Source: Bacteroidota bacterium (GTDB lineage Bacteria; Bacteroidota; Ignavibacteria; Ignavibacteriales; Melioribacteraceae). From it: a stretch of 37,284 nt of DNA. The position numbers were made by a program, and so were the translations under genes. The notes under the pieces were generated by a model. That model worked only from the letters and a program-made list of their open reading frames with translations, did no database searches and was not told where the DNA came from. Of this stretch, positions 1-37,284 are shown piece by piece. Position 1 is the stretch's first letter. Each line of letters begins with the position of its first letter. The stretch is taken from the NCBI GenBank assembly GCA_018829545.1, contig JAHJTX010000053.1, forward strand, positions 1 through 37,284. Direction: 5' to 3'.

Positions 1-469
1 AAGCAAGCACATCGTTCAAACTGTCTACTGACGCCGCTTTTAACGCCGGGCTGCCAAAGTCTAAGCCTACTTTGAATTGATATCTGCTCAAAACAATTTT
101 AATAATAATCGAAATTCCCAACACAACATATACAAGAGTTGAAATATCTGTGGCTTGCGGTTCAATAATTCTTTTTACGGATTCCTCAATTATTTTAATT
201 CCAACTACGAACGCAAACACCGCCACAATAAACGCCGCTATTGGCTGCGCTGCATTATGCCCGAATTGATGATCGTGATCGGGTTGCATGCTGGAAATAC
301 GAACGGAGTACTTTATTGCAAGCGAGGAGATAATATCCGTAAGAGAGTTTACCGCTTCAGAAATTACGGCAATGGAATTACTTAAAACACCTATTGCCGC
401 TTTGATTGCAAACAAAAAGATGTTAACGCCAAGCCCAATGTTTGTTGCTGTATTTAATTCCTTCTTCAT
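1..469 (-). CDS. cation diffusion facilitator (CDF) transporter, 3' end cut by window
   Basis: Inner-membrane metal-ion/proton antiporter, N-terminal 156 residues only; the rest lies beyond base 1. Reading from ATG at 469 the protein begins MKKELNTATNIGLG and shows hydrophobic segments near residues 10-30, 33-52, 80-100 and 112-130. The CDF hallmark after TM2 is present as DHDHQFGHNAAQP (usually HPYGHxxAEP). The metal-site positions read N41-x3-D45 in TM2 (SEAVNSLTDI) and D149-x3-D153 in TM5 (SVDSLNDVLA), an N/D/D/D set rather than the H/D set of zinc exporters. As I recall the family literature, N-D-D-D is associated with manganese CDFs, so Mn export is a tentative inference. No clear Shine-Dalgarno precedes the start. 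It lies downstream of pepT, separated by a terminator. Confidence 0.9.
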   Translation of the reverse strand, partial: MKKELNTATNIGLGVNIFLFAIKAAIGVLSNSIAVISEAVNSLTDIISSLAIKYSVRISSMQPDHDHQFGHNAAQPIAAFIVAVFAFVVGIKIIEESVKRIIEPQATDISTLVYVVLGISIIIKIVLSRYQFKVGLDFGSPALKAASVDSLNDVLA

Positions 470-504
470 AACATTTTACTTCGTGACGAGGAATCCACTA
501 GTTC

Positions 505-557
505 ATAAAAAAGAAAACCCGACTTCACGATTAACTTTTTTACGTGAGCCGGGTTTA
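505..557 (-). terminator. intrinsic terminator of pepT
   Basis: An imperfect inverted repeat pairs AAACCCG..CTTCACG (514-529) with CGTGAGCCGGGTTT (543-556). Read on the minus strand the stem is followed by TTTTCTTTTTTATG. It lies 17 bases past the pepT stop codon, as expected for a rho-independent terminator. Confidence 0.7.
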
Positions 558-573
558 AATTAATAAAAATTCT

Positions 574-1824
574 CTAAGATTTTTCTTCCCAAACTTGAGC
601 TAGAGTTACAATCATTTTAACCGCTTCCTTCATATCCTGAACTGAAATGAATTCGGTATTAGCGTGGAAGTTATGTCCGCCTGCAAAAAGGTTTGGAGTA
701 GGCAGCCCCATAAAACTTAATCTCGAGCCGTCCGTTCCACCGCGGATAGCGGATTGAATTGGTTTTATTTTTAATCTGTTCAGCGCCTCAACAGCATATT
801 CTTCTACTTGCGTGTGCTGGTTCAGTACATTTTTCATGTTTCTATACTGCTCGGTAACTGTAAATTCCAAAACCGCGCCTGGGAATTGTGCAACTGCATT
901 TTCGGCTAGCTCTTTTAAGAATGCTTCGTATTCTTTTAATTTATCGTCAATAAAATCTCGAATGATAAACTTCATTGTTGTTAATTCTTCGTTTCCGTTT
1001 ATTGAGACGCAGTGAACGTAACCTTCTCTTCCGTCTGTGGTTTCGGGAGAAAGTTTTTCTTTTGGAAGCGACTCCAACAATCTTGCTGCCACTTTTTGTG
1101 AATTAACCATTTTCCCTTTTGCATAACCGGGATGCACATTTATTCCTTTAATTTTGATGTTGACAGCATCTGCGCTGAAAGTTTCTGTTTCAACTTCGCC
1201 GCGCGTGGAGCCATCGATTGTGTAGGCATATTTAGCTCCGAATTTTTGCACGTCAAATTTTTCTGTGCCGCGACCAACTTCTTCATCAGGCGTAAAACAT
1301 ATTTTAATAGTTCCGTGCTTTAATTCCGGATTAGAAACTAAATAATTTACCGCATCCATTATTTCTGCAATACCTGCTTTATCATCCGCGCCCAGCAATG
1401 TTGTTCCGTCTGTAGTTATGATATCAAATCCAATCATGTCTTTCAGCGGCGGATTTTTTTCGGGATCAATGATTTTGGTTGGATCTTTTGGAAGAGTGAT
1501 TTTGCCGCCTTGATAATTTTTGTGAATTACCGGATTAACATCTTTTCCAGAAACTGCGGGGGAAGTATCAACGTGAGCAATAAATCCAATAACCTCAACA
1601 TCTTTGTCTGTATTAGATTCAAGCGTTGCAATAACATAACCGTTTTCATCCACGTAGGCGTCGGCTAACCCTATTTGCTGCAGTTCGTTAACAAGCTCTT
1701 TCGATAATTCTAATTGTTTTGGATCGCTTGGGAACGTAGCTGAATCCTCATTAGACTGAGTGTCATATTTTACATATTTTAAAAATCTGTCAACACAGGT
1801 AAATTGATAATTAACATCGAACAT
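574..1824 (-). CDS. pepT: peptidase T (tripeptide aminopeptidase)
   Basis: Cytosolic di-zinc M20 aminopeptidase that removes the N-terminal residue of tripeptides. The 416-residue length is normal for PepT. Visible metal-site and catalytic elements are AHVDTS (H84, D86), GADDKAG (D147/D148), PDEEVG (E181, E182), TIDGS (D204) and the C-terminal GGHNFHANTEF (H387). The lid/dimerisation domain lies at about 210-325 and includes INVHPGYAKGKMVNS. The start ATG at 1824 gives MFDVNYQFTCVDRFLKYVKYDTQS, which matches the family N-terminus. It is divergent from the nucleoside phosphorylase gene, with 185 bases between them that should hold both promoters. A terminator follows it. Confidence 0.96.
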   Translation of the reverse strand: MFDVNYQFTCVDRFLKYVKYDTQSNEDSATFPSDPKQLELSKELVNELQQIGLADAYVDENGYVIATLESNTDKDVEVIGFIAHVDTSPAVSGKDVNPVIHKNYQGGKITLPKDPTKIIDPEKNPPLKDMIGFDIITTDGTTLLGADDKAGIAEIMDAVNYLVSNPELKHGTIKICFTPDEEVGRGTEKFDVQKFGAKYAYTIDGSTRGEVETETFSADAVNIKIKGINVHPGYAKGKMVNSQKVAARLLESLPKEKLSPETTDGREGYVHCVSINGNEELTTMKFIIRDFIDDKLKEYEAFLKELAENAVAQFPGAVLEFTVTEQYRNMKNVLNQHTQVEEYAVEALNRLKIKPIQSAIRGGTDGSRLSFMGLPTPNLFAGGHNFHANTEFISVQDMKEAVKMIVTLAQVWEEKS

Positions 1825-2015
1825 ATTTGCCTCTAATTAGTCTTGAATGGCGTTATTTTATGTGTGCATAATATCTAAAATGAGCGCTAATTTCAATATA
1901 AAGATGTCCTATTTTTGCCTATCAATCGTTATATTGAATTTCAAATAACAATAATTTTGCCAATAATAAAAGGACTGCTGTAAACAAGCAGCTATTTTGT
2001 AAAACGGAAATGAGA

Positions 2016-3320
2016 ATGAACACTGTTGAACTAATCAGAAAAAAAAGAGACAAGAAAAAATATTCGGAAGAGGAACTTGGATTTTTAATTAAAAATTATA
2101 CTGCCGGGAAAATTCCCGATTATCAAATTTCTTCCTTTTTGATGGCTGCGTATTTGAACGGAATGGATAAGGATGAAACCGCGTACTTGACAAAGGCAAT
2201 GCTGTACAGCGGAATTGTAATTGATCTTTCGAACATCAAAGGACCAAAAGTTGACAAGCATTCAACCGGCGGCGTAGGAGATAAAACTTCTTTAATTATC
2301 GCGCCAATTGTTGCCGCAGCCGGAGTTAACGTCCCAATGATTTCAGGAAGAGGACTCGGTCATTCGGGAGGAACATTAGATAAGCTCGAATCAATTCCTG
2401 GCTTTAGAACTAATCTTTCGTTATCCGAATACAAAAGGGTTATTAAAAAATGCGGCGCAGTTTTAATCGGTCAGACTTCAAACATCGCTCCGGCAGATAA
2501 ATTAATTTACGCACTTCGCGACGTTACCGCAACCATCGAATCAATTCCATTAATCACCGGCAGCATTATGAGCAAAAAGCTTGCGGAAGGAATAGATGGT
2601 CTTGTGCTCGATATTAAATGCGGCAGCGGAGCGTTTATGAAAGATTTCAAATCCGCGAAGAGCTTAGCTTCGTCCCTAATAGATACAGCAAAGGCTTTCG
2701 ATAAAAAAGTGATTGGTATTATAACTGATATGAATCAACCTCTTGGTAATTACATTGGAAACTGGTTGGAGGTTTTTGAATCTATTGAAGCTTTACAGGG
2801 CGCTGAGATTGACGATCTTATGACCGTTTCGCTGAATTTATCTGGAGCTATGATTTATATGGGAGGAAAAGCTTCATCAATTAAAGAAGGGATTGAAATT
2901 TCAAAAGACATAATTGCTTCCGGAAAAGCGATGGATAAATTTATTGAGATTGTAAAAAATCAAAACGGCGATGTATCTTTTATTATGAATCCAGGTAAGT
3001 ATCCTAAATCAAAATATTCCGAAGTTGTAAGCGTGTCTAAGAATGGCTATCTGAAATTTGTTGATAATTATGAAATAGGAATGTCTGCTTTGGAACTAGG
3101 GGCTGGGCGAATGGTTAAAGAGGACGTGATTGATCCTAAAGCTGGAATCGTATTCATAAAGAAAATTGGTGATTATGTAAAAAGAGGCGAGCCGGTTGCC
3201 GTGATGTACACAGATAGAAAAGCAAAAGTTGACCCAATAAAAAATCGCATTACTAGCGCGCTGGTTTTAGACAAATATCCACAGCCTAAAATGCGTTTAA
3301 TAAAAAAGATTATTGAATAA
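2016..3320 (+). CDS. pdp: pyrimidine-nucleoside (thymidine) phosphorylase
   Basis: Reversible phosphorolysis of thymidine/uridine/deoxyuridine to base plus (deoxy)ribose-1-phosphate, in pyrimidine salvage. It carries the family signature SGRGLGHSGGTLDKLES and, before it, KVDKHSTGGVGDKTS for phosphate binding. ALRDVTATIESIPLI and SIMSKK are also typical. The length (434 or 436 aa) matches Bacillus Pdp and E. coli DeoA, and residues 345-434 form the usual C-terminal alpha/beta domain. Two in-frame ATGs compete, 2010 and 2016. I chose 2016 (MNTVELIRKKRD) because the family starts there and AACGGAA sits about 8 bases upstream; 2010 remains possible. The SPFH gene follows after 26 bases, so co-transcription is likely. 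Pdp versus DeoA naming is uncertain. Confidence 0.94.
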   Translation: MNTVELIRKKRDKKKYSEEELGFLIKNYTAGKIPDYQISSFLMAAYLNGMDKDETAYLTKAMLYSGIVIDLSNIKGPKVDKHSTGGVGDKTSLIIAPIVAAAGVNVPMISGRGLGHSGGTLDKLESIPGFRTNLSLSEYKRVIKKCGAVLIGQTSNIAPADKLIYALRDVTATIESIPLITGSIMSKKLAEGIDGLVLDIKCGSGAFMKDFKSAKSLASSLIDTAKAFDKKVIGIITDMNQPLGNYIGNWLEVFESIEALQGAEIDDLMTVSLNLSGAMIYMGGKASSIKEGIEISKDIIASGKAMDKFIEIVKNQNGDVSFIMNPGKYPKSKYSEVVSVSKNGYLKFVDNYEIGMSALELGAGRMVKEDVIDPKAGIVFIKKIGDYVKRGEPVAVMYTDRKAKVDPIKNRITSALVLDKYPQPKMRLIKKIIE

Positions 3321-3346
3321 TTCACAAATAAATCCGGGAGGATAAA

Positions 3347-4216
3347 ATGGTTTTTATAATTGCTGTAATTGTAATAGTTGTTGGAATTGGTTTCTACTTC
3401 AACTTAAGAAAAACAGGCAGAAAACAAGAGGCAAATGTTTCATCGCTTGCTATTTTGATCGGTTTTCTTGTGGCGGTGTTTAATTTGTTCACTGTTGTTC
3501 CGGCGGGAACGGTTGGCGTCGTGGACTTTTTAGGACAAGTAAGCGACAACACTCTTAAAGCAGGAGTTAATATCGTCAATCCAATGGCGAATGTAATTAA
3601 GTTCAGCATTAAGACTCAAGAAATTAAAGAGACTATGAATGTTCCGTCTCAAGAAGGGCTGAGCGTTCAGCTCGAAATCAGTATTCTATTCAAACTGGAT
3701 GCTGAGAAAGCAAACCAAATTTATAAAACAGTTGGACCGACTTACGCGGATATAATTTTAATGCCGCAGTTTCGTTCGGTTGTACGCGGCGTTACGGCTA
3801 GATACGAAGCAAAAGCTCTGTATACAGCTTCCAGAGAGAGGCTTGCCGGCGAGATTGTAGATGAACTGGAAAACCTTGTTGGTCCTAGAGGAATTGTAAT
3901 TGAAGCCGCTGCTATGAGACAAATTATTCTTCCGCCGAGATTGACGCAGTCTATTGAAGAAAAACTTCAGGCGGAACAAGAAAGCCAGAGAATGGCTTTT
4001 GTGCTGCTAAAAGAAGAGCAGGAAGCTGAAAGAAAACGAATCGAAGCCAAGGGTATTGCAGACTTCCAGGAAATAGTATCCGAAGGAATTAATCAAAACC
4101 TTCTTAGATGGAAAGGAATTGAAGCAACCGAAAAACTAGCAAATTCTGCCAATGCAAAAATTGTTGTAATCGGTTCGGGGAAAGACGGACTGCCATTGAT
4201 TCTTGGAGGCAATTAG
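3347..4216 (+). CDS. SPFH/band-7 (prohibitin-like) membrane protein
   Basis: Membrane-anchored scaffold of the stomatin/prohibitin superfamily; such proteins form ring oligomers that organise membrane proteases or microdomains. Two hydrophobic stretches (about residues 2-18 and 34-51) precede an SPFH domain from about 52 (VVPAGTVGVVDFLGQV) to 215. This is followed by a charged coiled-coil (AEQESQRMAFVLLKEEQEAERKR) and a short C-terminus ending in LILGGN. The 289-aa length is usual. The start is strongly supported by GGGAGG about 6 bases upstream of ATG 3347. It is probably co-transcribed with the phosphorylase gene upstream, with no evident functional link. The exact partner protease or role cannot be read from the sequence. 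Confidence 0.9.
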   Translation: MVFIIAVIVIVVGIGFYFNLRKTGRKQEANVSSLAILIGFLVAVFNLFTVVPAGTVGVVDFLGQVSDNTLKAGVNIVNPMANVIKFSIKTQEIKETMNVPSQEGLSVQLEISILFKLDAEKANQIYKTVGPTYADIILMPQFRSVVRGVTARYEAKALYTASRERLAGEIVDELENLVGPRGIVIEAAAMRQIILPPRLTQSIEEKLQAEQESQRMAFVLLKEEQEAERKRIEAKGIADFQEIVSEGINQNLLRWKGIEATEKLANSANAKIVVIGSGKDGLPLILGGN

Positions 4217-4255
4217 ATTTGAAATAAAAACTTTTAGTTGATCAATATTCTATAT

Positions 4256-4339
4256 GGAAGTTGTCTCAGAAACCATGAGTGCTTTTATAATTTGGGTATT
4301 CCTAAATTGCAAAAGTCTTTTGGCTCTGAGACAACTTCC
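4256..4339. repeat. 84-bp element with perfect 15-bp terminal inverted repeats
   Basis: GGAAGTTGTCTCAGA (4256-4270) is exactly repeated as its reverse complement at 4325-4339. Inside, CTTTT..ATTT and AAAT..AAAAG form a second nested stem. It fills the gap between two convergent genes (stops at 4216 and 4365). There is no T-tract directly after either arm, so it is not a standard intrinsic terminator, and no clean target-site duplication is visible. A MITE or IS-end remnant, or a bidirectional terminator, are both possible. Confidence 0.75.
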
Positions 4340-4364
4340 TAAATTATACTAGAAGTCGATAATA

Positions 4365-5858
4365 TTATTCAACCAATTTCTTATTCCAGTCTTCCAATTT
4401 TTTTGACGCTAGGTCTCTCCCTCCAATGCCAAATGCAATTGCAAAGGCTACGGCAACCGATCCGAAAAGAAGACCAAAAGCGAGCACAATAATTTCATTT
4501 GCTAATCCCATTTCGCCTAATGCCATTGCGCCGGCAAAAATAAGTATAGAAATTCTTGCAAAAATTGAAAGCAGATCAGCGTGTTTTACCTTCGTGGCAT
4601 TTATAGTATTAACCGCAAGATTTGCTACGAACAATCCTAATCCAAATATTAGAATTCCCAGAAGCATTTTTCCGCCGAAATAAATAAGCTGTGCGATAAT
4701 TGTCTTCATGCCCTGGAATCCAAGAAGCGCAAATGCTTCCATTGAAGCAAAGAGAAGAATTACTATCATCAATATGTATCCAACTATGTTGGAAGGCGAA
4801 TTTTTTGATGAATCCGGAACTCCCGCAAACCCAAGCTTTCCAACTACTTTGTTGAATCCAATATTCGTAAGTAACTGCGAAACAAAGCCGGACAATATTT
4901 TTGCAACCGCATAAGAAATTGTAACGAGAACAATTGCCGCAAAAATTGAAGGAATAGAACTCATTATTTGTCCCAGCATGCTGCTAGCCGGCTGTGTTAA
5001 GGAATCTAGCGAAAGCGAATTAAGTGCGGCAATGATTACGGGTATCATTATTATTACATATAAAATAAGCCCAATTATTTTTGAAAGCTTTTTGCTTCCC
5101 GAAACTGCTCCGAAACCTATTTTCTCACCCAGTGCATCTGTGCCCGCCGCTGCAAGAACACTCGAGACAATTCTGTAAATAATTCTGGCAACAAACCAGC
5201 CTACAAAAAGAATTATTGCAGCGCTGAATAGATTTGGTAAAAATGCAAGTATTTCATTCAGCATCCCTTGAATCGGCTGCAGAATTCCTTCCAACTTAAG
5301 TGAGCCTAAAATAGCGGGAAGAAATAATAAGAATATCAACCAGTAGACTGTTTCGCTTAGCGCCTTTGAAATCGGGGCTTTCTCAACTTCTTCCATTCCT
5401 GGTTGGGAAAGCAATTTTTCGTCAAGTTTAGCTACTTTCAACAACTTGACTATAAGGAACCTAACCAACGTTGCCACAAGCCATGCAACAATTAGTAGAA
5501 TAAATGCGCCCAAAAGCTGTGGCAGATATTCAAATATCTCTGTTAATAACTTATTAAGCGGTTCTGTAACAACTGTCAATTTTAATGTCTGAAAAAATGC
5601 AATTAGTACAAATATCATCAACAGCCAAAAAATAGTTTTACTAATCCATTTTTCAATATTCACTACTTTCTCATCCTCGTGGTCTTCGAACCAGCCGCCC
5701 ATTTTTTGACTTAATTTGCTTTTTCTTAGAAGACGGTGGATGAAGGATGAAACAATCCAGGCTGCGAGCCAGCCGAAAATTAAAATAGCAAGTGAGCCAA
5801 AAAGATTCGGAATGTAACTTCCGACCAATTCATAAATCTGGTTTAAAATTTTTTCCAT
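4365..5858 (-). CDS. MscS-type TM-helix repeat membrane protein (mechanosensitive-channel-like)
   Basis: A 497-aa integral membrane protein built from about five copies of the conserved TM-helix unit found at the N-terminus of some mechanosensitive channels. Each unit has the form P-[NQS]-[LI]-[FL]-x-[AS]-x-[IL]-[IL]. Examples are PNLFGSLAILIFGWLAAWIV (about 18), PQLLGAFILLIVAWLVATLV (about 110), PNLFSAAIILFVGWFVARII (about 208), PSIFAAIVLVTISYAVAKIL (about 300) and a final glycine-rich unit near 390. The cytosolic beta domain of true MscS channels is absent, so channel gating is not established; the C-terminal GIGGRDLASKKLEDW is conserved in this subfamily. AGGAG lies about 9 bases before ATG 5858. 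It is convergent with the SPFH gene across the inverted-repeat element. Confidence 0.82.
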   Translation of the reverse strand: MEKILNQIYELVGSYIPNLFGSLAILIFGWLAAWIVSSFIHRLLRKSKLSQKMGGWFEDHEDEKVVNIEKWISKTIFWLLMIFVLIAFFQTLKLTVVTEPLNKLLTEIFEYLPQLLGAFILLIVAWLVATLVRFLIVKLLKVAKLDEKLLSQPGMEEVEKAPISKALSETVYWLIFLLFLPAILGSLKLEGILQPIQGMLNEILAFLPNLFSAAIILFVGWFVARIIYRIVSSVLAAAGTDALGEKIGFGAVSGSKKLSKIIGLILYVIIMIPVIIAALNSLSLDSLTQPASSMLGQIMSSIPSIFAAIVLVTISYAVAKILSGFVSQLLTNIGFNKVVGKLGFAGVPDSSKNSPSNIVGYILMIVILLFASMEAFALLGFQGMKTIIAQLIYFGGKMLLGILIFGLGLFVANLAVNTINATKVKHADLLSIFARISILIFAGAMALGEMGLANEIIVLAFGLLFGSVAVAFAIAFGIGGRDLASKKLEDWNKKLVE

Positions 5859-6002
5859 GTTGTTACTCCTATTTTAGTTTAGAAAAACGTTAGAGCAAAA
5901 ATCCTCTGGGATAGAAATTAATTACAATTATTTTTTCGTCTGTGGCTAAGGTCTGAAGTAAATTAAGGAAATGTGCTATTAGTTACAATTAGTATTTGAT
6001 GT

Positions 6003-6944
6003 TCACGAACTCCACCATTTTAGAACTCTTAAAGCTCTGAGTGTATTCCACCGGCTTGGCTCTCCAACTTTTTCTAGTTCAAAAAACACTTTGCCTGTAT
6101 GTTTGTTTTGTAATTTCCAAAATCCCTCTTTGGTTTGTTTGCTTATCAGTAGATCAATTGCGTCCTTTAATCTATCATCTTTTTCAAATTGTATTTCCCG
6201 CAAAAAATCCAGACCTCGAAGTACATCGTATTTCCAACGAGGAGGAAACGAAAATTTTGTAAAGTCATTTTTTATAATCCTGCCCGTTTTGTCGGATTTA
6301 TAAAGTTTGTGCTTAAGCAGAAAATCTATTCCATCAGTTTGTGCCTTTTCAATTTCTGTCGATTGAATGGCAAATTTGCTTCTTTTATATTCCCATAATC
6401 CTTCCAGCACTGATATTGTAGTATGAAATGAACCATGAACAGCGCCGATATAAATGCTGCAATTCCAACCTCCATCAATCATTCGTTTGCTCAATAAATA
6501 TTCAATCATTTTAGGAATCCTTGAGTCTCTAATTCCAAAGTGGCAAATTGTGGATAAAAACATTCCTGTAACGCAAACATCGCTGTGCTTTATTGATACG
6601 GACACATTTATCCCACCATCAGAGTAGAAACCTTCGTCAAAGATAATGCCGCACGCTTTCAAAATATTATCAGTTGGCAAAGCGTTTAATCTTTTCAGAA
6701 GCAGCAATGTATAAAATGTAGAAATCCATTTGGGGTTGTAAATTCCATTTGCCCAAGTTCCGGATTTGTCCTGCAAATCTAGGAGCCTTTTGCCCCAACC
6801 GGTCAGGTTAATTCGTTCTCTTTCTGCTCTCAAAGAAATCGGACTTTTGTTCAATAAATCGCGCTTGGTTTGGTATCTTATTGAAGCGTCGCCCTTCAAA
6901 AGCCATTCAATTTGAGTCTTATGTTGATCTAAAAAGTTGCTCAT
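6003..6944 (-). CDS. alpha/alpha-toroid protein (prenyltransferase/squalene-cyclase-like repeats), function unknown
   Basis: A 313-aa soluble protein with repeated helical-pair motifs containing GxW/GGW: DKSGTWANGIYNPKW (about 57), SDGGINVSVS (about 108), MIDGGWNCSIYIG (about 154) and TKEGFWKLQNK (about 270). The C-terminus is EPSRWNTLRALRVLKWW. Such repeats are typical of the terpenoid cyclase/protein prenyltransferase toroid fold. No DxDD or DxTAE cyclase motif is visible, so I do not assign an enzymatic reaction. Its start is 2 bases after the stop of the upstream methyltransferase gene, indicating translational coupling. It ends a three-gene unit with the flavin-reductase-like gene. No membrane segment or signal peptide is seen. 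Confidence 0.75.
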   Translation of the reverse strand: MSNFLDQHKTQIEWLLKGDASIRYQTKRDLLNKSPISLRAERERINLTGWGKRLLDLQDKSGTWANGIYNPKWISTFYTLLLLKRLNALPTDNILKACGIIFDEGFYSDGGINVSVSIKHSDVCVTGMFLSTICHFGIRDSRIPKMIEYLLSKRMIDGGWNCSIYIGAVHGSFHTTISVLEGLWEYKRSKFAIQSTEIEKAQTDGIDFLLKHKLYKSDKTGRIIKNDFTKFSFPPRWKYDVLRGLDFLREIQFEKDDRLKDAIDLLISKQTKEGFWKLQNKHTGKVFFELEKVGEPSRWNTLRALRVLKWWSS

Positions 6945-6946
6945 AG

Positions 6947-7735
6947 TTAACTTAATTTTTTCTTTAACAGTAGAGTAATATTTATTACTTCGTTTTCTAA
7001 TATGTAGTTTTCCTCCCTCTGCGCCCTCAGATACGATTCGAATAGTGCTTTTCTTTTGGGAAATTTCTCTACCAACTCTTTCGCTCGAATTTCTATTTTC
7101 TTATAAATTTCCGAATCAGATTTTTCCATTTCTTTTTGATCGTATGTCCGTGAGTCAACCATCATGAAATTGCTTAATGCTATTTGATCAAAAAACTGTT
7201 TCTCGCTCAAATATTCCGAGCTCTTAATCTTTGTTGCTTGAGAACGGTATGCATCATCTAAGATTACATAACCTTCCGGCGTTAGCGAATTTTCAATAAC
7301 CTTTAATGTCTCAATCAAATTTCCTAAAACTGGACCAACAGAACATATTACAACTAAATTATAATTTTTTTTTTTGAGACCACCAACTGCGACTCTAATA
7401 TCATCGACTGTGAAAGCGCAGCTTTGCTCAACACCCCATTCTTTGGATTTTTCCTTTGCAATCTCAATAAACTGCGGCATTCCATCTATCCCAAGAACTT
7501 TTGCATTGATTGCTTTTGCAACTGGAATAGAAACGGCTCCTTTTCCGCAGCCTAAATCCAATACCTTTAATTCTGGATAGGTTTTGTGAATTTTATTTTT
7601 CTTTATTAAGCGAATTATTTGTTCCGACGAAGATCCTATTTCCCAAATATCTTGAAGAAGGTATGGCAGATACGTGTACAATTCCGGAGTTTTGCCGTCA
7701 AGCGATTTTACAATGCTGTCTATGAGTTTGTCCAT
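6947..7735 (-). CDS. class I SAM-dependent methyltransferase
   Basis: A 262-aa cytosolic methyltransferase of unknown substrate. SAM-binding motif I is VLDLGCGKGAVSIPVAKAI (about 58-76), the acidic motif II is VLGIDGMPQF, motif III follows as FTVDDIR, and NLVVICSVGPVLGN is at the motif IV position. An extra C-terminal helical part carries RTYDQKEMEKSDSEIYKK. The coding strand has an uninterrupted run of 11 A (complement of T at 7365-7375) within GGLKKKNYN, a slippage-prone tract. It is flanked at 22 bases by the flavin-reductase gene and at 2 bases by the toroid gene, so the three are probably one transcript. Confidence 0.88.
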   Translation of the reverse strand: MDKLIDSIVKSLDGKTPELYTYLPYLLQDIWEIGSSSEQIIRLIKKNKIHKTYPELKVLDLGCGKGAVSIPVAKAINAKVLGIDGMPQFIEIAKEKSKEWGVEQSCAFTVDDIRVAVGGLKKKNYNLVVICSVGPVLGNLIETLKVIENSLTPEGYVILDDAYRSQATKIKSSEYLSEKQFFDQIALSNFMMVDSRTYDQKEMEKSDSEIYKKIEIRAKELVEKFPKRKALFESYLRAQREENYILENEVINITLLLKKKLS

Positions 7736-7757
7736 TCAACCTCTGAACTGAAATTAT

Positions 7758-8282
7758 TTATTTATGCGCGTATTTTGCGTCCCCCCAAATGCCGAGTATT
7801 TCACCGTAATAAATTCTATGATAATCTTTGAGTGGGTAAACTTTATTTATGGAGTCATCTAAAAAATTTTCTGGTTTATAATCATCCCAATAAATTTTCT
7901 TGCACTCAATTGCTAACTCGGCTTCGTTAAAAGAAGGAGCGGTAATTTTTTGAGGGGGAATTACTGTTAATTTTGTCTCGGCAATTTTATTCCCATCTCG
8001 TCCAGATTTACTGCCAAGCAAGGATAAATCTTCGCTGTAAGTTTTATCAAACGAGCACAAAGAAAAAGTGTCATATTTATTCATGAACTCAAACGTGAAT
8101 CGCGTTGGGCGCACCACTACGGCTGCACAAGGTTTATTCCACATGATTCCAAAATAGCCCCAAGCAATAGTCATTGTGTTGAAGTGTTTTGAATTATAAT
8201 CTCCCGATGTTAGAAGGAACCATTTGTTTTTCCAGAGATCATTTATTCTCACTAGAAAATCATTTATAGGTATTGATTGCAT
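7758..8282 (-). CDS. flavin reductase-like FMN-binding protein
   Basis: A 174-aa protein of the flavin reductase-like/flavoredoxin split-barrel family (FMN-binding, NAD(P)H- or ferredoxin-linked). The family pattern is seen in FNTMTIAWGYFGIMWNKP (FMN phosphate region), VVRPTRFTFEFMN and FSLCSFDKTYSEDLSLLGS. The last is the family's position of the S/G-rich loop, followed by GRDGNKIAETKL. Substrate is unknown. GAGG lies about 6 bases before ATG 8282. A strong terminator hairpin ends only about 11 bases upstream of this ATG, leaving no room for a promoter in between. Expression therefore depends on read-through or on a regulated (attenuator-type) hairpin. It is first in the three-gene unit with the methyltransferase and toroid genes. 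Confidence 0.85.
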   Translation of the reverse strand: MQSIPINDFLVRINDLWKNKWFLLTSGDYNSKHFNTMTIAWGYFGIMWNKPCAAVVVRPTRFTFEFMNKYDTFSLCSFDKTYSEDLSLLGSKSGRDGNKIAETKLTVIPPQKITAPSFNEAELAIECKKIYWDDYKPENFLDDSINKVYPLKDYHRIYYGEILGIWGDAKYAHK

Positions 8283-8293
8283 TTGACCTCGTC

Positions 8294-8328
8294 AAAAAAA
8301 TTTGGGGACGGGAAAACCATCCCCCAAT
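8294..8328 (-). terminator. strong intrinsic terminator or attenuator between DUF1761 gene and flavin reductase gene
   Basis: On the minus strand TTGGGGGATGG pairs with CCGTCCCCAA around a short T-rich loop, immediately followed by ATTTTTTT. This is a textbook rho-independent terminator, lying 6 bases past the DUF1761 stop. The T-tract ends about 11 bases from the next start codon. Confidence 0.85.
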
Positions 8329-8333
8329 TATTT

Positions 8334-8741
8334 TTACCAAAGAATTAAAACAACTGTAAACACCACAGTATTTGCAAGTTGATATCCGGTATTCAGAAAT
8401 AGCAATTTATTTGAAATGCCTTCGTAAAGACCGTTTACAAGAAATGGAGCAAATGTTAATCCAAGCCATACCGCCAATCCAATACGCAAGCCTTCCATAA
8501 TGGACTCAGCGCCCGCTAAAGAAAAAACATAGGCTAACGCTAGAGCCATTATCATTTGTCCGAGAACAGAGAGCGAATAAGTTTTCGCCGGATTAAATTC
8601 TTTCTTTAGCTCTTCTTCGGTTTTGCCAACTTCTTTCATCCAAGCTTTACCGAAAATTGGGCCGTACCATAAAAATCCCACAACCATTGAAAGAATACCG
8701 CAAACCAGCACAGCTAAGTAATTTATTTCGATGCTATGCAT
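8334..8741 (-). CDS. DUF1761 family membrane protein
   Basis: A 135-aa inner-membrane protein with four hydrophobic helices (about 8-26, 57-75, 83-100 and 115-134). The DUF1761 hallmark is the N-terminal VGFLWYGPIFGKAWMKEVGKT, a helix followed by W-Y-x-P-x-F-G-K-x-W. The family has no established function. ATG 8741 is preceded by AAAGGAG at good spacing. The gene is followed by a strong terminator and preceded by 47 bases after the isoaspartyl peptidase stop, in the same direction. Confidence 0.9.
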   Translation of the reverse strand: MHSIEINYLAVLVCGILSMVVGFLWYGPIFGKAWMKEVGKTEEELKKEFNPAKTYSLSVLGQMIMALALAYVFSLAGAESIMEGLRIGLAVWLGLTFAPFLVNGLYEGISNKLLFLNTGYQLANTVVFTVVLILW

Positions 8742-8788
8742 ATGATCTCCTTTTGTTCGTTTTATAATTCCTCTTATCGAGGCAGTCT

Positions 8789-9829
8789 TTAATCTTTGTA
8801 TAAAGCAGTATTGGGAATACCTTTATCTGTAATAAAACCGCGGAACATTCCGTCCGTATTAAAAATCATTGTTATATTTCCAAGTCTATCTATTCCGATT
8901 ACACCGCCTTTACCATTTTGTTTTTCTAGTTTATCCATAACAACTAAACTTGCCGCTTTGTTAATGGATAAATTTTTGTATTCCATCAACGCAGAGATAT
9001 CGTGCGTAACAACGTTTCGTATAAAAAACTCTCCATGTCCAGTTGCGGAAAGCGCGCAAGTTTTGTTATTTGCATAAGTACCCGCTCCAATGATCGGAAC
9101 GTCGCCCACTCTTCCGAACCGCTTATTTGCCATTCCTCCTGTTGATGTGCCTGCTGCGAGATTCCCGAATTTATCTAATGCCGCACATCCAACCGTCCCG
9201 AATTTATTATTCCCGCTATCAATAATCAAATTTGATTCGGATTTTTTCTTCCTTTCTTCAGCGTGGATTTTATTTATTTCTTTTAATTTGTCTTCCGTAA
9301 TAAAATATTCATTGCTCACTTTTTCCATTCCATTTTGAAGGGCAAAAACTTCCGCGCCTTCTCCTATCATCATTACGTGAGGAGAGTTTTCCATTATTTT
9401 TCGCGCTAGTGAGATCGGGCTTTTGATATGTTTAATTCCTGCAACTGCGCCGGCGCTAAGATTTTTTCCGCTCATAATTGCGGCATCAAGTTCTACTGTT
9501 TTTTCTGAGGTTAATACCGCGCCAATTCCCGCATTAAATAACGGCGATTCCTCCAAAACTTGAATTGTCTTTTCAACAGCATCTAAAGCCGTTCCGTTAT
9601 TCTTTAATATCTCATAACCAATAAGAAGAGCTTCTTTTAATTTTTCTTTATAAGCCCGCTCTTCCATTTCGGAATATCTTCCTGGATAAATGTATCCAGC
9701 GCCGCCATGAATCACCAAACCGAATTCAGTTACCTTTTCGCTTGCGAAATTAGTTTCTTCAATATCTTTTACGCATGAGTTGAAGACAATCATGAATGCT
9801 GCCATCAAAAAAACTTTGAATATTTTCAT
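8789..9829 (-). CDS. isoaspartyl peptidase/type 2 (plant-type) L-asparaginase, lipoprotein
   Basis: An Ntn-hydrolase that autocleaves and hydrolyses isoaspartyl dipeptides and/or asparagine. The 346-aa precursor starts with a lipoprotein signal peptide (MKIFKVFLMAAFMIVFNSC, lipid-modified Cys19), so it is exported and probably membrane-anchored. The self-cleavage site with nucleophile Thr212 is in NKFGTVGCAALD. Substrate-binding TSTGGMANKRFGRVGD and GAGTYANN follow, and HGGAG is near residue 41, as in the family. Most bacterial homologues are cytosolic or periplasmic, so lipidation here is notable but not unusual in Bacteroidota-like organisms. It lies 34 bases after the KefB-type antiporter in the same direction. 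Confidence 0.93.
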   Translation of the reverse strand: MKIFKVFLMAAFMIVFNSCVKDIEETNFASEKVTEFGLVIHGGAGYIYPGRYSEMEERAYKEKLKEALLIGYEILKNNGTALDAVEKTIQVLEESPLFNAGIGAVLTSEKTVELDAAIMSGKNLSAGAVAGIKHIKSPISLARKIMENSPHVMMIGEGAEVFALQNGMEKVSNEYFITEDKLKEINKIHAEERKKKSESNLIIDSGNNKFGTVGCAALDKFGNLAAGTSTGGMANKRFGRVGDVPIIGAGTYANNKTCALSATGHGEFFIRNVVTHDISALMEYKNLSINKAASLVVMDKLEKQNGKGGVIGIDRLGNITMIFNTDGMFRGFITDKGIPNTALYKD

Positions 9830-9863
9830 ATTAGCTCCATCTGTTTACAATTATAGCCTTTCG

Positions 9864-11837
9864 TTAATCTCTTCTATTAAGCATTTGAACCGTATCGTCT
9901 ACTTGTTGGTGGGTCCCGGTAATAACAATTGTATCTCCCGTTTTAAGAATTTCATCTCCGGAAGGATTGGCGATGGGTTTTTTGTCTCGCACAATTGCTA
10001 TTACGGTTGCGCCCGTTTCTGCGCGAATATTTATTTCCCGTAGTGATTTTCCTTTCCAAGTATTTTCATCTGTCACATAAAAAGTTTCGGTTAAATTTTG
10101 TGCAAGTATTTCGTCCAGATGAATTAATTCTTCCACGTTAAAATCGTTACGCAGCATTTTATATGATTCTGCTCTAATCAAGTTTATCTGCTTCATAATT
10201 ATATTAAGCGGTATGTGATATTTAATTAGAACCGTTCTGAATATTTGAAGAGAGGTTTCGAACTCTTCCGGAATAATTTCATCCGCTCCAAGTTTCTCCA
10301 ATTTTTCAGTTTCGCTTACAAATCTTGTTCGCACAATTGAAATTATATTTGGATTAATCTCTTTTGCCATTTGAAGCGCGCGCTCCGTTGCTCGCGGATC
10401 TGATATGGCGAATACTATTATCTTTGCTAGTTCTGCACCTGCATGAATTAAAGTTTCGCTTTGCGTCACGTCTCCGTAATGTATGTGTTCGTTGAGATTT
10501 TTATAATATAAAACTGTATCCGGATTTGTATCGATGATAGTGTATCTTATTCCTGTTTCCTTTAAAACTTTTGCAAGATTCCTTCCGTTTAGCCCAAAGC
10601 CGGCGATAATTACGTGACCGGATATTTTCCGAATTTCTGGTTCTGCAAATGGTTCAATATCTTTTTTAGAAAAAAACTTCGCAATATTTTGTCCAATTGG
10701 GTAGGAATATTTAATCAAGAAAGGAGTAAGCGACATTGTAAAAATTGAGGCGCCCAAAAACATATTAAAATAATACTGGCCAATAAGCGCATACGATTTT
10801 CCCGTTTGGGCAAGGATGAATGAAAACTCGCCAATTTGTGAAAGGGTTAATCCAGCGATTATTGCTATCCTCAATGGATATTTTAGAAACATTACAATTA
10901 GCGCAATAATTACAGACTTAAGCAGAATAATCGAAATCGAAATTAAAAGAACTTCTAACGGATACCTCAAAAGAAATTCTGTGTTTAAAAGCATTCCTAT
11001 TGAAACAAAAAAAATACTGTTGAACGCGACTTTTATAGGTGTAATATCGGCAACCACTTGATGACTTAATTTGGATTCAGTTAATATAACTCCCGCAATA
11101 AATGCGCCTATGCTCAAAGATAAGCCGGCGGTTTCAGTTAAGTACGCCGTTCCAAAAAGCAGCAACAGCACGCCCATTATAAATATTTCTTTTATTCTGG
11201 TCTTTGCTAATTCTAACAGGATTTTTGGAACCAGGAATTTCGAGACGGCTATAATCGCGGTAAGTATAATTACGGCGGTTCCAATTTTTTCAACAATATT
11301 CAGCAAGTTTAGAGTATTGCCTTCTGCCAGCAGAGGAATAAAAATGAACAACGGAACAATTGAGATGTCCTGAAAAATTAAAATATTGACGGACAATTTC
11401 CCCTGCGGTGTATCAAGCAAATCATCGTCGGATAATATTTTAAGAACAATCACTGTGCTTGATAATGCTATGAGCACTCCGTAAAAAATTGCTTGCTTAA
11501 TTGGAATTTGAAAAAGTGAAAGACATAATGCGGAAAGTAAAATTGTAGAGATTAATTGCATTCCCCCAGAAATGAGCAGGAGCCTTTTCATCTTGATTAA
11601 TTTTTCAAGAGAAAATTCAAGACCGATAGTAAACATTAAAAGCACAACACCTATCTCGGCAATCACTTCTATTTCTTCGGGTTTGGCAATTAGCCCGAGA
11701 CCAAATGGACCAATGAGCACACCCGTAACCAGCAAACCAACAACACTGGAGATTTTTATTTTTTTAAATAGAAAAATGATTGGGAGTGATACGGCAAGTA
11801 TTATTACTATTTCTTTTATTATTTCGTATTTATCCAT
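9864..11837 (-). CDS. KefB/CPA2-type cation:proton antiporter with RCK (TrkA-N/TrkA-C) domains
   Basis: A 657-aa inner-membrane K+ or Na+/H+ antiporter. Residues 1-385 hold about 12 TM segments of the Na+/H+ exchanger fold, with GLVVT/GVLIGPFGLG at the start and ALSSTVIVLKIL and GAFIAGVILTES in the core. A TrkA-N Rossmann domain begins near 410 (GHVIIAGFGLNGRNLAKVL), with DTNPD and HYGDVTQSETL for nucleotide binding. A TrkA-C domain occupies roughly 570-655 (GKSLREINIRAETGATVIAI). This architecture matches KefB/KefC/YbaL, and regulation by a bound nucleotide is expected from the family. It starts at ATG 11837 and is followed closely by the isoaspartyl peptidase gene. Confidence 0.95.
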   Translation of the reverse strand: MDKYEIIKEIVIILAVSLPIIFLFKKIKISSVVGLLVTGVLIGPFGLGLIAKPEEIEVIAEIGVVLLMFTIGLEFSLEKLIKMKRLLLISGGMQLISTILLSALCLSLFQIPIKQAIFYGVLIALSSTVIVLKILSDDDLLDTPQGKLSVNILIFQDISIVPLFIFIPLLAEGNTLNLLNIVEKIGTAVIILTAIIAVSKFLVPKILLELAKTRIKEIFIMGVLLLLFGTAYLTETAGLSLSIGAFIAGVILTESKLSHQVVADITPIKVAFNSIFFVSIGMLLNTEFLLRYPLEVLLISISIILLKSVIIALIVMFLKYPLRIAIIAGLTLSQIGEFSFILAQTGKSYALIGQYYFNMFLGASIFTMSLTPFLIKYSYPIGQNIAKFFSKKDIEPFAEPEIRKISGHVIIAGFGLNGRNLAKVLKETGIRYTIIDTNPDTVLYYKNLNEHIHYGDVTQSETLIHAGAELAKIIVFAISDPRATERALQMAKEINPNIISIVRTRFVSETEKLEKLGADEIIPEEFETSLQIFRTVLIKYHIPLNIIMKQINLIRAESYKMLRNDFNVEELIHLDEILAQNLTETFYVTDENTWKGKSLREINIRAETGATVIAIVRDKKPIANPSGDEILKTGDTIVITGTHQQVDDTVQMLNRRD

Positions 11838-11952
11838 GCGTTAAAGTATTTTATCTTTTGCTTAGTTGCAACAACGTTAATATTTATTCAACCGCATTTG
11901 ACAGCATTCTAAATCTAATCGAATAAGAAAGCTTCTCAACTAGTTGATTTTT

Positions 11953-12810
11953 TTAATATTTGAACGGGATATCATAGCTCAAATCATTGATAGTATATTT
12001 CGAAAATAAAAAATCTCTCCCCGGAAGATTCCATGTAGCTTCGGCTGAGGTTGGAATTTTAAGTCCATCAAATTCTTTATAATCTGAAAAAACAATTGTG
12101 AAGTGACTTCGTTGAAATCCTTGTTTAGTAATTCGGTATTTATCTTCGGAAGTAATCTTTAAAATATTCCCGTCCTCATCAAAGTGAAAATCTGCGCCAA
12201 TCCTTATGTTCTTATCCCAAAAAGTTCCTCTTGCAATTAATGGCGCTACTTGTATCCACTTTACATTTACGCTAGGCAGAAGAGCAGAGGGAAAAAACAC
12301 AGCATCAGAAAAATATTTGAATAGTCCCGAATTATTCATCTCTACACCGTCTGCATCCTCGGTTGTTATACTAGATAAAAATTTGACGAGTTTTTCTCCT
12401 TTGGTTTCTACATAACTTTCGATTGTTTTTTCCGAAAGAAGTGAAGAGGCAATTTCAGATGAAGTTAAAACATACCCCGGCTTATTAATAGAGTAATATT
12501 GCTCTGACGTAAATTTTCTCCAGGCAGAATTTTCCTGAAACTTAAATTCCGTAGTTTGTTTGAGTCTAACAAACTGCGGTTTAACCGCTCCTTCGGTAAT
12601 CGTGTTCTTATAATATCGCTGAAGTAAAAATGGCAGGTCCTCAATTTCGTTGTAGCTGAATATTTTTTTTTCTGTTTTAATAGTTGCCCGCAGACTGTTT
12701 ATTTTTTCGTTGATGTATGATTCTGTGAAGAAGTACCCGATTATCACAACAAGAAAAAAGATTGATATCAGTGATCCAATAAGCGTTAGAAGAATTTTTT
12801 TTATTGTCAT
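11953..12810 (-). CDS. DUF6544 family protein, membrane-anchored
   Basis: A 285-aa protein with one N-terminal membrane helix (about 5-28, MTIKKILLTLIGSL..) and a soluble domain. The family pattern is recognisable: LPFLLQRYYKNTI near 62, VRLKQTTEFKFQENSAWRKFTSEQYY, then the C-terminal FDGLKIPTSAEATWNLPGRDF and a final FSKYTINDLSYD. The function of the family is unknown. The start ATG 12810 gives the signal-anchor. It is divergent from mnmE across about 240 bases that should contain both promoters; I see no confident promoter there. Confidence 0.8.
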   Translation of the reverse strand: MTIKKILLTLIGSLISIFFLVVIIGYFFTESYINEKINSLRATIKTEKKIFSYNEIEDLPFLLQRYYKNTITEGAVKPQFVRLKQTTEFKFQENSAWRKFTSEQYYSINKPGYVLTSSEIASSLLSEKTIESYVETKGEKLVKFLSSITTEDADGVEMNNSGLFKYFSDAVFFPSALLPSVNVKWIQVAPLIARGTFWDKNIRIGADFHFDEDGNILKITSEDKYRITKQGFQRSHFTIVFSDYKEFDGLKIPTSAEATWNLPGRDFLFSKYTINDLSYDIPFKY

Positions 12811-13053
12811 TTTATTCGATTGTTATTAATTACCCAAAGCAAAATAAAAAAAAATTTGAACAACTTGTTAATAATTTTTTTAATGCGCTTCAATTAGTGA
12901 TTGTTTAATATTTAAAGATGTCCGTGGTAATGTCGTTGCTAAATCACCCTCGTAACTGCTTTTAACACAGTAACTTACGTCAACATCTAATTGTATTTGG
13001 ATACATTTGTAAGTAAATTTACACTCATTTTATTAATTTTTGTTATTTACGCT

Positions 13054-14412
13054 GTGTTTACGTCAAACGAAGATACAATTGTCGCCCTCGCAACTCCTCC
13101 AGGTGAGGGAGCCGTTTCTCTAATAAGAATAAGCGGGGGACGAAGTTTTGAAATAATTGATAAAGTTTTTATCGGGGGGAAAAAAATTTCGGATTGCGCC
13201 CCTGGTACATTTCACTATGGAAAAATATTTAATGTTGCGGGTGAAATTCTGGACGATGTGATCGTGCTTAAGTTCAAATCTCCAAACTCGTATACCGGCG
13301 AGGATTCAATTGAGATAAGCACTCACGGCAGCCAATTTATTGCGAAAAAAATAATTGAAGAAATCTTATTGAATGATGCCCGGATTGCCGAACCAGGTGA
13401 ATTTACGAAAAGAGCATTTCTGAATAATAAATTAGACTTGGCCCAAGCCGAAGCTGTTGCGGATATTATTTCTTCGAGAACGGATGCTTCGCTTCGTGGC
13501 GCTAGAAATCAACTTGATGGACTTCTTTCAAAACAGGTCGAGACTTTCAGAGAGATGTTAATAACCGTTTCTTCTATGATCGAGCTGGAATTAGATTTTG
13601 CTGAAGAGGATTTAACATTTATGCCTCTTTCTGATGTGGATGTGAAATTGAAATCAATTGTCGAAGAAATTGACAAACTACTCGCAACGTATTCATTTGG
13701 AAGAGTAATTAGAGATGGTGTTAATGTTGCGATTGTAGGAAAGCCGAATGTCGGGAAATCATCGCTCTTGAATTATATTCTTAAGGAATCGCGCGCAATT
13801 GTTAGCGAAATACCTGGCACAACTAGAGATGTTATCCGGGAAGAAGTTTCTATTGATGGACTACTGTTCAGATTGTTTGATACTGCAGGAATTAGGCTGA
13901 CTGAAGATTCTATTGAAATAGAAGGTGTTCTTAGAAGCAGGGAAGCGGTTAAGAATGCAGATATAATCCTTATGGTTAATGATCTTCTCGAAGGTTTTTC
14001 CCAAGAACTTTATAATGAAATTATTGACCTCAATGGAGGCGAAAGAGTTTTAGTTATCGCGAACAAAAGTGATCTTTCTATTGAACAAATGAATAATGCC
14101 GATGCCGCCATCTCTGCAAAAACGGGGGAGGGAATAGGTTATCTTTTCGCTTTAATAAAAGACAAGGCATTGGGACAGGCAAATTTCAGCGAGAATACCG
14201 CAGTGGTCTCAAATATACGTCATTATAATGCACTAAAGAAGGCAAAGAATTGTTTGTTGGATGCAAGAAAGTCTATTGGCAGTAACATAAGCGGTGAGTT
14301 TATTTCTGTTGATATCAGAAATGCAGAGCTGGCATTAGGCGAAATCATTGGAAAAGTTACGACTGATGATATTTTAAACAATATTTTTTCGAAATTTTGT
14401 ATTGGTAAATAA
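13054..14412 (+). CDS. mnmE: tRNA uridine-5-carboxymethylaminomethyl(34) synthesis GTPase MnmE
   Basis: Together with MnmG it makes the cmnm5 modification at wobble U34 of certain tRNAs, using tetrahydrofolate and GTP. The N-terminal THF-binding domain starts with NEDTIVALATPPGEGAVSLIRISGG. The G domain has GKPNVGKS (229-236), TTRDV, DTAG and NKSD, and the protein ends in the catalytic CIGK. I chose GTG 13054 because the family begins just before NEDTIVALATPP, giving 452 aa (typical). An in-frame TTG at 12991 would add 21 mostly hydrophobic residues not found in the family. Neither start has a clear Shine-Dalgarno. It is followed by two parS-like sites and mnmG. Confidence 0.96.
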   Translation: MFTSNEDTIVALATPPGEGAVSLIRISGGRSFEIIDKVFIGGKKISDCAPGTFHYGKIFNVAGEILDDVIVLKFKSPNSYTGEDSIEISTHGSQFIAKKIIEEILLNDARIAEPGEFTKRAFLNNKLDLAQAEAVADIISSRTDASLRGARNQLDGLLSKQVETFREMLITVSSMIELELDFAEEDLTFMPLSDVDVKLKSIVEEIDKLLATYSFGRVIRDGVNVAIVGKPNVGKSSLLNYILKESRAIVSEIPGTTRDVIREEVSIDGLLFRLFDTAGIRLTEDSIEIEGVLRSREAVKNADIILMVNDLLEGFSQELYNEIIDLNGGERVLVIANKSDLSIEQMNNADAAISAKTGEGIGYLFALIKDKALGQANFSENTAVVSNIRHYNALKKAKNCLLDARKSIGSNISGEFISVDIRNAELALGEIIGKVTTDDILNNIFSKFCIGK

Positions 14413-14414
14413 AT

Positions 14415-14430
14415 CGTTCCACGTGAAATA
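14415..14430. promoter_or_regulatory. parS-like centromere site (weaker)
   Basis: CGTTCCACGTGAAATA compared with the bacterial consensus TGTTNCACGTGAAACA: mismatches only at positions 1 and 15. It starts 3 bases after the mnmE stop codon. The paired better site is 56 bases away. Confidence 0.7.
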
Positions 14431-14470
14431 AATCGAAGCAATTTCTTTGTATCTGATTTCGTTTAATTGA

Positions 14471-14486
14471 TGTTTCACGTGAAACC
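14471..14486. promoter_or_regulatory. parS centromere site (ParB binding)
   Basis: TGTTTCACGTGAAACC matches the parS consensus TGTTNCACGTGAAACA at all but the last base and contains a perfect 14-bp palindrome (14472-14485). It lies just upstream of the mnmG ribosome-binding site, a common place for parS in origin-proximal mnmEG-rsmG-parAB regions. Confidence 0.88.
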
Positions 14487-14497
14487 GAAAGGAAGTT

Positions 14498-16375
14498 ATG
14501 AATTGTTTTGATGTAATTGTCGTTGGGGGCGGTCATGCGGGAATAGAAGCCTCGTCAGCAGCGGCAAAGATGGGCTGTTCCGTGGGATTGGTGACGCTGG
14601 ATAAAAGCGCTATTGGAAGAATGTCCTGCAACCCCGCAATTGGCGGAAGCGCAAAAGGGCACTTAGTACACGAAATTGACGCTCTGGGCGGAGTTATGGG
14701 CTTGATTGCGGATAGAACCGGCATTCAGTTCCGTATACTGAATAAATCAAAAGGTCCCGCTGTATGGGCGGGGAGATGCCAATCGGATAGAAGGCTTTAT
14801 TTGGATGAGGCAGAAAGAGTTATTTCATCAATTGGAAACATCAAAGTTGTTGAAGATTCTGTGAATGAGGCGGTGGCTGAAAACAATAAAATAGTCGGCA
14901 TTGTTACTGGTTCCGGAAAGCAAATAATGTGCAAAGCGCTTATTGTCTGCGCGGGAACATTTCTAAATGGATTAATGCACACCGGTTTGAGTTCAGTGGA
15001 AGGAGGGCGTTTTGAAGAAAAGCCTTCTATTGGTTTAACTGATTCGTTGATAAAATTAGGTTTTGTTTCAGGCAGATTCAAAACTGGAACTCCTCCGCGA
15101 TTAGCAAAAAGCTCTATTGACTTTTCCTTGCTAGAGGAACAGCCTGGAGATGAATTCCCTGAACCGTTCTCATTGAGGACAGATAAATCTCAATTTCCTT
15201 TTCTTCAGCAGGTTAGCTGCCATTTAACTCACACAAATTCAACTGCTCATAAAATATTGGAAACAGGCTTCTCTCGTTCACCTCTTTTTACAGGACTAAT
15301 TAACGGCGTGGGACCCAGGTATTGTCCTTCGATTGAAGATAAAATAGTTAGATTTACGGATAAAATATCCCACCAATTATTCCTTGAACCGGAAGGACTC
15401 GATGACGATTTAATCTATCTCAACGGATTTTCAACTTCACTTCCCGCTGATATTCAACTCGAAGCAATTCATAAAATTAAGGGACTTGAAAATTCCGAAA
15501 TGATACGTCCTGGATATGCTGTGGAATATGATTATTTCCCTCCATATCAAGTTGACTTAACACTGGAGACAAAATTAGTTGAAGGTCTGTATTTTTCCGG
15601 GCAGGTTAATGGAACTTCCGGCTATGAAGAAGCTGCCGGGCAGGGAATTCTTGCGGGAATTAATGCTGCGCTAAAAATACAAAAGCGAAAAGAATTTACT
15701 CTAAAAAGAAGCGAGGCTTACATCGGCGTTCTCATTGATGATCTGGTTGGAAAATCTACAAACGAGCCTTATAGAATGTTCACATCGCGCGCAGAACATA
15801 GACTTATTCTACGTCAGGATAATGCTGATAGAAGATTGCTGAAATACGGATACGAATTTGGGTTAATTAATAAGTCACAATTTGAAGAACTGCGAGAAAG
15901 AGAGATTTTAATTAATCTGAGCAAAGAACTGCTGACCGAGACTAGGGTTAGGCCGGATGCTATCAATAATTACCTTGAAAGTATTGGAACCTCTGTAATA
16001 GATAATTCTGAAACACTTGAAAAAATTACTCGCCGTCCCGAGATAAACTTGGGGAAACTTCTTAACGAGGTTGATCTTAAAGGAAACGGCACTATTCAAA
16101 AACTAAAGCAGAACAATAAGGCATTAGAACAAGTTGAAATAGAATTTAAATATGAAGGATATATTCAGCGTCAATATGATATGATAGAGAAAGTTGAAAA
16201 ACTTGAAAAAATGAACATCCCTTTAAATTTCAACTTCCTTAATCTGAAACAGATTTCTGCCGAGGGAAGAGAGAAACTTGCAAAAATTAAACCTCGCTCT
16301 ATTGGGCAGGCTTCACGCATCTCTGGTGTTTCCCCTTCAGATATTTCTATTTTATTAGTATATTTGAAAAACTAA
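14498..16375 (+). CDS. mnmG: tRNA uridine-5-carboxymethylaminomethyl(34) synthesis enzyme MnmG
   Basis: FAD-dependent partner of MnmE in U34 modification. The FAD-binding motif is VIVVGGGHAGIEAS (glycines 10-12 and 15). Conserved SCNPAIGGSAKGHLVHEIDA, KTGTPPRL, YCPSIEDKIVRF and GYEEAAGQG follow, and the C-terminal tRNA-binding helical domain contains IGQASRISGVSPSDIS. At 625 aa it is full length. ATG 14498 is preceded by AAAGGAAG. It follows mnmE with the parS pair between them, and rsmG starts 14 bases after its stop; mnmE, mnmG, rsmG and murQ probably form one operon. Confidence 0.97.
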   Translation: MNCFDVIVVGGGHAGIEASSAAAKMGCSVGLVTLDKSAIGRMSCNPAIGGSAKGHLVHEIDALGGVMGLIADRTGIQFRILNKSKGPAVWAGRCQSDRRLYLDEAERVISSIGNIKVVEDSVNEAVAENNKIVGIVTGSGKQIMCKALIVCAGTFLNGLMHTGLSSVEGGRFEEKPSIGLTDSLIKLGFVSGRFKTGTPPRLAKSSIDFSLLEEQPGDEFPEPFSLRTDKSQFPFLQQVSCHLTHTNSTAHKILETGFSRSPLFTGLINGVGPRYCPSIEDKIVRFTDKISHQLFLEPEGLDDDLIYLNGFSTSLPADIQLEAIHKIKGLENSEMIRPGYAVEYDYFPPYQVDLTLETKLVEGLYFSGQVNGTSGYEEAAGQGILAGINAALKIQKRKEFTLKRSEAYIGVLIDDLVGKSTNEPYRMFTSRAEHRLILRQDNADRRLLKYGYEFGLINKSQFEELREREILINLSKELLTETRVRPDAINNYLESIGTSVIDNSETLEKITRRPEINLGKLLNEVDLKGNGTIQKLKQNNKALEQVEIEFKYEGYIQRQYDMIEKVEKLEKMNIPLNFNFLNLKQISAEGREKLAKIKPRSIGQASRISGVSPSDISILLVYLKN

Positions 16376-16389
16376 TTTTTGGGGCTTTG

Positions 16390-17070
16390 GTGAATACTCA
16401 AGAAAAATTTTTAAGAGAACTCAAGAATTTATTTTGGGAAAACAGTTTAAATCCGGACATTTATCAATTAGAAAGATTAGCGCGTTACGCTAATCTGCTC
16501 GTTGAAAAGAACGAGTCAATCAATCTAATTTCACGTAAAGACGCTAAAAATGTGATCGAGAACCACATTTTTGCTTCTGCATTTCTCTCTGAATTTTTGC
16601 CGGACAAAGTGAGCAACTTCGTTGATATTGGTACCGGTGGTGGGCTTCCCGGAATTCCTCTCGCAATATTAAATCCGCTATTGCACGGCGTACTTGTTGA
16701 TTCAACTAATAAAAAAATTGACGCTGTTAAAGGTTTCTTAGAAGACTTAAAATTAAGTAATGTTACTGCAGAAAGTTTTCGCGTGGAAAGCAATGAGTTT
16801 ATTGAAAAGTACGCTGATTCTTTCGACTTTGTAATTAGCCGGGCTTCTGTTCCATTAATAATTCTATTAAGATACGCAATCCCTTTAATTAAGGAAAAAG
16901 CTTATGTGCTTTCTGTAAAGGGCGGAGAGCTTGATAAGGAATTTAGAACTGCTGAGTTGAAGTATAAAGCTTACATCAAAAAGTCGACGGTATTTGAGCT
17001 TGCGTATAAGCCAACTAACGCTAAGAACGAAAAGGGCAAAAGGCTCATTATGCTGGAACTTAGTAAATGA
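16390..17070 (+). CDS. rsmG: 16S rRNA (guanine(527)-N7)-methyltransferase RsmG
   Basis: Methylates N7 of G527 in the 530 loop of 16S rRNA using SAM. SAM motif I is FVDIGTGGGLPGIPLAI; typical upstream LVEKNESINLISRKDAKNVIENHI and downstream FDFVISRASVPL are present. I prefer GTG 16390 (GGGG lies about 5 bases upstream); the adjacent in-frame TTG 16387 would add one residue. The gene overlaps murQ by 4 bases (ATGA), so the two are translationally coupled. In many genomes rsmG is followed by parA-parB, but here murQ takes that place. Confidence 0.95.
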   Translation: MNTQEKFLRELKNLFWENSLNPDIYQLERLARYANLLVEKNESINLISRKDAKNVIENHIFASAFLSEFLPDKVSNFVDIGTGGGLPGIPLAILNPLLHGVLVDSTNKKIDAVKGFLEDLKLSNVTAESFRVESNEFIEKYADSFDFVISRASVPLIILLRYAIPLIKEKAYVLSVKGGELDKEFRTAELKYKAYIKKSTVFELAYKPTNAKNEKGKRLIMLELSK

Positions 17071-17999
17071 GTTTAGAGACAAAAAAGCTATTCGACGAAA
17101 TAAGCAACTTATCTACCGAGCAGAGGAATCAAAATTCCATTAATATTGATAAACAAACTTCTGCCGAAATTCTCAGAATTATAAACAATGAAGATAAGCT
17201 TGTTCCGTTGGCAGTTGAAAATGAAATTCCATATATTGAGCAGGCTGTTGAGGTTATCGTAAAAGCCATCAAATCAGGAGGAAGACTTTTGTATTTCGGT
17301 GCGGGAACAAGCGGCAGACTTGGTATCGTTGATGCTTCTGAATGCCCGCCAACATTTGGCACCCCGTTCGGATTGATAGATGGTTTTATTGCCGGCGGAA
17401 AAGAAGCAATGTTCCGCGCTCAGGAAGGCGCAGAAGATTTTGAAGAGAACGGCGCAGCTGACGTTGAAAAAGCTTGCGTAACAAGCAAAGATGTTATATG
17501 CGGAATTGCTGCAAGCAGAAGAACGCCCTATGTAATTGGCGCAGTAAAAAAAGCGAAAGAGATTGGCGCATCAACTTTATATATTACTGCTACTCCACGC
17601 AGCACATTCAACATTAAGGAAGTTGATATTGCAATTTGTCCTAACGTTGGACCCGAAGTTGTAATGGGCTCAACGAGAATGAAAAGCGGTACGGCTCAAA
17701 AATTAGTTTTGAACATGCTTACAACTACAGCGTTTGTGAGATTGGGAAAAACCTACGAGAATATGATGATTGATCTTCAGCAAACTAACAAAAAGCTTGT
17801 TGAAAGATCCAAAAGAATTATAATGACAATTACAGGCGTGTCATATGAAGAAGCTTCTGAATATCTTGCAAAATCTTCCGGTCACGTTAAATCTGCGCTC
17901 GTAATGATTCTGGCTGAAGTTGATTTTTATGAAGCAAAACTCCGACTTGAAAAAGCCGATGGTTTTGTTCGAAAAGCTATTGAAGGAAGTTTTAACTAA
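17067..17999 (+). CDS. murQ: N-acetylmuramic acid 6-phosphate etherase
   Basis: Cleaves the lactyl ether of MurNAc-6-phosphate to GlcNAc-6-phosphate and D-lactate in peptidoglycan recycling; cytosolic. The SIS-domain signature LLYFGAGTSGRLGIVDASECPPTFG-type block begins near residue 75. The catalytic region GGKEAMFRAQEGAEDFEENG and the family motif GPEVVMGSTRMKSGTAQKL are intact, and a C-terminal helical segment contains SSGHVKSALVMIL. The 310-aa length is standard (about 300). The ATG overlaps the rsmG stop codon. No transporter or kinase for MurNAc is adjacent. Confidence 0.96.
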   Translation: MSLETKKLFDEISNLSTEQRNQNSINIDKQTSAEILRIINNEDKLVPLAVENEIPYIEQAVEVIVKAIKSGGRLLYFGAGTSGRLGIVDASECPPTFGTPFGLIDGFIAGGKEAMFRAQEGAEDFEENGAADVEKACVTSKDVICGIAASRRTPYVIGAVKKAKEIGASTLYITATPRSTFNIKEVDIAICPNVGPEVVMGSTRMKSGTAQKLVLNMLTTTAFVRLGKTYENMMIDLQQTNKKLVERSKRIIMTITGVSYEEASEYLAKSSGHVKSALVMILAEVDFYEAKLRLEKADGFVRKAIEGSFN

Positions 18000-18068
18000 A
18001 TTTTTATCTTCAAGCGTTTCTTTACAGCGGCGCTATACCAATAATCCATCAAGGTTACGGGTTTACAT

Positions 18069-19187
18069 TTGACAACACCGAAGACAAAATATTTGAGCTA
18101 TCCCATTAAGAGGGATGTAGTTTTTGTTCTCGGTGCGGGCGCATCACATCCGGACGGCGTTCCTCTTCAAAGACACATCCTTCCAATGATTCTTTCTTCA
18201 GAAGAGATCAACGATTCAGAAATTGGGCGCATTGTTGTTCAATTTATTCGTGATAATTTCGCCTATAATTCAGAACAAAGAATTTATCCATTGCTGGAAT
18301 CGGTGTTTGGATTCATTGATTATTTCATCCAGCAGAATGAAAGTCTCAGCTCAAATTACACCATTGATAAGATCCGTTTGATTAAAGAGTATCTTATAAA
18401 AATTATCCACTACATTGTAAATCTTAAAACGCACAAAGAAAATAGCATCTATAAATACTTTTGGGAATCTGTTCAATCCTATAATCCCAATGTTTCTATA
18501 ATAACCCTTAATTATGACACTCTTCTGGAACAAGCGTTCGATTCGCAATTCATTAAGTTCGGTTATCTTGACTATTGCTTTCACTTAATGAACTATGAAA
18601 AGCGTGATGAATTAAAGCCGTTCAATTTTTGGATTAACCCTCGCGAGCCGGTACCTACTGAAGAAAATGAAACGCCGCATTCTATAAAAATTCTGAAGTT
18701 GCATGGCAGCCTTAATTGGAAATATTGCAATTGCTGCAATCAAACGCTTCTAACTCCGTGGGATAGAGAAATAGATTTAAATAGAGGAAAACTTACCGGC
18801 TACACTTATCCCGATAAGCAAAAATATGATTATTACTGTCCGCTTGACAACACAGAATTTGAAACTTTAATTATGCCTCCGCTATTTGCCAAGCATCTCA
18901 ATCAGCCCGTAATATCACAACTGCTTAGTGAGGCATCCAGGGAAATTAGATCGGCAAAAAAAATAATTTTTGTTGGGTATTCTCTTTCAAATGCCGATGT
19001 ACACATTCATGCATTGTTCAAAAAGCAGCTTAAAAATAACGTGAAGATCGAAGTTATCAACACCAGGAATTTGGAAACATTAAAATTGAAATACCGCTCG
19101 CTCTCTGCCGATGTTAATTTTCATAATTTCTCTTTCGAAGATATGGTTAAGAATAAGAATTTCATGCAGTCACTTCTAAACGAATAA
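18069..19187 (+). CDS. SIR2-like NAD-binding protein (predicted NAD hydrolase-type)
   Basis: A 372-aa stand-alone SIR2-family protein starting at TTG 18069; no upstream ATG is available. It has the NAD-binding GAGAS (22-26), followed by HPDGVPLQ, then TLNYDTLLEQAF (Asn148) and KLHGSLNW (His212). These are the Asn/His pair and the NYDTLLE form typical of SIR2 domains in defence proteins that hydrolyse NAD, rather than of deacetylases. A cysteine cluster (Cys220, 222, 223 and Cys257) may bind zinc, and FVGYSLSNADVHIH closes the Rossmann fold. No second effector or sensor domain is fused. It sits between murQ (69 bases upstream) and a dGTPase (89 bases downstream), same strand. Antiphage function is inference only. 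Confidence 0.82.
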   Translation: MTTPKTKYLSYPIKRDVVFVLGAGASHPDGVPLQRHILPMILSSEEINDSEIGRIVVQFIRDNFAYNSEQRIYPLLESVFGFIDYFIQQNESLSSNYTIDKIRLIKEYLIKIIHYIVNLKTHKENSIYKYFWESVQSYNPNVSIITLNYDTLLEQAFDSQFIKFGYLDYCFHLMNYEKRDELKPFNFWINPREPVPTEENETPHSIKILKLHGSLNWKYCNCCNQTLLTPWDREIDLNRGKLTGYTYPDKQKYDYYCPLDNTEFETLIMPPLFAKHLNQPVISQLLSEASREIRSAKKIIFVGYSLSNADVHIHALFKKQLKNNVKIEVINTRNLETLKLKYRSLSADVNFHNFSFEDMVKNKNFMQSLLNE

Positions 19188-19276
19188 ACTCGCAAAATAA
19201 ATCTCTCAGCTAATCATGACACTTTTTAGAAAAATATTTTGTTAAACCAATTGACGCCCTATATAACGAGAATAAA

Positions 19277-20551
19277 ATGAATAACGCCTTTTATAATGAT
19301 TTTGATTTTGAAAGAGTGCGAGCAAGCTCCAGAACTGATGACTACAGAACGCCATTTCAGATTGACCGGGATAGATTAATCCACTCTTCCGAATTCCGGC
19401 GGTTACAAGGAAAAACGCAGGTGTTCTTACCTGGCGAAAATGACTATTACAGAACTAGATTAACTCACACTATCGAAGTCGCGCAGATTGGAAGATCCAT
19501 CTGCAATTTCCTAACGCAGAAGTATAAAAATTATTTTAATGAAACCTTTTTTATTGATCCCGATCTTGTTGAGTCATCGTGTCTAGCGCACGACTTGGGG
19601 CATCCTGCTTTTGGTCATGCCGGCGAAAGAACACTGAACAAATTGATGGCTCCTTACGGCGGCTTCGAGGGAAACGCTCAAACATTGCGTCTTCTTACCG
19701 AAATATTTTACACTCACGATGACACTCGACGAGGAATGAAACCCACTAGAGCTTTTTTAGACGGCGTTTTGAAATACAAAATTCTTTACAGCCAAATGTC
19801 CAATCCTGTTAATCATTTCCTTTATGACAATCAAAAAGAATACGTGGATTTTGTTTTCGGCGGCATCAATATTCCAAATGAATACCTGCAAGAAAACAAA
19901 TTAAATGATTTTAAAAGTATTGAATGCCAAATAATGGATTGGGCTGACGATACCGCATATGCTACAAATGATTTAGTGGACAGCATTTCGGGCGGGTTTA
20001 TTACGCCAATGAAATTAGAGAAATGGATTGTTTCTACTGAAAATACTTTGAGTAAAATTGACCTTCAATATTTAGATGAAATTTTGAGCTGGATTAAAAG
20101 TGGAAAATATAAATCGAAGTTCGGATCTCAAATCGGACTGCTGATTGAATCGTGTAAGATTGACGAGAGGAAAACATTTCTTGACGATCAATCAAACCGC
20201 TACAAGTTTTCATTAAACCTCGACGAAGATCTTTTTGAGCGGGTTGAGCTGTACAAACGCATCGCAGTTGAAATGGTTTTCAATTCTCCCCAGTTACACC
20301 AAATTGAATTCAAGGGAGATTTCATGTTGAAGAATATTTTCTCTGTCCTTGAGGATAATTACATCAACAACAAAGAGGGCGTTAAGCTGCTTACGAGTTT
20401 TACCGACTCATTAATTAGAAGGGAAAAGGACAAAATGCATCGTGCGAGGCCGGTCTGTGATTACTTGTCCGGAATGACGGATGCGTTTGCTATGACGACA
20501 TATAAGCGATTATTCGATCCCGATTATAGTTCAATTACGGATGTAATGTAA
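19277..20551 (+). CDS. dgt: deoxyguanosinetriphosphate triphosphohydrolase-like protein (dGTPase, HD domain)
   Basis: Hydrolyses dNTPs (dGTP in the type enzyme) to nucleoside and triphosphate, affecting dNTP pools. The 424-aa protein has the family N-terminus FRRLQGKTQVFLPGENDYYR, metal ligands His64 (RLTHTIEV), His105-Asp106 (CLAHDLGHPAFGHAGE) and the later Asp in DWADDTAYATNDLVDS. The C-terminal DALIRREKDKMHRARP-like tail is also present (LIRREKDKMHRARPVCD). ATG 19277 has only a weak AG-rich ribosome-binding site. It follows the SIR2-like gene and precedes a DUF971 gene by 18 bases. Some dGTPases are antiphage dNTP-depleting enzymes; this one looks like the general housekeeping type. Confidence 0.92.
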   Translation: MNNAFYNDFDFERVRASSRTDDYRTPFQIDRDRLIHSSEFRRLQGKTQVFLPGENDYYRTRLTHTIEVAQIGRSICNFLTQKYKNYFNETFFIDPDLVESSCLAHDLGHPAFGHAGERTLNKLMAPYGGFEGNAQTLRLLTEIFYTHDDTRRGMKPTRAFLDGVLKYKILYSQMSNPVNHFLYDNQKEYVDFVFGGINIPNEYLQENKLNDFKSIECQIMDWADDTAYATNDLVDSISGGFITPMKLEKWIVSTENTLSKIDLQYLDEILSWIKSGKYKSKFGSQIGLLIESCKIDERKTFLDDQSNRYKFSLNLDEDLFERVELYKRIAVEMVFNSPQLHQIEFKGDFMLKNIFSVLEDNYINNKEGVKLLTSFTDSLIRREKDKMHRARPVCDYLSGMTDAFAMTTYKRLFDPDYSSITDVM

Positions 20552-20569
20552 ATTTTTTATTGAGAAACT

Positions 20570-20905
20570 ATGGCTGTTCCAAAAAACATAAAGTTGAATA
20601 AACAAGAAACTCTTTTAATTCAGTGGGATAACGGAAAAGAAAATATTTATCCGCTAAAATTCCTGCGTGATGAATCTCCCGATGCAAATAATAAAGGCGA
20701 AACAATTCTGTGGAAGCATTATTCTCCTCCGTTCAAAAGTCCCGATAAACCGGGCAAATATGAGATAGCAGATATTCAAATGGTTGGGAATTATGCGATC
20801 CAAATTACATGGAAAGACGGATATGATTACGGGATTTATTCATGGCAGATACTTGAACAACTTGGAGATTATTTGGCGCTAAAAACAAGCTTAAAAGATC
20901 AGTAG
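20570..20905 (+). CDS. DUF971 (gamma-butyrobetaine hydroxylase N-terminal-like) protein
   Basis: A 111-aa single-domain protein of the DUF971 family, related to the N-terminal domain of gamma-butyrobetaine hydroxylase. Visible family elements are LLIQWDNGKENIYPLKFLRDESP at the start and MVGNYAIQITWKDGYDYGIYSWQILEQL at the end; the W-D/W-x-D-G and H/Y-x-x-G-I-Y-x-W patterns are conserved. The family has been linked to iron-sulfur or quinone-related functions in some genomes, but no function can be read here. It begins 18 bases after the dGTPase gene and is probably co-transcribed with it. Confidence 0.88.
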   Translation: MAVPKNIKLNKQETLLIQWDNGKENIYPLKFLRDESPDANNKGETILWKHYSPPFKSPDKPGKYEIADIQMVGNYAIQITWKDGYDYGIYSWQILEQLGDYLALKTSLKDQ

Positions 20906-21135
20906 GTCGATTGGGGGCAATTAGAAATTATTTCGTTTGTGCAATTTCCCTTTTGAATATATTTGTTTTATTTTTCGGTGTGACGGCATTCACTTTAAAT
21001 CTGTTATTTTTTTTCTATTTTTTGCGGGCATTGTATAGGGCGTTTCGGTACTCAATTTTTACATATTCTCTTTAACATATTTTATTGATATTGACCTAAA
21101 TCTTTTTTGCTGCTAATTATTGATTGGAGGACATT

Positions 21136-21327
21136 ATGTTGTATATAGATGACGTTAGTCAGCGCGTAGAAATAAAAATTGCGGGCATTAAAAAGCTTTG
21201 CGGTAGTCTGGATGCTATGGAATATCCCGAGCTGCGGAAAAAACTCTGGGAGCTTGAACGCGAAGCAGCCTTGCTGAGGGAGTTCATTGAAAACAATACC
21301 GACGAAGACTACAGCGAAGTGATTTAG
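21136..21327 (+). CDS. small acidic helical protein, function unknown
   Basis: A 63-aa protein with no recognised domain. ATG 21136 is preceded by an excellent GGAGG at 5-base spacing, which also rules out the upstream in-frame TTG 21124. The body is predicted to be helical and coiled-coil-like (ELRKKLWELEREAALLREFI) with an acidic tail (NNTDEDYSEVI). It stands alone: 230 A/T-rich bases without a gene precede it, and 101 bases separate it from the next gene. The good ribosome-binding site and compact charged composition make a real gene likely. Confidence 0.65.
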   Translation: MLYIDDVSQRVEIKIAGIKKLCGSLDAMEYPELRKKLWELEREAALLREFIENNTDEDYSEVI

Positions 21328-21428
21328 AATTTTAAATTAATTCGTGTCATCAAGTCATATGTTTTTTATACCTTTCAACTCAAAATATTTTTTCAATATC
21401 CACAAGTACACAAATTATTGGAAATAAA

Positions 21429-22556
21429 ATGAACGTTACCGTTTTAGGCTCCGGCTTGGTAGGATCCGCTATTGCAAAAGATTTATCTAAAGACAACCGG
21501 CATAATATAACTGCAGTTGATATTAACGAAACAGCATTATCGAACCTTAATGGGCACGGGATCAAATGTATTCCTGCCGATGTTTCAAATCTAACTACTT
21601 TACAAAACGTAATTGCCGATTCTGATATAGTTGTTAATGCAGTTCCTGGAGGATTGGGGTTTTTATCTCTTAAAAATATTATCTCTTCCGGAAAAAACGT
21701 TGTTGATATTGCCTTTTACGAGCAAGACCCCTTTTTGCTTGATGAACTTGCAAGTGAGAATAATGTAACAGCATTGGTTGATTTTGGTGTTTCTCCGGGA
21801 ATAAGCAATTTACTGATCGGATCAAGCAAAATTAATTTTGATAAAATTAATAATTTGGAAATCTATGTCGGCGGACTGCCCTTAAAACGAGAACAGCCGT
21901 TTGAGTATAAAGCTGTGTTTTCTCCTGCTGACGTAATTGAGGAGTATATTCGGCCGGCAAGACTAATTGAGAACGGAAAGGAAATTATAAAACCGGCTCT
22001 ATCTGAAGTTGAATTGATGGATTTCCCGGGAGTGGGGACTCTTCAAGCTTTTAACAGCGATGGATTGCGTTCGTTGTTGAAAACTACGGATATTCCAAAT
22101 ATGAAAGAAAAAACTCTCCGATATCCCGAACATGCTGAAAAAATAGAATTGTTAAAAAATATCGGGCTGTTCTCAAAGGATTATATCGAATTAAATTCTA
22201 TCAAAGTTAAGCCAATAGACCTAATCTCTAAACTTCTTTTCCCAATGTGGCAAATGCAAAGTGGAGACAAAGACTTTACCGTTTTAAAAGTAATTATAAG
22301 AGGGGAGAAGAATAATCTTAATTGCCAAATTGAATATCTCTTGATTGATTATTTTGATGACGAGACGGGCATTCATTCGATGGCAAGAACAACGGGATAT
22401 ATGGCTGCAATGGGCGTTAGGCTCCTTGCGGATAATTTATATTCAAGGAAAGGAATTTGTTCGCCGGAATTTGTTGGTGAAGATATAGCAAGCGCGAAAT
22501 ATATTTTACAGGGCTTAGCAGCCCGTAATATAAGAATAACGGAAAAGTGGAGTTAA
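21429..22556 (+). CDS. saccharopine dehydrogenase-family oxidoreductase
   Basis: A 375-aa NAD(P)-dependent oxidoreductase. The N-terminal Rossmann domain is clear (VTVLGSGLVGSAIAKDLSK, glycines near 7, 9 and 12, with AVDIN at the adenosine-ribose-binding end). It is followed by NAVPGGLGFLSLKNII, VDIAFYEQDP and LVDFGVSPGISNLLIG, as in saccharopine/lysine-6-dehydrogenase-like enzymes, then a C-terminal substrate domain (DVIEEYIRPARLIENGK.., GMHSMARTTGYMAAMG-like end). Substrate is not certain; L-lysine 6-dehydrogenase-like activity is one candidate. ATG 21429 is preceded by a weak GGAAAT. A truncated NifX-like reading frame starts 1 base after its stop. Confidence 0.88.
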   Translation: MNVTVLGSGLVGSAIAKDLSKDNRHNITAVDINETALSNLNGHGIKCIPADVSNLTTLQNVIADSDIVVNAVPGGLGFLSLKNIISSGKNVVDIAFYEQDPFLLDELASENNVTALVDFGVSPGISNLLIGSSKINFDKINNLEIYVGGLPLKREQPFEYKAVFSPADVIEEYIRPARLIENGKEIIKPALSEVELMDFPGVGTLQAFNSDGLRSLLKTTDIPNMKEKTLRYPEHAEKIELLKNIGLFSKDYIELNSIKVKPIDLISKLLFPMWQMQSGDKDFTVLKVIIRGEKNNLNCQIEYLLIDYFDDETGIHSMARTTGYMAAMGVRLLADNLYSRKGICSPEFVGEDIASAKYILQGLAARNIRITEKWS

Positions 22557-22557
22557 T

Positions 22558-22650
22558 ATGAGAATAGCATTTGCAACGGATAATTTTAAAAGCATTTCCG
22601 GTCATATAGAACTACTCCCAAAAGGCATGAAGACATTGATTTATTTGTGA
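22558..22650 (+). pseudogene. truncated remnant of NifX/NifB-family (FeMo-cofactor-binding-like) protein
   Basis: ATG 22558, 1 base past the preceding stop, opens a 30-codon frame beginning MRIAFATDNFKSISGH. This resembles the conserved N-terminus of dinitrogenase iron-molybdenum cofactor (NifX/NifB/YbaK-like) proteins, which typically read M-K-I-A-x-x-T-D-D-x-x-x-I-S-x-H-F-G. After GH the resemblance stops, and a TGA follows 14 codons later. The family normally runs to about 100-120 residues, so this is a 5' remnant or a degraded gene rather than a working protein. Confidence 0.45.
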
Positions 22651-22687
22651 GCTTTTATTGCTCTGCATTCACAACTATTACTTAGTG

Positions 22688-24247
22688 TTAATTCGCCAAA
22701 TCTTTTTTATTAACAATCAGCTTGTGATCCAGGTTTGCAATTTTAAGAGCAATATCATGCGCTAGTCTGGCAGCCTTCATAATTTTTTTGAAATTAATTT
22801 TCTCAACCGTGTCGGTAAATTTGTGATAATCCTCCTGCATGTAGTCATAGAAAAAGACAATTGGAATATTCTTATTTGCGTAGTACAAATGATCGCTTCT
22901 GTAGTAATATCGATTTGGATCGTCCGGATCATTAAAACGGTAGTCTAAATAAAAATATTTTTTCTCCTTATTAATTGATTCAATAATATCATAAAGTTCT
23001 GCGCTTAGCTTGTCTGACCCAATACAATGAATTGAATCTTCGCTCTTCCTCCCGACCATATCAATGTTGATATTCACAACGGTATTTTTTATAAAATTGC
23101 TATTTTCGGTAGCATATTTCGCGCCTTGAAGTCCTTTTTCTTCGGCGGTGTGAAAGACGGCAACAATTGATCTTTTGTTTGATCTTGCTTCTGAAATTGT
23201 TCTTACCGCTTCCAGAACGCCAACTGTCCCAGATCCATTATCATCCGCTCCGTTGAAGATTACTTCCTCGCTTTTTCCCAGATGGTCGTAATGAGCGCCA
23301 ATAGAAACGAATTCATTTTTGAGAATATCATCGCTTCCTTCCAAAAAGCCGATTACATTTCTCGCTTCTCTAATTTCTCGAAACGTGCTGTAACTAAAAC
23401 TTACCTTCTTTTTAATTTTGAATGATCCTGGAATTGAATTGCTTGTCAAGCACTCTTTTAAAGCGGCATAGCCATGTTTTTCTCCATCAAGTAGATTCTC
23501 AATTGTCTTTTCATTAAGAAGAACAGCGGGAATGTGTTTTTCGGAAATTGATTTTTCTTCCTCATGCACTCTGAATGAAGGAGACATCATCCAGCCTGAA
23601 AATCTATCCCAATTCGCAAGCATTTCATCGCCTGGAACGATTAACAATCCAACTGCGCCTCTGTTTTGTGCGTTCGTAATTTTGCTAGACCAGCGTCCGT
23701 AATTTCGGCGAATTTGGGAATTTAGTTCTTCTTCGTTATCAACTTTGGGCATCCCGTCTAAAACCAAAACTACTTTCCCCGTAACGTCGAGATTTTTATA
23801 ATCATCGTAATTAAGTTCATCAGCGGTTAGACCGTAACCTGCAAAAACAACTTCAACATCTTTATTGGCAAATGATTCATCAGGCAAATTTCGCTTGTCA
23901 ATTAAAAAGTCTGCGTCAATATTAAATTGAGTTGCGTCTCCTTTCTTGTTTACAATTTTGATCTGCGAGTTTGTATTTATTCCTAACACATCCATATTAA
24001 ATTTTTGAAAATACGATCCGCTATCGCCAAAAGGTTTAAATCCAATTTTTTGCAGCTCGCTGGCAATGAATAGAGAGGCTATTTTCTCCCCTCTCGAAGT
24101 TGCTTCCCTTCCTTCAAGTTCATCTGAGGCTAGAAACTCTAAGTTCGCTTTTATATTAGTAATCGCAATTTCATCTTTTTGTTGTGCGGTAAGTGTGCCA
24201 ATCAATAAATTGGTAATGCAGAAAATTAGCAGAATACGATTTTTCAT
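22688..24247 (-). CDS. secreted M28 family zinc metallopeptidase with PA domain
   Basis: A 519-aa exported aminopeptidase-like enzyme. The signal peptide is MKNRILLIFCITNLLIGTLTAQQ. A PA (protease-associated) insert occupies about 130-270 (VVLVLDGMP, NRGAVGLLIVPG). The M28 core carries its zinc ligands in GAHYDHLG (His), NGADDNGSG (Asp), HTAEEKGLQG (Glu-Glu), NINIDMVGR (Asp) and a C-terminal QEDYHKFTDTVEKIN (His). Co-catalytic two-zinc chemistry is expected from the family. It is convergent with the saccharopine dehydrogenase-like gene and divergent from the SRPBCC gene. Confidence 0.94.
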   Translation of the reverse strand: MKNRILLIFCITNLLIGTLTAQQKDEIAITNIKANLEFLASDELEGREATSRGEKIASLFIASELQKIGFKPFGDSGSYFQKFNMDVLGINTNSQIKIVNKKGDATQFNIDADFLIDKRNLPDESFANKDVEVVFAGYGLTADELNYDDYKNLDVTGKVVLVLDGMPKVDNEEELNSQIRRNYGRWSSKITNAQNRGAVGLLIVPGDEMLANWDRFSGWMMSPSFRVHEEEKSISEKHIPAVLLNEKTIENLLDGEKHGYAALKECLTSNSIPGSFKIKKKVSFSYSTFREIREARNVIGFLEGSDDILKNEFVSIGAHYDHLGKSEEVIFNGADDNGSGTVGVLEAVRTISEARSNKRSIVAVFHTAEEKGLQGAKYATENSNFIKNTVVNINIDMVGRKSEDSIHCIGSDKLSAELYDIIESINKEKKYFYLDYRFNDPDDPNRYYYRSDHLYYANKNIPIVFFYDYMQEDYHKFTDTVEKINFKKIMKAARLAHDIALKIANLDHKLIVNKKDLAN

Positions 24248-24474
24248 TTAGTTCTCGCAATAGTTTTAGATGCAATTTAATTTGACCACGTGACGCTTCT
24301 TTTAAACTTAGCTAAATATTTTTGAAACGGAGAATTTTGAAGACTATTTTTTCAAAAAATATTTGTCGAATTATTGAAATATTTTTATATATTGTCACTC
24401 ATTAGATGTGGTAATGAAATTGAGTTTTCGCTTCAATCTCCAACGAGCCATTAAAAATAGGAGCGCTATATAGT

Positions 24475-24879
24475 ATGAATACTAAAAACATTCGGCATGA
24501 GGTAATTATTGAAGCAGCCACGGAAAAGGTTTTTAATGCAATCATGGATGAACAGCAGCATTCGGAATATACAGGCTGTTCTGCAACTATCAGCAATCAA
24601 GAGGGCGGAAGATTTTCGGCTTGTTCGGATAAAACTTTCGGCTATACAATTAAACTTATTCCTCATAGTAGAATAATCCAAGCCTGGTCGCACGAGAGTT
24701 TTCCGGATAATCATTTTTCGATTATCGATTTCCGCCTGGAGAAAATTGATAGAGGAACAAAGGTTACATTCGATCAATTCGGCGCGCCGCAGGAATTTTA
24801 TGAATGGCTCAATGAAGGCTGGATAAGTACTTATTGGGTTCCATTAAAAGAGTATCTTGAGAAAAAAAAGGAGATTTAA
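24475..24879 (+). CDS. SRPBCC/AHSA1-like (START-fold) domain protein
   Basis: A 134-aa single-domain protein of the Bet v 1-like superfamily, AHSA1 type; these small proteins bind hydrophobic ligands, but ligands are usually unknown. The N-terminal strand/helix EVIIEAATEKVFNAIMDEQQHSEYTG is typical, followed by GGRFSACSD, IIQAWSHESFPDNHFS and TKVTFDQFGAP, and the C-terminal amphipathic helix NEGWISTYWVPLKEYLEKK. AGGAG lies about 10 bases before ATG 24475. The DinB-like gene begins immediately after it, so the two form a pair. About 227 gene-free bases separate it from the divergent peptidase gene. Confidence 0.88.
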   Translation: MNTKNIRHEVIIEAATEKVFNAIMDEQQHSEYTGCSATISNQEGGRFSACSDKTFGYTIKLIPHSRIIQAWSHESFPDNHFSIIDFRLEKIDRGTKVTFDQFGAPQEFYEWLNEGWISTYWVPLKEYLEKKKEI

Positions 24880-24880
24880 C

Positions 24881-25405
24881 TTGAAGAATTTTGTGTTCGC
24901 ATTTATTGTGTTGCTAATATTATTATCCACTTTTTTTTCGCAAGAGAAAAAACAGAGTGAGTTCTCAAAATCTTTTCTTCCTCTTTGGGAAAGATCATCG
25001 CGTTATACTTTAGAAGTTGCAATGGCTTTTGCGCCGGATGATTTTGGATTTAAGCCGACAAGAGAAGTCCGTTCGTTCGGCGAACAATTAGAGCATATTG
25101 CAAAAAATCTTTATTGGTTGAACTCAACTTATATTCTCGAAGAAGAAAATCCGGGAAAAGATTTAGCGCCCCAAACCACTTCCGAAATTATAACTGTGCT
25201 CGCAAGATCAATTGATTATGTTACCCTCTCCCTAAATAAATTGACGAATGAGGAACTCGACAAAAAAGTCGTTTTCAAAAACACCGAACTAACTAAAAGA
25301 GATATCTTTTATTTGATGAGAGATCATATGACCCATCATCGGGGACAATTAATAGTATATCTGCGGCTAAGAAATGTTCTTCCGCCGGAATATTTTGGAT
25401 GGTAA
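24881..25405 (+). CDS. DinB-like four-helix metal-binding protein, exported
   Basis: A 174-aa protein of the DinB/YfiT superfamily with a secretion signal (KNFVFAFIVLLILLSTFFSQ). I place the start at TTG 24881: AAGGAG lies 7 bases upstream and the signal peptide follows directly; reading from further upstream would add a lysine/arginine-rich stretch within the preceding gene. The presumed metal-binding histidines are in QLEHIAKNLYW and RDHMTHHRGQLIVYLRLR, the characteristic three-histidine pattern of the family. The enzymatic role (often thiol transferase or unknown) cannot be assigned. It starts 1 base after the SRPBCC gene ends and is convergent with the ABC exporter operon (29-base gap). 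Confidence 0.85.
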   Translation: MKNFVFAFIVLLILLSTFFSQEKKQSEFSKSFLPLWERSSRYTLEVAMAFAPDDFGFKPTREVRSFGEQLEHIAKNLYWLNSTYILEEENPGKDLAPQTTSEIITVLARSIDYVTLSLNKLTNEELDKKVVFKNTELTKRDIFYLMRDHMTHHRGQLIVYLRLRNVLPPEYFGW

Positions 25406-25434
25406 TTTTTATAGCGCAGGGGAATAAACTTCTA

Positions 25435-26565
25435 TCATTCTAGTCTTTTGCTGAACCGAATTGCGCTTAATATCAATACCGTAAGCCCGAGTATAAAAAG
25501 TATAAGCAGGTCGAACCATAATTCTACAAAGCCCGTTCCTTTTAAAATCACTCCGCGGATTATTTTCATAAAATATTTTAGTGGAATTATGTGGGTAATG
25601 TATTGAATAGCTTCGGGCATATTTTCAATAGGAAAGGCGAATCCGGAAAGAAATACCATCGGCAGCAGAACTACAAATATTGCCAACATCATTGCCTGCT
25701 GCTGTGTTTTGGATATTGTTGATACGAACAAACCAAATCCCAGTGTTGAAAGAATAAACACAAATGAAGAGAACAATAGAAATGTAATGCTTCCTCTAAC
25801 GGCAATACCGAAGATTAATTGCATCGCTGTTATTACAACAAGAACAGCTATGAAGCCCAAAATTGCGAAGGGAATTAATTTGCCCATAATTATTTGATAT
25901 GGCTTTATGGGCGAAACAATAATCTGTTCGAGGGTGCCAATTTCTTTTTCCTTTACAATAGCTAGCGAAGTTAAAATCAAAGTTATTATAGAAAGCAGCA
26001 ATCCAACAATTCCAGGAACCATAAAATTTCTTGTTTTCAATTCGGGATTGTACCAAACTCTTATTTCTGATTCAATCGTTGGAACAAGACTAATCTTCTG
26101 CCCATGCGAATCCAAATAGTTCAGCATGATGTCCTTAGTAAATCTGTTTACAACGCCTTGAACATATCCGGCAGAAATTGAAGCCGTGTTACCATCTGAT
26201 CCATCAAATATTGCCTGCAGCGGTGCGGTTTCATTCCTTTCAATTTTTTCTTCAAAATCAATAGGAATAACTAATCCAAGTTTTGCATCGCCATTTTCAA
26301 TTATAGTTTGGACATCGGAATAATTCTTTGCGAAATATTTCACATTGAAATAACCGCTGCTCTCAAGACCTTGTATAAAATTTCTGCTGGTTTCAGTTTT
26401 GCTCTGATCGAACACAATCGTCTCAACGTTTTCAACATCCATATTTACGGCATATCCAAGAAAGATAAGCTGAATGACGGGAGCGACAAGAATCATCCCG
26501 AACATTTTTGGATCGCGCTTGAACTGCAAAAATTCCTTTTTAATTATGTGGATTATCGTTCTCAT
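25435..26565 (-). CDS. ABC-2 type transporter permease (YbhR-like)
   Basis: Last gene of the efflux operon. The 376-aa inner-membrane permease has an N-terminal TM (about 20-40, LVAPVIQLIFLGYAVNMDVE), a large periplasmic domain (about 45-175) and five C-terminal TM segments with VPGIVGLLLSIITLILTSLA, KEKEIGTLEQIIVSPI and LSGFAFPIENMPEAIQYITH. This is the ABC2_membrane_3 layout of E. coli YbhR/YbhS. Its start follows the stop of the other permease by 2 bases, so translation is coupled. The two permeases should pair as a heterodimer with the two ATPases encoded upstream. Confidence 0.92.
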   Translation of the reverse strand: MRTIIHIIKKEFLQFKRDPKMFGMILVAPVIQLIFLGYAVNMDVENVETIVFDQSKTETSRNFIQGLESSGYFNVKYFAKNYSDVQTIIENGDAKLGLVIPIDFEEKIERNETAPLQAIFDGSDGNTASISAGYVQGVVNRFTKDIMLNYLDSHGQKISLVPTIESEIRVWYNPELKTRNFMVPGIVGLLLSIITLILTSLAIVKEKEIGTLEQIIVSPIKPYQIIMGKLIPFAILGFIAVLVVITAMQLIFGIAVRGSITFLLFSSFVFILSTLGFGLFVSTISKTQQQAMMLAIFVVLLPMVFLSGFAFPIENMPEAIQYITHIIPLKYFMKIIRGVILKGTGFVELWFDLLILFILGLTVLILSAIRFSKRLE

Positions 26566-26567
26566 AA

Positions 26568-27704
26568 TTATGTTTTCGCTTCCTTTTTCTTGTTGATTAC
26601 GGTTGCGGCAATTAGAAACACGGAAGTGTAGATCATAAGATAAATCAACTGAGTCCAGAATGCGTGCAGCCCAACACCCCTAAGCATTATTGCCCGTAAC
26701 GCCACAATAAAAAATTTTGCTGGTGTAATATTCGTAAGTATTTGAATAACCTCGGGCATGCCGTCAATCGGAAAAATGAAACCGGACAATATCAATGACG
26801 GAAGCAGGGACGCAAATGTGGCAAGCGTAAATGCAACCTGCTGGGATTCGGAGACAACTGATATAAAAATTCCCATAGCCGTTGCAGAAGAAAGAAAAAC
26901 AAGAGTGGTCAACAGCAGAAGCGCATAGCTGCCTTTAATTTCAATATCAAATAAAAGGTATCCGGCAATTATTATCAGAACCGCATTAAGAAGAGAAATA
27001 GTTAAATACGGCAGAGCTTTGCCAATAAGCAGTTCAATAGTGCTTAAGGACGAAACATTTATCTGCTCAATTGTTCCGCGCTCTTTCTCGCGGACTAAAG
27101 AGAGCGACACTGTTAACACCGCGGTTACAATAAGAATCAGCGCTATCAATCCCGGAAGCAAATATTTTGTTGTCTGTAAATCCGGGTTAAACCAAAATAT
27201 CGGTCTAAAATCAATTGGCGTAAAAACTGTTCTTCCATAAGAAGACATAACTTCATTTTGATATTTTTGATTGAATCCAAATACAGCAGCGTTTATATAA
27301 TTTGTAATTATCGCCGCAGTATTTCCATCTACTCCGTCTATAAGTATTTGTAACTTTGGGGCATCTCTGCGGGAAGATAAATTTTTAGAAAAATCGGTTG
27401 GGATAATTAGAATAGCTTGAGCTTCTTTTTTATTGAGCGATTCCGCAACTTCATCGTCGTTGGAAATATATTTCACAATTTCAAAATAAGATGAGCTTGA
27501 AATTGAATTAATAAAATCCCGGCTTATCTCTGAATTATCTCTATCCAAAACAACTAGCTGGATGTTGCGAACATCAAAATTTACCGCATACCCAAATATT
27601 CCGAGCAAAAAGACGGGGAAGAAAAAAATAACGAATATCATTCTCTTGTCGCGGACAAGCTGCTTAACTTCTTTTTTTGCTATTGCCTTTGTTCTTGCAA
27701 CCAT
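26568..27704 (-). CDS. ABC-2 type transporter permease (YbhS-like)
   Basis: Inner-membrane permease paralogous to the next gene: KKEVKQLVRDKRMIFVIFF, a first TM ending GIFGYAVNFDVRN, a periplasmic domain and a five-TM C-terminal half with LVREKERGTIEQINVSSL and LSGFIFPIDGMPEVIQILT. I place the start at ATG 27704 (MVARTKAIAKKEV, 378 aa) because AGGAAG precedes it by 6 bases; the frame is open 14 codons further into the ATPase gene, but that part lacks family similarity. It lies 1 base from the ATPase stop. The substrate is unknown; related YbhFSR exports drugs/cations. Confidence 0.92.
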   Translation of the reverse strand: MVARTKAIAKKEVKQLVRDKRMIFVIFFFPVFLLGIFGYAVNFDVRNIQLVVLDRDNSEISRDFINSISSSSYFEIVKYISNDDEVAESLNKKEAQAILIIPTDFSKNLSSRRDAPKLQILIDGVDGNTAAIITNYINAAVFGFNQKYQNEVMSSYGRTVFTPIDFRPIFWFNPDLQTTKYLLPGLIALILIVTAVLTVSLSLVREKERGTIEQINVSSLSTIELLIGKALPYLTISLLNAVLIIIAGYLLFDIEIKGSYALLLLTTLVFLSSATAMGIFISVVSESQQVAFTLATFASLLPSLILSGFIFPIDGMPEVIQILTNITPAKFFIVALRAIMLRGVGLHAFWTQLIYLMIYTSVFLIAATVINKKKEAKT

Positions 27705-27705
27705 T

Positions 27706-28629
27706 TTACTTCCTGTGCTGGAGTAAGTGAATGAATACATCTTCAAGCGTGGGTATAATCTTATGAATTGTTTTTACTTCAATACTCTCCTTTTCCAAAA
27801 GCGATTCTATTGCCCGAAAGTCTGTGAAATTTTTACTTACGTTTATATGAATACTGTTTCCGAATATTGAAGTTTCGTGAACGAAGTTTTGTTTTTCCAG
27901 AAGTTCAAGCGCGTCAATAACCCTTGTGCATTCAATTTCAAGAATATCATTCTCCAAATATTTCGCTTTCAGTTCCTTTGAAGAGCCTTCTGCAATAAGC
28001 TTTCCTGCGTCTATCAAAACAATGTTGTGGCAAAATTCCGCTTCTTCCAAATAATGCGTTGTAACAAAAACTGTTATTCCTTCCGAAGAAAGTTCGTTTA
28101 TCAATTCCCAAAAACTTCGTCTCGAAATAGGATCGACGCCGCTTGTCGGTTCATCTAAAAAAACAATACCCGGTTTGTGAATTACCGCTGTGCCAAGTGC
28201 GAGCCGTTGCTTAATTCCCCCTGGCAGCGACGCCGTTAATATTTTTTCTTTGCCTTCGAGGTTGGCAATTTTCAAAACCCACTTTTTTCTTTCGGCAAAC
28301 AAATGATTGTTTAGCCCATAAACACCGCCGAAGAAGTTTATATTCTCTTCAACCGTAAGATCATTGTAGAGAGAAAACCTTTGCGACATATATCCAATAT
28401 TCAACTTAACGCTATTTGGCTCTTTTTTAATGCTGTATCCCGCAACAAGCGCATCGCCTTCGGTTGGCTCTAGAATTCCGCACAGCATTTTAATGGTTGT
28501 TGATTTGCCTGCGCCGTTTGCTCCGAGAAATCCGAATATTTCTCCCTTCTTTACATTGAAAGAAACATCATTTACGGATACAAACGAACCGAATTTTTTT
28601 GTTAAATGATTAACTTCAATTGAGTACAA
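27706..28629 (-). CDS. ABC transporter ATPase, equivalent to the C-terminal half of YbhF
   Basis: A 307-aa nucleotide-binding subunit with Walker A GANGAGKST (36-44), Walker B IVFLDEPTSGVDP and an intact H-loop VTTHYLEEAEFC. Its signature motif is the non-canonical LPGGIKQ, where LSGGQ/M is expected; the second domain of E. coli YbhF is likewise degenerate there. The start is TTG 28629 (MYSIEVNHLTKKFG), with GGAGAG just upstream. It follows the TolC gene by 24 bases and leads into the two permeases. With the other ATPase of the operon it should form a heterodimer that has one consensus and one degenerate ATP site. Confidence 0.92.
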   Translation of the reverse strand: MYSIEVNHLTKKFGSFVSVNDVSFNVKKGEIFGFLGANGAGKSTTIKMLCGILEPTEGDALVAGYSIKKEPNSVKLNIGYMSQRFSLYNDLTVEENINFFGGVYGLNNHLFAERKKWVLKIANLEGKEKILTASLPGGIKQRLALGTAVIHKPGIVFLDEPTSGVDPISRRSFWELINELSSEGITVFVTTHYLEEAEFCHNIVLIDAGKLIAEGSSKELKAKYLENDILEIECTRVIDALELLEKQNFVHETSIFGNSIHINVSKNFTDFRAIESLLEKESIEVKTIHKIIPTLEDVFIHLLQHRK

Positions 28630-28653
28630 TTACTCTCCGATGTAAAAAACTTT

Positions 28654-29967
28654 TCAATAAATTTTTCTTCCAACTGACTCGTTCAATTTAATACGCGACA
28701 ATTGTAAATCGATTAGCGCATTGGAATAGTTGGTTCTTGCCTTAAGAAGCTCAACCTCCGCATCAATTAGTTCCGCGCTTGCGGTAAGCTGAGTGTAATA
28801 TTTTTCTTTTGTAATTCTAAAGTTTTCTTCTGCAGATTGAATTGTCAGTTCGTTTAATTCAACCTTTTTTAACTCGCTCAGCAATGTCAAATAGTTCTGA
28901 TAAACTTCTACTTCGATGCCCTCTTTCAGCAGAGCCACTGATTTTTCTGTCTGAAATAAAGTCTGTTTAGCTTGGGCAGTTTTTGAAGAGGTTTTGCCCC
29001 AATCCCACAAATTCCATTCTAACGCAATTCCCAAATCCCACGTATCGTAGAATTTGTCTTCCAAAGGCAGAAATCTCTGATTGGGGCGCATATAATAAAA
29101 ATTGCCAAAAGCAAAAACTTGAGGATACCAATTTGATTTAGCTGCATAAATACTTTCAACCGCTGCCTTTTTCTTAAATGCAAAAGCTTTCAATTCCTCT
29201 CGGTTCCTCAGCGCTTCTTCCAAAAGCGAATCATAATTTTGGTCATCCATTAGTTCAGATAAATTCACATCGCTAACCGAAGTCTGCGAGTTAAGTTTTA
29301 ATCCAAGATTTTTATTAAAGATTACTCTTGCAAGCTGTTCACGGTTTTCAGCGTCAACGAGCATTAATTCATTATTTGCAACGTGGACTTTTAACTTCAG
29401 AAGATCATTTGTCGTTGTTAATCCATTCTTTACAAAATTTTCTGTGTCCTTTAAGCGCATCATCACATAAGCAAGATTTTCTTCAATAAGTTTTTTGGCT
29501 TTAACCGCTTTGTGATAATTCCAAAAAGATTGATGTATTTCCAAAGCTTTCTTATTCACCGCCTTTTGATGTTCAACTTCTATCGCCTTGCTTTGATTTT
29601 CGGCTGCTGATTTTACCGAGGAAAGCATGAACCCTGTAAACAGCGGCTGCTCAATCGAAAGTTGCGCTCCATAGTTGTCATAAATTGGATCTTGAATTTT
29701 GAATTTACCCGCCGCAAAAGGAACGTTGACTTCAAACGGAGTTACTTCGCTCAATTTTGTGTAATTGGCGACGAGCTTTATTTGCGGAAACATCTGAGCG
29801 GTCATTTCGCCGACTCTTTCTTTTGAACTCTCAAGAATGGATTGGGATATTTGTATTTCCTTGCTGTTTGCCAATCCCATTCTAAGGCTTTCTTCGAGAG
29901 TCATCTCTGTTTGCTGTGCCTGCGCTGCAATCGCTAATAGAAAAATCACTAAAGTTATTTTTTTCAT
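28654..29967 (-). CDS. TolC-family outer membrane efflux protein
   Basis: The outer-membrane channel for the adjacent HlyD/ABC exporter. The 437-aa precursor has a signal peptide (MKKITLVIFLLAIAAQAQ) and two long coiled-coil repeats typical of the outer membrane efflux protein family: MTLEESLRMGLANSKEIQIS near 22, AAGKFKIQDPIYDNYGAQLS, YDTWDLGIALEWNLWDWGKT near 305, and a C-terminal repeat ending ARTNYSNALIDLQLSRIKLN. Its position between the two ATPase genes is unusual for this transporter type, where the outer-membrane factor is normally encoded elsewhere or at an end of the operon. Spacing is 24 and 29 bases to its neighbours. Confidence 0.93.
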   Translation of the reverse strand: MKKITLVIFLLAIAAQAQQTEMTLEESLRMGLANSKEIQISQSILESSKERVGEMTAQMFPQIKLVANYTKLSEVTPFEVNVPFAAGKFKIQDPIYDNYGAQLSIEQPLFTGFMLSSVKSAAENQSKAIEVEHQKAVNKKALEIHQSFWNYHKAVKAKKLIEENLAYVMMRLKDTENFVKNGLTTTNDLLKLKVHVANNELMLVDAENREQLARVIFNKNLGLKLNSQTSVSDVNLSELMDDQNYDSLLEEALRNREELKAFAFKKKAAVESIYAAKSNWYPQVFAFGNFYYMRPNQRFLPLEDKFYDTWDLGIALEWNLWDWGKTSSKTAQAKQTLFQTEKSVALLKEGIEVEVYQNYLTLLSELKKVELNELTIQSAEENFRITKEKYYTQLTASAELIDAEVELLKARTNYSNALIDLQLSRIKLNESVGRKIY

Positions 29968-29996
29968 TTTCTGCCGATTTATGTTTTTTACTTATT

Positions 29997-30908
29997 TCAA
30001 AAACCTTTTATTTTATACATGAAAACATTCTCCAGCGAAGGCGTTGTCTGCCTTATACTAGTAACGAAAACGTTGGAATCACTCAAACTGATTTTTATGC
30101 GTTCGGAATCTTCCTTATAATTATTTACAACAGCATTAATTCTATCGCCAAACATTTGAACGTCGAAATCAAAATTATCCTTCAGAATTTTATATGCCGT
30201 TCGAATTGGATTGCACACAATTTCCACAACGTCTTTTTGAATTTCCTTTTTAATATTTCGCGGCGTATCCAGAGCAATAATTTTTCCTTTATTCATCATT
30301 GCAACTCTATTGCAGCGTTCGGCTTCGTCAAGATACGGCGTGGTCATTATTATTGTTATTTCCTCTTTCAGAAGATTCGAAAGTATCTTCCAAAAATCTC
30401 TTCTCGAAACAGGGTCCACTCCCGTTGTCGGCTCGTCCAGAAAAAGAATCTGTGGTTTGTGAATTAAGCTGCATGCAAGCGCAAGTTTTTGCCTCATTCC
30501 GCCCGAGAGTCTATCGGCTAATCTGTCTCTAAATTTAATCAATCTAGTAAATTCAAGAAGTTCGTTTCTTCGCTCTTCATAATCTGATACGTTGTGTATT
30601 TCCGCAAAGAATTCAATGTTTTCATCAACGGACAAATCGCCGTAAAGACTGAACTTCTGCGAAAGATATCCAATGCTTTTTTGAATCTCCTTTTTATTAT
30701 CCGCAATATTTTTATTCATTAAAGAAACATTACCGGAATCGAAATTTATAAGTCCGCACATAATTCTAATAGCTGTGGTTTTTCCTGCGCCGTCAGGCCC
30801 AACCAATCCGAACATCTCGCCCCGATCTACTTCGAAGGAAATTCCGTTTACCGCTTTGACTTCGGAATAACTTTTATACAGCGAGTCTATTTTAATAATG
30901 TGATTCAT
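29997..30908 (-). CDS. ABC transporter ATPase, equivalent to the N-terminal half of YbhF
   Basis: A 303-aa nucleotide-binding subunit. Walker A is GPDGAGKTT (37-45, with the D of the YbhF first domain), the signature LSGGMRQKLAL (134-144) is canonical, and Walker B is ILFLDEPTTGVDP (154-166). The H-loop histidine is replaced by Pro191 (MTTPYLDEAERC); the YbhF N-half also lacks this histidine. It starts with ATG 30908, 15 bases after the HlyD stop. It pairs with the other ATPase, which has the H-loop but a degenerate signature. Alone it should be a poor ATPase. Confidence 0.92.
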   Translation of the reverse strand: MNHIIKIDSLYKSYSEVKAVNGISFEVDRGEMFGLVGPDGAGKTTAIRIMCGLINFDSGNVSLMNKNIADNKKEIQKSIGYLSQKFSLYGDLSVDENIEFFAEIHNVSDYEERRNELLEFTRLIKFRDRLADRLSGGMRQKLALACSLIHKPQILFLDEPTTGVDPVSRRDFWKILSNLLKEEITIIMTTPYLDEAERCNRVAMMNKGKIIALDTPRNIKKEIQKDVVEIVCNPIRTAYKILKDNFDFDVQMFGDRINAVVNNYKEDSERIKISLSDSNVFVTSIRQTTPSLENVFMYKIKGF

Positions 30909-30923
30909 AAAAATATTTCAAGA

Positions 30924-31901
30924 TTATTCATCATTCAAATTTATTACTGCATCTGCAGGCAGCCCGGCTTTCAGTTCAAAATCCGGATTCGGAATTGAGA
31001 TTTTAACTTTAAAAACCAGCTTTGTTCTTTCATCCTTTGTTTGAATATTTTTCGGAGTGAATTCCGCTTCCGAAGAAATAAAGCTGACCCGTCCATCATA
31101 AGTTTTATTTTCGAATGCGTCAATGGAAATTTTAGCCGTCTGTCCCAATTTAATTTTTGGAATTTGCTTTTCAGAAATGAAAACCGATAATTCCACATTG
31201 CTTAAGTCAGAGACTTTAACTAATGAAGACAAATAGGTTACTGTTTCTCCTCTCTCTGGAAATACTTTTAGTAGAAACCCATCAATCGGCGAAACGATAT
31301 ACGAATCGCGAATATTTTTTTGAATCATTTCGATTTGTGCGCAAACAGCATCGTAATTAGCTTGTACTTGTTCAATCTCTTCCGGACGAGCAATGTTTTT
31401 TATTTTTTTCAAATTCTCTTTCGCAGAATTATACTGCGCCAATGCCACATTATATTTGGCTGAGACATCATCCAATTGCTTTTGAGTAACAGCGTTTGAT
31501 TCGAACAATTTCTCGAAACGCTCTTTATCCTTTTGGCTTTGCTCATAATTAATTTGCGCTTGCTTTAACATCTCTGCCGCTTGACGGATATCTTCGATTC
31601 TGGCGCCTTTTTTAATTAACCCAAGTTGAGCATTTGCCGCTGCTTTTTGAGCGTGAACTTGTTTTAATTGTATTGACAGAGCTTCATGGTCAATCACAAT
31701 TAATGTGTCGCCTTCTTTAACCCAGGAGCCTTCCTCTTTAAGTATTAGCTTTACTTTTCCCGTTGAGAGCGAGCTGAGAACAACATTCGTCACTTCTATT
31801 GTGCCGGATTCTTCGATAACATTAGCATCGTTCCCATTGCCGCACGCTGAAAGCGCAAATATGATAATGCCAAATAAAATTATAGAAACTGCCTTTTTCA
31901 T
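30924..31901 (-). CDS. HlyD-family periplasmic adaptor lipoprotein (YbhG-like)
   Basis: Membrane-fusion protein linking the inner-membrane ABC exporter to TolC. The 325-aa precursor has a lipoprotein signal (MKKAVSIILFGIIIFALSAC, lipobox LSAC). A first biotinyl-lipoyl half follows (SSLSTGKVKLILKEEGSWVKEGDTLIVID), then a long alpha-hairpin with KKGARIEDIRQA and RPEEIEQV, and the second half (YIVSPIDGFLLKVFPERGETV). The GARxEDIxQA-type hairpin repeat is characteristic of the YbhG/HlyD_3 type. Its ATG shares one base with the regulator's stop codon (TAATG), so the adaptor is translationally coupled to the repressor. Confidence 0.93.
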   Translation of the reverse strand: MKKAVSIILFGIIIFALSACGNGNDANVIEESGTIEVTNVVLSSLSTGKVKLILKEEGSWVKEGDTLIVIDHEALSIQLKQVHAQKAAANAQLGLIKKGARIEDIRQAAEMLKQAQINYEQSQKDKERFEKLFESNAVTQKQLDDVSAKYNVALAQYNSAKENLKKIKNIARPEEIEQVQANYDAVCAQIEMIQKNIRDSYIVSPIDGFLLKVFPERGETVTYLSSLVKVSDLSNVELSVFISEKQIPKIKLGQTAKISIDAFENKTYDGRVSFISSEAEFTPKNIQTKDERTKLVFKVKISIPNPDFELKAGLPADAVINLNDE

Positions 31902-32509
31902 TATTTGTTTTCCGTTTCTAATTGTTTATAAATTTTTCTTCCCTTTTTAGTTAAAATGCCCTTGAAAATAATATCAAGTGTTATTTGGGCGGCATCCTTT
32001 GCCGAATAGCTGTTTTCTACTAAGAATTTTGGATTTACTATTTCTTGCACCGAGGCAATAATAATATAATAAATTATTTTAGTTGGCTTGTCGTCAATTA
32101 GTCCTTCGGATTTTCCCTGCTCAATGATTTTTGAAAAGTTCTCCGCAATTGCCTTCGTCCTGAACTTATCAACTTCCTGCCATACATCGTTATAGCGCAT
32201 TTTAAGATCAATCAGCCATCTATCAGAAATCTTTAATACAACATTGCGAAGAACATTGCTGATGCCGTGCAGTTTATGAACCGCGGAATCATTCCCTGCA
32301 ACTACTGATTCAATTGTCTTTTTAACGGTTCCGGTTAAAAAAAATATAGCTTCCCGTATTAAAGCTTCCTTGTTGGGGAAATGCTTGTAAATAGTTTTTT
32401 TGCTCATTTGTAATTCGCGGGCAATTTCATCCATAGTTACATTTTTTAGGCCTGAACTAGTAAACTTTTCGAGCGCAAATTGGGTTATTTTTAATTTTTC
32501 TTGGGTCAC
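31901..32509 (-). CDS. TetR/AcrR-family regulator of the efflux operon (CecR-like position)
   Basis: A 202-aa repressor-type regulator. The N-terminal helix-turn-helix is clear (ALEKFTSSGLKNVTMDEIA then LQMSKKTIYKHFPNKEALI), and the C-terminal ligand-binding part is divergent, as is normal for TetR. The start is GTG 32509; no Shine-Dalgarno is visible. It is the first gene of the exporter operon, with a stop/start overlap to the HlyD gene, the arrangement seen for cecR-ybhGFSR in E. coli. An inverted repeat and a TTGACA box upstream suggest autoregulation. The inducing compound is unknown. Confidence 0.92.
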   Translation of the reverse strand: MTQEKLKITQFALEKFTSSGLKNVTMDEIARELQMSKKTIYKHFPNKEALIREAIFFLTGTVKKTIESVVAGNDSAVHKLHGISNVLRNVVLKISDRWLIDLKMRYNDVWQEVDKFRTKAIAENFSKIIEQGKSEGLIDDKPTKIIYYIIIASVQEIVNPKFLVENSYSAKDAAQITLDIIFKGILTKKGRKIYKQLETENK

Positions 32510-32539
32510 TGGAAACTATTTATGTTTTTCTGGTTTCCA
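32510..32539. promoter_or_regulatory. candidate TetR operator (inverted repeat)
   Basis: TGGAAAC (32510-32516) and its reverse complement GTTTCCA (32533-32539) lie 16 bases apart, centre spacing 23 bases (about two helical turns), immediately upstream of the regulator's GTG start. The right arm touches the proposed -10 element. Confidence 0.45.
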
Positions 32540-32567
32540 ACTTAGCCAAATTGTGCGGGGATGTCAA
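32539..32567 (-). promoter_or_regulatory. candidate sigma-70-type promoter of the efflux operon
   Basis: On the minus strand a perfect TTGACA (32567-32562) is followed after 17 bases by TAAGTT (32544-32539), a weak -10. The start site would lie about 20 bases before the GTG. Group-specific promoters of Bacteroidota-like organisms differ, so this is tentative. Confidence 0.35.
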
Positions 32568-32588
32568 GTTATATTTTTTTCATATGGC

Positions 32589-33278
32589 TTATTCTAGCCT
32601 AAAAGTTATTTGAGCTGTTATGCTTGATTTATATGCTTGCGGAATATCAAGCAGAGTGGAATTATCTTCAGACGATGCCGTAAAAAAGAGCGGCTCGCCT
32701 CCTCTTTCGTGTCTTCCCAGCCTGGTTTCTATTTCTGTCACTATTGCGAGCGTCAAATTAAGACTCTTGGCGTAAATTTCAGCTTCTTTTTTAGCCGAGG
32801 CAACGATTTGTTTAATTCCCCTTTCTTGCGCTTCTTCAATATTTGAAGTTGAAAAAACGCTTTTGAAGGAGCTTATCCCGCTCTGAAGCAAAAGAATTTG
32901 AAGTGTCTCATATTTACTAAAATCCGCAATTTTTATTCTAATTGTTTGAGAGGTTCTATAATTTTTCACATCAGTTCTAGAATTTGTGAGCCGATTTATA
33001 TTTAGCAGTGAGTAAGCAATATTTGAGTCCTGAATCTCAAGCTGCTTCAACAATTGAATCAGCGCTATCTCTTTTTCTTTGTGAATTTTGAAAGCGATCT
33101 CGGCTGACTCATTTTCTGAGCTCAAATCAATTCGGAATATAACCTGGTCAGCCGGGATAGAAATATCTGTTACAGCTTGAATAGTAAGAAATACATAATT
33201 CCCTTCTTGCGCAACATTGCCGCAAAAGGATAGGAATAACAATGTTATAGAAAGTATAAGTTTCTTTGCGTGACTCAT
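32589..33278 (-). CDS. SIMPL-domain (DUF541) secreted protein
   Basis: A 229-aa exported protein with a signal peptide (KKLILSITLLFLSFCGNVAQE) and a SIMPL/DUF541 domain. Recognisable parts are VFLTIQAVTDISIPADQVIFRI at the start, KEIALIQLLKQLEIQDSNI and RTSQTIRIKIADFSKYETL in the middle, and QIVASAKKEAEIYAKSLNLTLA before the C-terminal strand SITAQITFRLE. The family is periplasmic or outer-membrane-associated with poorly defined function (E. coli YggE is linked to oxidative stress). AAGGAGT precedes ATG 33278. It is upstream of, but probably not co-transcribed with, the efflux operon. Confidence 0.85.
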   Translation of the reverse strand: MSHAKKLILSITLLFLSFCGNVAQEGNYVFLTIQAVTDISIPADQVIFRIDLSSENESAEIAFKIHKEKEIALIQLLKQLEIQDSNIAYSLLNINRLTNSRTDVKNYRTSQTIRIKIADFSKYETLQILLLQSGISSFKSVFSTSNIEEAQERGIKQIVASAKKEAEIYAKSLNLTLAIVTEIETRLGRHERGGEPLFFTASSEDNSTLLDIPQAYKSSITAQITFRLE

Positions 33279-33316
33279 TATACACTCCTTATTTTAATCT
33301 TTTAGCATGACGTTTA

Positions 33317-33643
33317 TTACAATTCAGAAATCATTCTTATTGCCTCTATTTTCTCTTCGTCTAATCCATTCAGATCATCAATTGATAAATAGCCTTCCCT
33401 TATTAAGATTCCGAACACTCTGATCAATTGAGAATATCTGTAATCATATTTTTCATCTACCCAGTCTCGCCGTGTGGTTAAATAATCGTGTAAACTCCAG
33501 ATATCTTTGTTCTCTTTTATCTTTGCAACTTTCTCATAAATTTGATTCTTTAACTCCTCCATCTCACGATTATATGCCAGATCAAAAGAAGCTCGGGCAA
33601 TCTTCTTCTCGCTCGGAGTCCATTTGAATTCACGAATACTCAT
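33317..33643 (-). CDS. conserved hypothetical protein (SIREFKW..EKK family)
   Basis: A 108-aa soluble, charged protein. The start is ATG 33643 (MSIREFKWTPSEKKIARASF), supported by GGAG about 6 bases upstream; four residues further upstream are in frame but unneeded. The helical body contains IWSLHDYLTTRRDWVDEKYDYRYSQLIRVFGILIREGYLS and DLNGLDEEKIEAI. I have the impression of a widespread small family in diverse bacteria but can assign no function. Its first third and upstream DNA are duplicated at 34986-35174. It is the first gene left of the proposed cassette array, 38 bases from the SIMPL gene. Confidence 0.7.
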   Translation of the reverse strand: MSIREFKWTPSEKKIARASFDLAYNREMEELKNQIYEKVAKIKENKDIWSLHDYLTTRRDWVDEKYDYRYSQLIRVFGILIREGYLSIDDLNGLDEEKIEAIRMISEL

Positions 33644-33732
33644 TTTTTGCTCCAATTATTTTATCAGCATAACGCTTCAGTTAACCAGCTTGCTCGGATG
33701 GTTTTTATCAGGGGTAACCCAGAATAAATGCG
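33548..33732. repeat. direct repeat copy 1 (shared with 34986-35174)
   Basis: About 185 bases, covering the 5' third of the hypothetical gene and its upstream region, recur as copy 2. The coding part is roughly 92% identical by eye. The upstream part, with a GTTAACC..GCTTG hairpin-like element, is less similar. The hairpin in copy 1 is degenerate. Confidence 0.8.
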
Positions 33733-33773
33733 CGCCAACATTGAATTGGATTGCTGATTGTATTTGAAATTGA

Positions 33774-34130
33774 TTATTGTAAATCAAAAACTAATTTTAA
33801 TGCTCTCTCTATTTCTGTTAGTTTGTTTTCTGATAGTTGCCCGCGAATTTTAACTAGTCTAAATTGATGATCAATTGGTCTTGTCTGAAGGCAATCTGCG
33901 ATGGATTTTTTGGTAAGTCCATTTTCTTTTGATGGTTCTAAGAAAACGTTTGTGTGTACTTGAGCTTTCTTTTCGTTCCACGAGGTTATTGGAACAACTT
34001 GAATTACGGGAACCCTTTGATTGTAAACATCGTTCGTAACAACAATGCATGGTCTTATTTTGCCGGTTTCAGATCCCTTCACTGGATTCAAATTTATATC
34101 TATGACCATTCCCCTTTTTATCGATCTCAT
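33774..34130 (-). CDS. PemK/MazF-family toxin (predicted mRNA endoribonuclease)
   Basis: A 118-aa toxin of a type II toxin-antitoxin pair. The MazF/PemK pattern is clear: RGMVIDINLNPVKGSETGKIRP (usual RGDIWxxxLdPxxGsE..K.RP), CIVVTNDVYNQ, VVPITSW (usual VxPiTS) and the C-terminal KSIADCLQTRPIDHQFRLVKI with RGQLSENKLTEIERAL. It overlaps the antitoxin gene by 4 bases (ATGA), typical for these pairs. It is expected to cleave mRNA at specific short sequences when the antitoxin is degraded; the specificity is not readable. The pair sits among integron-cassette-like genes, a common home for stabilising toxin-antitoxin modules. Confidence 0.9.
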   Translation of the reverse strand: MRSIKRGMVIDINLNPVKGSETGKIRPCIVVTNDVYNQRVPVIQVVPITSWNEKKAQVHTNVFLEPSKENGLTKKSIADCLQTRPIDHQFRLVKIRGQLSENKLTEIERALKLVFDLQ

Positions 34131-34360
34131 TTAGGCCAATCTTCAATTGCTGAGTTCGTCAAATCCCTTAATTCTGAATCCTCTTCATAAATCTCGGCAT
34201 AAAGCTTAGCCGATTTTATTAACTCTTGCTTTTCTACTGATCTAATAAACTTTTCAATTGCAGACCGAACAAGCGAACTTTTATCTTTAAAGCCAAGCTC
34301 CCGATACATGTTTAAAAAATCTATGTGGTTCTCATCTAAACTTATTTTAGCTTGTTGCAT
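34127..34360 (-). CDS. RHH-type antitoxin partner of MazF
   Basis: A 77-aa protein with a ribbon-helix-helix N-terminus: QQAKISLDENHIDFLN (strand and helix 1) and GFKDKSSLVRSAIEKFIRS (helix 2). The acidic C-terminal tail (LYAEIYEEDSELRDLTNSAIEDWPK) is suited to wrap the toxin. It precedes the toxin and overlaps it by 4 bases. Antitoxins of this type usually repress their own promoter. GAGG lies about 7 bases before ATG 34360. Confidence 0.85.
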   Translation of the reverse strand: MQQAKISLDENHIDFLNMYRELGFKDKSSLVRSAIEKFIRSVEKQELIKSAKLYAEIYEEDSELRDLTNSAIEDWPK

Positions 34361-34663
34361 AATAACCTCGTTTGGCTCTTAGAATAGTTCCAGTTTTCAT
34401 GTCCAATATAGGGGTCTCAACTGTAATTATCAACACTTTGTTGGATGAATATACCCGTATGCAGGTGAGCTGTCTCCCAGTAGACATTAGATCACAAAAC
34501 AGGATGCGCCATAAATATGAATATTGCCGCCTTGAAAAGAAGCGGTCAACTTGATGGGATAGTTCGGCATATTCCTAAAACTTAATTCCACTTTTTAGCT
34601 CAATGGTTGTATTTCGAGATTTTCGTGTTGGAGATTTTGTGGCTTTTGTAAAATCGTTAGTTA
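34361..34663. other. 303-base gene-free stretch upstream of the toxin-antitoxin pair
   Basis: I see no convincing gene on either strand. It should hold the promoter of the antitoxin gene. CCGCCTT..AAGCGG (34526-34545) forms a small hairpin. A GTTRRRY-like GTTAGTT (34656-34662) lies 2 bases from the next gene's stop, but a matching partner arm is unclear, so I do not call an attC site here. A 60-codon plus-strand frame at 34372-34554 shows no gene features. Confidence 0.5.
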
Positions 34664-34945
34664 TTACATGTAAAGTTTCACAAGGTTGTTAATACTTTTT
34701 CTCTCACTTAGTGAAGTAACATAACCTTTTGTGATATAAGATAATTCTGACGCTAGTGATATTTTATCCCAGTTAATTATGTCTTTGCTAATTCCTAGAC
34801 TTATTCCAAGTCGTGGACTATTATTGTTTACTTGAAATGCAACTACTCCGCCAAACTTTAGTGAAATATCTTCTAATATTTGAGCTTGAGAGCTGTTAAG
34901 TAAACAAACTGTAAATAATACGATGCAGGCAAGTGTCTTTTTCAT
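34664..34945 (-). pseudogene. truncated outer-membrane beta-barrel protein (PorT-like) fragment
   Basis: A 93-aa frame starting at ATG 34945 with a signal peptide (MKKTLACIVLFTVCLLNSSQAQ). It continues with LKFGGVVAFQVNNNSPRLGISLGIS and ISLASELSYITKGYVT, the strand pattern of the first part of PorT-like barrels (compare EINYIQKGF in the full gene at 36102). Complete members have about 200 residues; this one ends after the fourth strand at a normal TAA. No continuation is found downstream, so it is a fragment or decayed gene. No ribosome-binding site is visible. Confidence 0.5.
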
Positions 34946-34985
34946 AATCAGTATAATTTTTTTTTCGGGGCGCATCGCCCATGGA

Positions 34986-35081
34986 CTTTAACTCCTCTAT
35001 CTTGCGATTATATGCCATATCAAAAGAAGCTCGGGCAACCTTCTTCTCGCTCGGAATCCATTTGAATTCACGAATACTCAT
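34986..35081 (-). pseudogene. 5' fragment of the SIREFKW hypothetical gene (second copy)
   Basis: MSIREFKWIPSEKKVARASF and the next 13 residues (MAYNRKIEELK) closely match the start of the intact gene at 33643. Similarity stops abruptly at GAGTTAAAG (34986); beyond it the frame runs into unrelated sequence leading to the barrel fragment. It is part of the direct repeat. Confidence 0.8.
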
Positions 35082-35174
35082 TTTTTGCTCGATTTATTTT
35101 ATCAAAATAATGTGGTTGCCGTTAACCGGCTTGCCCCGATGTTTTTTATCGGGTGCAGGCCAGAACAAGAATGC
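34986..35174. repeat. direct repeat copy 2, including a well-formed hairpin
   Basis: Homologous to 33548-33732. Upstream of the truncated gene it carries GGCTTGCCCCGAT (35128-35140) pairing with ATCGGGTGCAGGCC (35148-35161) around GTTTTTT. It has one G-T wobble and one bulged A, and is flanked by GTTAACC. Confidence 0.8.
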
Positions 35175-35245
35175 CGAATAGTTGCAAATAACTCTATTTA
35201 TAAAAATGTTTCTTAGAACAACCTACCTTAAAGAGCAACTAAACT

Positions 35246-35302
35246 TTATAACTGCACAAATACCGCTCTGAAAAACGCTGACCGTGTTGATTGGCGTTAT
35301 GT
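35246..35302 (-). other. candidate integron attC site 1
   Basis: A 57-base imperfect palindrome bounded by TTATAAC (35246-35252) and GTTATGT (35296-35302), near the attC ends RYYYAAC/GTTRRRY. Arms ATAAC..GC.CA..A.AC.G.TC pair with several mismatches. It ends 10 bases from the stop codon of the DUF3267 gene, as expected for the attC of a cassette. 57 bases is a classic attC length. Confidence 0.55.
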
Positions 35303-35312
35303 GCGTTTTTAC

Positions 35313-35867
35313 TTAATATTCTTCTATCGATTCTCCGGGTTCATATATTTCACAACCACACTTATCTGGACAATCCAGTACCAATGAGTTTTTAGATTCA
35401 TTTCTTATTTTCCACAATATTATTAAATCACCACCAGCTGCTAAAATAAATATTATTCCAAAACTGTATATGATATTATGCCCAATTACTAATCCAATAA
35501 TTGCTGGCATGATTCCTAAAATGATAAGTGGTGCTAATACAACTATTCGATAATCTATAACAGACAATGGTTCTTTACAATGACAATAGGGAGTTAAAAG
35601 CTTCCAAGAAATCCCCAACTTTATACTCTTCATTCCTTGTTTGTTAAATTTTATCGCAAAAATACCGTGTATTAATTCGTGAATAAAAACACCTATCAAA
35701 TAAATTAGCCAATAAGGATATTTATATGGGATTACTAGTTTCTACCAAAACAAGGAATACAAAAAGTAGAAAATGACAAAGATTGGAATCCCCAACAAGA
35801 GTGTATAAAAATTAGCTCTCCAAAAGCTAATTGATACATCTCGTTTTCTTATACTTTCTGTTTCCAT
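35313..35867 (-). pseudogene. DUF3267 zincin-like membrane metalloprotease gene with in-frame amber stop
   Basis: From ATG 35867 the frame reads METESIRKRDVSISFWRANF, then a TM, until codon 42, a TAG at 35742-35744. Without any frame change it continues KLVIPYKYPYWLIYLIG into the zinc motif HELIH (63-67), CHCKEPLSVIDYRIVVLAP, AAGGDLIILWKI and a cysteine-rich tail. Together these 184 codons have the normal DUF3267 layout (integral membrane, putative site-2-like zinc peptidase), so the stop is a recent nonsense change or is read through. Translation could also restart at the TTG before IGVFIHELIH (128 aa). It is a single-gene cassette between candidate attC sites 1 and 2. Confidence 0.8.
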
Positions 35868-35905
35868 AGCAATAAATTTATTTTTAATCTAATTTAGATA
35901 TCAGC

Positions 35906-36093
35906 ACCTAACGCCGAAAATAAGCGGCGGTGATTTAACAGCAATGATTTCAAAAAACTCCAAATTTTAACGCCACAAAAAAAGCCGGATTAATGTAATC
36001 AACACGAGCAACATTTTCACAGAAGTTCGACCAACTCAAAAACCTGAAAAAAGCCGCCGATAACACCCGTCCGCTTAATTTTTATTGTTATGT
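35906..36093 (-). other. candidate integron attC site 2 (long)
   Basis: Ends are ACCTAAC (35906-35912, exact RYYYAAC) and GTTATGT (36087-36093). AAAATAAGCGGCGGTG (35917-35932) pairs with the right arm, whose complement reads AAAATTAAGCGGACGGGTG, leaving three single bulged bases, all on the gene-proximal arm. At 188 bases it is longer than most attC sites because of a large loop. It ends 8 bases from the next gene's stop. Confidence 0.62.
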
Positions 36094-36101
36094 GAATTTG
36101 T

Positions 36102-36728
36102 TTAAAAAATAACACCTATTCTAAAATCAATTGAACTAGCTTTTACTTCTAAATTAGGATTTTTATATACCTCTCTAATATTTAGATCATACAATACTTC
36201 TAATAACAACCCATATTTCAATATTATTATTTCAGTTCCTACTCCAAATTTAAGACCGATCATATTTTTGTTAAAATCATCATAGAAATCACCGATTGGA
36301 TAATTACTTGATTTTCCTATTTCAAAATCCATTCTAGGTCCAAATATTAAATAAGGAACAAGAAAACTAAAATTTATTTTTGGTTTTACGAGTAAAGAAA
36401 TGTTTATGTAGTCAAACCTCACTTTTCTTAATAATGACTCCGTTTTATAATCATTATTTACTCTAATTGCACGATATAGCTCTTCTTGAAAACCTTTTTG
36501 AATATAGTTTATTTCGCCAATAAAACTTATAAAACACCAATCATAAAATTCTGCAAATACACCAATATTAAAACCAACCTTCTTATCCATAACATAATTA
36601 CCCAATTGAGAATACTCCCATGTTTGATATGATACTGTTTCTCCGATTTTTATTCCATACTTATTTAGGAATTGCGAATAGGAAGAAGTTGCTAATAGAA
36701 TAAAAAATATAAAAAATAGTTTTTTCAT
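36102..36728 (-). CDS. PorT-like outer membrane beta-barrel protein
   Basis: A 208-aa exported protein with signal peptide MKKLFFIFFILLATSSYSQ and alternating amphipathic strands with aromatic ends: KYGIKIGETVSYQTWEY, VGFNIGVFAEFYDWCFISFI, GEINYIQKGFQEELY, FDYINISLLVKPKINFSF, YLIFGPRMDFEIGKS, MIGLKFGVGTEIIILKYGLL and a final SIDFRIGVIF ending in Phe. This is the pattern of PorT/OmpA-like eight-stranded barrels common in Bacteroidota-like genomes. Function is unknown. It is a single-gene cassette between candidate attC sites 2 and 3, on the minus strand like its neighbours. No good ribosome-binding site is visible. Confidence 0.8.
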   Translation of the reverse strand: MKKLFFIFFILLATSSYSQFLNKYGIKIGETVSYQTWEYSQLGNYVMDKKVGFNIGVFAEFYDWCFISFIGEINYIQKGFQEELYRAIRVNNDYKTESLLRKVRFDYINISLLVKPKINFSFLVPYLIFGPRMDFEIGKSSNYPIGDFYDDFNKNMIGLKFGVGTEIIILKYGLLLEVLYDLNIREVYKNPNLEVKASSIDFRIGVIF

Positions 36729-36754
36729 AAGAATCCTTTGAATTTAATATACCG

Positions 36755-36849
36755 ACATAACGGCTGGTATCAGCGGACTTAGGCTTGTAAAACCTTCATT
36801 CGCCAAATCACCGTCCGAGCCTAAGTTCCGTTGCATACGATTGTTAGCC
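36755..36849 (-). other. candidate integron attC site 3
   Basis: A 95-base imperfect palindrome with ends ACATAAC (36755-36761) and GTTAGCC (36843-36849). The stem pairs GTATCAGCGGACTTAGGCT with an arm whose complement is GTATGCAACGGAACTTAGGCT (split here into the blocks GTAT, CGGA and CTTAGGCT). The extra bases bulge from the gene-proximal arm, a typical attC asymmetry. It ends 7 bases from the stop of the next gene. Confidence 0.7.
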
Positions 36850-36856
36850 ACTTTGA

Positions 36857-37284
36857 TTAGTTGAAAACCAAGTAGTTGATATTATTTAATTTATCGCCTT
36901 CTTCCATATAAATATCAACTGATAGATTATATTGTTTTTCAATGTTCATAAATTCTTTCATACTGTATTTTTCACCCTTACTTTTTAGTAGTAATCTATA
37001 TTGTCGATCATTTAAGAGCGAAATAGTATCACACAATTTTTCAAAAAAGTTAACAAGCTGATCGTAGTATTGACGATATTCAATAGGCACTGATTCATCA
37101 ATATTGGAATCAATTTCATGTAATTCTTGTAATTTATCACTAAATAAATCAATCAATTTTTCAGTTTGATTGAATATATCTTGAAAATCTACCCTTTTAA
37201 ACAGACTTAAAAAAGTAGCAGATTTTTTAAAAATTGTATCATGGATTTTAATATAAATTGACAGAAGGTCATGAACTTCTGCCG
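36857..37284 (-). CDS. hypothetical helical protein, 5' end beyond window
   Basis: The frame is open from the stop at 36857 to the right edge of the window (at least 141 residues), so the start lies outside. The visible part is helical and charged: VHDLLSIYIKIHDTIFKKS, FLSLFKRVDFQDIFNQTEKL, LFSDKLQELHEIDSNIDE, YRQYYDQLVNFFEKLCDTIS and LLNDRQYRLLLKSKGEKYS, ending NINYLVFN. An internal TTG at 37156 is a less likely start because the upstream frame has the same composition. No family is recognised. Its stop is 7 bases from candidate attC site 3, so it looks like the next cassette of the array. Confidence 0.65.
   Translation of the reverse strand, partial: AEVHDLLSIYIKIHDTIFKKSATFLSLFKRVDFQDIFNQTEKLIDLFSDKLQELHEIDSNIDESVPIEYRQYYDQLVNFFEKLCDTISLLNDRQYRLLLKSKGEKYSMKEFMNIEKQYNLSVDIYMEEGDKLNNINYLVFN

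Follow-up and report, generated by a model that had tools for sequence, protein, structure and literature searches.

According to the IntegronFinder 2.0 paper (PMC9024848), complete integrons were already known from Chlorobi and Ignavibacteriae. An earlier note on the DNA analysed here had called integrons little described in this bacterial group, which in view of these finds is only partly right; the surveys report integrons there sporadically, and the locus described below adds a well-supported attC array. According to established integron biology, the bottom strand of an attC site would fold into a hairpin, whose unpaired spacer and extrahelical bases would be recognised by the tyrosine recombinase IntI. 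The enzyme would cut at G^TT, and the gene would leave as a circle that could be inserted elsewhere. Extrahelical bases direct the choice of strand, and swapping the conserved G among them has a small effect on integration (Bouvier et al., PMC2727003).

The window, that is, the whole stretch of DNA that was analysed, is an entire contig of 37,284 bases (G000:C3), and position 37284 is thus the contig end. It comes from an assembly of 408 contigs and 4.1 Mb that is 98.6% complete. Among the papers searched, none describes this genome or its attC types. At its right end, the contig holds a worn array tail of gene cassettes (integron); the bacterium is of Ignavibacteria type. With a probability of roughly 93%, this tail is the distal (integrase-far) end, in part decayed, of the cassette array of a chromosomal integron. 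The array edge is well supported, and it belongs with the already known integrons of the IntI/attC type as a further member.

attC sites in the window

In each unit of the array, an attC site comes after a single minus-strand gene, and all genes have the same orientation. Three palindromes reported in the earlier note are all present at the positions given there, and we refer to them as W1, W2 and W3. The sites start 8–9 bases past the stops of minus-strand genes at 36857, 36102 and 35313, in agreement with their reported placement just after stop codons. W3 (36755–36849, minus strand) starts 8 nt after a stop codon and consists of the R'' box GGCTAAC, the stem GTAT[G]CAACGGA[A]CTTAGG and the R' box CGTTATGT. 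W2 (35905–36095, minus strand) has the R'' box ACATAAC, the stem AAAAT[T]AAGCGG[A]CGG and the R' box GTTAGGT. When the arms are aligned, both extrahelical bases (in brackets) of W2 and W3 lie on the gene-proximal (5') arm only, as had been claimed. Judged by their R'' and R' boxes, their spacer and an L stem with two gene-proximal extrahelical bases, the W2 and W3 palindromes are attC sites. The T (W2) and the G (W3) at the first bulge are probably tolerable, since replacement of the conserved G has a small effect (PMC2727003).

All 37 kb were scanned for stems anchored on AAC...GTT, with dinucleotide shuffles as control. W2 scored 20–22, the top of the 37 kb (35910–36089, 20.2, rank 1 in the anchored scan), and W3 (36759–36845) scored 19.2, rank 3. 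In shuffled sequences, scores of at least 19 were reached about 0.25 times per window. A palindrome bounded by AAC...GTT, with a score of 20.1, was also seen far from the array at 8942–9067; it is probably a chance or coding-region feature.

W1 (35105–35307, minus strand) is of a long type, in which the 5' half (35245–35304) is well preserved and the 3' half (about 35105–35135) is decayed. R1, a covariance model built on the attC sites of relatives, gives this 5' half 32.6 bits on the minus strand (E 4e-5 in 0.5 Mb, 3.4e-4 genome-wide). A check by covariance model had been proposed, and one window site thus stands well above background. This score is not fully blind, because the R1 search motif was a relative's site chosen partly for likeness to W1. 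The reading of the third palindrome, 35246–35302, as an attC site holds in that R1 finds it there, but the palindrome is merely the 5' half of a longer, decayed site. A model of the 3' half, R3, gave only a non-significant trace on W1 (E 0.32). R1 does not match W2 or W3, which are of another attC subtype than the R1-type sites.

R1-type sites elsewhere in the genome

R1 was built from six seed sites near the integrases of relatives, five from loci with a true IntI and one from a genome (G045) with no IntI over cut-off. Regular-expression descriptors of attC arms had recovered too little, and direct-repeat clustering upstream of IntI had yielded mostly other repeats. Apart from W1, R1 has 26 matches in the genome at E values up to 10, including 19 with E <0.05. 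These matches are independent of the W1-guided choice of seeds. They are mostly grouped on small contigs (six on C281, three on C273, others on C395, C227 and C283), and on C281 and C273 they are clustered in arrays of same-strand small genes. A genome-wide scatter of the palindromes away from such genes, which had been named as grounds for refutation, was not found. Parts of the array lie on a dozen or more small contigs. Arrays of this kind can be found with a model from relatives even where no integrase has been assembled.

R1 was at one point taken for a complete attC site of 60 nt; this was dropped, as C281 shows R1 to be the 5' half of a longer site. Full-length attC sites on the genome's own contigs measure about 160–270 nt, with R''/R' boxes such as GCATATAAC / GTTATATGC and an asymmetric spacer. 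Their L stem, for example GCAACT[C]AAAGCG[A]CTGC, has the bracketed bases unpaired on the 5' arm (C281, C273 and others), and these extrahelical C and A correspond to G and T on the bottom strand. The order R''/L''...L'/R' together with asymmetric extrahelical bases on the 5' arm was found in W2, in W3 and in the full-length sites of C281, C273 and other contigs.

Cassette genes and the left limit of the array

Each cassette holds one or a few genes in the same orientation, and the attC site comes right after the stop. The rightmost cassette gene (36857–37282, minus strand; 141 aa, no Pfam match) runs off the contig end, so that its 5' part is missing. It is followed by a gene for an outer-membrane beta-barrel protein of 208 aa (PF13568; 36102–36728, minus strand). 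The next gene (35313–35867, minus strand) encodes a DUF3267 putative zinc peptidase (PF11667) and is interrupted by an in-frame TAG at 35742–35744; this is the broken protease of the earlier note, and an intact copy exists in a relative (G048).

Further left, decayed cassette material (34664–35081, minus strand) consists of a truncated FRP-like copy (34896–35081) running into a signal-peptide/barrel-like fragment (34664–34975), as seen by eye in comparison with 33317–33655. A possible decayed attC 5' half lies at 34508–34571 on the minus strand (10.1 bits, E 0.84 in 7.3 kb; alone non-significant). Next comes a toxin-antitoxin pair (33774–34360, minus strand), made up of a PemK/MazF-like gene (PF02452) and a 77-aa upstream ORF. 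Toxin-antitoxin pairs are typical cassette cargo. The leftmost of these genes is an intact FRP-domain gene (PF18032; 33317–33655, minus strand), with an R'-like end, GCGTTATGC (about 33668–33676), before the gene; the assignment of this end to an attC site is weak. The window thus holds two FRP-like genes, with a photoprotection regulator domain (PF18032), of which the one at 34896–35081 breaks off after some 31 residues and is joined to the barrel-like fragment.

The array had been thought to end at 35246. Instead, small minus-strand genes and decayed remnants continue to about 33.3 kb, and the attC traces there are weak. Since the sequence-only model R3 has no significant match in the window, this left limit rests on gene content and weak attC traces. 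We read the region left of W1 as the putative worn distal end of the array. A SIMPL-domain (DUF541) gene at 32589–33278 adjoins the array on the left, and a second SIMPL gene is a cassette in C281 (L225:1978-2655). In view of these two genes, the array could formerly have extended beyond its present left limit.

Cassette boundaries and exchange between arrays

The R'' at the end of an integron cassette and the bases that follow G^TT at the start of the same cassette have to be complementary to each other. On C281, this complementarity was found in the seven consecutive cassettes that were read, two of them with a change inside AAC/GTT itself. In the window, the barrel cassette starts with GTTATGT, complementary to its own attC start ACATAAC at 4 of the 4 variable bases, and the DUF3267 cassette shows the same complementarity with one mismatch. 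The expectation that cassettes end at G^TT is therefore borne out. A homologue of the barrel gene in another genome (G074:C120) is directly followed by an attC site.

The DUF3267 protein is 77% identical in amino acids to one encoded at G048:C31:16966-17343, in another family of the order, where the gene is intact and lies inside an R1-type attC array. DNA identity between the two copies is 43% before GTT, 71–87% through the cassette, and 48% and 35% past the attC start, so that the homology block begins exactly at G^TT and ends in the cassette's own attC site. The neighbours differ: in G048 they are a methyltransferase cassette and a toxin-antitoxin-like pair, in the window the barrel gene and the FRP fragment. 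A homology block with differing neighbours is the pattern that cassette exchange would leave. The earlier view of one-gene cassettes as mobile units gains from this cassette, which is common to families of one order and whose homology is cut at the recombination points. On the same contig of G048 (L265:240-570 and 2880-3190), long near-identical stretches flank different cassettes; these are perhaps duplicated cassette ends.

What the analysis shows is the anatomy of the sites, the G^TT boundaries, the homologous cassettes of other families and a system of IntI with attC in the order; the recombination mechanism would be that of established integron biology.

The integrase

No IntI over the TIGR02249 cut-off was found in the 98.6%-complete assembly, and protein searches of it gave no fragment. 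No attI was seen in the contig, which ends before the proximal side; the same holds for an IntI with the IntI-specific insertion near the array. The earlier note had named the lack of an integrase in the genome as grounds for refutation, and this is the only one of its named tests that went against an integron array. As the assembly contains no IntI, the array as it stands is by strict definition a CALIN, i.e. a cluster of attC sites lacking an integron integrase; W1–W3 lie within 1.8 kb.

The search for integrases covered 77 genomes, the window's own and those of 76 relatives within the order; 32 of them have an IntI over the TIGR02249 cut-off, and in many relatives attC sites lie close to true IntI genes. 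Across the 76 relatives, R1 sites occur in 30 of the 32 genomes with IntI and in 23 of the 44 without it (Fisher p 1e-4). The IntI of the window's genome was either lost or lies in an assembly gap. There is somewhat less than an even chance that the living organism has a complete and possibly active integron, with intI and attI beyond 37284 or in another unassembled gap. The frequency of IntI in the order speaks for it, as does the spread of the array over small contigs, a fragmentation of the kind that loses genes. In addition, the cassettes read right to left and an attC site comes after each gene, which puts the integrase side to the right of the contig end. Against it stand the near-complete assembly without a fragment of IntI and the 23 IntI-negative relatives that keep attC sites, from which it follows that integrase-less arrays are common.

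The layout of intI and attC varies among the relatives. In 11 of them both are on one strand, with attC downstream (G034:C8, G058:C141, G016:C4, G053:C3, G067:C16, G009:C5, G069:C35, G073:C84, G024:C221, G075:C81 and G007:C69). G013 and G052 have the usual divergent layout, and in G006 and G008 attC is on the same strand and upstream. In G008 the sequence around the intI start is repeated two more times inside the array (L078:1517-1582, 4199-4290, 8740-8920); it looks as if intI/attI ends were copied into the array.

A possible second cassette system in the same genome

A second type of hairpin site was found with a model, R2, which matches 28 places in the genome, on contigs C324 (L299), C306 (L300), C286 (L301), C19 (L302) and C131 (L303). 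R2 sites are hairpins of about 131 nt, mostly 8–60 nt after a gene stop and on the same strand. The G^TT rule also holds for the ends of their cassettes (31 of 44 variable bases, against a permutation mean of 16.8; p 1e-4), and 63 distinct sites contain 345 compensatory cells compared with 112 in shuffles. R2 sites have no regular bulges. Two of their pairs are fixed as A (5' arm) and C (3' arm), in 95% and 78% of the 63 distinct sites, and these positions are T.G wobbles on the bottom strand. We infer that the two A.C positions may set strand polarity.

R2 sites are associated with a recombinase of the type encoded on contig C267 (p 7e-4) and not with IntI (p 0.17), the reverse of R1 sites; arrays near this recombinase carry hairpin sites of another type than attC. 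The protein is about 280 aa long, Xer-like and without the IntI insertion, and is 68–92% identical across genera, occurring in Ignavibacteria, Calditrichota, Marinicella, Cyclobacteriaceae and others. The copy on C267 (L013:257-1018) is frameshifted; intact ones are found in relatives, Calditrichota and Marinicella. It is the best non-Xer match to the integron-integrase model in the genome and falls under the TIGR02249 cut-off. It was considered as a divergent IntI and dropped on account of this score and of the missing insertion, which is seen in the relatives' IntI. The protein scores slightly above the cut-off of NCBIfam NF040815 ('site-specific tyrosine recombinase/integron integrase'), and the recombinase family is therefore known by name.

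Upstream of C267-type recombinases there is a conserved attI-like site, in which the spacing between TAAC and a hairpin around TATACGCAATTGCGTATA is constant; past this site lies a divergent cassette gene (L013:188-237, L098, L099, L100, L101, L103, L104 and L118-L122). Beside a C267-type recombinase in G014:C13 (L104:3280-7002), several tandem palindromic repeat units (TATAACAACCGCATCAACTTGAATT...) were seen with few or no genes between them.

The chance is somewhat better than even that cassettes are recombined in this genome by two separate systems, of which one is the IntI-type array of the window and the other an undescribed integron-like one that has a tyrosine recombinase without the IntI insertion and hairpins without extrahelical bases, and in which the two A.C positions may set polarity. 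A literature search that left most subscription papers and preprints outside its range found no description of this second system. If it is real and new, integron-like gene capture needs neither the IntI protein nor extrahelical bases. Two systems in one genome would also make sites, recombinases and cargo directly comparable, and the choice of strand on a folded DNA site could be tested in a natural alternative design.

Other explanations of the window sites

The existence of a second system raises the question of whether the window sites belong to it and were run by the Xer-like recombinase on C267. Apart from XerC/XerD, no other recombinase of the genome gives a clear score with the integron-integrase model; the one on C267 adjoins the conserved TAAC...GTTA site and a divergent gene, and the sites of the second system also come after gene stops. 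W2 and W3 both show TAACA...CCGTTA and were for a time considered as sites of this type, a candidacy dropped on the result with R2, which finds no site in the window even at E 10, and on a comparison of bulges, which the window sites have and R2-type sites lack. Moreover, R1-type and R2-type arrays are on different contigs, and R1 sites do not track the C267-type recombinase across the 76 relatives (p 0.4). This assignment is thus largely refuted, and we consider it very improbable.

Slightly more improbable still is that the palindromes are ordinary intergenic inverted repeats, such as terminators or REP-like elements, which lie between small genes by chance. Thermodynamic folding on its own would allow it: the isolated W1 hairpin has a modest z of -2.1 against shuffles, and many shuffles fold as well as W3 (z -1.0). 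Free folding and simple arm scores are non-specific, in that shuffles reach similar values and similar arm counts in a fold-only scan, and the free fold alone is unconvincing for the window sites. Terminators would not be expected, however, to give the result of the anchored stem scan, conserved bulge positions, G^TT complementarity or a cassette-sized homology block in another family. At gathering thresholds no Rfam family matches in the window, and the arrays on C281 and C273 also speak against ordinary repeats. The integron array is the reading that we retain.

Comparison with known systems

The array resembles the sedentary chromosomal integrons, for example that of Vibrio cholerae with its VCR sites, in having one gene per cassette, one orientation and an attC site after the stop. 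R and L boxes, an unpaired spacer and a crossover at G^TT are common to both, as are bottom-strand extrahelical bases (PMC2727003). In contrast to those integrons, the full-length sites on the genome's own contigs are about 160–270 nt long, the integrase was not found in this assembly, and the cargo consists of lipoproteins, barrels, toxin-antitoxin genes and a methyltransferase. With the CALINs of IntegronFinder (PMC9024848), the array shares at least two attC sites on one contig and no IntI adjoining or in the assembly. The Treponema integrons (PMC3607928) have attC downstream of IntI on one strand, the same atypical layout as in the 11 relatives; they belong to another phylum, and the layout is seen in the relatives and not in the window's own genome. 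The integrons of Ignavibacteriae and Chlorobi in the IntegronFinder surveys (PMC9024848) come from the same broad group as the array in the window, a group in which, by our search, IntI passes the TIGR02249 cut-off in 32 of the 77 genomes searched.
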